This document shows positions 1 to 64,000 of a stretch of DNA of 64,000 bases, piece by piece; position 1 is the first letter of the stretch; every line of letters begins with the position of its first letter. The position numbers were made by a program, and so were the translations under genes. The DNA lies in assembly GCF_024582835.1 (NCBI RefSeq), contig NZ_CP102096.1, forward strand, positions 2,356,001 through 2,420,000. The letters are read 5' to 3'. Under the pieces are notes generated by a model that did not search any database, had not been told where the DNA came from, and worked only from the letters and a program-made list of their open reading frames with translations. The DNA is from Vibrio japonicus. GTDB taxonomy: Bacteria; Pseudomonadota; Gammaproteobacteria; Enterobacterales; Vibrionaceae.

Positions 1-799
1 CTTTCTCAATGTGGTGATTCATCGCTTACCCATCATGATGGAGCGAGAGTGGCGTCAGGAGTGTGCAGCTAGCTTTCCTGAATACAACATATCTCCACCG
101 AAAGGGGTATATAACCTTAGCGTTCCAAGATCGACGTGCCCAAAATGCAAAACACCGATTCGCATCCTTGACAATATTCCGGTGCTAAGCTGGCTACTCC
201 TAAGAGGAAAATGTCGAGCTTGCGGCAACCCTATCAGCATCCGATACCCTTTGGTTGAAGCTCTCACCGGAGGACTGTGCTTTTTAGTGGCTTCTCAATT
301 CGGGTTCAGCATTTTTTCGCTTGCCTTACTTGTCTTTACCTTTGTCCTCATTGCGGCCACCTTTATCGACCTAGATACAATGCTGCTGCCGGACTCACTC
401 ACCCTTCCACTCGTTTGGTCTGGCGTTGTACTGGCATTATTGCAAGTTAGCCCAGTCTCATTACAAGATTCAGTGATTGGTGCATTGGCAGGTTATCTAT
501 CTCTATGGTCTGTCTATTGGCTATTTAAGCTCGTGACTGGCAAAGAAGGGATGGGTTATGGTGATTTCAAACTACTTGCGGCATTAGGCGCTTGGCTAGG
601 CTGGCAATACCTGCCAATGATCATTCTCTTTTCCTCTCTTGTTGGCCTAGTCTTCGGCTTAATACAACTGAGACTCAAGCAGCAAGGTATCGATCAAGGC
701 TTTCCATTCGGACCGTACTTAGCTATCGCAGGGTGGATAAGCATGATGTGGGGAGAAGGGATCTTGAACTGGTACTTATCAAACTATATTGGACTTTAA
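1..799 (+). CDS. pilD: Type IV prepilin peptidase / N-methyltransferase PilD, 5' partial
   Basis: Inner-membrane aspartyl protease that cleaves the leader of type IV pilins and type II secretion pseudopilins and methylates the new N-terminus. The reading frame is open from the first base ([10 protein letters not shown] just inside the edge), so the start codon lies outside the window. Visible are two CxxC pairs (CPKC, CRAC) of the cytoplasmic zinc-binding loop, the first catalytic-Asp region ([11 protein letters not shown]) and the GxGD motif (GYGDFKLL), followed by several hydrophobic segments. The stop lies one base before coaE, so the two are translationally close, as in the pilABCD-coaE-zapD-yacG cluster of vibrios. 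Family assignment is secure; only the extreme N-terminus is missing. Confidence 0.95.
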
Positions 800-800
800 T

Positions 801-1409
801 ATGCCTTTTGTTGTGGGATTAACAGGCGGAATCGCCAGCGGAAAAACGACGGTTGCCAACATGTTCAACGAGCAGTTCGGAATTGAAATCGTTGACGCGG
901 ATGTGGTTGCACGAGAAGTCGTTGAACCAAACACTATAGGGTTAAAAGCCATTGAAGCTAAATTTGGTCCTGACATTTTACTTGAAGACGGCACACTCAA
1001 TCGCGCTAAACTCAGAGAGGCGATTTTTACAGAACCTGCACACAAAGAGTGGCTGAACGCCCTGCTTCACCCGCTAATCCGCGAACAAATGCTCGTTGAT
1101 TTAGCTAAGGTGAAATCAGATTATGCATTACTGGTTATCCCTCTGATGGCCGAAAACAACTTGCAAGCACTTGCAGATACCGTCGTTGTCGTTGACGTTG
1201 ATGAAGAAACACAAATTCGCAGAACATTAGAAAGAGACAATGTGAGCCGATCGCAAGTCGAATCGATTTTGGCGTCGCAGGCGAGTAGAGAACAACGCTT
1301 AGCCATTGCAGATTACGTGATTAAAAATCACACAGAAAACCAGAAACTTTTGCCTCAAGTCACAGAATTGCACAAAAAGTTCCTAGAAATGTGTAGGGGA
1401 AATCTGTGA
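801..1409 (+). CDS. coaE: Dephospho-CoA kinase
   Basis: Phosphorylates the 3'-hydroxyl of dephospho-CoA, the last step of coenzyme A synthesis, in the cytoplasm. The P-loop [12 protein letters not shown] starts at about residue 6 and the length (202 aa) is normal for the family. I chose the ATG at 801 because the protein then begins [10 protein letters not shown], as in homologues; an upstream in-frame TTG would only add residues overlapping pilD. It follows pilD by one base and precedes zapD, a conserved grouping in Gammaproteobacteria, so co-transcription is likely. Confidence 0.96.
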
Positions 1410-1443
1410 AAATAAAGGCAGACCCATTCATGACAGCATTTTA

Positions 1444-2184
1444 ATGACCACTCACTATTTCGAACATCCACTCAATGAGAAAACCCGAATCTACCTAAGG
1501 GTTGAAGCTCTATTGAATCAGCTAAAAACAGCTGCAACATTTAGTGATAATATGCAGCACTTAGTTTTTTACCGCTCTCTGTTCGACTTGTTGGAAATCT
1601 TTGAACAGATCCAGCTAAAGAGTGAACTGGCGAAAGACATCGAAAAACAAAGGCTCACTTATCGTTCTTGGCTGAATATCGATGGCGTTGATCAAAACAT
1701 GCTACGTGGGATTTTGAATGAAATCGATGAAGTGCATAGTCAGTTAATGAGTGCTGAAAGGTTCGGACAGAGCCTGAAGGAAGACCGCTTTTTAAGTGCT
1801 ATTCGTCAGCGATTTAACTTACCCGGCGGCTCATGCTGTTTTGACTTACCAGCATTGCACCATTGGCTTCACTTGCCTGAAGACAACAAAAAAGTAGACG
1901 CAAACAGATGGCTGTCGTCTCTTCAACCTTTGGCTAGTGCCCTCAAGTTATGGTTGAATCTAACGAGAGAAACTGGAAACTTCCGAGACCGCACAGCGCA
2001 CGTAGGTTTTTATCAAAGTGATGCTGATGAGGCGAATATCTTACGTTTAGAAATTCCAATGCACTTTAAAGTCTACCCTATGATTTCAGGGCACAAAAAT
2101 CGTTTTGCTATTAAGTTTATCGATTTCTCTTCGGGTCAGGCATCCACTAGTGATATTGAGTTTCGACTCGCCGTTTGCAGCTAA
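1444..2184 (+). CDS. zapD: Cell division protein ZapD
   Basis: ZapD (YacF, DUF1342 family) bundles FtsZ protofilaments and stabilises the Z ring at mid-cell. The 246-residue protein has the typical N-terminus ([18 protein letters not shown]), is mostly helical in composition and has no signal peptide or membrane segment. It lies between coaE and yacG, the usual neighbours. Assignment is by overall sequence recognition and synteny, as the family has no short catalytic motif. Confidence 0.94.
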
Positions 2185-2241
2185 GCACTTCGAAACACGT
2201 TATAATCCTGCCTATATCGCATTAAAGCTTAGAGAATCATC

Positions 2242-2436
2242 ATGTCTAAAATAACCGTTGTTCCCTGCCCTCAGTGTGGCGCTGATGTCGAATGGGGAGA
2301 GCAAAGCCCATACAGGCCGTTCTGTAGTAAGAAATGCCAAATGATTGATTTTGGCGAATGGGCAGATGAAGAAAACTCAATTCCCGGCGCACCAGATATG
2401 TCAGATGCCGATGGCTGGTCAGAAGACCAATACTAA
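2242..2436 (+). CDS. yacG: DNA gyrase inhibitor YacG
   Basis: Small zinc-binding protein (64 aa) that binds GyrB and inhibits gyrase in E. coli. Four cysteines at residues 9, 12, 28 and 32 form the C-x2-C...C-x3-C zinc site, followed by an acidic C-terminal tail (ADGWSEDQY). It closes the pilD-coaE-zapD-yacG block. A TATAAT at 2201-2206 upstream could give it its own promoter, although no convincing -35 box accompanies it. A rho-independent hairpin follows the stop. Confidence 0.94.
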
Positions 2437-2466
2437 AAGAAGCGCAATTGCTACTCGCAAATAGAA

Positions 2467-2496
2467 AAGCTGATGTGAAAACATCGGCTTTTTTGT
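2467..2496 (+). terminator. Rho-independent terminator after yacG
   Basis: A stem pairing AAGCTGATGT with ACATCGGCTT around a GAAA loop is followed by a run of six T. It sits 30 bases after the yacG stop and faces the converging rplS operon. Confidence 0.8.
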
Positions 2497-2579
2497 TTCT
2501 TGTGTATTACTCAGGCTCGCCAGTAAATGAGCACCAATGACAACGGTAGGAAGGGAAATAGCAAGTTGTAAGAAACAAA

Positions 2580-2610
2580 ATAAAAAAGCGGAGGCCTAAT
2601 GGCCTCCGCT
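2580..2610 (-). terminator. Rho-independent terminator of the rpsP-rplS operon
   Basis: Perfect 10-bp stem AGCGGAGGCC / GGCCTCCGCT with a 4-base loop. On the minus strand it is followed by a T-rich tract, 28 bases after the rplS stop, so it ends the ribosomal operon. Confidence 0.85.
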
Positions 2611-2637
2611 AATACTATGAGAACGCTAGTTATAGCA

Positions 2638-2991
2638 TTACTTCTTAGCAAGTTTCTCTTTGATACGAGCAGACTTACCAGAACGCTCACGTAGGTAGTA
2701 CAGCTTGGCACGACGTACTGCACCACGGCGTTTAACTTCGATGCTATTAACGACTGGAGAGTGTGTTTGGAACGTACGCTCAACACCTTCACCGTTAGAG
2801 ATCTTACGTACAGTGAAAGCAGAATGTAGACCACGGTTACGGATAGCGATTACAACGCCTTCGAAAGCCTGTAGACGCTCACGCTCACCTTCAACTACTT
2901 TAACTTGAACTACAACAGTGTCACCTGGTGCAAAGTTAGGTAGGTCTTTTTTCATTTGCTCTTGCTCAAGAGCTTTGATGATGTTACTCAT
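2638..2991 (-). CDS. rplS: 50S ribosomal protein L19
   Basis: L19 sits at the 30S-50S interface and contributes to intersubunit bridges. The 117-residue basic protein has the family's hallmark stretches ([39 protein letters not shown]) and a lysine-rich C-terminus. It is the last gene of the rpsP-rimM-trmD-rplS operon transcribed leftward, 41 bases after trmD, and is followed by a strong terminator. Confidence 0.97.
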
Positions 2992-3032
2992 TTTCTAAAT
3001 TCCTAGAATAAACTGATACTAAATTTAATAGG

Positions 3033-3791
3033 TTACTTGTTTCGATATTCTCTAATGAATTCGGCAAGTAATTGTTCCTGTTCGTCAGTCAGAGCTAGGT
3101 TTTCCAAGAGCTCTGGTCTTCTTAGCCAAGTACGGCCCAGCGACTGCTTTAATCGCCAGCGACGAATTTCCTTATGATTGCCAGATTTGAGCACCGCAGG
3201 CACTTCTTTACCATCTAGCATCTCAGGACGCGTATAGTGAGGGCAATCTAGCAAGCCATTTGCAAAAGAGTCTTCTTCTGCTGACGCAAAATCTCCCAAT
3301 ACCCCAGGAATAAACCTTGATACTGAATCAATTAACGTCATGGCTGGAATCTCACCACCCGTCATCACAAAATCACCAATTGACCATTCTTCGTCAACTT
3401 CAGATTGGATGATACGCTCATCTACTCCTTCGTAGCGGCCACAAATAAGAAGCAAGTTCTCGTTTGTTGCCAACTCTTCAACCCCTTTCTGGTCAAGCTT
3501 ACGACCTTGAGGTGATAAATAGATAACTTTCGTCTTGCCTGGTGAAGTCTTCTTAGCTGCGTGAATGGCATCGCGCAAAGGCTGTACCATCATCAACATG
3601 CCAGGACCACCACCATAGGGTCTATCATCGACAGTGCGATGTTTGTCGTGAGTAAAATCGCGAGGATTCCACGTCTCAATCGACAAAAGACCTTTTTTAA
3701 CCGCTTGGCCTGTTACTCCAAAATCAGTAACGCTGCGGAACATTTCCGGAAATAGGCTAATTACGCCAATCCACATTGTTCTATCGCTCAT
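3033..3791 (-). CDS. trmD: tRNA (guanine-N1)-methyltransferase TrmD
   Basis: Methylates G37 next to the anticodon of tRNAs reading CNN codons, using AdoMet, and so prevents frameshifting. The protein has the SPOUT-family trefoil-knot signatures YGGGPGMLM and [13 protein letters not shown]. The start is uncertain by five codons: the ATG at 3791 gives [10 protein letters not shown], but the ATG at 3776 gives [13 protein letters not shown], the start found in most homologues. It lies nine bases after rimM, inside the ribosomal operon. Confidence 0.96.
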
Positions 3792-3800
3792 TACTTAGAG

Positions 3801-4349
3801 TTAGAATCCAGGATCCCAGTCAACTTCGATCCGTTGAGCTTCGCGATCAATATGCTTGATCACTTGCTCTTCAAGGAACGGGATTAATCGTTCCTTTTGC
3901 CCAAAAGCATCTTTTAGATTTGCTTTTACAACCAGAACATCGTTGGAGCCAGTTTCTAGAAGATCTGAAACTGTGCCTAGATCGTAACCGTTACCAGTTA
4001 CCACTTGCATTCCAATCAAATCACGCCAGTAAAACTCGTCTTCTGGCAATTCTGGAAGAACAGCAGGGTCAATAAAGATTTCAAAGTTTGTCATCAACTG
4101 CGCTTCTTCACGCACATCAAGACCATCCAGCTTTACCACCAAACCTTTGTTATGGCGTTTCCAGCTTTCTACTTTGTACTCAACCCACTTGCCACCTTGT
4201 TCAATGAACCAAGGGCTGTAATCGAATATGCTTTCGGTATTGTCTGTGTAGGAAAAAACTTTAAGCCAGCCACGAATGCCGTAAGTAGCACCAAACTTGC
4301 CTACAACAATTTTCTCGCTGCTCATTGTTTCTTTACCTTTCATCGACAT
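3801..4349 (-). CDS. rimM: Ribosome maturation factor RimM
   Basis: 16S rRNA-processing factor that binds S19 in the 30S head and assists late small-subunit assembly. The N-terminal RimM domain ([20 protein letters not shown]) is followed by a PRC-barrel-like C-terminal half ([14 protein letters not shown]) ending in [10 protein letters not shown]. 182 residues is normal. It lies between rpsP and trmD in the standard operon. An internal ATG at residue 9 (MSSEKIVVG) is an alternative start. Confidence 0.96.
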
Positions 4350-4375
4350 AAGCTAATTTCAACTTAATATTAGGA

Positions 4376-4624
4376 TTAAGCCGCTTTTTGAGCGTCTTTA
4401 ACTAGCTTAGCTACGCGGTCAGATAGAGATGCGCCTTGACCAACCCAGTGGTTAACGCGATCTAGGTCTAGACGTAGACCTTCTTCTTGACCTTTAGCAG
4501 TTGGGTTGAAGAAACCAACTTTCTCGATGAAACGGCCAGTTGCTGCATTGCGGCTGTCCGCTACTACGATTTGATAAAATGGACGCTTCTTAGCGCCGTG
4601 ACGTGCCAAACGAATGGTTACCAT
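4376..4624 (-). CDS. rpsP: 30S ribosomal protein S16
   Basis: Small-subunit assembly protein, 82 aa, with the family start [20 protein letters not shown] and the [20 protein letters not shown] core. It is the first gene of the operon rpsP-rimM-trmD-rplS. The promoter should lie in the 4625-4700 interval, downstream of the ffh terminator. Confidence 0.97.
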
Positions 4625-4699
4625 GTCGTCCTCTTTGCTTTCTCAAAAATAAAATTAACCCCAGAAACCATTTATTGCTAAATAGTTTGGGGCTCGTGC

Positions 4700-4737
4700 C
4701 AAAATAAAGCTCCGGAATTTTACTCTTATTCCGGAGC
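4700..4737 (-). terminator. Rho-independent terminator of ffh
   Basis: Perfect 10-bp inverted repeat GCTCCGGAAT / ATTCCGGAGC with a 9-base loop; on the minus strand it is followed by TTTATTTT. It separates ffh from the co-directional rpsP operon. Confidence 0.82.
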
Positions 4738-4820
4738 AATGCAAGGTCTTTAGCTATTTTTTCACCAACATAAATCTAGATATAAGTTTGTGAGCTAGCT
4801 AACAGACTGAAAATAAACTT

Positions 4821-6203
4821 TTAGCGACCAAACGGGTTAAAGCCACCGCCTCCGCCCATGCCACCCATCATGCCTTGCATGTTACGCATCATGCCTTTCA
4901 TGCCACCTTTTTGCATCTTCTTCATCATTTTCTGCATTTGGGTGAATTGCTTAAGTAGGCGGTTAACGTCTTGCACTTGCGTACCAGAACCCGCAGCAAT
5001 ACGTTTTTTACGTGAGCCTTTAATCAGCTCTGGTCGTTGACGCTCTTTCATGGTCATCGAGTTGATGATCGCTTCCATCTGCTTAAACATTTTGTCATCG
5101 ACTTTGTCTTTAACATTGTCAGGAAGCTGAGACATACCCGGAAGCTTGTCCATCATCCCCATCATGCCGCCCATGTTTTGCATCTGGCCTAGCTGCTCGC
5201 GGAAGTCTTCAAGGTCAAAACCTTTCTTCTCTTTGAACTTTTTCGCCAGCTTTTCTGCTTTCTCTTGGTCGACATTACGTTGCAGATCTTCAATCAAAGA
5301 CAGAACGTCACCCATGCCAAGGATACGAGAAGCTACGCGGTCTGGATGGAATGGTTCCAGTGCGTCAGTTTTCTCACCCACACCCAAGAACTTGATAGGC
5401 TTACCTGTAATGTGACGAACCGATAGCGCAGCACCACCACGCGCATCACCATCGACTTTCGTCAAGATAACACCGGTCAGTGGCAGCGCGTCACCGAATG
5501 ATTTTGCGGTATTCGCGGCGTCTTGACCTGTCATCGCATCGACGACAAATAGTGTTTCGACAGGGTTGATCGCTGCATGAAGGTCTTGAATCTCAGACAT
5601 CATCTGTTCATCAATCGCCAAACGACCCGCTGTATCGACAATCAGTACGTCGTAGAATTTCTTCTTCGCGTGATCAACTGCAGCATTTGCAATATCAATT
5701 GGCTTTTGGTCAGGCGATGATGGGAAGAAATCTACGCCGAGGTCTGACGCTAATGTTTCCAACTGTTTAATCGCCGCTGGACGGTAAACGTCGGCAGACA
5801 CAACCAGTACTTTTTTCTTCTCACGCTCTTTCAAAAGCTTAGATAGCTTACCTACCGATGTGGTTTTACCTGCACCTTGTAGACCCGCCATCAGGATAAC
5901 GGCTGGCGGTTGAGCGGCTAAATTTAGGGCTTCGTTTGACTCACCCATGACCGCTTCAAGTTCACCTTGAACGATCTTGATAAATTCTTGGCCTGGAGTA
6001 AGAGATTTAGATACCTCTACACCTACAGCTGCTTCCTTTACGCGTTTAATAAAATCGCGGACAACAGGCAGAGCTACGTCAGCTTCAAGAAGTGCCATAC
6101 GCACTTCGCGTAGCGTCTCTTTAATGTTGTCTTCGGTCAGGCGACCTTTACCGCTGATGTTTTTCAGCGTTTTGGACAATCGATCCGTTAAATTCTCAAA
6201 CAT
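4821..6203 (-). CDS. ffh: Signal recognition particle protein Ffh
   Basis: SRP54 homologue that binds 4.5S RNA and signal sequences and delivers ribosomes to FtsY for co-translational membrane insertion. The NG GTPase domain shows the G1 loop GLQGAGKTT, DTAGR and TKVDGDARGG. The methionine-rich M domain forms the C-terminus (repeated MQ, MK and GMM runs ending in GGGGGFNPFGR). 460 aa is full length. It is transcribed alone, divergent from ypjD, with its own terminator. Confidence 0.97.
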   Translation of the reverse strand: MFENLTDRLSKTLKNISGKGRLTEDNIKETLREVRMALLEADVALPVVRDFIKRVKEAAVGVEVSKSLTPGQEFIKIVQGELEAVMGESNEALNLAAQPPAVILMAGLQGAGKTTSVGKLSKLLKEREKKKVLVVSADVYRPAAIKQLETLASDLGVDFFPSSPDQKPIDIANAAVDHAKKKFYDVLIVDTAGRLAIDEQMMSEIQDLHAAINPVETLFVVDAMTGQDAANTAKSFGDALPLTGVILTKVDGDARGGAALSVRHITGKPIKFLGVGEKTDALEPFHPDRVASRILGMGDVLSLIEDLQRNVDQEKAEKLAKKFKEKKGFDLEDFREQLGQMQNMGGMMGMMDKLPGMSQLPDNVKDKVDDKMFKQMEAIINSMTMKERQRPELIKGSRKKRIAAGSGTQVQDVNRLLKQFTQMQKMMKKMQKGGMKGMMRNMQGMMGGMGGGGGFNPFGR

Positions 6204-6375
6204 CTTAAGTCTCTTTCATCAGGCAGCTCTAAATAGAACTTGCCCTTACATTTCGCGACAAACTAACGTGAGTATACCTTAGCCAACGCCTACTGTGCAC
6301 TGCTCTAATCAGTTTTGATATATCAACTCACGTAAATGGGGGCGATAAGTCATAGCTCAAGTCGTTGAGTCAGGG

Positions 6376-6381
6376 TATAAT
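6376..6381 (+). promoter_or_regulatory. Candidate -10 element for the ypjD-like gene
   Basis: TATAAT preceded by GGG, 31 bases upstream of the ATG at 6413. No good -35 hexamer is seen at 16-18 bp, so this may be a weak or activator-dependent promoter in the ffh/ypjD divergent interval. Confidence 0.4.
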
Positions 6382-6412
6382 TTGTTAAAAATCCACCAGC
6401 TGTTGGAGAACC

Positions 6413-7207
6413 ATGGACAACTTAATCGCCGTTGTTGCTGTGATACTTTATTTCCTGGCAATAGCGACCATCATACCGGGTTTAGTCCATCAAACCGGTA
6501 TTCGAGCAAAAACTGTTTTTGTCAGCGCTTCACTTGCGCTTATTTTTCATGCTTGGTTGCTCAGCGATCTGATTTTTGAAGGTGTAGGTCAAAACTTAAG
6601 TATCCTCAATGTCGCTTCCTTAATTAGCTTCATTATTTCTTTGGTAATGAGCATCGCCATGCTGAAAACTCGTTTATGGTTCTTGTTACCCGTGGTGTAC
6701 AGCTTTGCAGCCATCAACCTTGGCGCTGCGACCTTTCTGCCAAGTACTTTTATTACGCATTTTGAGCAAAACCCCAAAGTGCTCATTCATATTTCTTTAG
6801 CGTTGTTTTCGTACTCAACACTCACCATTGGTGCGCTCTACGCCCTGCAATTGGCGTGGCTTGATCACAAATTGAAAACAAAAAAAGCGATGATCATCAA
6901 CCCAAATCTGCCACCATTATTGATGGTAGAGCGCCAGCTGTTTAACATTATTCTAATTGGCACTTTGCTGCTTACCGGTACTTTACTCACTGGTTTTGTG
7001 TTTGTGCAGGATATGTTTACTCAAGGCAAAGCACATAAAGCAATCCTCTCTTTTATTGCATGGTTTGTTTACTCTGTTTTATTGTGGGGACACTACCAAA
7101 AAGGCTGGCGAGGAAGAAAAGTCACATGGTTTGCTGTTGCTGGCGCGACTTTACTGACACTGGCTTACTTCGGTAGCCGCTTTGTGCGCGAGATTATTCT
7201 TAACTAA
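6413..7207 (+). CDS. ypjD: YpjD-like inner-membrane protein, cytochrome c assembly (CcsA/HemX) family
   Basis: Polytopic membrane protein of 264 aa with about eight hydrophobic segments, matching the CcsA/HemX-type cytochrome c assembly family that E. coli YpjD belongs to. Position next to ffh and upstream of a CNNM/CorC-type transporter is the conserved arrangement in Gammaproteobacteria. A role in heme handling is suggested by the family but has not been shown for this group. The ATG at 6413 gives an N-terminus that runs directly into the first membrane helix. Confidence 0.85.
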   Translation: MDNLIAVVAVILYFLAIATIIPGLVHQTGIRAKTVFVSASLALIFHAWLLSDLIFEGVGQNLSILNVASLISFIISLVMSIAMLKTRLWFLLPVVYSFAAINLGAATFLPSTFITHFEQNPKVLIHISLALFSYSTLTIGALYALQLAWLDHKLKTKKAMIINPNLPPLLMVERQLFNIILIGTLLLTGTLLTGFVFVQDMFTQGKAHKAILSFIAWFVYSVLLWGHYQKGWRGRKVTWFAVAGATLLTLAYFGSRFVREIILN

Positions 7208-7327
7208 ACTGTGCGAGAAAGATGCATAAAACACACCTTTCTTTTACAATGCGAAACCTTTCTGGCACTGATTTAGCAAATCCGTAGGTCAGTAATCAAA
7301 AAAAACACCACAAGGATTAGATAAGCT

Positions 7328-8605
7328 TTGGACGACATATCAACGGGTATCTTATTTGCGCTACTCGCGTGTCTGATTGTAATTTCAGGATATTTTTCGG
7401 GTTCGGAGACAGGGATGATGGCTTTGAACCGCTATCGTCTCAAGCACTTGGCTAGTACTGGTCATAAAGGCGCAAGACGAGTGGAGAAACTGCTTAATCG
7501 TCCTGACCGCCTTATTGGTCTAATCCTAATCGGTAACAACCTCGTCAACATTTTAGCATCTGCTATTGCAACTATTCTGGGAATGCGACTCTATGGTGAT
7601 ATGGGGGTCGCTATTGCTACAGGTGCCCTTACATTAGTGATTCTGGTTTTTGCAGAAGTCACACCGAAAACACTTGCAGCTCTGTATCCAGAAAAAGTGT
7701 CTTACACAAGCAGTGTATTGCTTACGATATTGATGAAGGTGCTGTCACCACTCGTTATCTTCGTCAACTTTATTACCAATGGATTTATCCGCTTATTGGG
7801 TATTAGAGCGGTTCATGGTGGCGATGATCACCTAAGCTCAGAAGAGCTAAGAACCGTGGTGAATGAAGCGGGAAGTTTGATCCCAAGACGCCACCAAGAC
7901 ATGCTGATCTCTATTCTCGACTTAGAACATGTTACCGTGAACGACATTATGGTGCCGCGTAACGAAATTACGGGTATAGATATCAATGACGATTGGAAAT
8001 CGATTGTTCGTCAGTTAACGCACTCTCCACATGGTCGCGTGGTACTTTATCGCGATCAAATTGACGAAGTCGTGGGTATGCTCCGCTTGCGTGAATCGTA
8101 CCGTCTAATGCTTGAAAAGAACGAATTCACCAAAGAAACACTATTAAGAGCAGCAGATGAAGTGTATTTCATTCCTGAAAGTACGCCGCTCAATGTGCAG
8201 TTACTGAAATTCCAGAGAAACAAGCAGCGTATCGGTCTAATCGTCGATGAGTATGGGGATATCATCGGTCTCATCACGCTAGAAGATATCTTGGAAGAGA
8301 TCGTAGGTGAGTTCACGACGTCCATTGCACCAAGTTTATCTGAAGAGATTACGCCTCAGGTTGATGGCAGCTTTCTTATCGAAGGCAGTGCCAACATTCG
8401 AGACATCAACAAAGGATTGAAGTGGAAACTCCCTACTGATGGTCCTAGAACACTGAATGGCTTGATACTTGAGCATTTAGAAGATATTCCAGAAAGCCAC
8501 CTTAGCGTCCATATCTCTGGTCATCGTATGGAAATTGTAGAGCTAGAAGAAAACCGCATTAAGCTCGTCAAAGTGTTTCCAAAAACAGCCAAAAAAAGCA
8601 AGTAA
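7328..8605 (+). CDS. yfjD: CNNM/CorC-family membrane protein with CBS domains (YfjD-like)
   Basis: Putative divalent-cation transporter or regulator (HlyC/CorC family). The N-terminal DUF21/CNNM membrane domain (FSGSETGMMALNRYRL, NNLVNILASAIATI) is followed by a CBS pair (VNDIMVPRNEITGID, VDEYGDIIGLITLEDILEEIVGEF) and a C-terminal CorC_HlyC domain. The start appears to be TTG at 7328, which matches the length of homologues; AAGGA lies upstream at a rather long spacing. It follows ypjD and ends at a bidirectional terminator shared with rpoS. Confidence 0.88.
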   Translation: MDDISTGILFALLACLIVISGYFSGSETGMMALNRYRLKHLASTGHKGARRVEKLLNRPDRLIGLILIGNNLVNILASAIATILGMRLYGDMGVAIATGALTLVILVFAEVTPKTLAALYPEKVSYTSSVLLTILMKVLSPLVIFVNFITNGFIRLLGIRAVHGGDDHLSSEELRTVVNEAGSLIPRRHQDMLISILDLEHVTVNDIMVPRNEITGIDINDDWKSIVRQLTHSPHGRVVLYRDQIDEVVGMLRLRESYRLMLEKNEFTKETLLRAADEVYFIPESTPLNVQLLKFQRNKQRIGLIVDEYGDIIGLITLEDILEEIVGEFTTSIAPSLSEEITPQVDGSFLIEGSANIRDINKGLKWKLPTDGPRTLNGLILEHLEDIPESHLSVHISGHRMEIVELEENRIKLVKVFPKTAKKSK

Positions 8606-8627
8606 CAAGTTACAAAAGACACAAACT

Positions 8628-8656
8628 AAAAAGCCTTGGAATTCCAAGGCTTTTTT
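8628..8656. terminator. Bidirectional terminator between yfjD and rpoS
   Basis: Palindrome AGCCTTGGAATTCCAAGGCT flanked by A on the left and T on the right, so it works for both converging transcripts. Confidence 0.85.
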
Positions 8657-8673
8657 CACTTCATTTGTAGCTA

Positions 8674-9636
8674 TTATTCTTCACTGACACTAAACAAGCT
8701 TTCCATATTCAAACCTTGTTTGACCAGAATTTCTCTTAGTCGACGTAGACCCTCTACCTGAATCTGGCGAACACGCTCACGTGTTAGGTTAATTTCACGC
8801 CCGACTTCCTCAAGTGTAGATGGTTCATAACCAAGCAAACCGAATCGACGTGCTAACACTTCTTTTTGTTTTGGATTCAGCTCATCTAGCCAGTGGATCA
8901 AGGAAAGTTTGATATCGTCGTCCTGTGTAGATACCTCAGGGTCTGAGTTATTAATATCAGGAATAATATCAAGCAGCGCTTTCTCACCTTCACCACCAAT
9001 TGGTGTATCAACAGAGCTTATACGCTCGTTCAAGCGAAGCATTTTACTGACATCATCAACCGGTTTATCCAGCTCAGATGCAATCTCTTCTGCTGTAGGT
9101 TCATGGTCAAGTTTCTGAGAAAGTTCACGTGCCGTACGCAGATAGATATTCAGCTCTTTCACGACATGAATAGGTAGTCGAATTGTGCGAGTCTGATTCA
9201 TCAATGCACGTTCTATGGTTTGACGAATCCACCAAGTAGCGTACGTTGAGAAACGGAATCCTCGCTCTGGATCAAACTTTTCAACTGCGCGAATCAAACC
9301 TAGGTTACCTTCTTCTATAAGATCTAAAAGAGCTAAACCTCGGTTGCTGTATCGGCGAGATATTTTCACCACAAGACGCAAATTACTTTCGATCATTCGC
9401 TTACGTGCAGCTTCATCTCCGCGCAAAGCGCGACGAGCATACAAGACTTCTTCTTCTGCGGTGAGTAGCGGTGAAAAGCCGATTTCACCTAGATAAAGTT
9501 GAGTCGCATCGAGACTTTTCGATGAAACCTCAAGTTCTTTGGTTAAGGATTGATCGTCATCTATCGGAAGATCATCCATTACTTCCTTGTCGACTTCAAG
9601 TTCTTGGACTTTCGTTGCTGCATTGCTGATACTCAT
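8674..9636 (-). CDS. rpoS: RNA polymerase sigma factor RpoS
   Basis: Stationary-phase and general stress sigma factor. Region 2 contains [14 protein letters not shown] and [11 protein letters not shown]; region 4 ends in the [23 protein letters not shown]. The start [10 protein letters not shown] at 9636 matches Vibrio RpoS and gives 320 aa; an in-frame upstream start at 9660 would add eight residues. A run of seven G precedes the ATG where the ribosome-binding site should be, which is unusual. The main promoter is expected inside nlpD, as in other gammaproteobacteria (known, not visible here). Confidence 0.97.
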
Positions 9637-9711
9637 AGTGCCCCCCCGGCGAGCTAGCAAGACATTACTACTTCTAATGTCGCTATATTATTCCTTAAGC
9701 CAATCAAATTA

Positions 9712-10620
9712 TTACGGCAAGTAGCGCTTTGGATTAACAGACTTACCTTGGTAGCGAATTTCAAAGTGTAATCGAACACTATTGGTTCCTGAGCTGCCCA
9801 TTGTTGCAATTTTTTGGCCTGCTTTAACACTTTGTCCTTCACGCACTAGCAACTGATCATTGTGTGCATAAGCACTTAAGTAATTATCGTTATGTTTTAC
9901 GATTACGAGATTCCCGTAACCTCGAAGTGCATTCCCTGAATACACAACGGTTCCTTCTGCTGTAGAAACAATGGCCTGACCTCGCTGCCCTGCAATGTCG
10001 ATACCTTTATTTCCCTGATCCCCAGCAGAAAAGTTTTTAATCACCCTCCCTTTTGTCGGCCACAACCATTTAGAGATATTGTTGTTTTTAGGCTTGGGTG
10101 TAGTGACCGTTTTGTTGACATTTTGTTCAGCCTTAGCCTCAACATACTCCTTTGGTTTGCGTTGTTCAACCTCCTTTGGTGGATCTTTTTTGACCAATTC
10201 AGGCGGTTTTTGATCAGCCTTTGATGCAACTTGTTGAGTAGAGTTTTTACTCGATGTTACTGGCGGAGGGATAGGTGTTGGGGGAGTCACCACCGCAATC
10301 GCCGTTGTGCCTTTGCTACCATAGGATGGGGGGGTATAAGCAGGTCGCCAAAGTCTCAATTTTTGACCAGGGTAGATCGTATAGGGCGGTATGAGGTTGT
10401 TGTAACTAATGATCTCTTTTACATCTTTATCTGTGACATAAGCGATAAAGTACAGCGTATCGCCTCTTTGCACTTCATAGTAGCTACCACGATAACTACC
10501 CCGAGGAATAGAGCTATAATCTTTCTTCAAACCAGACACAGGAGCAGGCGTATGAGCAGCGCACCCAAAAAGCACACTGCATACACTAAGCATCAACATT
10601 GATTGAGATTGGAATGACAT
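9712..10620 (-). CDS. nlpD: Murein hydrolase activator NlpD (lipoprotein)
   Basis: Outer-membrane lipoprotein that activates the amidase AmiC for septal peptidoglycan splitting. The signal peptide ends in a lipobox (SVLFGC, Cys at about residue 20). A LysM domain follows ([17 protein letters not shown], residues 48-92), then a proline/lysine-rich linker, then an M23/LytM domain ([21 protein letters not shown] to the C-terminus) lacking the full zinc-ligand set, as expected of an activator. It lies just upstream of rpoS and normally hosts the rpoS promoter. Confidence 0.95.
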
Positions 10621-10622
10621 GT

Positions 10623-11249
10623 TTAAGCGAGATCACCAGCCACTAAAGGAACAAAACGAACTAATTCAATAACTTCAGAAATAAATGTATCACCTTGGCG
10701 CGTAATTTTCAGCAATTGCTGTACGTCTGTACCCACAGGGATCACCATAATCCCGCCTTCAGCGAGTTGTTCAAGTAACGTTGGTGGCACAGTTTCCGCC
10801 GCCGCCGTGACAATAATCGCATCAAATGGTGCTTTGACTGCCCAACCTTGCCAGCCATCTCCGTGCTTGGTCGACACATTGTATATATCAAGCTGCTTTA
10901 AACGACGCTTCGCTTCCCATTGTAGTGATTTGATACGCTCAACAGAAAACACACGCTCAACCAACTGGGATAAAATGGCCGTCTGATATCCCGAACCTGT
11001 GCCCACCTCTAAGACTTTACTCAAATGGGTCAGCTCCAGAGCTTCTGTCATTTTAGCAACAATGTAAGGTTGAGAAATGGTCTGCCCTAGACCAATAGGT
11101 AGAGCATTATTATCGTACGCCTGATGCATCATCGCCTGAGAGACGAAACGTTCACGCGGAATACGACGAATAGATTCCAAAACTTGGAGACTCTGAATCC
11201 CACTTTTAGAAAGAAACTCGACTAATCTATCCGCCTTCGGGTTTGCCAT
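10623..11249 (-). CDS. pcm: Protein-L-isoaspartate O-methyltransferase
   Basis: Repairs isoaspartyl residues in aged proteins using AdoMet; cytoplasmic. The AdoMet-binding motif [15 protein letters not shown] is clear and 208 aa is the usual length. The ATG at 11249 (MANPKADRL) is chosen because AAGGG precedes it at suitable spacing; a TTG two codons earlier is possible. Its first bases abut the surE stop, and its end lies two bases before nlpD, so the surE-pcm-nlpD-rpoS order is intact. Confidence 0.96.
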
Positions 11250-11251
11250 CC

Positions 11252-12010
11252 TCAATTACCCTTTAACCAATTATCCATGCTTGCTAACGATTCATGCGCG
11301 GTCAGATCGACCTGTATAGGTGTGATTGACACATAGCCTTTATCGACGGCGTGAAAGTCCGTTCCTTCCCCTGCATCTTGTTCTTTTCCTGGAGGACCGA
11401 GCCAATAAATTTCATGCCCACGAGGATCGAGCTGTTTGATCATCGCTTCTGAATGATGACGAGCACCTAATCGAGTGACTTTAATGCCCTGCAGTTGATC
11501 ATGAGGCAAATCGGGGATATTCACATTCAATAGACGATTAGTTGGAATTGGCGCATGGATGTGCTGCTCAACGATTTGTCTGGCTACTTTCCCCGCAGTC
11601 GCAAAGTGGTGCTTCCCAACGAGTGAAAATGCGACGGCCTGAACACCAAGGAAGTGTCCTTCCATCGCTGCGGCTACCGTTCCTGAATACAAAACATCAT
11701 CGCCCAAGTTGGCACCGTGGTTGATGCCTGTTAGCACTAACTCTGGGAGATCATCTTTCATTAGCTCATTCAGCGCAAAATGAACACAATCTGTAGGCGT
11801 TCCCTGTACAGAGAATACCTTGTCGGCAATTTCGTTCACACGCAGAGGTTGCTCAAGTGTCAATGAATTAGATGCGCCCGAGCGATTTCTGTCTGGGGCG
11901 ACAATGGTCACTTCGGCAATATCTCTCAATGCATTGGCTAATGCATGAATGCCCTCAGCGTAAACACCATCATCATTGCTCAACAAGATTTTTAGCGCTT
12001 TACCTTCCAT
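11252..12010 (-). CDS. surE: 5'/3'-nucleotidase SurE
   Basis: Survival protein with metal-dependent nucleotidase and exopolyphosphatase activity. The metal-binding SNDDGV lies near the N-terminus, with [21 protein letters not shown] further on and [13 protein letters not shown] as substrate loop. 252 aa. The start ATG overlaps the truD stop (TAATG), so translation is coupled. Part of the truD-surE-pcm-nlpD-rpoS operon. Confidence 0.95.
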
Positions 12011-13053
12011 TAGTAAGTTCGCTCCACTTCTACCTCTTCAATGAGCTCTCGAACGATCGCTGTTGCAAAACAACCCGAATCCAAAGAGAAACTAAGCGTG
12101 ACGGAATCTTCTGTTGAGTGCCAAGTTAAGTTCTGTGGTTTCAAAGAAATCTCGCGACGATCGTGACGCATACGATTACCGCGAATTAATGCCATTAAAT
12201 CGGGTTCTTCATCGAGATGAGGCTGCTCTAACGACAATGCATCGTCTCGCGTAGGTAACTCATTGTCCCCAGCCAATGCCGCCGTAATGTATGCGTGGCC
12301 TTGGGAAACTTGCTCTTCAAGCATGCTTTTATTCGCAGAGTCCACCAGCTGTTGCTGCCCTTCAATCTGTACTAGATCACCATCAATAAGCTGATTAAAC
12401 AGACCTTTCTCAATACGTGCTGACACAATATTGTTGAATATCCACGAGCGAGCAGCTGAAAGTAGCAGACTACGTTTATTCTGGTTACGAGTACGTACGT
12501 TGTCTCTTCCCCAGCGGCGAGCTTCTTCAAGGTTATTGCCTTGGTTACCAAAACGCTGGCTGCCAAAATAGTTCGGCACGCCTGTTTTGGCGATAGAATC
12601 TAAGCGCTTCAATACACTCTCTACGTCACTCACTTCGGATAAAGTTACCGTGAAGTGGTTACCAGCCAACTCGCCTGGGCGAAGTTTTTTGTTGTGTCGG
12701 GTCGTTTCAAGAATCTCGATGCTCGGATACTGTGCAAGGAACTCACTAAAATCTGGAGTTTCACCTTTTGGCAGATGGACACTAAGCCATTGTTGCGTCA
12801 CTGCGTGGCGATCTTTCAAACCCGCCCAGCTGACATCTTTTGATTTTACGCCACACGCTTTCGCAAGTTCGTTCGCCACAAAACTGGTGTTTTCACCCGT
12901 CTTACGAATGTGGATCATTAAGTGTTCGCCGCTACCCGCGAATTCGTAACCAAGTAATTCATTCACTTGAAAATGCTCAGGCAACGCTTTGATTTTACCT
13001 GTAGCGGTCGGTTTACCCGTCAGGTAAGCCATAGAAGATAGAATATCAGACAT
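12010..13053 (-). CDS. truD: tRNA pseudouridine(13) synthase TruD
   Basis: Converts U13 of tRNA-Glu to pseudouridine. The catalytic aspartate lies in [16 protein letters not shown], and the insertion domain typical of TruD follows ([22 protein letters not shown]). The ATG at 13053 gives [13 protein letters not shown] and 347 aa, as in other vibrios; an ATG four codons earlier is also open. It overlaps surE by one base. A hairpin (GGCTCT/AGAGCC) lies between it and ispF. Confidence 0.95.
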
Positions 13054-13110
13054 ACTTTGTTCCATTACATGCGGCTCTCGCTATAGAGTATAGAGCCACA
13101 CATAACTGAG

Positions 13111-13587
13111 TTATTTTTTGATAAGTAATACCACCGCTTCAGTCGCGATGCCTTCTTTTCGTCCGGTAAAGCCCAAACGTTCTGTGGTTGTCGCTTTGAC
13201 ATTCACATTACCAAGTTCAGTTTCAAGATCCTCTGCAATCACTTGGCACATTGATTCGATATGAGGAGCCATCTTTGGTGCTTGCGCCATAATGGTCACG
13301 TCGGCATTACCTAACACGTAACCTTGTTCTTTAACGCGGCGGTATACATCGCGCAATAGGTCACGGCTATTAGCACCTTTCCACTTATCGTCGGTATCAG
13401 GAAAATGACGGCCTATATCGCCAGCAGCAATCGCGCCAAGTAACGCATCACATAAAGCGTGTAATGCTACATCGCCATCAGAATGCGCTATCAGCCCTTG
13501 CTCGTAAGGAACTTCAACGCCACCAATAATAACCGGGCCTTCACCACCAAATTTGTGAACGTCAAAACCGTGGCCAATTCGAATCAT
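13111..13587 (-). CDS. ispF: 2-C-methyl-D-erythritol 2,4-cyclodiphosphate synthase
   Basis: MEP-pathway enzyme that cyclises CDP-ME-2-phosphate, releasing CMP. The metal-binding GHGFDVHKF at the start, [20 protein letters not shown] and [13 protein letters not shown] are diagnostic. 158 aa is full length. It follows ispD by three bases; the ftsB-ispD-ispF string is the conserved gammaproteobacterial arrangement. Confidence 0.97.
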
Positions 13588-13590
13588 AAC

Positions 13591-14295
13591 TTATCCTTTA
13601 TTTCGCTGTAGATAAAACTCAGCAAGCGCCAAATCTTCAGGCTGGGTTATTTTTATATTATCTGCGCGTCCCTGTACCAAAGCGGGATGCTCACCAAGCC
13701 ATTCCAGAGCTGAAGCTTCGTCTGTAATCGAGACTTGTTCTGCTAGCGCTGATGATAAAGCGTGAGTTAACTGCTGAGTTTTAAACATTTGTGGAGTGAG
13801 TGCATGCCACAGAGCTTCTCTTTCAACCGTATGGTCGATGTTATTATCTGTATTCGCTCTTTTCATCGTATCTCTAACCGGAGACGCCAAAATCGCACCC
13901 GTCTTATGTGAAAGCGCTACATCAATCAAGCGGTCAATATCGCTCAGTTTAATGCACGGCCTTGCTGCATCATGCACCAGCACCCAGTCACTCAATTGCG
14001 TTGACGCATATTCCAGCCCGGACAACACTGAATCTGCGCGCTCTTTTCCCCCAGAAACACGCACGACATCATCGCGCTGACTGATAGATAAGTCGGGGTA
14101 ATAAGGGTCACCGTCACTGATTGCCACCACTACTTTGTGAATGGCCGGATGAGAAAGCAGTGTTTCAACCGTATGTTCTAACACTGTTCGTTCACCAATC
14201 GTGAGATATTGTTTAGGACGGTCGGCTTTCATTCGACTGCCAACCCCCGCAGCAGGGACAATTGCAATAAGAGAAAGGATATTGCGATCGGACAT
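13591..14295 (-). CDS. ispD: 2-C-methyl-D-erythritol 4-phosphate cytidylyltransferase
   Basis: MEP-pathway enzyme that couples MEP with CTP. The N-terminal nucleotide-binding loop [19 protein letters not shown] and the [10 protein letters not shown] motif are clear. 234 aa. The start ATG overlaps the ftsB stop, which implies translational coupling with the divisome gene; it is followed by ispF. Confidence 0.96.
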
Positions 14296-14573
14296 TAGTT
14301 ATCCTCTCCGATAATACGATAAAAAGTCTCCCCTTCTTTGATCATGCCTAACTCATGTCGAGCACGTTCTTCAATCGCGTCGAGCCCTTGGCGCAAGTCA
14401 TCGATCTCGGCAAACATTTCATTGTTTCGCGCTTTTAGACTTTCGTTCACCTGATTCTGAACTTCGATATCAGCTTCAACAAGTTGAAAGTCTGCAATGC
14501 CATTCTTGCCAAGCCACAGTTCAAACTGTAGCCAGCCTAATACTAAAAGTAGAGTCAGTGCAAAAATTCGCAT
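14295..14573 (-). CDS. ftsB: Cell division protein FtsB
   Basis: Single-pass bitopic divisome protein (92 aa) that forms the FtsQLB complex. An N-terminal membrane helix ([18 protein letters not shown]) is followed by a periplasmic coiled coil ([20 protein letters not shown]) and the conserved [20 protein letters not shown]. It is the first gene of ftsB-ispD-ispF-truD-surE-pcm-nlpD-rpoS. Confidence 0.95.
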
Positions 14574-14604
14574 AAGGTTGATTCAAAGAAGTGAGATAAA
14601 GAAA

Positions 14605-14657
14605 GACCACATATATATCACAATGTCGCCAATCAGGCGAGATGACTATATGTGGTC
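14605..14657. other. Long imperfect palindrome between uppP and ftsB
   Basis: Outer arms GACCACATATA and TATATGTGGTC are perfectly complementary (11 bp), and a second stem CGCC/GGCG lies inside with an AATCA loop. It lies after the uppP stop and before ftsB, both leftward. It lacks a T-run, so it is not a classical terminator; an RNA-processing site, a protein-binding site or an extragenic repeat are possible. Confidence 0.5.
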
Positions 14658-14687
14658 CATTAAGAGATTACACAGTTTTTACAAGGA

Positions 14688-15491
14688 CTAGATCATCATT
14701 AAATAAGCAAATAAACCCGCGCCTAGTAGTAAACGATAAATAACAAAAGGCGTCATTCCCATACGAGAAATGAGCTTTAGGAAGAAGTGAATACAGATAT
14801 AAGCACTGATGAAAGAGGTAATAATGCCCGTCATCAGGAAGCCAACGTGGATAGGCTCACCGCTTGTTACGAGTTTAAGACCTAGATAACTACCTGCTAA
14901 CGTAATGATAGGGATAGACATTAAGAAGGAGAAACGCGCTGCGGCCTCTCGGGTAAAACCAAGGTAAAGTGCAGCGGTAATGGTTGCACCAGAGCGAGAT
15001 GTACCTGGTATCATCGCTAATGCTTGGGCAAGACCAATAAATACCGATTTCTTCCAATCGGCGGCATACTCGTCATCGATCAACTTCGAGTTTTTATCAA
15101 CGTACCAAAGCAGTAAGCCAAAGACGATGGTTGTCGTCGCGATAACCCATGCACTGCGAAGATACAATTCAATGAAATCTTTCATCACTAAACCAAATAC
15201 ACACGCAGGGATCGTCGCGATCACGATCATCCAAGCCAATTTAGCTTCTTTGCTTCGCTCACCTTTAAAGATCGAGGCGAAAAATGAACGTAACAAAGAA
15301 ACCACTTCACGTCTGAAATAAATAACAACAGCCGCTAGAGTACCGACGTGAACGGCAACATCAAATGCCAACCCTTGGTCTTCCCAACCTAAGATGGCAG
15401 AAGGAAGAATAAGGTGGGCAGAGCTAGAAATAGGCAAAAACTCGGTGAGGCCTTGTATTAAAGCCAAAATAAACGCTTCAAAGTAACTCAT
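14688..15491 (-). CDS. uppP: Undecaprenyl-diphosphatase UppP (BacA)
   Basis: Membrane phosphatase that recycles undecaprenyl pyrophosphate for cell-wall synthesis; overexpression gives bacitracin resistance in E. coli. The two catalytic signatures are present: [15 protein letters not shown] near the N-terminus and [10 protein letters not shown] in the middle, among seven to eight hydrophobic segments. 267 aa. It is followed by a palindromic intergenic element and preceded by folK by seven bases, so a folB-folK-uppP transcript is likely. Confidence 0.96.
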
Positions 15492-15498
15492 TGTATTC

Positions 15499-15996
15499 TC
15501 ATAATTTTGGGACAGTGAACCACAGGGGAACTGGGTTCAGAACTTCTTTATAGGATGATTGCTCCCATACTTGGCGAACAGTTCGACCATCGCTTGGGAT
15601 AATTAGTTCAGCACACAGCTCATTTAAAGGCTCGATAACAAAGCCATATTTATAGATATCGCTGCGTGGTAATTCGGGGCTCTGCTTGGACACACAGTCA
15701 CCAAACAAAATAATATCGAGATCCACCGTTCGGGGCTGAAACTTTTTCGCTTGTGCAGAACGACCCCATTTGAACTCAATTTCACGTAGCTGTCGCGAAA
15801 ATTCGGATAAATCTAGCGCCGTTTTCATTTCTACGACAAGGTTGAAAAAGGCGTTTCCCTCAAAACCGACCGACTCACACTCGTATATAGTGGACAATCT
15901 AAGTTGGCTACCGATGGCGCTTAACTCCTCAATAGCCACTTGAATATGTTTATGTCGTTCCACATTGGAGCCAATCCCAATGTAAGTGGTGATCAT
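15499..15996 (-). CDS. folK: 6-hydroxymethyl-7,8-dihydropterin pyrophosphokinase
   Basis: Transfers pyrophosphate from ATP to the pterin in folate synthesis. [15 protein letters not shown] at the N-terminus and the [13 protein letters not shown] signature identify HPPK. 165 aa. It overlaps folB by four bases (ATG within the folB stop), placing two consecutive folate steps in one coupled unit, with uppP downstream. Confidence 0.96.
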
Positions 15997-16346
15997 GCAT
16001 GACCTCGCTCAATGATCACGCCCACACCTTTTGCCTGAGCTACAGCACCTGGCTTCGTTAAACGAATTTTAATCCACGGCACATTGAAGCGTGTCATGAT
16101 CAATTCGGCAATCTCTTCCGCCACTCGCTCAACCAATAAGAAGCGACCACCTTCAATATGGTTTAACACCGCTTCACTCACCTGAGAATAATCCAACGCA
16201 TCGTTTACATCATCGCTGCGTCCTGCTGGACGGTTGTCGTGTGCCATTTCGATATCGAGTACGAGCTTTTGTTTGATTTCCTGTTCCCATTCATAAACAC
16301 CAATCGTCGTAATTACTTCTAATTGCTCGATAAATACTTTATCCAT
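15993..16346 (-). CDS. folB: Dihydroneopterin aldolase
   Basis: Cleaves 7,8-dihydroneopterin to 6-hydroxymethyl-dihydropterin and glycolaldehyde. 117 aa with the family's TTIGVYEWEQEIKQKLVLDIE and LDYSQVSEAVLNHIEGGRF. It overlaps folK, the next pathway enzyme, and is divergent from plsY, a classical arrangement in vibrios and enterics. Confidence 0.96.
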   Translation of the reverse strand: MDKVFIEQLEVITTIGVYEWEQEIKQKLVLDIEMAHDNRPAGRSDDVNDALDYSQVSEAVLNHIEGGRFLLVERVAEEIAELIMTRFNVPWIKIRLTKPGAVAQAKGVGVIIERGHA

Positions 16347-16502
16347 GCGCTTTACTTCCTTTACAGGTCGGATACCAAAGTTAATTAAAAAGTCGTACTA
16401 TTGACTCTCAGTCTCCCCCTCTGGGTAGTCTGATAGCCTCAAGCAAGATATGATATCAATTACTTGCTTGGCACACACCTCTAAAAGACGAGTTATACCA
16501 AT

Positions 16503-17114
16503 ATGACCCCATTAGCACTTGTGATGATCATTGCCGCCTACTTGCTAGGTTCGATCTCGAGTGCTGTTTTGATCTGTCGGATTCTGCGTTTATCCGACCC
16601 TAGACAAGTGGGTTCGAATAATCCCGGAGCGACCAACGTTCTGAGAATTGGTGGTAAAAAAGCGGCAGCATCCGTCTTGCTGTGTGACATGCTGAAAGGA
16701 ACGATTCCTGTGTGGGGAGCTTTCTTTCTTGGTATTGAACCCATCATTTTAGGCGTCATCGCTATCGCGGCCTGCCTTGGTCATATGTACCCAATCTTTT
16801 TTCATTTTAAAGGTGGGAAAGGCGTCGCTACCGCGCTTGGCGCAATCGCTCCAATTGGATGGGATTTTACCGCCATGGTCATCGGAACATGGGTGGCTAT
16901 CGTCTTCGCCTTTCGCTATTCATCGTTAGCCTCTTTAGTTACCGTGTTATTGGCTCCGTTTTATACCTGGATGATCAAGCCTCAATACACGCTGCCTGTT
17001 GCCATGCTGTGCTGCTTGATCGTTTTTAGACACCATCAGAATATTAAGCGCTTGCTTGAAGGGACAGAACCCAAAGTCGGTGAAAAGAAGAATGGATTAA
17101 ATAAGGCCTCATAG
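16503..17114 (+). CDS. plsY: Glycerol-3-phosphate acyltransferase PlsY
   Basis: Inner-membrane enzyme that acylates glycerol-3-phosphate with acyl-phosphate at the start of phospholipid synthesis. The three family motifs are visible: [26 protein letters not shown] and [17 protein letters not shown], within about five membrane segments. 203 aa. Divergent from folB. Confidence 0.96.
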
Positions 17115-17149
17115 CTTGAGACCTTATTGGTATTTGTTTGCGTATTTGA

Positions 17150-17965
17150 TTAGTGCGCGTGCTTTGCCAAAAACTCTGTCAGCATATTGGAGACAAACTC
17201 TGGCTGTTCCAAATTCGAGATATGACCTGCTTTAGGGATCTGCACTAGCTCAGAGCCGGTAATAGAATCATTCATGAGGTATGATTCCAATACCGGGCGC
17301 GGCGCATCTTCCTGACCAACCGCAATCAGAACAGGCAACGCAAATTTTTCGATATCTTCAAATTGATCACGACGACCAAACACCATTTTACCCACCCTAG
17401 CCACTTCGACTGCTTTCTCTCCGGAAAGGGACGATAAATGGCTTCGGAAAGACTCCACCAACTGCGGCGAGTCGTTGTTCGCGTTATGAGCAAAAAACAG
17501 TGGAACAACAGCATCAATGATTGGTTCAGGTACTGATTGAACTTCAATGATCGTATCTAGCATCGAAAAATACTTGTTGTGCGCCACTTCAGGCTCTAAT
17601 CCAACAAAAGTATCCATCAATACTAAGGATTTAACTCGTTGCGGCGCTAGTGTCACCACCTCAGTTCCCCACATACCGCCAACGGACAAACCAACGATCG
17701 AAAACTCTGTAACATCCAAATGATCCATTAAGGCTAGGATCTGTTTCGCGTAATCAGTTAAAGATCGCGTTGAAGATGGCGCGTGATCCGATTCTCCATG
17801 CGACCACAACTCAGGCACAATACAGCGATAGTGCTTTCTTAACTTCTCTACTTGCGGTGCCCACATTGCGCTATCCCACAAATAGCTGTGGCCGAAGATA
17901 ACAACAGGTCCCTGCCCTTCATCTAAATACGCCATTTCGCGGTTATCGATAGAAAACTTATGCAT
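17150..17965 (-). CDS. Alpha/beta-fold hydrolase
   Basis: Cytoplasmic alpha/beta hydrolase of 271 aa. The oxyanion-region GHSYLWD, nucleophile elbow GLSVGG, acidic residue in GQEDAPRP and catalytic His in AGHISNLEQPE make a complete triad. There is no signal peptide. It resembles the BioH/RutD/MhpC-like group, but the substrate cannot be told. It sits alone between plsY (converging) and tsaD (co-directional, about 120 bases away). Confidence 0.85.
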   Translation of the reverse strand: MHKFSIDNREMAYLDEGQGPVVIFGHSYLWDSAMWAPQVEKLRKHYRCIVPELWSHGESDHAPSSTRSLTDYAKQILALMDHLDVTEFSIVGLSVGGMWGTEVVTLAPQRVKSLVLMDTFVGLEPEVAHNKYFSMLDTIIEVQSVPEPIIDAVVPLFFAHNANNDSPQLVESFRSHLSSLSGEKAVEVARVGKMVFGRRDQFEDIEKFALPVLIAVGQEDAPRPVLESYLMNDSITGSELVQIPKAGHISNLEQPEFVSNMLTEFLAKHAH

Positions 17966-18041
17966 ATTCTGTCCGTTTTGTTTACCTTGTCGACTTCGGC
18001 TTTCTCTTCTAAACCCAAGCCAGAATGTATTCCTATGATTA

Positions 18042-18073
18042 AAAACAAAAGGCCGCTATAAAAAGCGACCTTT
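18042..18073 (-). terminator. Rho-independent terminator of tsaD
   Basis: Stem AAAGGTCGCT / AGCGGCCTTT on the minus strand followed by TGTTTTT, starting 15 bases after the tsaD stop. One mismatch in the stem. Confidence 0.75.
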
Positions 18074-18087
18074 AATCAAGTTTTACT

Positions 18088-19104
18088 TTACGCGATTGGA
18101 TCCAATTGATCAATCGGCCAGCGCGGCATAGCCTGTACAGAAAGATCCGCCAGCTCACCGTTTTTCAGGCGTTGCATGCCTGCATAAGCAATCATGGCAC
18201 CGTTGTCGGTACAAAATTCAGTGCGAGGATAATAAACCTCTCCACCAATCTTCTTCGCTAGCTGCTCGAGATCAGCACGTAAACGACGGTTCGCACTCAC
18301 ACCGCCAGCAATCACGATACGCTTAAAACCGGTTTGCTCCAATGCACGCTTACATTTAATGGTCAGCGTCGCACATACCGCTTCTTCAAACGCTAATGCA
18401 ATATCTGCGCGCGTCTGATCATCATCGCCGTTTGCCGCGATGGTATTTGCGGTAAACGTTTTAAGACCAGAGAAACTCATGTCTAGCCCAGGACGATCCG
18501 TCATTGGACGCGGGAATTTAAATCGACCCGGTGTTCCCTTCTCCGCTAACTTAGATAGCAGTGGACCACCAGGGTAGTCTAAACCCATCAACTTCGCTGT
18601 TTTATCAAATGCCTCACCTGCGGCGTCATCAATTGATTCGCCTAAGATTTTGTACTCACCGATGCCTTTTACTTCCACCATCATTGAGTGACCACCTGAT
18701 ACCAACACAGCAACAAATGGGAATGGAGGCGGGTTGTCTTCTAGCATTGGAGCCAAAAGGTGTCCTTCCATATGATGAACAGGCACTGCAGGTACGCCCC
18801 AAGCGTAAGCAAGGCTTCGACCAATCGTTGCACCAACCAGTAAAGCCCCCACCAAACCTGGACCAGCCGTGTAAGCAACACCATCAATATCTTTTGGGGT
18901 TAAATTCGCTTCCGCCATGGCTGCTTTAATCAGTGGAATGGTCTTTTTTACATGGTCACGGGATGCCAACTCAGGCACTACACCGCCATAGTCAGCATGC
19001 AGTTTTACCTGGCTGTAAAGTTTATGAGAAAGTAGACCTTTCTCATCGTCATAAATCGCGATTCCTGTTTCATCACAAGAGGTTTCGATACCAATAATGC
19101 GCAT
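18088..19104 (-). CDS. tsaD: tRNA N6-adenosine threonylcarbamoyltransferase TsaD
   Basis: Transfers the threonylcarbamoyl group to A37 of ANN-decoding tRNAs together with TsaB and TsaE. ASKHA ATPase-like fold with [17 protein letters not shown] at the N-terminus and the metal-binding [11 protein letters not shown]. 338 aa. It is divergent from rpsU, which is its usual neighbour in Gammaproteobacteria. Confidence 0.97.
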
Positions 19105-19165
19105 GGTTTACCTTGGATGTCTCTGCCTATAATTCAAAATTGGCGCAATATTACCTCGCCTTAGC

Positions 19166-19195
19166 TTCGCAAACAAATTTTGTACAGACTATAAT
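19166..19195 (+). promoter_or_regulatory. Candidate promoter of rpsU-yqeY-dnaG-rpoD
   Basis: TTCGCA, 18-bp spacer, TATAAT at 19190-19195, in the tsaD/rpsU divergent interval. The -10 is a perfect match; the -35 matches four of six positions. Confidence 0.55.
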
Positions 19196-19334
19196 CGACA
19201 AAGTGCTTTACAAAGCCGTAGCGATCGGATTAAAATTCCGCACCATTTTTGATCAAGCTGGTTAGTGACCAAACATTTGTGATTTGGTTTATTGATTACC
19301 AGCGTTAACGAATAACCCCTGAGGTGAAAGGCAT

Positions 19335-19550
19335 ATGCCAGTAGTTAAAGTACGTGAAAACGAACCGTTCGACGTAGCTCTGCGTCGTTTCAAGCGCTCT
19401 TGCGAAAAAGCAGGTATCCTTTCTGAAGTGCGTCGTCGTGAGCACTACGAAAAACCAACTACAGTTCGCAAACGCGCTAAAGCAGCAGCTCAAAAGCGTC
19501 ACGCTAAGAAGCTAGCTCGCGAAAACGCTCGTCGCGTTCGCCTGTACTAA
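19335..19550 (+). CDS. rpsU: 30S ribosomal protein S21
   Basis: 71-residue, strongly basic small-subunit protein near the mRNA exit, needed for initiation. The family sequence [20 protein letters not shown] and the [14 protein letters not shown] tail are present. First gene of the macromolecular-synthesis operon, with yqeY, dnaG and rpoD downstream. Confidence 0.98.
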
Positions 19551-19576
19551 TAACTAAGTCCTAAAGGATCATAGTT

Positions 19577-20020
19577 ATGGCTCTTATTGAAAAACTCAAA
19601 GAAGAGCAAAAATCTGCGATGAAAGCCAAGGACAAATTGCGCCTTGGTACTATTCGTTTAGCTCTTGCCGCAATTAAGCAACGTGAAGTTGACGAACAGA
19701 TTACTCTGGGCGATGACGATATCCTTGCTGTATTGACTAAAATGGTTAAACAACGTCGCGATTCTGTCGCTCAATACGAATCAGCAGGTCGTCAAGACTT
19801 GGCTGATGCTGAGCAAGCTGAAATTGCTGTACTTGGGGATTTTATGCCTCAACCGCTAACAGATGAAGAAGTAACTGCACTGATTGAAAGTGCAATTACA
19901 GAATCTGGCGCAGCGGGCATGCAAGACATGGGTAAAGTAATGGGCGTGCTTAAGCCTCAGATTCAAGGGCGCGCAGATATGGGTAAAGTAAGCGGTCTGG
20001 TTCGTTCCAAACTGGCTTAA
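19577..20020 (+). CDS. yqeY: GatB/YqeY domain protein
   Basis: Small cytoplasmic protein (147 aa) of the YqeY family, which shares the GatB C-terminal fold thought to bind tRNA; its exact role is unknown. The central RLGTIRLALAAIKQREVDE and C-terminal MGKVMGVLKPQIQGRADMGKVS are the family's conserved stretches. The insertion of yqeY between rpsU and dnaG is common in vibrios. Confidence 0.92.
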   Translation: MALIEKLKEEQKSAMKAKDKLRLGTIRLALAAIKQREVDEQITLGDDDILAVLTKMVKQRRDSVAQYESAGRQDLADAEQAEIAVLGDFMPQPLTDEEVTALIESAITESGAAGMQDMGKVMGVLKPQIQGRADMGKVSGLVRSKLA

Positions 20021-20040
20021 TTACCCAACAATATTTGCAG

Positions 20041-20076
20041 CAAGCCGTGCTATCCTTTGGAACGCACGGCTTGTTT
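20041..20076 (+). terminator. Intra-operon hairpin between yqeY and dnaG
   Basis: Nine-base stem CAAGCCGTGC/GCACGGCTTG with a 13-14 base loop, followed by TTTGT. In E. coli a partial terminator between rpsU and dnaG limits primase expression; this hairpin is well placed for the same job. Confidence 0.55.
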
Positions 20077-20114
20077 GTATCTACTCTTAGTATTTTCTTT
20101 CTTTGTTAGGTTTT

Positions 20115-21872
20115 ATGGCAGGACACATCCCTCGCAGCTTTATCGATGACCTACTCGCCCGACTTGATATTGTCGATATCATTGACGCACGCTTAAAACT
20201 TAAGAAAAAAGGCAAAAACTACAGCGCTTGCTGCCCTTTTCACAATGAAAAAACACCGTCGTTCAGCGTAAGCCAAGAAAAGCAGTTTTATCACTGTTTT
20301 GGCTGTGGTGTTCACGGGAACGCCATCGACTTTATGATGGAGTACGAGCGTTTAGAATTTCCTGAAGCTATTGAAGAACTTGCCTCTTTCCTTGGCTTAG
20401 ATGTTCCTAGAGAACAAAGCCAAAACGGACGCTTCCAATCCAATCAACCTCAAGCCAGTACCGAACAAAAGCGCAATCTTTATGATCTTATGGGCAGCAT
20501 TGCTCAGTTTTACCGAGATCAACTCAAGCTCTCAAGCAGCAAGATCGCCATTGATTATTTAAAAGATCGCGGCCTTTCGGGTGAGATCGTTCAGAAATTT
20601 GGCATCGGCTATGTTGCTGATGAGTGGGATCTTGTTCGTAAGAACTTCGGACAAAATAAACAAACCCAAGATATGCTTGTTTCGGGCGGTATGTTGATCG
20701 AAAGCGACAAAGGCAGTCGTTACGACCGCTTTCGTGGCCGAGTTATGTTCCCGATCCGAGACCGTCGTGGTCGCGTTATTGGCTTTGGTGGCCGAGTCAT
20801 TGGCGAAGGCACGCCTAAATACCTCAACTCTCCCGAAACGCCAATCTTCCATAAAGGCAAAGAGTTGTATGGCCTTTATGAAGTCATGCAAGCGCATCGT
20901 GAACCTGAACAGATCTTGGTGGTTGAAGGCTACATGGACGTGGTCGCACTCGCCCAATATGGTGTCGACTACTCTGTTGCCTCACTGGGTACGTCAACAA
21001 CGGGTGATCACATTCAGCTGCTGTTTCGCCAAACAAAAACCGTAGTGTGTTGCTACGATGGTGACCGAGCGGGTAAAGAAGCGGCATGGCGAGCGTTGGA
21101 AAATGCGCTTCAGTACCTTAAAACAGGCAATACACTTAAGTTCTTGTTTTTACCTGATGGTGAAGACCCAGACAGCTACGTTCGCAAATATGGAAAAGAA
21201 GCGCTTGAGCAGCAAATACAGCAAGCGACTCCGCTTTCAAACTACCTGTTTGATAACCTAATTGACATCCATCAGCTTAACCTTGGCAGTAATGAAGGTA
21301 AATCTGCGCTACGTGCACATGCCAGCGCCTTGATCGATAAAATACCTGATCCATACTTTCAAGAGTTACTTGAAAAGCTATTGGATGAGCGAACTGGATT
21401 TGATAACCGACTTCGCCAATCACGAAAGATCGTGGGTGAGACTCGACCTCAACCGCATAAGGAGATAAAACGCACTCCGATGCGAGAGGTTATCGCTTTG
21501 CTTATCCAGAATCCGAGCTATGCTCAAATGGTACCAGAACTCTCAAGTGTGAGAGAATTAGGGGTACCAGGACTAAGATTATTTGTAGAGGTGCTTGAAT
21601 ATTGTCAGCAGCACCCCAATATAAATACGGGCCAGTTGATTGAGCACTGGCGTGATACAAGCCATGAGGCTTTACTTTCTCGTCTTGCTGGGTGGGAAAT
21701 CCCACTAGATGAAGATAATGAACAAGATATATTCTTAGACTCATTGGACAAAATTCTTGCCCAGTGCGTTGAAAAGCAAATTGAAAACCTGCAGGCCAAA
21801 GAAAGAAGTGTCGGTTTATCAGCCGAAGAAAAAAGGGAGCTGCTAGCGTTGATGCTAGATTTAAAAGCGTAA
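20115..21872 (+). CDS. dnaG: DNA primase DnaG
   Basis: Synthesises RNA primers at the replication fork. The N-terminal zinc finger (CCPFHNEKTPSFSVSQ, YHCFGCG), the TOPRIM catalytic core (VVEGYMDVVAL, CYDGDRAGKEAAW) and a C-terminal DnaB-interaction region are all present in 585 aa. The ATG at 20115 gives MAGHIPRSFI as in homologues; an upstream TTG is open but lacks support. Confidence 0.97.
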   Translation: MAGHIPRSFIDDLLARLDIVDIIDARLKLKKKGKNYSACCPFHNEKTPSFSVSQEKQFYHCFGCGVHGNAIDFMMEYERLEFPEAIEELASFLGLDVPREQSQNGRFQSNQPQASTEQKRNLYDLMGSIAQFYRDQLKLSSSKIAIDYLKDRGLSGEIVQKFGIGYVADEWDLVRKNFGQNKQTQDMLVSGGMLIESDKGSRYDRFRGRVMFPIRDRRGRVIGFGGRVIGEGTPKYLNSPETPIFHKGKELYGLYEVMQAHREPEQILVVEGYMDVVALAQYGVDYSVASLGTSTTGDHIQLLFRQTKTVVCCYDGDRAGKEAAWRALENALQYLKTGNTLKFLFLPDGEDPDSYVRKYGKEALEQQIQQATPLSNYLFDNLIDIHQLNLGSNEGKSALRAHASALIDKIPDPYFQELLEKLLDERTGFDNRLRQSRKIVGETRPQPHKEIKRTPMREVIALLIQNPSYAQMVPELSSVRELGVPGLRLFVEVLEYCQQHPNINTGQLIEHWRDTSHEALLSRLAGWEIPLDEDNEQDIFLDSLDKILAQCVEKQIENLQAKERSVGLSAEEKRELLALMLDLKA

Positions 21873-21906
21873 CCCTGTTCGAATAGTCAGCAACCAATTA
21901 ATTTGT

Positions 21907-21912
21907 TATAAT
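21907..21912 (+). promoter_or_regulatory. Candidate internal promoter (-10) before rpoD
   Basis: TATAAT within TTGTTATAATGTG, about 60 bases before the rpoD ATG, with a four-of-six -35 match (TAGTCA) 17 bp upstream. An internal rpoD promoter is known in this operon in E. coli. Confidence 0.45.
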
Positions 21913-21970
21913 GTGTGGTTTGCAATTCGCATTCTAATTCCTTCACCAGATACTAAGTTGGATACCGTCT

Positions 21971-23833
21971 ATGGATCAAAATCCGCAGTCACAGCTAAAA
22001 CAGCTTGTCATTAAAGGCAAGGAACAAGGCTATCTGACCTACGCAGAAGTAAACGATCACCTACCAGCTGAAATCGTAGATTCAGAACAGGTAGAAGATA
22101 TCATTCAGATGATCAACGACATGGGTATCCGTGTTGTTGAAACAGCACCAGATGCCGATGATCTGGCTCTGAATGACGATGAAACTATCACCGATGAAGA
22201 TGCAGCAGAAGCTGCAGCGGCCGCTCTATCAAGTGTAGAGAGTGAAATTGGCCGTACAACGGATCCAGTGCGTATGTACATGCGTGAAATGGGTACCGTT
22301 GAACTACTGACTCGTGAGGGCGAAATCGACATCGCTAAGCGTATTGAAGATGGCATTAACCAAGTTCAAAACGCAGTGGCTGAGTATCCAGGCACTATCC
22401 CTTACATCCTTGAGCAGTTTGACAAAATTCAAGCAGAAGAGCTCCGCCTGACTGACCTGATTACTGGTTTTGTCGACCCAAATTCGGACGAAACTACTGC
22501 GCCAACGGCTACTCACATCGGTTCTGAACTCGCTGAATCTGATCTTGAAGATGAAGACGAAGAAGATATTGATGAGGATGAAGACGAGGACGGTGACGAC
22601 TCAGATAGCGAAGAAGATACAGGTATTGATCCAGAGCTTGCTTTGGAAAAATTCACTGCGCTTCGCAATACATTCCAAAACTTCCAGCTAGCTTGTAACG
22701 AGTTCGGCAAAGAAAGCCCTAAAGCGCAAATTGCGCACGAGCTTGTATTGGATGTATTTAAAGAGTTCCGCCTAACACCTAAGCAGTTTGACTACCTAGT
22801 CAATGAACTGCGTACTTCTATGGAGCGAGTACGTACTCAAGAGCGCTTAATCATGAAAGCGTCTGTTGAATACGGAAAAATGCCTAAGAAGTCATTCATT
22901 GCCCTATTTACTGGTAATGAATCTAGCGATGCTTGGCTAGATGAAATTTTAGCATCTGATAAACCATACGCTGACAAAATCCGTCGTAGCGAAGATGACA
23001 TTCGCCGCTCAATCATGAAGCTAAAAGCGATCGAAAATGAAACAGCTCTAACGGTTCAAAGCATTAAAGACATCAGCCGTCGTATGTCTATCGGTGAAGC
23101 TAAAGCTCGCCGCGCTAAGAAAGAGATGGTTGAAGCGAACTTACGTCTGGTTATCTCTATCGCGAAGAAATACACCAACCGTGGCCTACAGTTCTTGGAT
23201 CTAATCCAGGAAGGTAACATCGGTCTGATGAAAGCGGTAGATAAGTTCGAATACCGTCGTGGTTACAAGTTCTCGACTTATGCAACTTGGTGGATTCGTC
23301 AGGCAATCACTCGTTCGATTGCAGACCAAGCTCGTACTATCCGTATTCCGGTTCATATGATCGAAACGATCAATAAACTGAACCGTATCTCTCGTCAAAT
23401 GCTACAAGAGATGGGTCGTGAACCACTACCGGAAGAACTGGCAGAACGCATGCAGATGCCAGAAGACAAGATCCGTAAAGTACTTAAGATTGCGAAAGAG
23501 CCAATCTCGATGGAAACCCCTATCGGTGATGACGAAGATTCGCATCTAGGTGACTTTATCGAAGATACCACGCTTGAACTTCCACTGGATTCAGCGACAG
23601 CTGGTAGTCTTAAGGTAGCGACTAAAGACGTACTTGCAGGCTTAACGCCACGTGAAGCAAAAGTACTACGTATGCGCTTCGGTATCGATATGAACACTGA
23701 CCACACTCTTGAAGAAGTAGGTAAGCAGTTCGACGTTACTCGTGAACGTATCCGTCAGATAGAAGCCAAAGCGTTACGTAAGCTACGTCACCCAAGCCGT
23801 TCAGAAACTCTGCGCAGCTTCCTAGACGAGTAA
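21971..23833 (+). CDS. rpoD: RNA polymerase sigma factor RpoD (sigma-70)
   Basis: Housekeeping sigma factor, 620 aa. Region 1.1 occupies the N-terminus, a strongly acidic non-conserved insert follows at about residues 190-215, then region 1.2 to 4 including [20 protein letters not shown] (region 2) and the -35-binding [23 protein letters not shown]. Last gene of the rpsU operon; a terminator follows, then the tRNA that hosts the mobile element. Confidence 0.98.
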
Positions 23834-23861
23834 TTTGCTAAGCAATGTGCTTTTATTGATG

Positions 23862-23889
23862 AAAAGGTGAGCTATGGCTCACCTTTTTT
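23862..23889 (+). terminator. Rho-independent terminator of the rpsU-rpoD operon
   Basis: Stem AAAAGGTGAGC / GCTCACCTTTT with a short loop and a T-run, 28 bases after the rpoD stop. Confidence 0.87.
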
Positions 23890-23944
23890 GTATTCAACAG
23901 ATTTAAGTGAATAAAAACTAAGCGCATTTACCCTACTCTCTATC

Positions 23945-23973
23945 TAGACAGCATAATCTTCATCACCTATAAT
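23945..23973 (+). promoter_or_regulatory. Promoter of the tRNA-Ile(CAU) gene
   Basis: TAGACA (23945-23950), 17-bp spacer, TATAAT (23968-23973), ending 14 bases before the tRNA. Very close to consensus and in the right place for a stable RNA gene. Confidence 0.75.
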
Positions 23974-23987
23974 CATTGCCCTACAAA

Positions 23988-24063
23988 GGCCCCTTAGCTC
24001 AGTGGTTAGAGCAGTCGACTCATAATCGATTGGTCCCCAGTTCAAGTCTGGGAGGGGCCACCA
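23988..24063 (+). tRNA. ileX: tRNA-Ile (anticodon CAU, lysidine type), host of the element
   Basis: 76-nt cloverleaf starting GGCCCCTTAGCTCAG and ending in encoded CCA. The anticodon loop CTCATAA has CAU. The acceptor stem GGCCCCT/AGGGGCC and anticodon arm resemble E. coli ileX, which also lies near rpoD, so I call it the Ile2 tRNA modified to lysidine at C34; automated tools often label this gene tRNA-Met. Its 3' part (from 24018) is the left attachment site of the integrated element, and integration has restored a complete tRNA with a replaced 3' half. Confidence 0.93.
24018..24063 (+). repeat. attL: 3' half of tRNA-Ile(CAU)
   Basis: 46-bp direct repeat shared with 39605-39650. Identical from ACTCATAATCGATTGGTCC and through the acceptor 3' strand, with two differences that fall on partner positions of the T stem (CCAG...CTGG here, GCAG...CTGC at the far end). 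Confidence 0.92.
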
Positions 24064-24161
24064 TTCAAATCAAGCACTTATCGCTTACCCTTCTTTGAAT
24101 GTTGCCTTTTATTCCGTCCCGAGGTACAAAATCAGTACAGTACGCATTCGGGAGTACTCAC

Positions 24162-25253
24162 ATGGCAACTTTAGTTAAAACTTCTTCAGGTACCTGGAAA
24201 GCCGTTATTCGAAAAACCGGCTGGCCGACGACGTCTAAAACTTTTCGTCTCAAACGCGATGCCGAGGATTGGGCAAGACGCACCGAAGATGAAATTGTGC
24301 GTGGCGTGTATATCAAACGTTCCTCATCTGAACGACTCACCATTGAAGAAGCGTTAAAACGCTACCTGGCAGAAATCTCACCGACCAAACGACCGGCGAC
24401 CGCTGCCTGTGACGCGAGACATTCCAAACCGATTATCAAAGCCCTGGGAAAATACTCCCTGGCTGCCCTGACTCCCGAAATCATTGCCAAGTATCGAGAC
24501 GACCGATTAGCTGGCCTGGACCGTTGCGACGCCAGAGGTAACCCGGCACCCAAACCACGCTCACCTAATACCGTGCGCATTGACCTGGCCCTGCTCAGTC
24601 ACCTGTACAATATTGCGATTAAAGAATGGGGTATCGGCCTGGCAATTAACCCGGTCCAGAACATTCGTAAGCCCTCCCCACCTTCTGGCCGGGAACGACG
24701 CTTGACCGAGGAAGAAGAGATACAGCTCCTGGAAGCCGTTGAGGCGCACACTAATCCGATGCTGGCTTGGATTGTTCGTATCGCACTGGAAACCGGTATG
24801 CGTTCCTCTGAAATCACTTCTCTGCGCCGCTCTCAGGTTGATTTGAAAAAGCGTGTGGTTTTCCTGGTCGAAACCAAAAACACCATGCCGAGAACCGTTC
24901 CGCTTTCTCTCCTGGCGTTAGAATCCTTTAAGCAGGCGATTAATAATCCGGTACGGCCCATTGATACCGATCTGATTTTCTTTGGCGAACCAGGCAAAGA
25001 CGGCAAGCGACGCCCGTACAACTTCAACAAAGTGTGGATGAAGATCAAAGCCAAGATTGGCCTGAAGGATTTTAAATTCCACGACCTGCGCCACGAGAGC
25101 GTCAGCCGCTTAGTTGAAGGCGGGCTAAGTGATCAGCAAGTCGCCGCCATCAGCGGCCACAAATCAATGCAGATGCTGCGCCGCTACACGCACCTCAGAG
25201 CCGAAGACCTGGTTGAAGAACTGGACGCGATTGCCAAAGGGAAAAAGGCTTAG
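24162..25253 (+). CDS. int: Tyrosine site-specific integrase
   Basis: Catalyses integration and excision at the tRNA attachment site. An N-terminal SAM-like core-binding region (about residues 60-170) precedes the catalytic domain with Arg in GMRSSEITSLRRSQ, HDLRH, GHKSMQMLRRYTHL carrying the H and nucleophile Tyr. 363 aa is typical. The ATG at 24162 (MATLVKTSSG) is preceded by GGGAG; the frame is open further upstream towards the tRNA but without support. It lies 98 bases inside attL, the normal place for such an integrase, and reads away from the tRNA. Confidence 0.95.
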   Translation: MATLVKTSSGTWKAVIRKTGWPTTSKTFRLKRDAEDWARRTEDEIVRGVYIKRSSSERLTIEEALKRYLAEISPTKRPATAACDARHSKPIIKALGKYSLAALTPEIIAKYRDDRLAGLDRCDARGNPAPKPRSPNTVRIDLALLSHLYNIAIKEWGIGLAINPVQNIRKPSPPSGRERRLTEEEEIQLLEAVEAHTNPMLAWIVRIALETGMRSSEITSLRRSQVDLKKRVVFLVETKNTMPRTVPLSLLALESFKQAINNPVRPIDTDLIFFGEPGKDGKRRPYNFNKVWMKIKAKIGLKDFKFHDLRHESVSRLVEGGLSDQQVAAISGHKSMQMLRRYTHLRAEDLVEELDAIAKGKKA

Positions 25254-25261
25254 CCAACACC

Positions 25262-25351
25262 GCCCCTCAAGTGTCAATGAAATGGGGATGAGCCCGGTGT
25301 AACCTGGCTGTCCTCCAATGGATGAGGCTGGTTTATTGACCTTGGGGGGTA
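25262..25351. repeat. Boundary unit 1L: inverted 17-bp arms, 56-bp spacer
   Basis: Begins GCCCCTCAAGTGTCAAT (25262-25278) and ends with a degenerate inverted copy, ATTGACCTTGGGGGG, from 25335. Its outer arm is the exact reverse complement of 28759-28775. It starts eight bases after the integrase stop. Confidence 0.75.
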
Positions 25352-25463
25352 ATTCATAGTGATTAGTATCGATACAATCTTTGAATAGCTGGGTAGTCGA
25401 ACACCCGCGATAACGATTTATTCGATCAGATAAGAAAAAGTATCTTGAAACCTTAAACGCTTC

Positions 25464-25946
25464 TTATAAGGTCAATAGTGCTAGGATTAGCCCACCAACC
25501 ACAGTACCGATAACTGCAACTACCGTTTGACTAAACATAGGACTGCCAACTAGCTTTTTAACCGATGAAGTTTCTTGAGCTTCACCTGCTGCCGAAGTTA
25601 AAAAATGGTCAGTAACATCATTACCACAATCTTTAATTTCAGTATCTTCATATCCATATCCGGGACTGATAAGTACAATCGGACTTCCATCATTAAAGTT
25701 ATCAATTTCTTTACGGCTGCGCTCCTGAAGTTTCTGAAGCTCTGTTTTATGAGAGAACCGTGTAGATATAACTCGAATGCTTTTCAACGAATGCGTTTCA
25801 ATTACAGAACCAGACACCAATAATCTGGCACCCTTTTTATAAGGAAAAACAAACTTGGCAAACAGTTCAGGCTCGGTGAGATCTTTGAACAAACAAATCC
25901 ATGAATCACTGTCTTTTTCTTTGATTAAAACGTGATAATTACTCAT
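25464..25946 (-). CDS. Tail-anchored protein of cargo module 1, unknown function
   Basis: 160 aa from the ATG at 25946 (MSNYHVLIKEKDSDSW); the frame stays open upstream but the earlier part reads like non-coding sequence. The body is a mixed alpha/beta, hydrophilic domain containing ARLLVSGSVIE and GSPIVLISPGYGYEDTEIKD. The last 25 residues form one clear membrane helix (SQTVVAVIGTVVGGLILALL), so the bulk should face the cytoplasm as a tail-anchored protein. I do not recognise the family. It is the last gene of the nuclease, PRTase, NADAR string, 125 bases after the NADAR stop. A membrane-anchored partner of a soluble conflict module is a reasonable but unproven guess. Confidence 0.7.
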   Translation of the reverse strand: MSNYHVLIKEKDSDSWICLFKDLTEPELFAKFVFPYKKGARLLVSGSVIETHSLKSIRVISTRFSHKTELQKLQERSRKEIDNFNDGSPIVLISPGYGYEDTEIKDCGNDVTDHFLTSAAGEAQETSSVKKLVGSPMFSQTVVAVIGTVVGGLILALLTL

Positions 25947-26071
25947 TAATTCATTTAACCTTATACATGTAGCCCTGTTAAGATGTAAGCTAAGCAACGC
26001 AATACCGAAGCCGCCGCCTACTACCTTAAACACTAAATGCAACGCGTTGAGAATCACTCTTAAACAGTTTG

Positions 26072-26698
26072 TTAAACGTCAAACATGTTAATTTGTGGAG
26101 TGGCTAAAATACGAGAGTCCGATTTATTTACTGGCAAAATATCTTGATTGTAGAGTTTAAATTGAGGAATATTTAATGGAGGGACAACCATAAAGCGCTC
26201 TTTTTTATTATGTATAACTTGTTCTCGAAGTTCCATCAACAATCGCCCTAGCGCATTTACACCAACATATAAGTTTTGCTCCACAGGTTTTGCCCCCCAG
26301 AAGTCATCCTTATTCGAAATCTCAACAATTTGCATATCCTGCGTACTCAGGAGGAGTGACGAAAACTCATCCCAATTTTGAGCTAACTTTACTCTTAAAC
26401 ACCACTTCATGACTAAAATTCTAACAGCTAGCCAGTCGTCTCTTGAATGCTCTCTAAATGGTTTACCTACCATTTTCGCTGTCATAGGACTCCCTTGTGT
26501 TAGGATTTTTTCTTGTACGTCAGGCAGATGTGGAAAACGACAAGCTTGGTATAGTGCTTCCACACTTTTAATTGCCACGCAATTTACAACAACAGGAAAA
26601 CCGCCCGCCATATTTGACAAACCACCCCACTGTTCGGTGGTTTTCTTAAATGCAGCTGCATTTCTTATGTCATATTGCTTTTTTTCATGTTGTTTCAT
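26072..26698 (-). CDS. NADAR-family protein (YbiA-like)
   Basis: 208 aa from the ATG at 26698 (MKQHEKKQYD). The NADAR fold (NAD and ADP-ribose superfamily) is recognised by WGGLSNMAGGFPVVVNC, KSVEALYQACRFP and DDFWGAKP. Family members include YbiA/RibX N-glycosidases acting on riboflavin intermediates, and proteins that remove ADP-ribose from guanine in DarT-NADAR pairs. No DarT is nearby. It starts four bases after the stop of the PRTase-like gene, so the two are almost surely co-translated. The extra C-terminal 60 residues beyond the NADAR core have no family I recognise. Confidence 0.85.
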   Translation of the reverse strand: MKQHEKKQYDIRNAAAFKKTTEQWGGLSNMAGGFPVVVNCVAIKSVEALYQACRFPHLPDVQEKILTQGSPMTAKMVGKPFREHSRDDWLAVRILVMKWCLRVKLAQNWDEFSSLLLSTQDMQIVEISNKDDFWGAKPVEQNLYVGVNALGRLLMELREQVIHNKKERFMVVPPLNIPQFKLYNQDILPVNKSDSRILATPQINMFDV

Positions 26699-26702
26699 AA
26701 TA

Positions 26703-27710
26703 CTAGCCGTATGTTTTCCTTTGTAATAAAGGATACCACTTACCAAACGGATGTGCCGTAGAGTAACTAGGGTCACCCCACCAAAACGCTAATGGGTTGT
26801 TATTTGGACAGTTTCGGAAGCTAAAAACCGTAGATCCAAAGCCAAAACCATCAAAACGATTGTAGCCCAATGGCTTAACCACTTTATTTGGAGATTGACA
26901 GTAGCCTAATATTTGTAAGCCCGCTTTGGTAATCGCCAACTCATATTGAGTTCTGCGCTTGCGAGAGAACACTTTGTTTTTGAGATCATTCTGAACTCTA
27001 AACGTTGGCTCTCGTTCCTGTCCGGCAATGTACTCACGGGCTTCTGGAATTTCCATTACAACTTCTTCTGGCCAGAATACATGAGATTTATCTTTATAGG
27101 ACAATCGATTTTCTAGGCGAAAATCCTCGATTGACCAGTATTTGAATGTAATGTTCTTTCCGTAAGCTTCTGCTAACTTTGGCAATGTTCGCTGTACGTA
27201 CCAAATGCCACTTTGATACCACCCCATAAGGACCACACTCATATGACAATTTTGAGGGGCATCGTTAATAATCCATTGTCGAAGATCAGACACTAGGCGA
27301 TTCCCCGAAAATAAGAAATCATCTAAATATATATAGTGCTCTGAATGGCTATTTACCTTTGGCTGCAATCCGTACTTATCTTGAACATGTTGACGTACTA
27401 AAGAGACTAATTCAGTCTGGCTATTACCATTTAACTGAACATCACAAAGAGACGCCTTTGACCAAAAGTCTGCTTGGTCCTCTGTAGAAAATTTCGGAGA
27501 TGTAATTAATGAAGAGATAAACTTTGAGAATTCTTCTTTTGTAATATATGTACGCTTTAGAATTCTATTGGTCTCGGCCAAAACAACTTCACGATCAACC
27601 TCATCAAACTGTTCAATCCATCTTCGAACATGAGCTTCATCTAATCGACCAAACTCTCCATCCGCATAATCTACTATTATACTTGATATACTACTGATCA
27701 AATCTTCCAC
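26703..27710 (-). CDS. Phosphoribosyltransferase-like protein (PRTase-CE type)
   Basis: 335 aa from a GTG at 27710 that has AAGGA seven bases upstream; an upstream TTG at 27743 lacks a ribosome-binding site. A helical N-terminal region (about 1-110; RRWIEQFDEVDREVVLAETN) precedes an alpha/beta domain with IYLDDFLFSGNRLVSDLRQW, which looks like the PRPP-binding loop of type I phosphoribosyltransferases, followed by MSVVLMGWYQSG. This arrangement matches the PRTase-CE domain described in bacterial conflict systems. The C-terminus (FGFGSTVFSFRNCPNNNPLAFWW) is conserved-looking and rich in aromatic residues. Coupled to the NADAR gene. Role inferred: a nucleotide-processing effector. Confidence 0.72.
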   Translation of the reverse strand: MEDLISSISSIIVDYADGEFGRLDEAHVRRWIEQFDEVDREVVLAETNRILKRTYITKEEFSKFISSLITSPKFSTEDQADFWSKASLCDVQLNGNSQTELVSLVRQHVQDKYGLQPKVNSHSEHYIYLDDFLFSGNRLVSDLRQWIINDAPQNCHMSVVLMGWYQSGIWYVQRTLPKLAEAYGKNITFKYWSIEDFRLENRLSYKDKSHVFWPEEVVMEIPEAREYIAGQEREPTFRVQNDLKNKVFSRKRRTQYELAITKAGLQILGYCQSPNKVVKPLGYNRFDGFGFGSTVFSFRNCPNNNPLAFWWGDPSYSTAHPFGKWYPLLQRKTYG

Positions 27711-27831
27711 GATCCTATCCTTATCAATAATTACAAAACTCAATTTTGACGTTTAATGTCTTGCTAAGAGGCTATATTTAGCGAAGAATGAGCGCAAGCC
27801 GAGCTTTTTGCGTCCTTTCTTGAGCAACTTG

Positions 27832-28368
27832 CTATAAGCCAAAATTACCATCAAACTCTGAAACCAAGCGTCCATTTTGAAACTGCTGTACAGAGTAATA
27901 GTTATTATCTTTATCTAGCTCGATGAAATAACCAACTTCATAACCGCAAACATGCTCGGGGTGAGTTTGCCCATCAAAAGACCAAACATCATCAAAACTA
28001 GCTTTTGTTAAAGTACGTAAACGTGCTCTATCACTAACTTTTTCTTCTTCGGGCCTCTCGGTCTTTTTCATTTCAATAGCGATTAAATTGTCTCTTGCCA
28101 TTACTTCACCACGACTATGCAGGATTAAATCACAAGTAATGTTTATAACTTTCATATCATCATCCAGCATGGTTTTAACTCTACCATTTTGCTTTCGGTT
28201 GTATTCGGTATCAGCGTAATAGGCTGACAAGCCATTTTGGTGAGCTATGGCTTCGAGAGGAATTGCGAGCCTAGAGCAAAGATTTCTTTCACTAACGCCA
28301 CTTAGGATATTTTGCGCTTCTCTTTGGAAAAACTGGGCTAGACTTTGTTCGAAGATTTGAGTTAACAC
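27832..28368 (-). CDS. PD-(D/E)XK-like nuclease fold protein
   Basis: 178 aa from a GTG at 28368 with a perfect AGGAGG six bases upstream; an in-frame start further up has no such site. The order ERNLCSRLAIPLE, a turn, INITCDLILHSRGE and NLIAIEMKK fits the E...D...ExK catalytic string of restriction-like nucleases. It is first in the minus-strand cargo module, 121 bases before the PRTase-like gene. No specificity or methylase partner is present, so this is not a standard restriction system. The fold call is by motif pattern only. Confidence 0.62.
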   Translation of the reverse strand: MLTQIFEQSLAQFFQREAQNILSGVSERNLCSRLAIPLEAIAHQNGLSAYYADTEYNRKQNGRVKTMLDDDMKVINITCDLILHSRGEVMARDNLIAIEMKKTERPEEEKVSDRARLRTLTKASFDDVWSFDGQTHPEHVCGYEVGYFIELDKDNNYYSVQQFQNGRLVSEFDGNFGL

Positions 28369-28397
28369 TCGATGCCTCCTTGGCTTATAACAGTATC

Positions 28398-28450
28398 TTT
28401 TAACTAGACACATTCCATATAAATGCAGAGAAAACACCGAATACAGTCAC
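28398..28450 (-). promoter_or_regulatory. Shared leader block 1, copy A (slot 1)
   Basis: Sequence upstream of the slot 1 genes resembling 39144-39197 upstream of the slot 2 genes: TTTTAA..AGACA..ATATAA..AGAAAACAC and GTCAC at matching spacing. On the minus strand it gives GTGTTTTCT followed by a TATAT(A/G) stretch, which may be a common promoter. Confidence 0.5.
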
Positions 28451-28503
28451 TTATCATATTGTTTCATTTACTAAAATATAAAACACAAAATTAAAAATGA
28501 AGA

Positions 28504-28533
28504 CAGTTTTGTATGACACCCCATACAAAACTG
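28504..28533. repeat. Perfect 12-bp inverted repeat
   Basis: CAGTTTTGTATG and CATACAAAACTG separated by ACACCC. It has no T-run on either side, so an operator is likelier than a terminator; it lies upstream of the slot 1 module. Confidence 0.7.
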
Positions 28534-28685
28534 ATTACATATTTAGTTATTAGAAAAAATAGGTCAAATGATGACAAGAGAAATGTGTCCCAAGTCTTAG
28601 GCTAGTACGCATGGAGCAGAAGTGTTTCAGCCAGGACGAGCTGAAACTGCTTTCCATACAGGAGTCGTCGTTAAAGTTCTCAAAT

Positions 28686-28775
28686 GCCCCTCATATGTCA
28701 ATAACTCCACCAGAGCCACAGTAATACACTTCTCTAATATCTTCATAAACTCACATATATTGACACTTGAGGGGC
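28686..28775. repeat. Boundary unit 1R: inverted 17-bp arms, 56-bp spacer
   Basis: GCCCCTCATATGTCAAT (28686-28702) and ATTGACACTTGAGGGGC (28759-28775) are inverted copies with two mismatches, again 56 bp apart. The right arm is a perfect inverted match of the outer arm of unit 1L. Confidence 0.78.
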
Positions 28776-29140
28776 ACATTCACGGCAACTGAGTAGCCAT
28801 AGAATGTAATCACTTAACAACAATAGTGATTTAAATCACAAATGCACATGCAACTAAAAGAAAATCATGATAGGTGATTTTTGCAAGTTAAGCGTATTCC
28901 ACCCGAATTAATCCAACTCTGCTTACTATCTCACTCACTTGATTCCACTCCTCTCTCTTTATTTATAAGTACAGAACAAAAGTAAACTTTAACAATTAAA
29001 ACAAAAGGATAAATAACAAACTCTATCAATAGAGATATTAATGTTCGATATACCGAAATCAAGAACGCTCAAAATCAGCAAAGACTCGATTTTAGCCGCT
29101 AAAAAATAGAAAACATCAAATCAAAAAACTTACGATATAT

Positions 29141-29210
29141 CGAAAATTGTCGATAAAATTCACGAAAAGTATAGCTATACCACCGAAAAGTATCCATTTG
29201 ACACGAAAAC
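29141..29210 (+). repeat. Helically phased CGAAAA repeats before the HTH gene
   Basis: CGAAAA occurs at 29141, 29163, 29184 and 29204, that is every 20-22 bp (two helical turns); two copies extend to CGAAAAGTAT. Placement 60 bases upstream of the HTH gene suggests operator or iteron sites on one face of the DNA. Confidence 0.6.
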
Positions 29211-29266
29211 TCACATCTCATACGCTCAAATTCAAAGTAATAACGAACGTTACGAAGGAGAGCAAC

Positions 29267-29506
29267 ATGACGACTGAAGAATGGTTGTACAACAAATACG
29301 GCAATTCTCCGCTGCTTTCATTTACTCAGGTTGCAGAGATCCTGCATCGCAGCCCTGAAGGATTGAGAATTACTCTTCGCACTAACTGCGATTTAGCCAA
29401 CAAGCTGAAACCCAATCGACTCAAAATAGGCAGACGGGTTTATTTCAAGGTCTCCGATATCGCCAACTTAATTGACCAGGCTACCCCGGACAATATGGAG
29501 GCTTGA
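29267..29506 (+). CDS. Small HTH DNA-binding protein (AlpA/excisionase-like)
   Basis: 79 aa from the ATG at 29267, preceded by GAAGGAGAG. The sequence LLSFTQVAEILHRSPEGLRI is a helix-turn-helix of the kind seen in MerR-like excisionases and AlpA regulators, with a basic wing (KLKPNRLKIGRRVYFKVSDI). Such proteins on integrative elements act as recombination directionality factors or as activators of excision or mobilization genes; which applies here is not known. It ends one base before the TraK gene (stop, one base, ATG), so it is the first gene of the mobilization operon. Confidence 0.75.
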   Translation: MTTEEWLYNKYGNSPLLSFTQVAEILHRSPEGLRITLRTNCDLANKLKPNRLKIGRRVYFKVSDIANLIDQATPDNMEA

Positions 29507-29507
29507 T

Positions 29508-29852
29508 ATGTCGGATTACGTCAAAGAGCTGCAAGCCTGGATTATTCAGCGCCAGCCCAAAACTCGCCCTCCCACCAAACAGGAAGTCCTTGCGACTTTC
29601 ATTGGCGTTCAATCCTTCGTCGAAGAAGGCATTGAGGCCGGATATAACCTCAAAACCATTTGGGAGTACCTGACGGAGCAGAAATATATCTCGTTCCGCT
29701 ATGAAACGTTTCTGCGCTACGTAAAGCAGTACATCGCGACGAAGCCCAAGCCCTGCACAACCAATGAGCCAGAGGAAGAAAAGCAGAACGTTTCGCGCAA
29801 AATCAGCGGATTTTCGTTTGATGCCAAGCCAAATAAGCAGGACTTGATATGA
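29508..29852 (+). CDS. traK: TraK-family oriT-binding accessory protein
   Basis: 114 aa. In RP4, TraK binds and bends oriT DNA to help the relaxosome form. The segment VEEGIEAGYNLKTIWEYLTEQKYISFRYETFLRYVKQYI is the family's HTH-like core, of the kind found in IncP-type TraK proteins. The ATG at 29508 has GGAGG upstream. In RP4 traK is transcribed away from oriT on the opposite strand to traJ; here it points towards oriT on the same strand as traJ, so the block has been rearranged. Confidence 0.78.
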   Translation: MSDYVKELQAWIIQRQPKTRPPTKQEVLATFIGVQSFVEEGIEAGYNLKTIWEYLTEQKYISFRYETFLRYVKQYIATKPKPCTTNEPEEEKQNVSRKISGFSFDAKPNKQDLI

Positions 29853-29990
29853 ATACTCAGCCACGCAGTTTACCCGCTGTCAGCTCGCAGTCGCGGCGCT
29901 ACCAATGCGCAACGCCAACACAACTTTGTGTGTTTTTCGCTGGTATTGATGTGGTTTGTTCGTGTTTTTGCCTGCTTTTGGGCTGGTTTA

Positions 29991-30004
29991 CGCGCAATTG
30001 CGCG
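29991..30004. repeat. 14-bp perfect palindrome upstream of nic
   Basis: CGCGCAATTGCGCG is self-complementary over its whole length and lies about 55 bp left of the nic region, between traK and oriT. A TraK or other relaxosome binding site is plausible. Confidence 0.55.
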
Positions 30005-30057
30005 ACAGCAGCGCAGCATACCTGCGATATCCAAAACACAGTTGTGGGTGATATTGC

Positions 30058-30160
30058 GGGCAGGATAGGTGAAGTGGTCCCCCCGACAAGTCGGCGGTTA
30101 CCACTTCACTTCCCTTATTCGCGCCAGGGCGCTCAACGGTAATCCTGCCCTGCGGGGCCG
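30058..30160 (-). other. oriT: Origin of transfer, RP4 (IncP) type
   Basis: GGGCAGGATAGGTGAAGT is the RP4 nic region (nicked strand reads CTATCCTG^C on the minus strand). It is followed by a perfect 10-bp inverted repeat GTGAAGTGGT (30069-30078) / ACCACTTCAC (30100-30109) with a small CCGAC/GTCGG hairpin inside, then CCCTTATTCGC and AATCCTGCCCTGCGGGG, all in the RP4 order. traJ starts 36 bases after the end, as in RP4. Confidence 0.92.
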
Positions 30161-30195
30161 AGTCAGTAACAGACGGTTCGAGACGGAGACAACAC

Positions 30196-30558
30196 ATGAA
30201 TCATGCAGAGAAAGTCACCAGAAAGAATACGACGCCAATCAAAGTCTATTGCCTGCCGGAAGAGCGTGAACTAATTGAAGCCAACGCCAAACAAGCCGGG
30301 CTGAGCGTATCCACTTACCTGCGCAGAATTGGTCAGGGACGCCAAGTGAAAAGCGTCGTTGATGCACAGCAGGTGCGAGAGCTGGTTAAGGTCAATGGCG
30401 ATCTTGGCCGCCTTGGCGGTTTACTCAAACTCTGGCTGACCAATGATGTTAAAGCCGCGCAAATCGGTGTGCCGACCATCAAGGCCGTGCTGAACCGGAT
30501 TGATACCACCAAAGATCAGATGAGCACCATCATGGAATCGGTCCTGCGCCAAAGGTGA
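30196..30558 (+). CDS. traJ: Relaxosome protein TraJ (oriT-recognition)
   Basis: 120 aa ribbon-helix-helix protein. RP4 TraJ binds the arm of the oriT inverted repeat next to nic and recruits the relaxase. The N-terminus RKNTTPIKVYCLPEERELIE closely follows RP4 TraJ, and GLSVSTYLRRIGQG is the helix after the beta strand. It starts just after oriT and its TGA lies five bases before the relaxase ATG, so both are coupled. Confidence 0.92.
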   Translation: MNHAEKVTRKNTTPIKVYCLPEERELIEANAKQAGLSVSTYLRRIGQGRQVKSVVDAQQVRELVKVNGDLGRLGGLLKLWLTNDVKAAQIGVPTIKAVLNRIDTTKDQMSTIMESVLRQR

Positions 30559-30563
30559 TAGTC

Positions 30564-32336
30564 ATGATTGTTAAACACATTCCAATGCGTTCCACGCACA
30601 AATCTGATTTTGCCGGCTTAATCAATTACCTCACCGATGCTCAGAGCAAAGAGCACCGCTTGGGACACGTAAAGCTGACGAACTGCCACGCCGATTCGGT
30701 CCGGGATGCAATCAGCGAAGTGCTTGCCACTCAGCAGTCGAACACCCGGGCAAAGAACGATAAAACCTATCACCTGATCATCAGCTTCCGAGCCGGTGAA
30801 CAGCTTGCTCAGGACGTGCTTTCAGAGATTGAAAAACGTGTGTGTGACAGCCTTGGATTTAACGGACATCAACGTATCAGCGCCGTTCACAACGACACCG
30901 ACAACCTGCATATCCATGTTGCCATTAATAAGATTCATCCCACGCGCCACACCATGCATGAACCGTATGCCGCCTATCGAACCTTGGCCGAACAATGTGA
31001 GCAGTTAGAAAAAGCGTTTGGACTCCAGCAGGATAATCACACTCCGCAGCAAACTCACAACGCTGCGCGTGCGGCTGATATGGAGCGACACTCGGGCATT
31101 GAAAGCCTGGCCGGTTGGATTAAACGAGAGTGCTTACAAGAGATGAAAGCCGCCCAGACCTGGGCTGAATTACACGATACCTGCCGCACACATGGCCTAA
31201 CGCTATCGGCCAAAGGTAATGGCTTGGTTTTCTCGGCTGACAATGGCATCACGGTCAAAGCCAGTACCGTTGCCCGCGATCTCTCAAAACCCAAATTAGA
31301 AGCTCGATTCGGCGCGTTCCAATCGGCTCAGATCGATAGCAATCACTCCGGCCAAGCCGCGCAGCGCAATTACCAAAAGCAGCCGCTAAAAACACGCATC
31401 GATACCAGCGAACTGTATGCACGCTATCAGCGTGAGCAAAAGGCTCTCGCAACTCATAAGGCCACCGCTTTAGAGCAGCTTCGCCACAAGAAAAACCAGC
31501 AAATCATCAATGCCAAAAATAACAACAAGGTTCGCCGCGCCGCCATCAAGCTGACCGGCAGCGGTCGATTTACCAAACGTGTGCTGTATTCCCAGGCGAG
31601 TCAGGCACTGCAAAACAACTTGGCCTCGATTCATAAACACTACCAACAAGAACGCCAACAGGTCTATCAAACTCACAGCAAGCGCACCTGGGCCGACTGG
31701 CTGAAACACCAAGCGCAACACGGCGACCAAACCGCATTAGCCGCGTTGCGAGCGCGAGAAGCAGCTCAGGCACTGAATGGCAACACGCTCCAGGGAAACG
31801 GGCAGACGCGCAAAGACCAGAGCAGTGTGATCGATTCAATCACCAAAACCGGCACCGTTCTGTTTCGCTCCAAAAATGGCGCAGTACGTGACGATGGTCA
31901 GCGCCTCCAGGTTTCGGTCCAATCCGACTCCGAAGCGATAACTCAGGCGCTGAAAATAGCCCTGGAGCGTTATGGCTCTCAGATCAGCGTCAATGGTTCT
32001 CCGGAGTTTAAAGCTCGTGTGATCCGCGCAGCGGCAGACACCGGCCTGCCCCTTACTTTCAGCGATAAAGGTCTGGAACAACGTCGATTAGCTTTGCTGT
32101 CTACCAACCATCAGGCCAAACCGGCTAAGGCTCAACGCCGTGGTGTTCCACCAATTGGCAAAGCGCCGCCAGGCATCAGGCGCAACACGCTCAGCACTCT
32201 TGCTCAGCTTGACGTCATGCGTTTTGCCAAACCAGCGGAGCAAAGGCTATCGGCGCTGGAACAACGTAAAGCGCAACTTCGCGCTGAAATGGCGCAGAAA
32301 AAACAGAAACAAGCCAAGAAGAGCAGAAGTCGATAA
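30564..32336 (+). CDS. traI: TraI-type relaxase (MOBP, RP4-like)
   Basis: Nicks oriT and stays covalently bound to the 5' end during transfer. The N-terminal MobP domain shows the catalytic-tyrosine region (SDFAGLINYLTDAQSKEHRL), TYHLIISFRAGEQ and the metal-binding histidine motif HNDTDNLHIHVAINKIHPTR, all nearly as in RP4 TraI. 590 aa, shorter than RP4 TraI (732 aa), with a LPD7-like region towards the end (GAVRDDGQRLQVSVQSDSEA) and a lysine-rich coiled C-terminus. The ATG at 30564 has AAAGGTGA upstream. Substrate is the oriT at 30058. Confidence 0.95.
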   Translation: MIVKHIPMRSTHKSDFAGLINYLTDAQSKEHRLGHVKLTNCHADSVRDAISEVLATQQSNTRAKNDKTYHLIISFRAGEQLAQDVLSEIEKRVCDSLGFNGHQRISAVHNDTDNLHIHVAINKIHPTRHTMHEPYAAYRTLAEQCEQLEKAFGLQQDNHTPQQTHNAARAADMERHSGIESLAGWIKRECLQEMKAAQTWAELHDTCRTHGLTLSAKGNGLVFSADNGITVKASTVARDLSKPKLEARFGAFQSAQIDSNHSGQAAQRNYQKQPLKTRIDTSELYARYQREQKALATHKATALEQLRHKKNQQIINAKNNNKVRRAAIKLTGSGRFTKRVLYSQASQALQNNLASIHKHYQQERQQVYQTHSKRTWADWLKHQAQHGDQTALAALRAREAAQALNGNTLQGNGQTRKDQSSVIDSITKTGTVLFRSKNGAVRDDGQRLQVSVQSDSEAITQALKIALERYGSQISVNGSPEFKARVIRAAADTGLPLTFSDKGLEQRRLALLSTNHQAKPAKAQRRGVPPIGKAPPGIRRNTLSTLAQLDVMRFAKPAEQRLSALEQRKAQLRAEMAQKKQKQAKKSRSR

Positions 32337-32365
32337 ACCACTTAAACGTCAGTAAGGAATACACG

Positions 32366-33142
32366 ATGAACATCAGCACAAAAATTTTAGCGGCTAAAAT
32401 TCGTCTTTTAGCACTCGGCGGGATAATGGCGCACGCCAGCCCCGTTTGGTCCGGTATACCAGTGGCCGACGGCGTTAACCTGCAACAAAACATCATTTCG
32501 GCGATGGAAGCCGTGACGCAGACCGCCAAACAAATCCAGCAGTATCAGTCCCAATTGCAGCAATATGAAAACATGCTGCAAAACACCATGGCTCCAGCTT
32601 CCTACATCTGGGACCAGGCTCAATCCACGATTCATGACCTGACTCAGGCGACCAATACACTCGCCTACTATCAGAATCAGCTCGGCAGTCTGGATGAGTA
32701 TCTGGGCAAATTTCAGGATGTGGCATACTATCGCAGTTCTCCTTGTTTCTCCTCTTCAGGATGCAGTGAAACGGAAAGGACTGCCATGATCCAAAACCGT
32801 CGCTTGGCCTCTGAGTCACAGAAAAAAGCCAACGACGCGTTATTCAACAACCTGGCACTCCAGCAAGACAACTTACAAACCGATGCCCGCCAGCTTCAGC
32901 GATTGCAGTCAGCCGCTCAAGGAGCTGATGGTCAGATGGCCGCCATCGGTTATGCCAATCAGCTTGCCAGTAACCAGGCTAACCAACTGCTGCAAATCCG
33001 CAGTTTATTGATTGCTCAGCAAAACGCTGTGGGCGCTCGGATGCAGGCAGACGCAGATAAAGAGGCACTGCAACAAGCCGCCCACGAAGCACTTTTTGAT
33101 TTTGGTTCGCCAACCGACCGTTCCCAAAACAGAGGGTTTTAA
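32366..33142 (+). CDS. trbJ: TrbJ-like mating-pair protein (VirB5 family)
   Basis: 258 aa with an N-terminal signal peptide ending near HASPVWS. VirB5/TrbJ proteins decorate the pilus tip and help recipient contact. QNIISAMEAVTQTAKQIQQY, QYENMLQNTMAPASYIWDQAQ and YLGKFQDVAYYRSSPCF are the TrbJ hallmarks. First of the trbJ-trbK-trbL triplet, which keeps the RP4 order. Its C-terminal tail PTDRSQNRGF is repeated at the end of the next gene's product. Confidence 0.9.
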   Translation: MNISTKILAAKIRLLALGGIMAHASPVWSGIPVADGVNLQQNIISAMEAVTQTAKQIQQYQSQLQQYENMLQNTMAPASYIWDQAQSTIHDLTQATNTLAYYQNQLGSLDEYLGKFQDVAYYRSSPCFSSSGCSETERTAMIQNRRLASESQKKANDALFNNLALQQDNLQTDARQLQRLQSAAQGADGQMAAIGYANQLASNQANQLLQIRSLLIAQQNAVGARMQADADKEALQQAAHEALFDFGSPTDRSQNRGF

Positions 33143-33144
33143 GC

Positions 33145-33333
33145 ATGAAAATTACTTCACCTATCGCTTTGTGCCTGCTTACGTCATTGCTTCTGCTTGG
33201 CTGTGACCAATCCCAAGACATCAAAGATATCGATTGCGACTCACCGGGCCTGACAAAAGCCGAGAGACAACAAGCTAACTGCTTTTGGAACATGGGTGAC
33301 CCTACCGATCGCAGCCAGAATAAGGGGTTCTGA
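33145..33333 (+). CDS. trbK: TrbK-like entry-exclusion lipoprotein
   Basis: 62 aa lipoprotein: signal peptide LCLLTSLLLLGC with the lipobox Cys at residue 20 and a short mature part of 43 residues. In RP4, TrbK sits between trbJ and trbL and blocks entry of a second related plasmid into the same cell. Position, size and lipobox support the call; sequence similarity beyond that cannot be judged by eye. It ends DPTDRSQNKGF, like TrbJ. Starts two bases after trbJ and ends two bases before trbL. Confidence 0.8.
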   Translation: MKITSPIALCLLTSLLLLGCDQSQDIKDIDCDSPGLTKAERQQANCFWNMGDPTDRSQNKGF

Positions 33334-33335
33334 TC

Positions 33336-34427
33336 ATGAAGGCTCGTCAGGTAATTTCTTTGGGCTTGATTATCCCTTCGGCAACCGCCCATGCTTCCAT
33401 TGATAACAACGGTGTGCTGGATGATGTCGCATTCCAGTTTATGACGGTCGCCAGTACCTGGGCAGACGTAATGACCAACTATGCCAGTTGGCTGTTTTGG
33501 CTGCTTGGTACTATCTCTCTGGTTTGGACCGGAGGAACCCTCCTCCTCCGCCAAGCGGATATCAGGGAATTCTTTGCCGAGTTTATCCGCTTCATAATGA
33601 CGTTCGGCTTCTTTCTGTGGCTGCTACGTAATGGCCCTGAATTTGCCACGTCCATCATTGATTCACTGAGAATCATTGGCGCAGAAGCTGCGGGGTTACC
33701 GCGTGAACTGACGCCATCTGAGCCAATCAGTATCGCGCTGGATATTGTGGCTAAATCAGGCAATGCCTACAGTTTTTCCAGCCCCTTCGATAGCCTGGCG
33801 ATCTTTTTCATCACCCTGCTGATTGTCGTTTGTATGACGATTGTTTCTGCCAACGTGCTAGTGGCCTTGGTGTCGGCTTGGGTACTTTGCTATGCAGGCA
33901 TCTTTGTCCTTGGTTTTGGCGGCTCACGCTGGACTTCCGATATCGCGATTAACTATTTCCGCAACGTCCTTGGCCTGGCGTTAAAACTCATGACGATGAC
34001 ACTCATGATCGGCATTGCGATGTCCATCATGGATTCATTCCTGGTCAACCTTTCTGACGACGCTCCCATGCGAGAGCTACTGGTTATTTTCATTGTCGCG
34101 TTGGTCCTGGTGCTACTGATCCACTCCGTTCCCAATATCGTTGCCGGTCTCATCCCTGGAGCGGGGGCCGCCGCCAGTTCGGGCAACATCAGTGCCGGAG
34201 CAATGGCCGGGGCCGCAATGACCACCGGGGGAATGGCGGCTGGTGCGGTTATGAGTACTGCCGGTGGCGCATCCGCCCTTCAAGCCGCGTTTAAGTCGGC
34301 GACCAACTCAGAGATGGCTGAGATGATGACAGGCTCAATTGGCAGCGATTCAGCAAAGCCCGAAGAACCAGGTACAGGCGACACACCGTTTGCCAGAGCC
34401 GCAGGTATGGGGCGTGAGTCGAATTGA
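33336..34427 (+). CDS. trbL: TrbL-like inner-membrane channel protein (VirB6 family)
   Basis: 363 aa. VirB6/TrbL forms part of the inner-membrane arches of the T4SS and is the target of exclusion proteins in some systems. A signal-like N-terminus, then ASWLFWLLGTISLVWTGGTLLL and at least five further hydrophobic helices, ending in a Gly/Ala-rich segment (PGAGAAASSGNISAGAMAGA) and a polar tail. Third of the trbJKL set. No trbB, C, D, E, F, G, H or I follows. Confidence 0.9.
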   Translation: MKARQVISLGLIIPSATAHASIDNNGVLDDVAFQFMTVASTWADVMTNYASWLFWLLGTISLVWTGGTLLLRQADIREFFAEFIRFIMTFGFFLWLLRNGPEFATSIIDSLRIIGAEAAGLPRELTPSEPISIALDIVAKSGNAYSFSSPFDSLAIFFITLLIVVCMTIVSANVLVALVSAWVLCYAGIFVLGFGGSRWTSDIAINYFRNVLGLALKLMTMTLMIGIAMSIMDSFLVNLSDDAPMRELLVIFIVALVLVLLIHSVPNIVAGLIPGAGAAASSGNISAGAMAGAAMTTGGMAAGAVMSTAGGASALQAAFKSATNSEMAEMMTGSIGSDSAKPEEPGTGDTPFARAAGMGRESN

Positions 34428-34528
34428 GTGTTAGCGGGCAGGTGGACGGTTGGCTAAAGAATCACACACCGAAGTTCTGAGAGAACAGGCCTCCAGGACT
34501 TCACCATTAGGCATAGAGGAGAACAAGC

Positions 34529-34774
34529 ATGGAACTACATTTCCCACCTCAAAACTGGACCGATTTTGGCGCGTTTTTCGCGGTCATGTTCCTGGTGATG
34601 CTGGCGTTTTATTTTGCTGGTCAGTGGGCACACTCCACCAAATACAGTAAGCAGCTTTACCGCTTAGCTGACGTGCTGGAAGGGATTCAAAACAAAGTGG
34701 CAAACAAGGCGTATCGAGGAATGATGTCGTTGAATAAGCAAACCAACAAAACCAGAGGTTGGCCGTTCAAGTAA
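34529..34774 (+). CDS. Small single-pass membrane protein
   Basis: 81 aa, ATG preceded by GAGGAGAAC. One membrane helix (FGAFFAVMFLVMLAFYFAG, about residues 13-31) followed by a basic, coiled cytoplasmic tail (KQLYRLADVLEGIQNKVANK). Family not recognised. It is the last gene of the traK-traJ-traI-trbJKL string, with a terminator-like hairpin after it, so it probably works with the mating-pair proteins. Confidence 0.7.
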   Translation: MELHFPPQNWTDFGAFFAVMFLVMLAFYFAGQWAHSTKYSKQLYRLADVLEGIQNKVANKAYRGMMSLNKQTNKTRGWPFK

Positions 34775-34795
34775 CGCAAATCATAAAGACACACA

Positions 34796-34826
34796 GGCCG
34801 GTGCTCGCAACACCGGCCCGCATTTT
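34796..34826 (+). terminator. Terminator-like hairpin ending the mobilization operon
   Basis: Perfect GC-rich 8-bp stem GGCCGGTG / CACCGGCC with a 7-base loop, followed after CCG by ATTTTC. The T-run is short, so it may be a weak terminator. Confidence 0.6.
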
Positions 34827-34941
34827 CACATTAACCTTCCTGAGAGGTATAACATGACAATAAAACATTATAGAGCACCTCACACAGAGTTAAAGTGCTT
34901 AAATTTCACCCTATCCAATGTATCTTGTGAGGACTGATATC

Positions 34942-35667
34942 ATGTCACGCAAGAACACTAAGACAACACCGACAGCAATCAAAGGCTATTCCTCTGAAGT
35001 ACGTGTAGTTCTGCGAGTAGTAAAACAAGGTAGCGTACCAGAGGCTACTCGCCGCTTGATAGACAAGCTGAAGCACTTTCAGGACAAACCCTTTGTTCTC
35101 AGGTCTCTAAATTCACTGATTAGCCCTCACAGAGATATGCAGCGTCGCGTAAGAGTCAGAGCGTTTCGGGTCTTAACTGTTCTCATCAGTTATATGGATT
35201 GGGCAACATTCCGCATTGGAGTACCAAAGACCGCATTTAATGATCCAGTCAAACACCGAGCCATGATCAAGCGGTATGAAAAAATGTATAACGAAACAAT
35301 GCCTGAATCCTCTTGGTTTCGTTATATCGATAAATTAACGCAAGCAGGCTACCTCAACAGTGCCAACATGGATATTCGTAACCAAGACGGTCAAATTCGT
35401 GGGACGGCTGGACTCAAGTGGTTAACCATGAAACTGATGAAAGAGCTTCGTTTGAAGTCGGGCTGGCTGGATGAACAAAGAAACCATGCACTGGAGCGGT
35501 TAAAAAAGTCAGGTCGGTGTAACGTATGGCCTACCTACTTTAGTAAAATGGCCCAGGAGAAGCGAGTTAAAGCGATAGTGGACGAAGCCACACAAACAGA
35601 ATCATTCCAGGGGCAATTTGATACAGGCTTAACACCGCTCGACTTGAGATACCCACCCATTCATTAG
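34942..35667 (+). CDS. Basic DNA-binding-like protein, possible replication initiator
   Basis: 241 aa from the ATG at 34942, which has TGAGGA upstream. Strongly basic (MSRKNTKTTPTAIKG) with RAFRVLTVLISYMDWATFRIG and SWFRYIDKLTQAGYL, which reads like a winged helix, then an Arg/Lys-rich stretch (LMKELRLKSGWLDEQRNHAL). This is what small replication initiators and plasmid regulators look like, but no family motif is decisive. It stands alone, after the mobilization operon and before a 500-base gene-free stretch; an initiator with its origin is possible, a transcription regulator is the alternative. Confidence 0.6.
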   Translation: MSRKNTKTTPTAIKGYSSEVRVVLRVVKQGSVPEATRRLIDKLKHFQDKPFVLRSLNSLISPHRDMQRRVRVRAFRVLTVLISYMDWATFRIGVPKTAFNDPVKHRAMIKRYEKMYNETMPESSWFRYIDKLTQAGYLNSANMDIRNQDGQIRGTAGLKWLTMKLMKELRLKSGWLDEQRNHALERLKKSGRCNVWPTYFSKMAQEKRVKAIVDEATQTESFQGQFDTGLTPLDLRYPPIH

Positions 35668-36165
35668 CACTCCCTAATTTTTCATGCCAATTAGCTTTGG
35701 TCGACTTGTCACGTCTTCAAATCAGCCACCAACGCTAACGCTCAAGTTTTAACCTAAACATATCTAAAATCTTGTACCGTATCCCTCTGACATAACTCAG
35801 TTGAGTCTGTTCAACAGACTCCATTTTGATGTACCTACAAGCGTTCCGAAAAAATGAGAGTTGATAAAAGAATCCGGTATAACAAGTGGTTACTTCATTA
35901 ACCTAACGGTTAAGCTCTATCACTGGTTTATTCATGCCTCGTCCCTCGTCATGAATAAACTTTTTAAGTAGGTATTGAAAGTTTACGCTGCGCTATGCCC
36001 AAAGGGGCAAGCCCCTCTGGACTCCCATTGGAAGCTTGATCACCTGGCTGTAATAACAGCTCACATATTGAGCACCTGAGCATATGGTGAGATGATAGTT
36101 TTTACGCCAGGAAGGTAATCGACTCAAACCACCAAAATCTTCTCACCGAGAGAGTCAGACGCAGT
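35668..36165. other. Gene-free interval before cargo slot 2
   Basis: No gene. It holds a terminator at 35926-35965, a near-perfect palindrome CCAAAGGGGCAAGCCCCTCTGG around 36000-36019 of a kind frequent on plasmids, and a possible third boundary unit (36011-36081) sharing CCTGGCTGT with unit 1L and CTCACATAT.TTGA with unit 1R. Confidence 0.5.
35926..35965 (+). terminator. Rho-independent terminator
   Basis: Perfect 11-bp stem GTTTATTCATG / CATGAATAAAC with a 13-base loop and five T, downstream of the 241-aa gene. Confidence 0.8.
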
Positions 36166-36441
36166 ATGAAAAGAAAAGTACCCGATACAGAGCTACCACG
36201 CCCCCTCACAGAAGCCGAAAAGGAAAACTTGAGGAAAGACATGCAGGAGTCGTCAAAATGGGCCAGAGAGGAGCTGAGAAAGAGAAAAGAAGCCAAGTTA
36301 TCCAGTTCTGAGCAACTAGACCAGGATGGGCTAAGGCCACTCACGCCTGAAGAGATTGAAGATCTGCGCCAGGAAATGAAAGCTGCGTCGGCCAAGATGA
36401 AAGAAGTGTTGGAGAGAAGAGGCTGGACTAAACGATCATAG
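36166..36441 (+). CDS. Charged coiled-coil protein with internal duplication
   Basis: 91 aa, highly charged, no membrane segment. It consists of two tandem copies of about 31 residues: LPRPLTEAEKENLRKDMQES and GLRPLTPEEIEDLRQEMKAA start the copies, each followed by a charged helix ending in ELRKRK or VLERRG. Family not recognised. It is the only plus-strand gene in cargo slot 2 and converges on the RES gene, so it probably belongs to the backbone edge. Confidence 0.6.
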   Translation: MKRKVPDTELPRPLTEAEKENLRKDMQESSKWAREELRKRKEAKLSSSEQLDQDGLRPLTPEEIEDLRQEMKAASAKMKEVLERRGWTKRS

Positions 36442-36516
36442 TTTGATTGATCGCTATAGGTACTGTTTGGAATGAGAATATGGCGAAAAGTTAACTAGAG
36501 AACGCCATACTCGTTT

Positions 36517-36528
36517 GTTATGTGTAAC
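36517..36528. repeat. Inverted 12-bp repeat flanking the RES gene (right partner at 37328)
   Basis: GTTATGTGTAAC, the exact reverse complement of GTTACACATAAC at 37328-37339. Preceded on the plus strand by CGTTTG, which on the minus strand gives TAACAAACG, the left end typical of Vibrio attC sites; the rest of an attC is not evident, so this may be a truncated one. Confidence 0.55.
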
Positions 36529-36546
36529 AATACTCAAGTTATGTTC

Positions 36547-37314
36547 TTAGTGTTCTTCGATTCTTTTAAATTCAAACTGAACTTTAGATACCTCATGGAT
36601 TTGACAACCTAAAACCTCTGCTGAAGCGAGATCAAAAAGAACTATATTATGTCCATCAGCTAACGAGCTTTTATATGCAATACCATCATAACCCCTAGAT
36701 TTTACAAACTCTGATATGATTTGTGTTGCTGCATAATCTGATGTGGAATCTGAATTTCTTACCGGTTTAGAAAATGCATTATCAATATCCGACCAAACTG
36801 CTTTTTTCTTCTCTTCTTCGCTCGGTTCATTGAAGTAAAAAAGAAAATTAGTATTGCTAACGCCATGTTCAACGGAAAAGTCTAATATTTTTAAATCTTT
36901 TGTTGTTTTAAATACCCCTAGCGAAACTATAGCACCGAGCCAAGGCCTTATTTCTGACATAGCTGTTTCTTTATTAGTTGCCACGTAAAGGCAAGGTATT
37001 CCTTTGGAGTTCGCTCGTCCTTCTGAAGCACTATCCTCTAGAGGTTTCATTCTTGAATGAGGGAAAGGAATAGGTACATCGTCCACGTGCACTTGTTCGT
37101 CAGTTTCTGGGTCAGTTTGATACATTGGTCTCCATGCATGCCCATTTTGCGCACGCCACACCGTAGCACCTTTAGGTATCGATAATTCCCGCTCTTGGCA
37201 CGTTTCGATAATTGCATTGAGAAAACGTTGAGATTCTTCGTCAAGAATATATCTCTGTTTCCGATTAACCGCCCAACTAAATGTAAAGAAACTTCGCCAA
37301 GAATTAAAACTCAT
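36547..37314 (-). CDS. RES-domain protein (NAD-consuming toxin family)
   Basis: 255 aa from the ATG at 37314 (MSFNSWRSFF). The three RES signature residues appear in order: Arg in GATVWRAQNG, Glu in NKETAMSEIRPW and Ser in GIAYKSSLADG, with SDYAATQIISEFVKSRGYDG between. RES proteins degrade NAD+ or ADP-ribosylate targets and usually pair with an Xre-family antitoxin encoded just upstream; none is here. The reading frame upstream of the ATG runs into an attC-like site, giving the RALCVTKAYT string common at the front of Vibrio cassette ORFs. So it looks like a captured superintegron cassette. Confidence 0.82.
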   Translation of the reverse strand: MSFNSWRSFFTFSWAVNRKQRYILDEESQRFLNAIIETCQERELSIPKGATVWRAQNGHAWRPMYQTDPETDEQVHVDDVPIPFPHSRMKPLEDSASEGRANSKGIPCLYVATNKETAMSEIRPWLGAIVSLGVFKTTKDLKILDFSVEHGVSNTNFLFYFNEPSEEEKKKAVWSDIDNAFSKPVRNSDSTSDYAATQIISEFVKSRGYDGIAYKSSLADGHNIVLFDLASAEVLGCQIHEVSKVQFEFKRIEEH

Positions 37315-37335
37315 CGTATACGCTTTAGTTACACA

Positions 37336-37433
37336 TAACGCCCGCCTCAACTGCCGGAAGACACAAGCGCCTTTTGTGCGTTTTTTGCACAAAAGGAGAC
37401 AGTGGCTGGAGGTCAGATTGTAGGCGCTTGTTA
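37336..37433 (-). repeat. attC: Integron attC-like recombination site
   Basis: On the minus strand it starts TAACAAGCGCC (37433-37423), directly after the stop of the 119-aa gene, and ends GGCGGGCGTTA (37346-37336), just before the RES gene. The ends pair with each other as attC R boxes do, and the centre is a perfect 10-bp hairpin CCTTTTGTGC / GCACAAAAGG. Size (98 bp), end sequences and position between two ORFs fit a Vibrio superintegron (VCR-like) site. Confidence 0.78.
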
Positions 37434-37445
37434 TATTTTTTCTCG

Positions 37446-37805
37446 TTACCCAAGGCTAAAATGGGTTGTATTATGATCTAAAAGTAAAGCAAGTAACTTC
37501 ACTAAGACTTGCGGATTATTAGTTTCATTAGAAAGTTCAACTTTTGAGCTTTCTTCAGGTTCTTTTGAAAGCTTATAGCATTCATCAGAAAGGATATTGC
37601 TAATTTCCTTTGCAAACAGATACTTTATATTTCCTAATTCATACCGCTCGATTTCACAGCCTTCGTCGGAGTGCCCCTCTGGAAATGTTGATTGAACCAC
37701 ATCCATTTTCTCAAGCGACTTTAACCTTACAATTTTTCCAGATAAATGGCGACCAACTTTAACTGTTCCAAGTTGCTCCCATTCATTAAAAAAGTCAAAA
37801 TCCAT
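37446..37805 (-). CDS. Acidic small protein of the AAA+ operon, unknown
   Basis: 119 aa from the ATG at 37805 (MDFDFFNEWEQLGTV), one base after the stop of the preceding gene. The N-terminal part looks like a small beta domain (GTVKVGRHLSGKIVRLKSLEK); the C-terminus is Ser/Glu-rich then helical (PQVLVKLLALLLDHN). No family recognised. Last of a four-gene string and immediately followed by the attC-like site, so it is the gene that the cassette end belongs to. Confidence 0.6.
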   Translation of the reverse strand: MDFDFFNEWEQLGTVKVGRHLSGKIVRLKSLEKMDVVQSTFPEGHSDEGCEIERYELGNIKYLFAKEISNILSDECYKLSKEPEESSKVELSNETNNPQVLVKLLALLLDHNTTHFSLG

Positions 37806-37806
37806 G

Positions 37807-38031
37807 CTATTCAGCCCCCTCTGATTCAGAACCTTCGGACTCGAGATCTGTAGGTTCAACGTTTTCTCTATACCACACTCCTGCGTCATCAAATACCGAT
37901 TTCGCGTTATCTGATATTTTCCCTCCGGAAATAACTCCCTTTACCCCTTGCTCTACAATTTTCTTCGCTTTACCAGGGTAAATTCCGCTGGAATATACTT
38001 TAACCTCAATGTAATCGTCATCACTTGGCAA
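37807..38031 (-). CDS. Small acidic-tailed protein of the AAA+ operon, unknown
   Basis: 74 aa from a TTG at 38031 with AGAGGTG six bases upstream, one base after the stop of the previous gene; an alternative TTG at 38076 would give 89 aa and overlap that gene by 44 bases. Sequence EVKVYSSGIYPGKAKKIVEQ then a tail of Glu and Ser. No family recognised. Spacing (stop, one base, start) is the same as for the next gene. Confidence 0.55.
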   Translation of the reverse strand: MPSDDDYIEVKVYSSGIYPGKAKKIVEQGVKGVISGGKISDNAKSVFDDAGVWYRENVEPTDLESEGSESEGAE

Positions 38032-38032
38032 T

Positions 38033-38257
38033 TTATTCACCTCTTTTAGCCTGATTTTTATCAATTGTTTCACCAAGCAGCTTTAAAAATGCCTTAGTAT
38101 CCTTGGCTATAACTTTCACATCACCTTTAGGATCATTACCTTCTGTAGGAGATACATCCAAGCCATTGGCTTTACCTAACTTTACAGCATTATCAACCAT
38201 ATCTTCATGCTTAATGTAGGATTCAATTGCTTTCCTTCCGGAACTTTTTTTACCCAT
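38033..38257 (-). CDS. Small basic protein of the AAA+ operon, unknown
   Basis: 74 aa, lysine-rich (MGKKSSGRKAIESYIKHEDM), probably helical. Its ATG overlaps the TAA of the ATPase gene (TAATG), so the two are translationally coupled. No family recognised; size and coupling suggest a substrate, adaptor or regulator of the ATPase. Confidence 0.6.
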   Translation of the reverse strand: MGKKSSGRKAIESYIKHEDMVDNAVKLGKANGLDVSPTEGNDPKGDVKVIAKDTKAFLKLLGETIDKNQAKRGE

Positions 38258-39114
38258 TAGTCTTCCTTGTTTAGCGAAGAAAAAGACTTTCTTTGCTGTT
38301 CAAATGTAGAGCTAGAAGACTCCGTGCTCCGTAAACCTTCTAGAACATCTTTTTCACAAAAACGATTACCTATGAGATCTTGTAAAAAAAACCTTTGCAT
38401 AACCAAAATTAAATCATTTGGCGTTAGCGTGTTTTCATGCACTAGCGACTCAACCTCTTGGAAGTCAATAGTTAACTCTTTGGAAATAATATCTAGCATT
38501 GGACTAATTAGAGCTTCTATTTCCTTAGCATTCAATACTGGGTTCACCTCAACTTTTAAAGAGAAACGCCTTTTAACCGCTGAATCCAAATGTGAAAGCA
38601 TGTTAGTTGTAGCTGCTATTATGGGCATAAAGTCATAAGACTCTAATAAAAGCTCATCTAATTGGGAAAGAAACGTATTTACACCTCGTCTAACCCCCGA
38701 AGATTCATTACTTAAGTACCTAGAAGACAGGAGCGAGTCAACATCATCTATCTGTAAGAACACCTTTTTACCACAAGAGGCTTGCTCTTTAAGTTCATCA
38801 AACAAGCTTTTAATCGCTTTAGATGTTTCACCTAGATCTTTGTTAACAAGAAGGTCTAAGCTTTCTCGGTAATATTTAGAGGAATTTGCTTCCAACTCAG
38901 CTGCCAGATTTGATAACAATGTAGTTTTGCCTGTCCCCGGAGGACCATATAGTAAAATGGTTGGCATGAAATGAAGGGCTTTTGATTGCTCTGACCACTT
39001 ATCTGACCACACGAACTTACAAAATGCGTCGACTAATCTTTCTTGTTGCTCAAGCCCAATAAGTTCTTGATGACCATGATCAGCAATGATCTTTTTTTCG
39101 CCAAATAAATGCAC
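38257..39114 (-). CDS. AAA+ ATPase of cargo module 2
   Basis: 285 aa from the third GTG (39114), which has AGAAGG seven bases upstream. Walker A GPPGTGKTT at about residue 58, Walker B VFLQIDDVDS, sensor 1 AATTN and an Arg-finger region AVKRRFSLKV make a complete classical AAA+ module; C-terminal helices form the lid. It resembles single-module remodelling ATPases of the spastin/katanin-like arrangement. No protease, nuclease or membrane domain is attached. First gene of a four-gene minus-strand operon. Confidence 0.85.
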   Translation of the reverse strand: MHLFGEKKIIADHGHQELIGLEQQERLVDAFCKFVWSDKWSEQSKALHFMPTILLYGPPGTGKTTLLSNLAAELEANSSKYYRESLDLLVNKDLGETSKAIKSLFDELKEQASCGKKVFLQIDDVDSLLSSRYLSNESSGVRRGVNTFLSQLDELLLESYDFMPIIAATTNMLSHLDSAVKRRFSLKVEVNPVLNAKEIEALISPMLDIISKELTIDFQEVESLVHENTLTPNDLILVMQRFFLQDLIGNRFCEKDVLEGLRSTESSSSTFEQQRKSFSSLNKED

Positions 39115-39143
39115 TACCACACCTTCTTGAAATATAACAGCCT

Positions 39144-39197
39144 TTTTTAAGCAGACATTGTCTATATAATATTTTAAGAAAACACAGACACCGTCAC
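39144..39197 (-). promoter_or_regulatory. Shared leader block 1, copy B (slot 2)
   Basis: Counterpart of 28398-28450: TTTTAA..AGACA..ATATAA..AGAAAACAC..GTCAC in the same order, placed upstream of the AAA+ gene. On the minus strand it gives GTGTTTTCT then a TATAT stretch, a possible promoter common to both slots. Confidence 0.5.
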
Positions 39198-39309
39198 ATC
39201 AACACATTGATTTATAGGGTTAACTTTCTTAAACACTCTGCAACTACAGAACATGTCTATCTAACCACCAATAATCCACTAAGCTCATAATCTGACATTG
39301 ATAAAAGGT

Positions 39310-39337
39310 GGTCAAGAAATGACAAAAGAAACGTGTC
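39310..39337. repeat. Shared leader block 2, copy B
   Basis: GGTCAAGAAATGACAAAAGA through 39337 matches 28562-28589 at about 23 of 29 positions. The distance from block 1 is about the same in both slots (131 and 133 bases). Confidence 0.6.
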
Positions 39338-39604
39338 TATTATGTGCTGACTAGCCGATTTTGTAGCGGGGATAGATAACCTCTTCCGTTCTAGGGTGCA
39401 GAAGTGGTGAAAGCAAGCGATCGGAGAGTTCTGATATCACAGAGTGTAAGTGCTGTACCGAAAAAAGGTACACTAGAGGTACAGTCACTAGTTTTGACAC
39501 TTTCACCATAACTACGATAAACTACTGTTTAGTAAATACTTTAAGGTATTTTTAGTTACGCTTAATTTACCTCGGTTTTCCTAGACTTACTGCGTTAGTG
39601 GCTA

Positions 39605-39650
39605 ACTCATAATCGATTGGTCCGCAGTTCAAGTCTGCGAGGGGCCACCA
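39605..39650 (+). repeat. attR: displaced 3' half of the original tRNA
   Basis: 46-bp copy of the tRNA 3' end, ACTCATAATC to the CCA. It lacks the 5' half, so it is not a functional tRNA. It differs from attL at the two T-stem partner positions. Confidence 0.92.
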
Positions 39651-39985
39651 AATTCTAGAAGGTTAGTAAGCGTAGTGTTTACTAACCTTTTTTTGTACCT
39701 GACGATTTTGGGTCAGGTAATGGGTCAGGTAAGCCCCGATCACGCACTCTTCTCTGTCTTCTCCCAATACTAATCCGAATACTACGCTGTTGCCAAATGT
39801 GTCCTTCTGGCTGATAAAACTCTCTCATAGATAACAAAGAGAGGTATTAAACTCGCAAACCAACCATAAGTAACTTAAATTGCACTTATAGATAATTTCT
39901 TATACAGCCACGACAAAAGTGAGTTATAGTGAACTTATATATTAAGACGAACCCAATAGTGACAAAAGTACATTAAAAGGCACTT
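39651..39985. other. Interval between attR and hipB
   Basis: Besides the stranded terminator it holds a tandem GGGTCAGGTAA pair near 39710-39735 and three copies of (C/A)ACTTAT before hipB (39883, 39933, 39981), which may be HipB operators. No gene seen. Confidence 0.5.
39659..39694 (+). terminator. Stranded terminator of the original tRNA gene
   Basis: Stem AAGGTTAGTAA / TTTACTAACCTT followed by a T-run, nine bases after attR. It would have ended the tRNA transcript before insertion and now lies 15.6 kb away from it. Confidence 0.78.
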
Positions 39986-40321
39986 ATGAAAAAAGGTAAG
40001 ATGGTAAAGGCACAACCTATGCCTGATTTGAATACCGAGTTCAGTATGGAAACGCTGGGGAGCGCCATTCGCTCAAAGCGCACCGATAGAGGCTGGCGTA
40101 TTGATGATCTCGCTTCAAAAGCCAACTTATCTCGTAGAACAGTCATGAAAGTAGAAAAAGGCGATAGCAGTGTCACCTTTGCCAATGTACTCGTCCTCAT
40201 GGACATCTTAGGGCTATCGTTACGCCTTATCGATTTAAACCTATTTGTTCGTCCACATAGCCAAATAACCTCCCAAGCTGAAAACAGCGTGAGAAGCAAT
40301 GAGGACGGTTGGTATGAGTAA
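39986..40321 (+). CDS. hipB: HipB-like antitoxin, HTH regulator
   Basis: 111 aa Xre-family protein. LGSAIRSKRTDRGWRIDDLASKANLSRRTVMKVEKGDSSVTFANVLVLMDILG is a classical Xre helix-turn-helix, though it is given here only to mark residues 30-83. It neutralises the kinase HipA and represses the operon. AAAAGG lies five bases before the ATG. The hipA ATG overlaps its last codons by eight bases. Repeats of ACTTAT upstream are candidate operators. Confidence 0.88.
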   Translation: MKKGKMVKAQPMPDLNTEFSMETLGSAIRSKRTDRGWRIDDLASKANLSRRTVMKVEKGDSSVTFANVLVLMDILGLSLRLIDLNLFVRPHSQITSQAENSVRSNEDGWYE

Positions 40322-41720
40322 GTTACAACAGTTAGACGTGTTTATCGGTACGAATACCAAAATTGGTCGTTTGATTCTTCCTGTCGGAACAGAAACAGAG
40401 TTCTCATTCATCTATGAAGATGAATGGAAACACACTGGTTTCCCAATTTCGCCACACATCCCTTTCGATGATCGGGCTTCGCCACGTAGTATTGAGAACT
40501 ACCTCAGAAATCTCCTTCCTGAAGGAGAAGCCTTTGAGGAAATGATACAAAACACCACTATCTCCAAAAGCAACACGTTCGGGCTGATTCGCAAGCTTGG
40601 TGCGGAAACATCTGGCGCATTGTCTTTTCGAGTTCCAGACTCAGAACCTGGGGAAACCAGCTTTAGAGCTGTACCTAATGAGGAGCTAGTAGAACGACTA
40701 GAGCGAAATCTAGCACCATTAGTTTATTGGGACGGTAAGGTTCGCCTTTCGGTTGCTGGTGTTCAAAACAAGTTAAACTTACTTAAGCGCGGTGATGAAT
40801 GGGGATTTGGTGAAGGAAAATTAAGTTCGAACTACATTCTGAAGTTTGAAAGCGGTAAAGCACCATGTATTGCTGTTAATGAGTTCTTTTGCATGACATT
40901 AGCCAAGCTATCAGGTTTGGACGTCGCCAATGTTGAGTTAACTCGCATTGGGAAGACTAGGACACTGATCATAGAGCGGTTCGATCGTGCCTATATTGAT
41001 GCTCGTGATGTCGTTCAACGAAAACATGTGATTGATGGCTGTCAGGCGACTGACTTACCTCCAGGTTACAAATACGAGCGTCAGAATGGGGATGAAGGCG
41101 ATGGCGTATATATGCGTGATGGCGTTTCTTTCCCACGCCTACTAAACGTCAAAACCATAGACACGGTAATCACTAACCTAAAGCTTACCCAATGGATGCT
41201 CTTTAATCTAGCAACTCTAAACTACGATGCTCATGGTAAAAATATTAGCTTCTTCGTCACCCCTAAAGACCTTGAACTGACCCCTTTTTATGATTTAGTA
41301 AACATAGAAGCTATCGCTCAAGAGGGAGCAAAACGCAACTCACGCAGCGGTAAATTGTCCGCTGATGAGGGTCGTGCCGCCAGTATCCCTCAATATTTTG
41401 CAATGTCGATTGGAGATTGGGAAAGCGAAGACTTTCAAAATCCGCCGAAAGGTAACTTCAAACGCCCTATCACCAGCTATGATTTAGCTGAGTTCGGCGC
41501 TCTGCTCGGTTATTCAGGCACCAAAATGTCTTCCATAATGATAGAAACCATTGGTGCTATAAAAAATGCCCTGAAGGAAGCGATTGACCTTACCGAAGCT
41601 CAAGGAATCGATGATGGAGAACGTGAACACATAGAACTGTGTGTGTCACTCATCCAAACAGAGTGTGAACATTTACTAGAGCAAGCAGATTGTGTATCTG
41701 AGGTGAGCGAGCTTCTTTGA
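40314..41720 (+). CDS. hipA: HipA-like serine/threonine kinase toxin
   Basis: 468 aa. HipA toxins phosphorylate tRNA synthetases (GltX in E. coli) and cause growth arrest. The N-subdomain (RSIENYLRNLLPEGEAFE), the glycine-rich loop region (VAGVQNKLNL), catalytic NYDAHGKNIS and metal-binding FYDLVN are in order. The serine cluster SKSNTFGLIRKLG is where autophosphorylation is expected. The ATG at 40314 lies inside the end of hipB, so the pair is coupled. It stands just outside attR and is probably a separate acquisition at the hotspot. Confidence 0.9.
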   Translation: MSKLQQLDVFIGTNTKIGRLILPVGTETEFSFIYEDEWKHTGFPISPHIPFDDRASPRSIENYLRNLLPEGEAFEEMIQNTTISKSNTFGLIRKLGAETSGALSFRVPDSEPGETSFRAVPNEELVERLERNLAPLVYWDGKVRLSVAGVQNKLNLLKRGDEWGFGEGKLSSNYILKFESGKAPCIAVNEFFCMTLAKLSGLDVANVELTRIGKTRTLIIERFDRAYIDARDVVQRKHVIDGCQATDLPPGYKYERQNGDEGDGVYMRDGVSFPRLLNVKTIDTVITNLKLTQWMLFNLATLNYDAHGKNISFFVTPKDLELTPFYDLVNIEAIAQEGAKRNSRSGKLSADEGRAASIPQYFAMSIGDWESEDFQNPPKGNFKRPITSYDLAEFGALLGYSGTKMSSIMIETIGAIKNALKEAIDLTEAQGIDDGEREHIELCVSLIQTECEHLLEQADCVSEVSELL

Positions 41721-41896
41721 TGTTACGTAATGCTTATCTCGTTCTGGCTCTACATAATATTAGACAAAAACGTGAAGGTTTATCAGAGAGCATAAGATAA
41801 AAGCATAGAAGAAGTACCGACAGGGCATAGGCGAGAACTTTCATTAGTCAGAGCTATGATGTTTATAGGTGGTAAGCTCGTAGGAGCTATCAAAAT

Positions 41897-41928
41897 TAAA
41901 AAAGCCTGATAAGGAAAATCATCAGGCT
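41897..41928 (-). terminator. Terminator of the yceI gene
   Basis: Stem AGCCTGAT / ATCAGGCT with a short loop; on the minus strand it is followed by TTTTTTAATTTT. It may also stop hipA read-through from the other side. Confidence 0.75.
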
Positions 41929-41965
41929 CTTGGATGACCACCACAGGGTAGCACTTAATAATATG

Positions 41966-42538
41966 CTATTTCTTAAATGTAAGCGTAATGCTAAGCGGTA
42001 CCTGAGGAGAGATTGGAATTCCGCCGACCGTTTCTGCCAACTTAGCTAAGTTTTCAGCTGGAATCCCGAAATCGCCCCCATTTACAATCACAGGAGACAC
42101 TGAACTGACTGTCAGGTAGTCACCTGCCTGCACCATGACGACAGGGAAATCAATTCGCTTACTATTGCCAAACATCGACACTTCTGCAGGAACAACCATG
42201 TTTTTAGGCCCGCTAGAAAGTGCATTCCAATCGACTGAGCCAGACACTTTAATTACAGGGTGATTTGCTGATTCAAAGTACAGTTCGTTCAATCGAGTAT
42301 CACGAATAGGGACAGCTGTGCTGATACTTGTTAAATCTGCACTCAACTGAAACTGCCCAGACTCGTCAATCTCACCCTGCAAGCCTCCTACCGTTGCTGG
42401 CTCTACGACAAATTGATTTTTTATTGTGGCAAAACTCACTGAGGACAGATTAGGCTCCAATTGATACTTATCTGCTGCGAATAATTGCGATGAAAAGACA
42501 GCTAAAGCGAGAGTGAAAGAAGGGACGACTTTACTCAT
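41966..42538 (-). CDS. YceI-family periplasmic protein
   Basis: 190 aa with a cleavable signal peptide (LALAVFSSQLFAA). YceI proteins form a lipocalin-like barrel that binds polyisoprenoid lipids in the periplasm. YQLEPNLSSVSFATIKNQF and the C-terminal PLSITLTFKK fit the family. Single gene between the hipBA terminator region and djlA. Confidence 0.87.
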   Translation of the reverse strand: MSKVVPSFTLALAVFSSQLFAADKYQLEPNLSSVSFATIKNQFVVEPATVGGLQGEIDESGQFQLSADLTSISTAVPIRDTRLNELYFESANHPVIKVSGSVDWNALSSGPKNMVVPAEVSMFGNSKRIDFPVVMVQAGDYLTVSSVSPVIVNGGDFGIPAENLAKLAETVGGIPISPQVPLSITLTFKK

Positions 42539-42704
42539 TTTTTTGACCTCTGATGATTAAACGTACCCATTGATACTAGTCGTACTTCTCTACTATAGAA
42601 AACAATTGGTTAAATAATTCAGAGTCTTCTCCACGATGAGATTTCAGACAATCATCTATGCTCCTGAAACCTCATCGTCGAATGCAATCAACAAATAATC
42701 CGTA

Positions 42705-43559
42705 TTAAAACCCTTTCGCTTTCTTTATTAGATCGTAAGCATTCTGGATTTCTTGGGCTTTCTCTTTGGCAACATTCATCATTTCAGGCGGTAATCCCTT
42801 CGCCATCAGTTTGTCTGGATGATGCTCATTCATCAGTTTACGGTAAGCGCGTTTTACAGACTTAGCATCCGCACCGCTGTCCACCCCCAACACCTTATAA
42901 GCATCGCTTAATTGATCGGCGGTTGACGCTTGCTGCCAGCCCCCTGCAGATTGATGAGAGTGACCGCCACCAGCCTGACCGCCAAAGCCACCTTGTTGGA
43001 ATCGGAAGGCGGCTTCTTGCATTCGTAAGCGTTGCTCTAGCTGCTCGGATGAAAAGCCCAAACCTCTCGCAACCCTGTGAAGCACTTGTCGTTCACTCGG
43101 ATGAATTTCACCATCAGCAAAAGCGGCTGAAATTTGCAACTCAAGAAAAAACTGCATCAGATCAAAGCGACCACCCGTTGAGATCCGCACTCGCTCTAAT
43201 ACAGTATCCAGTGGAAAGTCAGCTTCCTTCCCTTCTCTAAAAGCATTTTGTGCCGCTTTGCGCTGCTCTCCATGCAGATTCATTCGATCCATCATGGAGG
43301 TCGCTAGCTCAATTTCTTCTCGTGTAACTTGACCTTTCGCCTTCGCTAAATGCCCCATGACCGAAAAAGCGGCCTTAAAAAACTCTCCTTGTTTCTCAGA
43401 TTGGCTAGGACCACCACCAAAGCCAGTGCTAAACCCTGCGCTTCGTAATCTTCGTGCTTTATCAAACTGATGGCCAATAAAGACGCCAAACAATGCGCCG
43501 AACACGCCGCCAAAAAGAAAGCCAAAAAAGCCCCCTAAAATTTTGCCAAAAATATGCAT
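42705..43559 (-). CDS. djlA: Co-chaperone DjlA
   Basis: Membrane-anchored DnaJ-like protein, 284 aa. One N-terminal glycine-rich helix (FGKILGGFFGFLFGGVFGAL), a TerB-like middle domain, a Gly/Gln/His linker, and a C-terminal J domain with the HPD motif (MNEHHPDKL). Stimulates DnaK at the inner membrane. Divergent from lptD, the standard Vibrio and enteric arrangement. Confidence 0.95.
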   Translation of the reverse strand: MHIFGKILGGFFGFLFGGVFGALFGVFIGHQFDKARRLRSAGFSTGFGGGPSQSEKQGEFFKAAFSVMGHLAKAKGQVTREEIELATSMMDRMNLHGEQRKAAQNAFREGKEADFPLDTVLERVRISTGGRFDLMQFFLELQISAAFADGEIHPSERQVLHRVARGLGFSSEQLEQRLRMQEAAFRFQQGGFGGQAGGGHSHQSAGGWQQASTADQLSDAYKVLGVDSGADAKSVKRAYRKLMNEHHPDKLMAKGLPPEMMNVAKEKAQEIQNAYDLIKKAKGF

Positions 43560-43750
43560 TATGTGCTCTCAATCTATGAATTTTTTCTTCGTAAAGCGGT
43601 CTGATAGTGCTGTTAGCTATAAATTCCTTTATCATAAGGACCGTTTTATTTTTTATTTCGGTAGCGGCAAGCGCTCATAAGATGCAAGCCTCTTAGCTGG
43701 CTTAAACGCGATAACCGGATATAACAAGATCAACAGGATAGTAAAACTCA

Positions 43751-46081
43751 ATGTCACCTTTTTCCCGCACCTTGTTAACAACTTCAATCAGTGCTGCTCT
43801 TTTTGTGCCTCAGACTCAAGCAGAAGCTATGTTAGACGATAGTGTGCAGGAACTGCCCGCTATAGATCAATGTTTGATCGACGAACAAGAGCCAGAAGAT
43901 TCGAATCAACAGCCCGTCACAGTCGAAGCAGACACTCTAGAAGCAATTAGAGGTGACAAAGCCACGTACAGCGGAAACGTTGTCGTTGTTCAGGGTAAAA
44001 AACGTATGCAGGCGGATCAAGTCACTCTGCACGAAAATGAAAACATTATCGTCGCCGAAGGCAATGTTGCATTTAGTGACGGTCAGCTAAAAACCGTATC
44101 CGATAAAGCGACGAATAATCTAAATACGGATGAAGTGACGTTAGAAAACACAAAATATGAGTTTTTGTGTGAAGCTGGGCGAGGAAATGCCGTCTACGTA
44201 TCAAAAACAGGTAAAGCGGTGTATGAAATTGAAGATGGTAGCATCACATCGTGTCCTGAAGGCGACAACTCTTGGCGTTTGCGTGCGTCAAGTATAGAAG
44301 TTGACCAAGATGATGAAGAGGCAACTTTCTACAACCCTAGATTTGAAATCGTTAACGTACCTATTTTCTATTTACCGTTTCTAACTGTACCCATTGGCGA
44401 TACTCGTAAAACGGGTTTTCTTTACCCGTCGGTGTCATATGGCTCTAGCGATGGTTTTGAACTTTCGGTTCCAATTTATTGGAACCTCGCGCCAAATTAT
44501 GATTTGGAAACAACCGTTCAGTACATGGAAAAGCGTGGTACTCAACTCAACAATAAATTCCGCTACCTAACAAATTTCGGCGTAGGCAGCATCGACGTAG
44601 AATACTTACCTGACGATAAAAAATACACTGAGGAAGGCAACCGTTGGGGTTTTCAATACCAGCATGACGGTATCTTTCATGAAGCATGGAAGTTTCACAT
44701 TGAATACTCAAAAGTCAGCGACATTAACTATTTCGTCGATATGGACTCTGGCATAGGCAGCCGCGAAGACGGCCAGTTGATACAGGAAGGTAGTGTCCAG
44801 TACCGTAGCGAACACTGGGATGCCACTCTACTAACGCGTGACTTCCAAATTCTTACAGAAAGCGGCAATTTGCCTTACCGCATTATGCCTCAGTTAGAAA
44901 TGAACTATTACGCGCCAGAGCTCATGGATGTGTGGGATTTTGATGTCATCAGCCACGTCACGCAGTTTGATACAGATGCCGACGGCAAACCTTCCGCCAC
45001 TCGTGTTCACGTAGAACCAGGTATCACTTTACCAATTGGAACGACATGGGGATCCTGGACAACTGAAGCTCGCCTATTGGGTACTTACTATCAACAAGAC
45101 CTTGATGGTGTGAATAATCCTGAGCTAGAAGAAACCGTCACTCGTGTTATTCCTGAATTTAGAACAACGGCTGGCATTATCTTAGAGCGCGATACCACGG
45201 TTTTAGATGACTATACGCAGACATTAGAACCTAAAGTACAGTACCTTTACATTCCAGAAAAAGACCAGAGTAACATCGCGCACTATGATACTACTCTGCT
45301 TCAAGGCGATTACTACGGCCTGTTCCGCAGCCGAGCATACAGCGGCGTTGATAGAATACAAAGTGCTAACCAAATGAGTTATGGTGCAAGTACGCGCTTC
45401 TTTGATAATAACTACAAAGAACGCCTTAACTTATCATTTGGCCAAATTGTTTACTTAGACTCGGACAAACGCACAAATACAACCAATGATAGCCTTTCCC
45501 GCCTCTCAGCTTGGGCGATAGAAATGGACTTTAACTATGATGACCACACGTTCTATCATGGTGGTATTCAGTATGACGTTGACACTAGTGACATTCAATT
45601 AGCCAACAGCACGCTCGAGTACCGCTTTAGTAAAGGTTATATCCAAGGGAACTACCGCTATGTTACTCGTGAGTATCTGGAAGATACGTTGGGTGACAGC
45701 TTGGGTTCACTAGATGCAATTACCAAAGATGGGATCTCTCAAGCGGGCTTACTCGGAAGCTATACCATCAATCGCAACTGGAACACTAGTGCTCAATACT
45801 TCCATGACTTAACCACAGACCAAGCGTTAGAGTGGATGGCGAGAATCAACTACCTTGACGACTGTTGGTATATAGGGTTCGCGTTCAGCAAACAACTAAG
45901 AAGCTGGGAACCTTACTTTGCCAGCTACCCAGATGCGACACCTGAGTATGAAAACAACTTTACTATCAACTTCGGTATTGTTGGATTTGGTACCAATATA
46001 GGTGCGGGTACTAATATGACCGAAATGGGCGGTGCAGGAAACTCCTTGGGCTATGGTCGTCCATTCTTCTTGAACAACTAA
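43751..46081 (+). CDS. lptD: LPS-assembly protein LptD
   Basis: Outer-membrane beta-barrel that, with LptE, inserts lipopolysaccharide into the outer leaflet. Signal peptide to about residue 25, then an OstA/LptA-like periplasmic domain ([20 protein letters not shown]) with Cys residues in the disulfide-forming positions, then a long barrel ending at the C-terminus. 776 aa is normal. First gene of lptD-surA-pdxA-rsmA-apaG-apaH. In E. coli this gene has a sigma-E promoter. Confidence 0.96.
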
Positions 46082-46134
46082 TTTCCCCGCTTGCTGTCTA
46101 ACTGCAGCAAGCGAATAAATGGATAGGAATACGA

Positions 46135-47430
46135 ATGAAATTTTGGAAACAGTCGCTGTTAGCACTGGTAGTAATCGGTCAGGTAAACTTGGTAAATGCA
46201 GCGCCAACCGAATTAGATAAGATTACGGTCATTGTAAACGGTGGTGTTATCTTAGAGAGCGATGTCGATACATCAATCAAATCTTTAAAAGCCAACGCGA
46301 ACCAGAGTGGACAGGCTTTGCCTTCACAAGAAGTATTGCGCCAGCAAGTGACTGAAAAGCTGATTATTGATACCTTGCAACAACAAGAAGCTGAGCGTAT
46401 CGGTGTTCGAATTGATGACAATAGACTCAATCAAACTATCGAAGAGATCGCGCACAATAACAACCAAACCGTTGAGCAACTCACGGCTTCGTTGGCAGAG
46501 CAAGGCCTGACCTATTCTGAGTTTCGTGAACAAATTCGCAAAGAGATTGCCGCTAGTGAAGCTCGCAATGCTTTAGTTCGTCGCCGTATTAATATTCTTC
46601 CAGCAGAAGTGGATAACTTAGCGAGCATTCTTGCTAAAGAAACCAATGCCACTGTGCAATACAAAATCGGCCACATTCAGCTTAGATTGAATGACGGTGA
46701 CGAGCCACAGGAAATCAAAGCAAAAGCGCAAGAGATTGTTAACAAACTGAACGCAGGCTCTGATTTCAGCACGATGGCGTACACCTACTCGAAAGGTCCT
46801 AAAGCACTGCAAGGTGGTGATTGGGGTTGGATGCGAAAAGAAGAAATGCCGACCATCTTCGCAGATCAAATCAATCTAGAAAACAAAGGCAGTATTATTG
46901 GTCCATTCCGCAGCGGTGTAGGCTTCCACATCTTAAAAGTTGAAGATGTAAAAGGCCTCGAAACCGTTGCTGTTACAGAGATCAATGCGCGTCATATCCT
47001 AATTCGATCTACGGTAATTCTGAGTGACGAAGGGGTACAGAAAGAACTCAACGAAATCACTCGACGCATTCGTGCTGGTGAAGCAACCTTTGGAGAGATG
47101 GCAAAACAATACAGCCAAGATCCGGGTTCTGCGGCACAAAATGGTGAGCTAGGCTATCAAACCTCTGAGATTTATGTTCCTGAGTTTAAGCACCAAGTAG
47201 ATACGCTAGCCGTTGGTAAAATCAGCAAACCGTTCAAAACGGTTCACGGTTGGCATATCGTAGAAGTGCTGGACCGTCGTCAGGTCGATCGCACAGATTC
47301 AGCGCTCAAGAATAAAGCTTACCGAATTTTATTTAACCGGAAGTTTAATGAAGAAACCAGCGCATGGCTGCAAGAATTACGTGCAAGTGCCTTTATTGAA
47401 GTCGTTAAGGATAGCGAAAATGACGGTTAA
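46135..47430 (+). CDS. surA: Periplasmic peptidyl-prolyl isomerase / chaperone SurA
   Basis: Main periplasmic chaperone for outer-membrane barrels such as LptD. Signal peptide ([17 protein letters not shown]), N-terminal chaperone domain, two parvulin domains (about 170-270 and 280-380; [11 protein letters not shown] and [10 protein letters not shown] start them) and a C-terminal helix. 431 aa. Overlaps pdxA by 11 bases. Confidence 0.96.
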
Positions 47431-48412
47431 ACGAATTATCGTAACAGCAGGTGAGCCTGCTGGCATCGGCCCGGATCTAGTCTTAGCTCTATCTAAAGAC
47501 AACTGGGCGCACCAAATTGTTGTTTGTGCTGATAAACACATGCTTCAAGAGCGGGCGAATCAGCTGAATATCGAAGTGAATTTGATTGACTACGACGCTG
47601 CATCAAAAGCAGTATCTCAGCAAGCAGGTTCACTTATTGTTGAGCACATCCCACTCGCGGAACAAACGGTCGCAGGCACCCTTAACGAAGCCAATGGCCA
47701 TTACGTGTTAAAAACACTAGAAAGAGCCGCATTGGGCTGTATGAATGGTGAATTTGATGCTATTGTCACCGGCCCCGTGCACAAAGGGGTGATTAACCGC
47801 GCCGGCGTAGCCTTTAGTGGCCACACTGAATTTTTCGCGGAAAAGTCACATACCCCATTAGTTGTGATGATGCTGGCGACCGAAGGACTGCGAGTCGCAT
47901 TAGTCACCACTCATATTCCTCTGTCATGTGTATCGAAAGCGGTAACAGCGGAAAGACTGGAAAAAATCATCCATATCCTAAACAAAGATTTAGTGGAAAA
48001 ATTTGCTATTCCGTCGCCTAAGATTTATGTGTGTGGGCTAAACCCGCATGCAGGTGAAGATGGCTGCCTTGGTACTGAGGAAATTGAGACCATCACACCG
48101 ACACTTGAAACATTGCGACAGCGTGATGGCATTGATTTGATAGGGCCACTTCCGGCCGACACTATCTTCAATGAAAAATACCTTCAGGAAGCTGACGCTG
48201 TACTAGGGATGTACCACGATCAAGTGCTCCCTGTATTAAAATACAAAGGCTTTGGCCGTTCAGTGAACATCACTTTAGGCTTACCTTTTATCAGGACTTC
48301 CGTTGATCACGGAACCGCATTAGACCTTGCAGGGACAGGTAGTGCGGACACAGGAAGTTTTAGAACTGCTCTCGCACACGCGATTGAGCTAGTTGAAAAG
48401 AAAACCAGTTAA
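47420..48412 (+). CDS. pdxA: 4-hydroxythreonine-4-phosphate dehydrogenase
   Basis: NAD-dependent oxidation of 4-phosphohydroxy-threonine in pyridoxal phosphate synthesis. [16 protein letters not shown] at the N-terminus, GHTEFFAE with a metal-binding His, and [16 protein letters not shown]. The ATG at 47420 ([15 protein letters not shown]) gives 330 aa as in homologues and overlaps the end of surA. Confidence 0.96.
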
Positions 48413-48424
48413 CTTGAGAAAATT

Positions 48425-49231
48425 ATGAGAAATGATGTCCATCTAGGGCACAAGGCGAGAAAGCGCTTTGGTCAAAACTTCTTAAATGACCCGTATATTA
48501 TCGACGGTATTGTCTCTGCAATTAACCCTAGACCTGGTCAAAACCTAGTTGAGATCGGTCCTGGTCTTGGTGCGATCACAGAGCCTGTTGGACGCGAAGT
48601 CGATAAATTTACCGTTATCGAACTGGACCGCGATTTGGCTGAACGCTTACGCACCCACCCAGAGCTAGCGGATAAGCTAACCATCCACGAAGGCGATGCT
48701 ATGCGCTTCGACTTCACACAACTTGTTAAGCCAAATAACAAGCTACGTATCTTCGGTAACTTACCATACAACATCTCTACTCCATTGATGTTCCACTTAT
48801 TCGAGTATCATAAAGACATTCAAGATATGCACTTTATGCTGCAAAAAGAAGTGGTTAACCGCCTAGCTGCGGGGCCTGGTTCCAAAGCGTATGGTCGTCT
48901 GACGGTTATGGCTCAATACTATTGTAAAGTTGTGCCTGTTTTAGAAGTGCCACCAACTGCTTTCGTACCACCACCAAAAGTGGATTCAGCCGTTGTTCGC
49001 TTGGTTCCTTACGAAGTACTTCCGCACCCTGCAACTAGCCTACAATGGCTAGAACGTGTATGCCGTGAAGGTTTCAACCAACGTCGTAAAACCGTTCGAA
49101 ACTGCTACAAAGCACTGGTTAACGCAGAGACGCTTGAAGAGCTTGGAATTAATCCATCTATGCGACCAGAGAACCTAACACTGGAGCAATTTGTGGGCCT
49201 AGCAAACTGGCTAGACGCAAATCACAAATAA
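48425..49231 (+). CDS. rsmA: 16S rRNA (A1518/A1519-N6,N6)-dimethyltransferase
   Basis: KsgA dimethylates two adenosines near the 3' end of 16S rRNA late in 30S assembly. AdoMet-binding [15 protein letters not shown], catalytic NLPYNIST, and the C-terminal QRRKTVRNC. 268 aa. Follows pdxA by 12 bases and is followed by a terminator that still leaves apaG-apaH close behind. Confidence 0.97.
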
Positions 49232-49244
49232 TCTTCATATACTT

Positions 49245-49279
49245 AGAGTTGTAAGCAAATGGCCTACAACTCTTTTTTT
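49245..49279 (+). terminator. Terminator after rsmA
   Basis: Stem AGAGTTGTA / TACAACTCT with an 11-base loop and a run of seven T. It separates rsmA from apaG, so apaGH may need read-through or its own promoter. Confidence 0.8.
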
Positions 49280-49299
49280 GGCTTTACGCAGGAGTTTAA

Positions 49300-49677
49300 A
49301 TGGAAGCTACGCCTTGTATAAAAGTCCAAGTTCATACCAGATACATTCCCGAGCAATCGCAACCGGAAGCAAAACGCTATGTATTTGCCTATATCATCAC
49401 GATTAAAAACCTCAGCTCTCAAACCGTTCAACTTATTGGTCGTCGCTGGCTCATTACTGATGCTAATGGGAAACAAATGACCGTAGAAGGTGATGGTGTC
49501 GTTGGTCAACAACCGTTTATTACGGCGAATGACGAATATACCTACAACAGTGGAACTGCGCTGGAGACCCCTGTCGGTGTCATGCAGGGTCAATATGTTA
49601 TGCTGGATGAGAGAGGTCAGGAGTTCTTTACTGAAATTGAGCCCTTTCGTCTTGCTCTACCAAATATTCTTAACTAA
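49300..49677 (+). CDS. apaG: ApaG protein (Co2+/Mg2+ efflux-related)
   Basis: 125 aa DUF525 protein with an immunoglobulin-like beta fold: [30 protein letters not shown] and GVVGQQPFI are the family's conserved parts. Role in cobalt resistance is reported for enteric homologues; the biochemistry is unclear. Next gene is apaH. Confidence 0.94.
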
Positions 49678-49696
49678 TTAAAATTTGGATAAATTT

Positions 49697-50500
49697 GTGT
49701 CCACATACATCGTTGGTGACATCCAGGGCTGCTTTGACGAATTACAGCAGCTTCTTGAACAAGTTCACTTCGACCCTAAGCAAGATACGCTTTGGATAGC
49801 TGGAGATCTTGTCGCACGTGGTCCGAAATCTCTTGAGACACTTCGCTTTGTAAAATCTCTTGGAAGCTGTGCAAAAGTGGTTTTAGGTAATCACGACCTG
49901 CATTTATTAGCTGTCTCTCTTGGTGTCCACAAATTAAAAAACAAAGACAAAACCGCTCCAATTTTTACCGCTGATGATAAAGAACACCTGTTAGCTTGGC
50001 TGAGAAAACAACCGCTGCTTGCGGAACATGATGAGTTTGTCGTATGTCATGCAGGAATTTCTCCATTGTGGACGCTAGAACAAGCCAGAGCCAACGCGAG
50101 AGAAGTTGAAACGATTCTTAAAAGTGATGACTGGGCTTGGCTGATCGAAAACATGTACAGCAATCAGCCTGATCTTTGGAGCGATTCGCTTAAAGGTTTA
50201 GATCGTTACCGCTACATTATTAACGCTTATACAAGAATGCGCTTTTGTTTTACTGACGGCCGTCTGGATATGGAGTGCAAACTATCCCCAGAGGAGGTTG
50301 TTGAGGAAGGCTTAATTCCTTGGTTCCAACTGAAAGACCGAGTAACAATAGATAAAACCATTCTATTTGGACATTGGGCTGCATTAGAAGGTTATATAGG
50401 TGGCGATGTTATCGGCTTAGATACAGGCTGTGTGTGGGGTGGGAACTTAACCATGTTGAGGTGGGAAGATAAAAAATTCTTCACTCAACAAGCAATGTAA
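49697..50500 (+). CDS. apaH: Diadenosine tetraphosphatase ApaH (symmetrical)
   Basis: Hydrolyses Ap4A to two ADP, lowering an alarmone-like dinucleotide and acting as a decapping enzyme. Metallophosphatase motifs GDIQGCFDEL, GDLVARGP, LGNHD and CHAGI are in order. I chose the GTG at 49697 (MSTYIVGDIQGC), which matches E. coli; a TTG four codons upstream has no ribosome-binding site. 267 aa. Confidence 0.93.
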   Translation: MSTYIVGDIQGCFDELQQLLEQVHFDPKQDTLWIAGDLVARGPKSLETLRFVKSLGSCAKVVLGNHDLHLLAVSLGVHKLKNKDKTAPIFTADDKEHLLAWLRKQPLLAEHDEFVVCHAGISPLWTLEQARANAREVETILKSDDWAWLIENMYSNQPDLWSDSLKGLDRYRYIINAYTRMRFCFTDGRLDMECKLSPEEVVEEGLIPWFQLKDRVTIDKTILFGHWAALEGYIGGDVIGLDTGCVWGGNLTMLRWEDKKFFTQQAM

Positions 50501-50516
50501 ACCCATTTTTCACAAC

Positions 50517-50545
50517 AAGGGCCAGCATAAAAACTGGCCCTTGTG
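50517..50545. terminator. Terminator between apaH and folA
   Basis: Stem AAGGGCCAG / CTGGCCCTT with an 8-base loop between the two converging genes; T-rich on the plus side (TTGTGT) and A-rich to the left. Confidence 0.7.
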
Positions 50546-50568
50546 TCACTCAAAAGCAATGTACGGGA

Positions 50569-51048
50569 TTATTTCTCTAATACCACAAAACGCATGTCAT
50601 ACGCGTTTTTCTCATCAGCTTGATAATTCTCTGAATATGTTTCTTTAAATTCGCTGCTCCATACTGGGAACTGAGTATCACCGTCAACGTTCGCTTCAAT
50701 GTGCGTGATGTACAGTTTATCCGCTTTGCCTAAGCACGCCTCATAAATCGTACCACCACCAATGATCATGATCTCTTCAGCCTCTCCCGCCGTTTGGATC
50801 GCTTCATCAATGGAAGTTACTGTCGTCACGCCATCAATCACCAAGTTTGAGTCTCGGCTAATCACAATGTTTTGACGGCCAGGCAAAGGGCGGCCAATAG
50901 ACTCATACGTTTTACGCCCCATCACAACAGGCTTCCCCATAGTGCAGCGTTTAAACCAAGCAAAGTCTGCAGGTAAATGCCAAGGCATCTGGTTGTCTTT
51001 ACCTATAATTCTGTCTTGTGCCATCGCGGCGATCATACTAATGATCAT
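50569..51048 (-). CDS. folA: Dihydrofolate reductase
   Basis: NADPH-dependent reduction of dihydrofolate, target of trimethoprim. MIISMIAAMAQDRIIGKDNQMPWHLPADFAWF starts residue 1-32, with the substrate-binding Asp in the PADF region, then GRKTYESIGRPLPGR. The ATG at 51048 has AGGAG upstream; the frame is open 33 bases further. 159 aa. Confidence 0.96.
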   Translation of the reverse strand: MIISMIAAMAQDRIIGKDNQMPWHLPADFAWFKRCTMGKPVVMGRKTYESIGRPLPGRQNIVISRDSNLVIDGVTTVTSIDEAIQTAGEAEEIMIIGGGTIYEACLGKADKLYITHIEANVDGDTQFPVWSSEFKETYSENYQADEKNAYDMRFVVLEK

Positions 51049-51073
51049 TCCTTTACTCCTAAGGGCTATTACC

Positions 51074-51547
51074 TTAAACAATGGGTTTTCGGCGATAGAA
51101 TAACAATCCTGGCATCGCTAGGCCAACTGCTAATCCTGCGATGATGAACATCGCTTTCAAGAAGTTTTCCATCAGCATTGCAACGAGGTCTGGGCTGTAG
51201 CCTCTGTGATTTAACTCCACCAACGCGATCATCGCTTTAAACGCAAACACGCCTGGAACCATTGGTATCAATGCAGCAACCGTAAACACTTTAGGATGAG
51301 CAAGAAATCGGTGTGACCAATGAATCCCGACCATACTGACGATCATGGCAGCAAAGAAAGTCGCCCACTCTATCGGAATGCCAAAGTGCATCATCAAATA
51401 GCGAGCTCCATGCCCTATCGCTCCTCCTAACGCACAATACAACAGTGCTTTTTGAGGTACGTTAAACACAAGAGCGAAACCAACGGCTGGGATCGCGGCA
51501 AAGATCATATCATTCAGCAAACCTAGCCATAGATCTAAACTCATCAT
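51074..51547 (-). CDS. yjjB: ThrE-type exporter, small subunit (YjjB-like, DUF3815)
   Basis: 157 aa with four to five membrane helices (IPAVGFALVFNVPQKALLYCALGGAIGHGARYL within them). In E. coli, YjjB with YjjP exports succinate; in actinobacteria both halves are fused as the Thr/Ser exporter ThrE. The ATG at 51547 has GGGG nine bases upstream and overlaps the yjjP stop; ATGs at 51556 and 51544 are alternatives. Confidence 0.87.
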   Translation of the reverse strand: MMSLDLWLGLLNDMIFAAIPAVGFALVFNVPQKALLYCALGGAIGHGARYLMMHFGIPIEWATFFAAMIVSMVGIHWSHRFLAHPKVFTVAALIPMVPGVFAFKAMIALVELNHRGYSPDLVAMLMENFLKAMFIIAGLAVGLAMPGLLFYRRKPIV

Positions 51548-52311
51548 AGTATCCATCCCCACACTCCGACTAAACTCATTGCGGCAACAATACCTAGGCA
51601 AGTCGCAAGTGTCAGTAAGCTCGCCATAACAAAGCGAGAAATCCCCATATTGACATACCCTTTTAGCATGTCAGCAACCGCATTGATCAAAGGAAATCCT
51701 GGAACCAGCATTAGTACGGACGAGGCCATTACGACAAATGGAGCATTCCCCAAATTGTAGATAACCGCTTGGGCTGATATGGCTGTAGTAACAAAAGCGG
51801 TTGCGGCGAAGTTCATCAGGGGATTAAAGTGACGATGAGCGATTTCTTGTCTCACTACCATGCCAACTGCGGAAGCAATAAAGGTCATACCAAAGACGGT
51901 CCAATTTCCTCCAGCTAGTCGACTGAAAGCCGCGCATGATAGGCCGATCATAAACACAACTAGCCAGCGGTTATAACGCTCCGGACTGATCTGGTTGAGT
52001 TTTTCCTTTGCCATAGAGTAATCAATAATGCCACGTTCCAGCATTATGCATATCCGTTGCACCTGAGTTACTACGCGCATATTGATTCCGCGGTCAGGGC
52101 AACGACGAGCTGTCGTTATACAATGTTCCTGATACACGGTCGTTACAACAATCGAGCTGGAAGATAGAGACACTTCTACTTCATCCATACCTGCGGCAAT
52201 ACCAAAGCGCCGCATCAAATCGCCAACTAAAGTGCTTTCCGCTCCGTGTGCCAATAACATTTGCCCTGCCTGAGCAATCAAGCGAGAAACCAGCCGTTGT
52301 TTAGAATCCAT
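51544..52311 (-). CDS. yjjP: ThrE-type exporter, large subunit (YjjP-like, DUF1212)
   Basis: 255 aa. A cytoplasmic N-terminal domain (AGQMLLAHGAESTLVGDLMRR; signature of the family) precedes five membrane helices. Overlaps the yjjB start, so the two subunits are made together. Export of succinate or Thr/Ser is inferred from homologues. Confidence 0.88.
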   Translation of the reverse strand: MDSKQRLVSRLIAQAGQMLLAHGAESTLVGDLMRRFGIAAGMDEVEVSLSSSSIVVTTVYQEHCITTARRCPDRGINMRVVTQVQRICIMLERGIIDYSMAKEKLNQISPERYNRWLVVFMIGLSCAAFSRLAGGNWTVFGMTFIASAVGMVVRQEIAHRHFNPLMNFAATAFVTTAISAQAVIYNLGNAPFVVMASSVLMLVPGFPLINAVADMLKGYVNMGISRFVMASLLTLATCLGIVAAMSLVGVWGWIL

Positions 52312-52451
52312 GATTCTGCTCTACTCCCTTAGAATCCATTTCAGTATCTACTCTACTGCAAGTTCAAACGACAAAGTTCACACTTGCCCTAAACCTTGCC
52401 AAGAAGCTGTATTGTTGCGGATTATCCATCACCGCAATTTGATATAGACAC

Positions 52452-52482
52452 AAAAAAGCCGCAATAAATAATTGCGGCTTAA
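52452..52482 (-). terminator. Terminator of cgtA
   Basis: Perfect 10-bp stem AAGCCGCAAT / ATTGCGGCTT with a 5-base loop; on the minus strand followed by TTTTTTG. Confidence 0.82.
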
Positions 52483-52496
52483 AATAACTTCAGGAA

Positions 52497-53675
<1,179 letters not shown>

Positions 53676-53887
53676 TTACTCCGCCCAATTGCTACTTACC
53701 ATAGCTGCGTTGCAAATATCATCTCACCACAAAAATGAGGGTGAATGACATAAATTCTAGCAGATCCCGCTTTCAGATCGATCACCTAAAACCTAAGATC
53801 GTCTGCTACCCAGGAACAAATATTGAGGGACTTTTTTCAAAGTGCCTTAGTATTGGTTCCATTCATGTTTGGCAAACTCGCCATAAA

Positions 53888-53919
53888 TAAAAAACCCCGC
53901 CGAATTGGCAGGGCTTTTG
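53888..53919 (-). terminator. Terminator of rplU-rpmA
   Basis: Stem AAAAGCCCTGCC / CGGCGGGGTTTT (one mismatch) with a T-run on the minus strand; lies between rpmA and cgtA, which implies a separate cgtA promoter in 53673-53887. Confidence 0.75.
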
Positions 53920-53957
53920 AATTCAGCTAGAAGCCTAAATTCTTAATCTCAACTAAA

Positions 53958-54215
53958 TTACTCAGCGTCGATGCTTACGAATTTACGATTCTTAGGACCT
54001 TTTGTCTCGAACTTAACTTTACCGTCAGTTAGAGCAAATAGAGTGTGGTCTTTACCTAGGCCAACGTTGTTACCAGCGTGGAACTTAGTACCGCGCTGAC
54101 GAACAATGATGTTACCTGCAAGAACAGACTCACCACCGAAACGCTTAACGCCTAGACGTTTGCTTTCTGAATCGCGGCCGTTACGAGTAGAACCACCAGC
54201 TTTTTTGTGTGCCAT
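53958..54215 (-). CDS. rpmA: 50S ribosomal protein L27
   Basis: 85 aa protein reaching the peptidyl-transferase centre. [20 protein letters not shown] is the canonical start, with the [20 protein letters not shown] segment ([10 protein letters not shown] here). 20 bases after rplU. Confidence 0.98.
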
Positions 54216-54235
54216 TGTTAAACTCTCCTATTAGA

Positions 54236-54547
54236 TTAAGCGTTGATACCAGTGATCTTCACTTCAGTGAACCACTGACGGTGACCCTGTTGCTTACGAG
54301 AGTGCTTACGACGACGGAACTTAACGATTTTAACTTTATCGCCACGACCGTGTTGTACAACTTCAGCAACAATTTTGCCACCCTCTACTAGAGGAGCACC
54401 AACTTTAATGTCTTCACCTTTAGCAACAAGAAGAACTTTGTCAAATTCTACAGTTGCACCAGTTTCAACGTCTAATTTCTCTAAACGAAGAGTTTGACCT
54501 TCGCTTACACGGTGTTGTTTACCACCAGATTGGAAAACAGCGTACAT
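54236..54547 (-). CDS. rplU: 50S ribosomal protein L21
   Basis: 103 aa 23S rRNA-binding protein, with [18 protein letters not shown] and [15 protein letters not shown]. First of rplU-rpmA, divergent from ispB as in most Gammaproteobacteria. A hairpin in the leader overlaps the approach to the start codon. Confidence 0.98.
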
Positions 54548-54564
54548 ATCTTACTCCGCTTTTT

Positions 54565-54592
54565 CCGCACAGCCTTTCATGAGGGTGTGCGC
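54565..54592 (-). promoter_or_regulatory. Hairpin in the rplU leader
   Basis: CGCACA and TGTGCG pair around a short loop, about 18 bases ahead of the rplU start codon. It may be a 5'-UTR element for autoregulation or mRNA stability; no family is claimed. Confidence 0.4.
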
Positions 54593-54803
54593 TAAACTAA
54601 TCATCAATAGGGCGCAGATTCTACAGAAGAGACGTCCCTATGACAAGCCATATTTTGAAAAAATTGGCGAAAAGCTAATCGCCAAAGAAAAGTGCGGCAA
54701 TCATGCCCTTTAACCATGTATTAATCAACGTTTTTTAGTGTATTATCCAACGATTAAAACAGATAAGAATACCTTATACGCTCTAACCTCAGCCGGATGT
54801 ACC

Positions 54804-55775
54804 ATGGATTTTAAAGCTATCCAAGCGCTTACTGCCGATGACATGGCAAAAGTGAATGAAACAATTCACGCACAATTAAACTCTGACGTATCTTTAATCA
54901 ACCAACTTGGGTTTTACATCATCAGTGGTGGTGGTAAACGCATACGTCCACTTTTGGCAGTGTTGTCTGCTCGTGCTTTAGGTTATCAAGGAAGTGCACA
55001 TACAACGGCGGCCGCTTTTATAGAATTCATCCACACAGCCACCCTGTTGCACGACGATGTGGTCGATGAATCAGACATGCGTCGTGGTAAAGCAACGGCA
55101 AATGCTGCATTCGGAAATGCGGCAAGCGTGCTTGTTGGTGACTTTATCTATACTCGCTCATTCCAAATGATGACCGAGCTAGGATCCATGAAGATCCTTA
55201 AGTTGATGAGTCACTCCGTTAACGTGATAGCAGAAGGTGAAGTTCAACAACTGATGAACTGCAACGATCCTGATACCACGGAAGAAAGCTACATGCAGGT
55301 TATCTATTCGAAGACCGCTCGCTTGTTTGAAGCGGCGACACAAATTGGTGCGATCCTAAACGATGCCCCAGCTGAAATAGAACTTGCCATGCAGAACTAC
55401 GGTAAATTCCTTGGTACCGCATTCCAGCTTATTGATGACGTGATGGACTACACATCCGATGGCGACGAAATGGGCAAAAACGTAGGTGATGACCTTGCAG
55501 AAGGCAAACCAACGCTGCCTCTACTTCACGCAATGCAGCATGGCACCCCAGAGCAAACGGCAATGATTCGCGAAGCGATAGAAAAAGCCAACGGCATGGA
55601 GAAGCTAAACGCTATTCTGGCCGCGATGGACGAAACGGGTTCTTTGGAATACACACGTCAAAAAGCCTATGATGAGGCAGATAAAGCGATTGCTGAACTC
55701 AGCGTTTTACCAGAATCTCCTTATAAAGAAGCACTGGTAACTCTGGCGCACATGGCCGTTCACCGCAGCAAATAG
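54804..55775 (+). CDS. ispB: Octaprenyl diphosphate synthase
   Basis: Makes the C40 side chain of ubiquinone and menaquinone from FPP and IPP. The two aspartate-rich motifs DDVVDESDMRRG and DDVMD are present, with GGGKRIRP for IPP binding. The ATG at 54804 (MDFKAIQALT) gives 323 aa; the upstream frame is open but reads non-coding. Confidence 0.96.
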   Translation: MDFKAIQALTADDMAKVNETIHAQLNSDVSLINQLGFYIISGGGKRIRPLLAVLSARALGYQGSAHTTAAAFIEFIHTATLLHDDVVDESDMRRGKATANAAFGNAASVLVGDFIYTRSFQMMTELGSMKILKLMSHSVNVIAEGEVQQLMNCNDPDTTEESYMQVIYSKTARLFEAATQIGAILNDAPAEIELAMQNYGKFLGTAFQLIDDVMDYTSDGDEMGKNVGDDLAEGKPTLPLLHAMQHGTPEQTAMIREAIEKANGMEKLNAILAAMDETGSLEYTRQKAYDEADKAIAELSVLPESPYKEALVTLAHMAVHRSK

Positions 55776-55797
55776 CTTTACAACGTTTATTAAAATG

Positions 55798-55828
55798 AAA
55801 AACGGGAACCTTATGGTTCCCGTTTTTC
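55798..55828 (+). terminator. Terminator of ispB
   Basis: Perfect stem AAAAACGGGAACC / GGTTCCCGTTTTT with a TTAT loop, symmetrical enough to act in both directions. Confidence 0.87.
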
Positions 55829-56227
55829 CATCCAATTATCCGAGCATTTAACTTTAAAAAGCCGTAAACCACACATTTATAATCAGATGGTTTATTCCAG
55901 ATCAGCAAGTCGAAGGTCTATTGGTTTGCGCTGCTACTACCTGAGTCTAAAGCTCTATATTATTAAGCAACAAGGCGCACTACCCTCGCAGTTAAAGTTA
56001 GCAATAAAACTTTAGTTTAGACACAAAATTAGTACATTCTGTGAGCAAGTTAGCCTTTAAAAAAATCCCTTTCTCATTCTTACATTTCCTACCTGATTTA
56101 CCACTCTCTTTTAGCTCCAGTGTCATCTACGCTTCATCGATCTGTCACTGTTTTCTCACCTTAATGACCCGTGTTTGCAATATCCGATTTTTAATCTCTT
56201 AAGGGTTATTGTTCTAGCGAGGTGTAT
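55829..56227. other. Gene-free interval upstream of olsF
   Basis: About 400 bases after the ispB terminator. No gene. The last 110 bases hold the tandem Pho-box array and the olsF promoter region; the rest is AT-rich with nothing else recognised. Confidence 0.6.
56120..56159 (+). promoter_or_regulatory. Two tandem Pho boxes
   Basis: Four PhoB half-sites, 7 bases each and exactly 4 bases apart: GTGTCAT-ctac-GCTTCAT-cgat-CTGTCAC-tgtt-TTCTCAC. Consensus half-site is CTGTCAT with 11-bp periodicity, so the spacing is perfect and CTGTCAC and GTGTCAT are near-perfect. It lies about 70 bases before the olsF start, suggesting induction by phosphate starvation. Confidence 0.78.
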
Positions 56228-57988
56228 ATGGAAGTTTCTAGCCCGTTTCGTTTACCAAGAAAAACCCCCTTTGGTTTAGGTGAAAACATTGCAGAATGGG
56301 CCACAGGCCTGAGTAAATTAGATAAGTTCTATGCCCAACGTCCGGCTTATTGCGACACGAAAGCGTTCCTTAGATTTACGCTGGAGATCTTAGGGATCGA
56401 ATACCAAGTAGTTAAAGGATCGATGGCTCATATCCCTACTTCTGGAGCAACCGTAATCGTTGCTAATCATCCTTTAGGTTGCGTAGAAGGCGTTATCCTT
56501 GCTGAGCTGCTGTTGCAGCTGAGAAATGATGTACAGATCCTTGCCAATCAATATCTAAAAACAGTCCCCGAACTTGATGAACTCTTTATCGGTGTGGATG
56601 TATTTGAAGGAAAAAATGCGCACAAAGCAAATCTCAAAGCACTCCGCCAAGCACACCAGCACCTGGAAAACGGCGGGTTACTGCTCTTGTTCCCTGCAGG
56701 CGAAGTTTCTCAACTGGTAGATAGAAAAGAGCAAAGGCTGGAAGATAGAGAGTGGAGTCGCTCTGTCAGTAGTTTGATCAAGAAGTCGCGAGCAACCACT
56801 GTTCCTGTCTTTATTGATGGGCAAAATTCCAGACGCTTCTATATGGCAGGGAAAGTTCATCCATTGCTACGAACGCTTATGTTAGGACGAGAACTGCTTA
56901 ATAAATCCAAAGAGAATATTAATCTTTCAATAGGCTCCTCCATTAAGTTTAAAGAGATCCATGGCCTAAATGATAACCAAATCGTTAATTACCTTCGTCT
57001 CAATACCTATCTGCTGCAAAACAAAACCTTAGCAAGCCCAGATATTTCATCTAGCATCGATCAACAATTACCGATAGCCGATCCTCTACCACTCGACGAT
57101 CTACTTGCAGATCTAGACGCATTACCTGAGGATCATCATATGCTATCCAGTGGTGAGTTTGATGTGTACTGCACAAGCTCTGAACATATTCCATCGCTAC
57201 TGCACGAAATAGGCAGGTTAAGAGAGAAAAACTTCCGGAGCGTCGGTGAAGGTACAGGACTCGCGCTCGATATCGATGAGTTCGACCGACACTATCTCCA
57301 CCTATTTATTTGGGACAAAGAGAATCTCTGTTTAGTGGGCGCATACCGACTTGGACTTATCGATGATCTTCTAAACACTAAAGGCCTGAGTGGTTTGTAT
57401 TCGCGAACCTTGTTTCATTACGAGCAGCCATTTCTGAAAAGTATGGGTAAATCTATAGAGATGGGACGCTCGGTCATTGATGAACCGTACCAAAAAAGTA
57501 TGGGGGCGCTTCTGTTATTGTGGAAAGGGATAGCAACCTACATCCAACGCAATCCTGAATACACGCATTTGTTTGGCCCGGTGAGCATTAGCAACGACTA
57601 CAGCGATCAAGCTAGGCAACTCCTCGCAGAAACCATGACGCTGCACCACTATGATGCCGAAAAAGCGGAATACGTCACACCCACTAACCCACTACCCAAT
57701 CAGCACCAAGGATGGAACACCAGTATGCTTACGGCACTGGGAGACATCCAATTACTCTCACGTGTTATTGCTCGTATTGATGAAGGTAAAGGCGTGCCCG
57801 TTCTACTTAGACAATATTTGGCACTGAATGGGAAGTTAGTTTCTTTTAATGTAGACCCTGATTTTAACAATGCTCTCGATGGTTTGATCATGGTTGATTT
57901 AAAGCAAGTTCCAGTGAAAACACTCGCTCGCTATATGGGGTCCGAACACGCCCAGCAGTACTTGGAATATCATCAGACTGGCAATTAA
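56228..57988 (+). CDS. olsF: Bifunctional ornithine-lipid synthase OlsF-like acyltransferase
   Basis: 586 aa with two acyltransferase halves. The N-terminal part is a PlsC-like lysophospholipid acyltransferase (VANHPLGCVEGV as the HX4D-type motif, LLLFPAGEVSQL as the later motif). The C-terminal half is a GNAT-like N-acyltransferase as in OlsB (GRSVIDEPYQKSMGALLLLW). OlsF proteins make ornithine lipids, phosphate-free membrane lipids used under phosphate limitation; the V. cholerae homologue (VC0489, once called haemolysin) flanks VSP-II. The Pho boxes upstream fit. The ATG at 56228 is chosen over a GTG two codons earlier. Confidence 0.85.
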   Translation: MEVSSPFRLPRKTPFGLGENIAEWATGLSKLDKFYAQRPAYCDTKAFLRFTLEILGIEYQVVKGSMAHIPTSGATVIVANHPLGCVEGVILAELLLQLRNDVQILANQYLKTVPELDELFIGVDVFEGKNAHKANLKALRQAHQHLENGGLLLLFPAGEVSQLVDRKEQRLEDREWSRSVSSLIKKSRATTVPVFIDGQNSRRFYMAGKVHPLLRTLMLGRELLNKSKENINLSIGSSIKFKEIHGLNDNQIVNYLRLNTYLLQNKTLASPDISSSIDQQLPIADPLPLDDLLADLDALPEDHHMLSSGEFDVYCTSSEHIPSLLHEIGRLREKNFRSVGEGTGLALDIDEFDRHYLHLFIWDKENLCLVGAYRLGLIDDLLNTKGLSGLYSRTLFHYEQPFLKSMGKSIEMGRSVIDEPYQKSMGALLLLWKGIATYIQRNPEYTHLFGPVSISNDYSDQARQLLAETMTLHHYDAEKAEYVTPTNPLPNQHQGWNTSMLTALGDIQLLSRVIARIDEGKGVPVLLRQYLALNGKLVSFNVDPDFNNALDGLIMVDLKQVPVKTLARYMGSEHAQQYLEYHQTGN

Positions 57989-58000
57989 TCCGTCACGTCC

Positions 58001-58030
58001 AAAGTGCCACGTGACTCGCGCGGCACTTTT
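58001..58030 (+). terminator. Terminator of olsF
   Basis: Stem AAAGTGCC / GGCACTTT with a 13-base loop that itself can pair, followed by T, 13 bases after the olsF stop. Confidence 0.68.
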
Positions 58031-58246
58031 GGCATTAATATGATCCTCTTAGAATTGTGATTACATTGCTCATATCGTATGTAGTGATTCATAAAGTCAG
58101 TGCATTTATCTAAACTATAATTCTTTTGTAGATAAATCATTCAAAACTTCCCCAACAACTTACCGACAAAATACATTGACGAAAAAATCTTCTAACTAAA
58201 AGCTAGGCAAGATGATAATCAAAACAACAAGGAAGTAAGTTAAGTC

Positions 58247-59326
58247 ATGCTGCTATCGAACAAACCTCTTCGCTCAGCACTAACAGGAGCGATCACACTC
58301 TCTTTGGCTTTATTCTCTGCAACCGCACTGGCGGCTGAAAAAGTCTATCGATTAAAGCTTGCCGAAACGTGGGGACCAAATACACCTATTCTCGGTGAAG
58401 CGACGAAAAATATGGCTAAGCTGGCCGAAGAAATGTCAAATGGTCGCCTACAGATTCGCGTCGACTCGGCCAACAAGCACAAAGCGCCACTTGGTATATT
58501 CGACATGGTTAAATCAGGTCAGTACGACCTTGGCCATTCCAGTTCATACTATTGGAAAGGTAAAGTACCGAACACGTTATACTTCTCCTCAATGCCATTT
58601 GGCATGATGTCAACGGAACAATACGCGTGGTTCTACCGTGGCGGTGGTATGGAGCTGATGGAGAAAGTCTACGGCCCACACAACTTGCTTTCATTCCCAG
58701 GCGGCAACTCAGATATTCAGATGGGGGGCTGGTTTAAGAAAGAGATCAATTCGCTTGATGACCTGCAAGGTTTGAAAATCCGAATTCCTGGTTTCGCTGG
58801 TGAAGTCATGGCACGCGTTGGGGCTGCGCCAACCAATATCGCTCCGGGTGAGCTATACACCTCGCTCGAACGAGGCACGATAGACGCTCTAGAATGGGTG
58901 GGGCCAGCCTTTGATCTGCGAATGGGTTTTCAAAAAATTGCACCTTACTACTACACTGCGTGGCACGAGCCAGGATCGGAAACTCAGTTCCTAGTGAATA
59001 AGAAGAAGTGGGACGAATTACCTAAAGACTTACAGAGCATTCTGGAAACCGCTTTCCGTGTGACGGCATTTGATATGTACACCCAATCCATCGACGCCAA
59101 TGCCAACAGCTGGGAAACAATGAGTACAGAATACCCAGAGATCAAAGTGAGAGACTTCCCGCCAGAAGTACTCAAAGCAATGAGAGATGCTACTGACAGC
59201 TTACTGGAAGAAGAAGCAGCGAAAGATCCCCTTGCAAAAGAAATCATCGAGTCACAAAAACGCTACTTAGCCAAGGTCAGGGCCTGGACTGATATTTCTT
59301 CTAAAGCCTATTTAAACGCCAACTAA
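58247..59326 (+). CDS. TRAP transporter solute-binding protein (DctP/TakP-like)
   Basis: 359 aa periplasmic binding protein with signal peptide (LALFSATALAAEK). The TRAP SBP core is clear: YRLKLAETWGPNTPILGEA, LKIRIPGFAGEVMARVGAAP with the carboxylate-binding Arg, and YTSLERGTIDALEWVGPAFD. That pattern fits binders of alpha-keto acids. The small and large permease genes (dctQ, dctM) are not in the window, so it works with a permease encoded elsewhere. A terminator follows. Confidence 0.85.
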   Translation: MLLSNKPLRSALTGAITLSLALFSATALAAEKVYRLKLAETWGPNTPILGEATKNMAKLAEEMSNGRLQIRVDSANKHKAPLGIFDMVKSGQYDLGHSSSYYWKGKVPNTLYFSSMPFGMMSTEQYAWFYRGGGMELMEKVYGPHNLLSFPGGNSDIQMGGWFKKEINSLDDLQGLKIRIPGFAGEVMARVGAAPTNIAPGELYTSLERGTIDALEWVGPAFDLRMGFQKIAPYYYTAWHEPGSETQFLVNKKKWDELPKDLQSILETAFRVTAFDMYTQSIDANANSWETMSTEYPEIKVRDFPPEVLKAMRDATDSLLEEEAAKDPLAKEIIESQKRYLAKVRAWTDISSKAYLNAN

Positions 59327-59338
59327 TCACATCAATCA

Positions 59339-59361
59339 GGGCAGTTTATCTGCCCTTTCTT
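59339..59361 (+). terminator. Terminator after the TRAP binding protein gene
   Basis: Stem GGGCAG / CTGCCC with a TTTAT loop followed by TTTCTTGTTT. Confidence 0.78.
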
Positions 59362-59455
59362 GTTTCTCACGTTCGCATAAAGTATGTCATTTTATTTCAC
59401 AAAAGCGTCGAATGAGATCTAAGTCACCAAATACACAGACGTGTCTAGATTTAAC

Positions 59456-59475
59456 AATGAGATAAAGATCACATC
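59456..59475. promoter_or_regulatory. CRP-like site 1 upstream of mtlA
   Basis: AATGAGATAAAGATCACATC fits the TGTGA-N6-TCACA consensus with one change in the left half and an exact right half. Confidence 0.6.
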
Positions 59476-59508
59476 TACACATTCCATGAACCAATATAAA
59501 AATGAAAT

Positions 59509-59524
59509 GGTGATCAAAGTCACT
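59509..59524. promoter_or_regulatory. CRP-like site 2 upstream of mtlA
   Basis: GGTGATCAAAGTCACT, eight of ten consensus positions for CRP, 53 bases after site 1, so on about the same face of the helix. Confidence 0.5.
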
Positions 59525-59805
59525 CAAAGATCGTTTTTTGATTTTATTAAATTGATACATTGATCATTTAAAAGTTATTGACATTTATGCAACTTTAAAT
59601 TTGTCATTAAATTACACATCAATTAATTGACAGAGTTCACGCAAAAAGTGTTTGGAGGGATATATTTATAGGGTGCAGATCACGAAAAACCCGTTGTCAG
59701 TTCCATCATAAAAATGTGTGATAAATTGATTGGGTACTAAGCAATCAGGCGGTTTTGGCGAACCGTACTACAACATATCAACAGAACATCGAACGGGGAA
59801 CTCGT

Positions 59806-61758
59806 ATGATATCACCAGACGCAAAGATCAAGATACAAAATTTTGGTCGCTTCCTGTCAAACATGGTAATGCCTAATATCGGTGCATTCATCGCATGGGG
59901 TTTTATCACTGCTCTATTTATTCCAACCGGTTGGTTGCCAAATGAAACACTGGCAGCAATGGTTGGTCCAATGATTACCTACCTATTACCACTACTGATC
60001 GGTTACACCGGTGGTAAGCTAGTCGGCGGAGATCGCGGCGCAGTCGTAGGTGCTATTACAACAATGGGTGTGATTGTCGGTACCGACATCCCAATGTTTA
60101 TGGGCGCAATGATTGTCGGCCCAATGGGTGGCTGGGCAATCAAGAAATTCGATAACTACATCGACGGCAAAGTGAAAAGTGGCTTCGAGATGTTGGTGAA
60201 CAACTTCTCGGCAGGCATCATCGGCATGGCATGTGCCATTATCGCTTTCTTCCTCATTGGCCCGTTTGTCAAGGTGCTATCAGGTGGCTTGGCGGCAGGC
60301 GTAAACTTCCTGGTCGCAGCTCACCTTTTACCTTTAACTTCTATATTTGTTGAACCAGCAAAAATCCTGTTCCTGAACAATGCGATTAACCATGGTATTT
60401 TCTCACCGCTTGGTATCCAGCAAGCTGCGGACACGGGTAAATCGATTTTCTTCCTAATTGAAGCAAACCCGGGTCCTGGCCTAGGCATATTGCTAGCATA
60501 TATTGTGTTTGGTAAAGGGACGGCCCGTCAAACCGCAGGTGGTGCTTCAATCATCCATTTCTTCGGTGGTATCCACGAGATTTACTTCCCGTATATATTG
60601 ATGAACCCTCGTCTTATCCTTGCTGCAATCGCGGGCGGTATGACAGGTGTATTTGTATTAACTCTATTCAACGCGGGGATCGTTTCTCCAGCTTCACCAG
60701 GCTCAATCTTTGCTGTATTGCTCATGACACCTAAGAGTGCCATGGTTGGGGTTTTAGCTTCAATCGCTTCAGCGGCGGCTGTGTCCTTCACCGTGGCATC
60801 ACTGCTACTAAAAACACAAGCTTCAACTGAAGAAGACGGTGATGGCTCAGCTTTAGAGAAAGCAACATCGCAAATGAAAGACATGAAATCGACGTCAAAA
60901 AGCAATGCAGCAGCGAGCACTCAAGCAAAAGGTGACTTAAACCTAGCGACAGTGCAAACCATTATTGTTGCGTGTGACGCAGGCATGGGCTCTAGCGCAA
61001 TGGGCGCAAGCTTACTACGTAAAAAAGTGCAGGAAGCGGGCCTGAATATCAACGTGACTAACTTAGCGATCAACAGCTTACCGGAAAACGTTGACATCGT
61101 CATCACTCATAAAGACCTGACAGACCGTGCACGCAAACATGCACCAAACGCACACCACATGTCACTGACTAACTTCCTAGACGGTGAAATGTATAACCAA
61201 CTGGCGACCCGATTACTTGCTGCACAAAAACAAAATGCGGCAAACGATGATCGCATGGTGAAAGTATCTATTGTTGCTGCAAACGATGACAGCTTTGAAG
61301 TTCAAGCTTCTCCTGTCTTCCAAATTCAACATGAAAACATCCACCTAGACTTACCCACTACCACTAAAGAAGAGGCCATTCGCTTTGCTGGTAACAAGCT
61401 AGTCGAGATGGGCTATGTCGAGCCTGAATACGTAGACGCCATGTTTGAGCGAGAAAAAATGGTGCCAACTTACCTAGGTGAATCTATCGCTGTTCCTCAC
61501 GGTACTGTGGAAGCAAAAGACAAAGTGAAAAAGACGGGTATCGTGATCTGCCAATACCCACAAGGGATCCAATTTACTGACGACAAAGATGATATTGCCA
61601 AACTAGTGATTGGTATCGCAGCCAAAAACGATGAGCATATCCAAGTTATCACGACCATTACTAATGCTCTAGACGATCCAGAAGCGATTGACATGCTTAC
61701 CACGACCAAGGATATAGAAGAAGTTCTCAATATCCTTGGCCGAGAACAAGCCGCTTAA
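59806..61758 (+). CDS. mtlA: PTS mannitol transporter EIICBA
   Basis: Takes up mannitol and phosphorylates it to mannitol-1-phosphate at the inner membrane. EIIC membrane domain (about 1-340, with GGIHEIYFPY), EIIB with the phospho-Cys in IIVACDAGMGSSAMG, and EIIA with the phospho-His in LGESIAVPHGTVE. The ATG at 59806 has GGGGA upstream and gives MISPDAKIKIQ and 650 aa; the frame is open further upstream. First gene of mtlADR. Confidence 0.96.
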   Translation: MISPDAKIKIQNFGRFLSNMVMPNIGAFIAWGFITALFIPTGWLPNETLAAMVGPMITYLLPLLIGYTGGKLVGGDRGAVVGAITTMGVIVGTDIPMFMGAMIVGPMGGWAIKKFDNYIDGKVKSGFEMLVNNFSAGIIGMACAIIAFFLIGPFVKVLSGGLAAGVNFLVAAHLLPLTSIFVEPAKILFLNNAINHGIFSPLGIQQAADTGKSIFFLIEANPGPGLGILLAYIVFGKGTARQTAGGASIIHFFGGIHEIYFPYILMNPRLILAAIAGGMTGVFVLTLFNAGIVSPASPGSIFAVLLMTPKSAMVGVLASIASAAAVSFTVASLLLKTQASTEEDGDGSALEKATSQMKDMKSTSKSNAAASTQAKGDLNLATVQTIIVACDAGMGSSAMGASLLRKKVQEAGLNINVTNLAINSLPENVDIVITHKDLTDRARKHAPNAHHMSLTNFLDGEMYNQLATRLLAAQKQNAANDDRMVKVSIVAANDDSFEVQASPVFQIQHENIHLDLPTTTKEEAIRFAGNKLVEMGYVEPEYVDAMFEREKMVPTYLGESIAVPHGTVEAKDKVKKTGIVICQYPQGIQFTDDKDDIAKLVIGIAAKNDEHIQVITTITNALDDPEAIDMLTTTKDIEEVLNILGREQAA

Positions 61759-61774
61759 TCCGCATCTGAACCCC

Positions 61775-61831
61775 TTTTGCTCCTGAGCAAAACTGAGGTC
61801 AGCTGCCTCCCCCATATAGCAGTTGACCTCA
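61775..61831 (+). other. Two adjacent hairpins between mtlA and mtlD
   Basis: First, TTTTGCTC / GAGCAAAA with a 2-base loop; second, TGAGGTCAGCTGC / GCAGTTGACCTCA with one mismatch. Neither is followed by a T-run, so they may stabilise the mtlA message or set the mtlA:mtlD ratio instead of terminating. Confidence 0.55.
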
Positions 61832-61869
61832 CTCTAAAATCGTTAGCACATTACATTGGTAGGTAAATT

Positions 61870-63018
61870 ATGAAAAACGCAGTTCATTTTGGCGCAGGTA
61901 ATATCGGTCGAGGCTTTATTGGTAAATTGTTGGCAGATGCAGACATAGAAGTCACGTTCGCAGATGTTGATGCACCTTTAGTTGACCAACTTAGTCATAA
62001 ACAAGAATACAAAGTTAAAGTCGTGGGGACTGAGTGTAAAATCGATACCGTCAGTCATGTGACAGCAGTAAACTCCGCCAGTGATGACGTCATTGAGCGC
62101 ATGGTACACACAGATCTTGTCACAACAGCAGTAGGTCCAAACGTACTGGATATTATCGCTAAGACCATCGCAACTGGTATCGCGAAACGCTTTGAAGCAG
62201 GCAATGAAGCGCCGCTGAATATCATCGCGTGTGAAAATATGGTTCGCGGTACGACCCATCTAAAAGGCGAAGTTTACAAACACTTAGACAAGTCGCTGCA
62301 CGCAAAAGCAGACGAGCTAATCGGTTTTGTCGATTCTGCAGTTGACCGTATCGTTCCACCAGCGGAAGCTGCCAATGATGATCCACTTGAAGTGACTGTA
62401 GAGAGCTTTAGCGAATGGATTGTTGACGAACAACAGTTTAAAGGTGACGTGCCACACATTGAAGGAATGGAAACCACCAACAATCTGATGGCATTTGTTG
62501 AGCGAAAACTGTTTACGCTCAATACGGGCCACTGCATCACTGCTTATCTTGGCTGCCTGAAAGGGCATAAAACGATTCGTGAAGCGATCGAAGATCCTGA
62601 AATCCACGCGGATGTAAAACAGGCAATGTCAGAAAGCGGAGAAGTGCTGATTCGCCGTTACAATTTTGACCGCGAGATGCACAATGCGTACATCGATAAA
62701 ATTCTTGGCCGCTTCGCGAACCCGTATCTGGTAGATGAAGTCGACCGAGTTGGTCGTCAGCCACTCAGAAAATTAGGGGCAAACGATAGATTGGTCAAAC
62801 CTTTGCTAGGTACAATCGAGTATGGCACTGAAAACCAAGTACTTTTAAAAGGCATCGCCGCAGCTTTGAAGTATACTAACCGCGATGATCCACAAGCAGT
62901 TGAACTACAAACATCGCTAAAAGAACATGGTGTGCGCCAAACTGTAGCCCACTACACTGGCCTAGCGATAGACAGTGAAGAAGTCGCAAAGATTGAAGCA
63001 ATCTACGTGTCTCTGTAA
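61870..63018 (+). CDS. mtlD: Mannitol-1-phosphate 5-dehydrogenase
   Basis: Oxidises mannitol-1-phosphate to fructose-6-phosphate with NAD+. N-terminal Rossmann motif [13 protein letters not shown] and the polyol dehydrogenase catalytic stretch [16 protein letters not shown]. 382 aa, normal. A hairpin with a T-run follows. Confidence 0.97.
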
Positions 63019-63027
63019 CAATAACTC

Positions 63028-63054
63028 AAGGGGAGCAGTGTCTCCCCTTTTAAA
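63028..63054 (+). terminator. Hairpin after mtlD
   Basis: Stem AAGGGGAG / CTCCCCTT with a 6-base loop then TTAAAT. A partial terminator between mtlD and mtlR would lower repressor synthesis. Confidence 0.68.
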
Positions 63055-63078
63055 TAAACAAAAACGACTAACTGGTAT

Positions 63079-63609
63079 ATGGTAGACAGACTTAACGAAA
63101 CTGAAATAATAGAAACATTAAACGATGCACCATCGGTTCGCGGGTTCTTTATTGCCGCCGTGGATATCTTTAATAATTCTATCGATGCACTAATACAGAG
63201 AATCTTTCGAAAAGATAACTTTGCCGTGCAATCAGTCGTCGGGCCTTTACTCCAAGATTCTGGTCCGTTGGGCGACTTGTCTGTACGGTTAAAGTTGTTG
63301 TACGGTTTAGGGGTATTACCGGACGATGTCTATCACGACATCGAAGACATCATAAAAATCAAGAATGCGTTGAACAGTGATGCTTCGGATTACGAGTTCA
63401 CCGACCCTAATATTCTCGACCCAATAACCAAACTCAATTTAGTGCAAAATCTAGGGATGGTTCAGTTTCAAGTGTCTGAGCCTGACGACGATATCGACCT
63501 TGAGTTTTATCAATTGCAACTGAAACGTCAGCAGCAAGTTATCAAATCCGGGCTTTCTTTAGCCATTGTAGAGATATGCAATGAGCTAAATAAGGAAAGT
63601 CCGTTTTAA
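63079..63609 (+). CDS. mtlR: Mannitol operon repressor MtlR
   Basis: 176 aa MtlR-family protein: LNDAPSVRGFFIAAVDIFNNSIDALIQ and the SGPLGDLSVRLKLLYGLG stretch are characteristic. Represses mtlAD in E. coli and V. cholerae by an indirect mechanism, as it has no clear DNA-binding motif. Third gene of the mannitol cluster. Confidence 0.93.
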   Translation: MVDRLNETEIIETLNDAPSVRGFFIAAVDIFNNSIDALIQRIFRKDNFAVQSVVGPLLQDSGPLGDLSVRLKLLYGLGVLPDDVYHDIEDIIKIKNALNSDASDYEFTDPNILDPITKLNLVQNLGMVQFQVSEPDDDIDLEFYQLQLKRQQQVIKSGLSLAIVEICNELNKESPF

Positions 63610-63784
63610 TCATTCTCATACCGATTCTAGAATCATCACAAGAAACCGTTTCAGCGTCATTGCATGTACTGCGAACCTTAGATTCCAAAAAATTAGCCAA
63701 CACAATCCGCATATACCTCACCAGATATGAGTTTCCGAACTCGTAAAATGTTTCGTGACCGATACATTGCATCAAGATCAATAA

Positions 63785-63813
63785 AGGCGGCGAGTTATTA
63801 CACTCACCGCCTC
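63785..63813. terminator. Terminator between mtlR and glmS
   Basis: Stem AGGCGG..AGT / ACT..CCGCCT with A-rich left and T-rich right flanks between the converging genes; usable from both sides. Confidence 0.7.
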
Positions 63814-63866
63814 TTTATTATGTTTACGCTACGTAAGGTAAATGGTTAGCTTCGCTTTACAGCCGA

Positions 63867-64000
<134 letters not shown>

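Follow-up and report, generated by a model that had tools for sequence, protein, structure and literature searches.

Integron cassettes are known as carriers of defence systems. Among the anti-phage systems with curated NCBIfam models is DS-32, the E. coli copy of which is the two-gene cargo of a lambdoid prophage between the P and ninE genes; it scores above both NCBIfam cut-offs and bears an anti-phage name in PGAP. Judging from the names, DS-32 appears to be one of the DefensePredictor systems of PMC13092281; the designation DS-32 itself is absent from the main text of that paper. NADAR proteins linked to DarT1 have a catalytic Lys and a catalytic Asp, according to PMC11543638, and phosphoribosyltransferases (PRTases) serve as effectors of type III-A retrons, according to PMC12548924.

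A probable cassette array in a tRNA-Met element

The window, a stretch of 64,000 nucleotides of Vibrio japonicus (contig NZ_CP102096.1, positions 2,356,001 to 2,420,000), contains a mobile element of 15.6 kb that is integrated in a tRNA-Met gene, with 46-nt direct repeats at its ends. Four genes, A, B, C and D, lie adjacent in it on one strand within less than 3 kb. The features are as follows, in positions of the window.

23988-24063, tRNA-Met (ARAGORN)
24018..24063, + strand, left-hand attachment repeat of the element, within the 3' portion of tRNA-Met (46 nt, repeated directly at 39605-39650)
24099..25253, + strand, tyrosine integrase of the mobile element (PF00589, 112.6 bits)
25424..25476, - strand, probable attC remnant of the gene A cassette (48-nt 85% match)
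25464..25946, - strand, gene A, tail-anchored orphan, 160 aa, a single C-terminal hydrophobic stretch (length from two homologues)
25972..26077, - strand, attC that closes the PRTase-NADAR cassette, terminal R' box damaged (superintegron matches)
26071..26083, - strand, terminal repeat on the right of the PRTase-NADAR cassette, TTTGACGTTTAAC, containing the R'' box
26072..26698, - strand, gene B, NADAR protein of 208 aa, DS32_2 (PF08719, 87.9 bits; NF053876, 281.8 bits)
26703..27743, - strand, gene C, PRTase-CE protein, DS32_1 (PF24390, 166.5 bits; NF053875, 367.7 bits)
27745..27757, - strand, terminal repeat on the left of the PRTase-NADAR cassette, ATTAAACGTCAAA, R' box G->A
27751..27837, - strand, decayed attC-like site at the junction of the nuclease and PRTase genes (superintegron and L027 matches)
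27832..28368, - strand, gene D, PD-(D/E)XK-fold protein of 178 aa, probably a separate cassette
28380..28392, - strand, probable left border of the cassette with gene D (12/13 bases complementary to 27830-27842, weak alone)
39605..39650, + strand, right-hand attachment repeat of the element (46-nt direct repeat)

The element is mobilisable and carries what look like three integron-type cassettes in a row. Its backbone starts at about 25423, where homology to the element of a relative with the same integrase ends. A 17-nt perfect inverted repeat (25262-25278 and 28759-28775) was considered as the transposon ends of the cargo and dropped; it belongs to the element, since a relative has the same unit around different cargo, next to the same integrase. 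The cassette array resides in the tRNA-Met element, and the superintegron of this genome is on a different replicon contig. Genes C and B are 4 bases apart, with the PRTase first. The longest frame of gene C gives 346 aa, and a GTG at 27710 is the likelier start, as judged from an annotated relative (locus L002).

BLAST with the border between genes B and A finds 54 matches in the superintegron of the same genome at E<=1e-3, and 88 sites are listed at E<=1; the homology of this attC to locus L002 extends to 25972. In L002 the same C-B pair and attC are followed by a GNAT gene instead of gene A. On the other side of the pair, homology to loci L002 and L025 starts at 27756, before gene C. The D/C junction has a 46-nt match of 78% to one superintegron attC (E 7e-4), and 32 of 39 bases agree with the sequence that precedes the L027 PRTase cassette, a score reached by 0 of 1000 shuffles. 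The attC remnant of gene A matches an attC-like stretch of another cassette in L002 (48 nt, 85%). The repeats at the cassette ends are short for both gene D (12/13) and gene A (10/11).

When the C-B pair is tested as an integron cassette, an attC after the last gene is present and intact complementary boxes are absent: the R' box before gene C reads ATTAAAC, one base off, and the R' box at the attC end is lost. The cassette is therefore graded as integron-type and decayed, not as a working cassette, and the damage to the R' boxes at both junctions makes present-day excision doubtful. Folding of the junctions as single-stranded DNA gives no greater stability than that of shuffles (z -0.84 and +0.85). 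Intact R' and R'' boxes surround the pair in four relatives (L002, L025, L029 and L030). With box patterns loosened to admit the damaged box of the window, which still miss L026 with its different change, matched boxes occur in the window's clade at 6 of 10 loci versus 0 of 102 others, and undamaged boxes alone at 4 of the 10.

The PRTase-NADAR pair as a two-gene unit

Gene C scores 367.7 bits against the cut-off of 250 of NF053875 and gene B 281.8 bits against the 240 of NF053876, which qualifies them as DS32_1 and DS32_2. On the evidence of these sequence profiles, the C-B pair is a system that already has a name, DS-32, and an anti-phage designation, which does not support the candidate undescribed system of the first-pass annotation. 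The families PRTase (PF24390) and NADAR (PF08719) named there are upheld.

Relatives of the PRTase were collected by a genome scan (163 confirmed, of which the best 80 were used) and a viral scan (all 33 used), both seeded by two short peptide patterns. NADAR adjoins the PRTase in 119 of 120 PRTase loci, the PRTase being first, and the remaining locus ends at a contig edge; the 120 include three same or near-same pairs (L007/L031, L008/L032 and L011/L012), and many of them end at a contig edge. Neither gene D nor gene A is present in any of the 120. In the 80 loci where NADAR is not fused to HsdS or HmaB, the only further genes of at least 130 aa that recur are those of prophage backbones and an integrase, the latter in 5 of the 80. 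In the closest relatives, with 96% identity at the protein level, different genes lie beside the C-B pair. In the related genomes searched, the PRTase is above the cut-off in three (G013, G074 and G190) and in the genome of the window, a relative of the nuclease occurs in G011 and one of the tail-anchored gene in G257; the three thus occur in different genomes. A DNA match to the whole cargo was not found in E. coli.

Gene D shows both a D...ExK motif and a restriction-endonuclease-like fold, which bears out the PD-(D/E)XK-type fold assigned earlier. Its family has a match in 4 genomes, including that of the window, among 369 of the class and in 1 locus from 32 candidates in viral contigs. Gene A has no match in the Pfam scan.

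Collectively, D, C-B and A are in all probability (about 0.85) three separate cassettes, of which C-B is the DS-32 anti-phage system and D and A are mere neighbours, and a cassette array with a DS-32 pair is very probably the best explanation of the locus as a whole. The first-pass annotation had read the four genes as one module and had named a lack of co-occurrence elsewhere as what would refute it, and such a lack is what the nuclease and the tail-anchored gene show. The genes exist and their families were roughly right, and a joint action of A, B, C and D in the element accords with their adjacency on the same strand within less than 3 kb; such a four-part system is nevertheless most improbable in view of the 0 of 120 PRTase loci with the nuclease or the tail-anchored gene, the cassette-type borders that separate D, C-B and A, and the other neighbours that the pair keeps in its closest relatives. 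A cassette array can resemble an operon, and it is the attC-type borders that reveal the three neighbours as independent.

Fusions of NADAR and possible activities of the pair

In 115 relatives (a set that leaves out L007, L008, L012 and the loci without a complete B frame), NADAR is fused to the type I restriction specificity subunit HsdS in 28, to the DUF1156 DNA methylase HmaB in 7 and to HHH in 2, the fusion types being verified by Pfam or PADLOC in one locus per kind. The PRTase gene is directly upstream of NADAR-HsdS, inside the hsd operon. These systems with a built-in PRTase-NADAR pair belong to other genomes, not to the window. In the two loci scanned for this (L037 and L042), PRTase and NADAR are both above the DS-32 cut-offs. 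A second HsdS or HmaB was found in none of the 35 fused loci (28/28 HsdS, 7/7 HmaB), and since the fusion partner is the sole one found, NADAR would itself be part of the complex on DNA. On a tree of 114 gene C rows, 108 of them different, well-supported branches force 6 of the 7 changes that the HsdS label needs and 4 of the 5 that the HmaB label needs; gains are not distinguishable from losses among these changes, and the tool gives a long-branch warning. Neither a published account of a NADAR-HsdS or NADAR-methylase fusion, nor NADAR together with 'specificity subunit', nor the term 'PRTase-CE' was found in a literature search of the main texts of open-access papers.

The fusions to HsdS and to a DNA methylase suggest that the C-B pair acts on DNA. 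NADAR has no DNA-recognition part in 75 of the 115, the window's clade among them, so that for the window pair the link to DNA is one of kinship only. In 35 of 115 relatives, a validated anti-phage pair is built into a DNA-recognising subunit of restriction-type systems.

The PRPP loop Y.DD..F[ST]G is kept in 116 of 116 gene C sequences, and E47, W89, E126 and W134 in 116 of 116 gene B sequences; these conserved motifs point to both PRTase and NADAR as putative active enzymes. At the place of the Lys that the Mol Cell paper regards as catalytic in NADARs, gene B has Arg in 115 of 116 (the places of Lys and Asp being set by spacing and by alignment to YbiA), which may alter or abolish the known NADAR hydrolase activity. 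The structural model of gene C contains a type I PRTase core with the PRPP loop, so that the PRTase fold proposed earlier is confirmed at the level of the model, and the folds that match it best are those of PyrR and of PRTases of nucleotide salvage. A sequence search of solved structures with the PRTase profile finds two matches, to an EF-hand protein at E 0.0079 and to PyrR at 0.94, and no others.

The leading guess, a tentative one, is that the PRTase writes and NADAR erases a ribosyl-type base adduct. The PRTase would use PRPP to place ribosyl-phosphate on a DNA base, most likely guanine; the adduct would stall phage replication as the ADP-ribose of DarT does, and NADAR would cleave its N-glycosidic bond so that the host is spared. 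As the front half of HsdS or of the DUF1156 methylase, NADAR would be an eraser steered to sequence-defined sites. The whole of this chemistry, its substrate and the choice of one protein as the toxin are inferred. It is doubtful, if conceivable, that the pair serves as a portable module that writes and erases a new mark on DNA, phosphoribosyl rather than ADP-ribosyl; were it so, the fused NADAR would distinguish self from non-self sites by where the mark is erased, and restriction systems would use ribosylation alongside methylation. With the fusions, the effect of PRTase and NADAR on phage becomes a direct question, namely whether DNA carries ribosyl adducts, be it where HsdS reads or elsewhere.

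Somewhat unlikely, though possible, is an action of the pair on free nucleotides or PRPP instead of DNA, by which the pool would be depleted or spoiled after phage sensing and the cell stopped. NADAR fused to HsdS would then be a guard that reports trouble of the restriction complex, like PrrC, itself a guard of the restriction complex. This would agree with the action of classical PRTases on free bases and PRPP, with the salvage enzymes and PyrR as best fold matches of the gene C model, with the effector role of PRTases in the retrons cited above together with the match of gene C to the PADLOC PRTase_III-A models (E 3.4e-9), and with the 75 of 115 loci that lack a DNA-recognition part; the fusion partner as the only HsdS or HmaB in 28/28 and 7/7 loci argues against it. 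A further reading is quite unlikely: NADAR might be the effector, an N-glycosidase by which a nucleotide, a signal related to NAD or a base of DNA is destroyed, with the PRTase as a non-catalytic regulator of the PyrR kind. Several fold matches of gene C are indeed PyrR and the active-site glutamates of NADAR are invariant, but so is the acidic pair of the PRPP loop in all 116 gene C sequences, as expected if PRPP chemistry matters. PyrR also retains a PRPP-type loop.

Comparison with known systems

DarT1-NADAR resembles the pair in the idea of a base-modifying transferase joined to a NADAR. No ADP-ribosyltransferase was found by Pfam among the four window proteins, in keeping with the first-pass statement that DarT is lacking there. 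PMC11543638 gives the NADAR partners of DarT1 an aspartate and a catalytic Lys, whereas gene B has the YbiA-type glutamate E126 in 116 of 116 and its family has Arg in 115 of 116. Membership in DarT1-NADAR was rejected for want of a DarT-type partner and of the catalytic Lys and Asp. Type III-A retrons are alike in that gene C matches the PADLOC PRTase_III-A models, but the partner of the retron PRTase is a winged-helix protein and that of gene C is NADAR; membership was rejected, there being no reverse transcriptase among the element proteins scanned with Pfam.

With the anti-phage integron cassettes of Vibrio the locus shares a defence pair in a cassette with a Vibrio-type attC, whereas the array is here in a tRNA-Met element and the superintegron on another replicon contig. 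The type I restriction and Hma systems with a built-in PRTase-NADAR pair employ the same two families as the window, but in them NADAR forms one protein with HsdS or HmaB, accompanied by HsdM/HsdR or HmaA/HmaC. DS-32 has the same gene order PRTase-NADAR, two genes and both proteins over the curated cut-offs; it differs in that the E. coli copy is borne by a prophage, while the Vibrio japonicus pair lies in an integron-type cassette.

Gene families of the cargo

The first-pass annotation placed four frames on the minus strand, and all four are present:

25464..25946 (-), gene A, orphan gene of the tail-anchored type
26072..26698 (-), gene B, NADAR
26703..27743 (-), gene C, phosphoribosyltransferase (PRTase-CE)
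27832..28368 (-), gene D, PD-(D/E)XK-fold protein

Its PRTase and NADAR families are confirmed by Pfam for C (PRTase-CE) and B. They had been taken for parts of an undescribed system, a claim that fails because both proteins exceed curated NCBIfam cut-offs of an anti-phage pair: 367.7 bits against 250 for C (NF053875, 'DS32_1_antiphage') and 281.8 against 240 for B (NF053876, 'DS32_2_antiphage'). The identity of the pair as DS-32 rests on these names, since the string 'DS-32' is absent from the main text of the paper reporting 42 validated systems with 'DS-n' names, among whose domains are NADAR and PRTase (PMC13092281). A related NADAR stretch, reached via a Klebsiella relative, occurs in 62 of 5426 E. 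coli genomes. Two of these were inspected, and in each a lambdoid prophage carries both genes together, with replication gene P on one side and ninE on the other. The pair is labelled anti-phage in one annotation, and with 310.9 and 259.8 bits its proteins exceed both DS32 cut-offs. The E. coli prophage also has genes for a HipA kinase and a DUF3037 protein (L012:1-1300), and both domains have also been linked to defence (PMC13092281; PMC12548924).

D has no match in a Pfam scan. Restriction-endonuclease folds are the best matches of its predicted structure (pLDDT 87.6, pTM 0.86), and all of 50 homologues keep D80, E99 and K101, in agreement with the PD-(D/E)XK-like fold first proposed. A protein search lists 1400 relatives of D, the majority of those displayed being unnamed, and only two homologues of A, one from Vibrio parahaemolyticus by name.

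Cassette borders and the surrounding element

A single four-part system is contradicted by the absence of D and A from all 120 PRTase loci, by the carriage of the parts in different genomes and by cassette-type borders between them. The loci comprise 113 from scans (the best 80 of 163 confirmed in genomes and 33 in viral contigs) and seven from records and related genomes. B comes after C in 119 of them, and the exception (L061) stops 96 bases beyond the match. Of 196 related genomes, 4 have a PRTase over the cut-off and 2 have D, and of 227 genomes 2 have A, the own genome being counted each time; outside it, the three are carried by different genomes. In the 80 loci without an HsdS or HmaB fusion, the only further genes to recur were those of the prophage backbone and, in 5 loci, an integrase gene.

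One integron integrase in the own genome exceeds the family cut-off (second contig, C2:1009528-1010475). It adjoins a superintegron with many attC sites (from C2:1009528 on; L020-L024), in which a looser search gives 88 attC-like places. Against about 115 kb of this DNA the cargo gives 55 matches at E<=1e-3, 54 of them over the B–A junction and a single one, of 46 nt at 78% and E 7e-4, over the D–C junction. The window shares 27756 to 25972 with a V. algicola plasmid (L002, 93.5% identity) and 27756 to 26069 with Pseudoalteromonas (L025, 94.4% identity). This common stretch runs from one R' box (R' and R'' being the cassette-end boxes of attC) to an R'' box or attC end, and a GNAT acetyltransferase gene, not A, comes after attC in the plasmid. 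Six of the 10 loci in the window's clade have matched R'/R'' boxes, against none of the 102 remaining loci (shuffled rates 0.002 and 0.001); the number falls to 4 of the 10 when only undamaged boxes are counted. The D–C site is decayed, and 32 of its 39 bases agree with the stretch ahead of the same cassette in another locus, L027 (score 43 versus 14-18 for five other flanks; none of 1000 simple shuffles as high). D, the pair C–B and A are very probably three integron-type cassettes, not one operon; they are described as perhaps immobile now, because neither junction folds better than shuffles and the window's own R' boxes are damaged.

The array lies in a mobile element that also carries genes for an integrase, a NikA-like protein, a relaxase and TrbL:

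24018-24063 and 39605-39650, 46-nt direct repeat, the ends of the 15.6-kb element in tRNA-Met
36547-37392, RES-domain gene
38257-39120, AAA ATPase gene

The RES domain is an NAD-related toxin family; the small gene beside it (37446-37892), which has no Pfam match, could be its antitoxin. A perfect 17-nt inverted repeat (25262-25278 / 28759-28775; third copy 28686-28702) encloses the cassette array. In another genome, where the same integrase stands beside other cargo, that cargo is likewise surrounded by paired repeats of a similar kind (L146, 3359/3431 and 16476/16548). Possibly these repeats are borders of a cargo slot.

NADAR fusions in other genomes

Many NADAR homologues exceed the NADAR domain in length. 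Among 115, the C-terminal continuation is HsdS in 28, HmaB (DUF1156 methylase) in 7, helix-hairpin-helix (HHH) in 2 and unassigned in 3, and 75 are short. A profile check of one locus for each fusion type (L037, L042, L083) agrees:

L037:3890-14137, HsdM, GmrSD, PRTase, NADAR::HsdS, HsdR; 27 more loci of the HsdS type
L042:3736-16205, HmaA, small gene, PRTase, NADAR::DUF1156/HmaB, HmaC
L059, L038, L039, L064, L086 and L103, other Hma-type fusion operons, PRTase gene immediately upstream
L083:6478-9952 and L087, NADAR::HHH, Chloroflexota

In L083 the gene upstream of PRTase codes for a radical SAM protein that carries HHH motifs. HsdS-fusion loci contain HsdR (28/28), HsdM (27/28, the remaining locus starting within the PRTase gene) and GmrSD (12/28); HmaB-fusion loci contain HmaA (7/7) and HmaC (6/7, the remaining locus being cut off). 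HsdM, GmrSD and HmaA are upstream in every locus that has them, and HsdR and HmaC are likewise always downstream, all on the same strand. None of the 35 fused loci showed a further HsdS or HmaB, and NADAR forms the N-terminal half of the sole specificity subunit seen in HsdS-fusion loci. HsdS and HmaB labels are scattered over the PRTase tree, with at least 6 and at least 4 changes (gains and losses together) on well-supported branches. In the window's clade (10 loci) all NADARs are short.

Possible action of the pair

All 116 C sequences keep the PRPP loop Y.DD..F[ST]G, 115 of them have RNCPNN.P, and all 116 B sequences keep E47, W89, E126, W134 and G135; such conservation suggests two working enzymes. 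NADARs cleave ADP-ribose off guanine in DNA (PMC11543638; PMC11125620), and a lysine is listed among their catalytic residues (Mol Cell paper, PMC11543638). At this place in B (position 54, set by spacing and a YbiA alignment) 115 of 116 sequences have arginine instead, which may mean that the adduct is not ADP-ribose or that the enzyme is weaker.

The conserved sites, the known NADAR chemistry and the union of NADAR with HsdS or HmaB therefore favour, at a probability of roughly 0.35, a ribosyl-type base adduct on DNA, which PRTase as writer would add using PRPP and NADAR as eraser would remove. In the fused loci its partner is the sole HsdS or HmaB seen, which would place NADAR on DNA. In a rival reading, of only slightly lower probability, the pair would deplete free nucleotides or PRPP, and the restriction complex would serve as guard. 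The model of C (pLDDT 94.1) matches salvage PRTases as well as PyrR; that PRTase is PyrR-like and NADAR the effector seems improbable. The part worth following is how PRTase and NADAR have been joined to type I restriction systems and to Hma systems in other genomes; the window itself contains a new example of an already known two-gene system, carried as a cassette between two independent ones.
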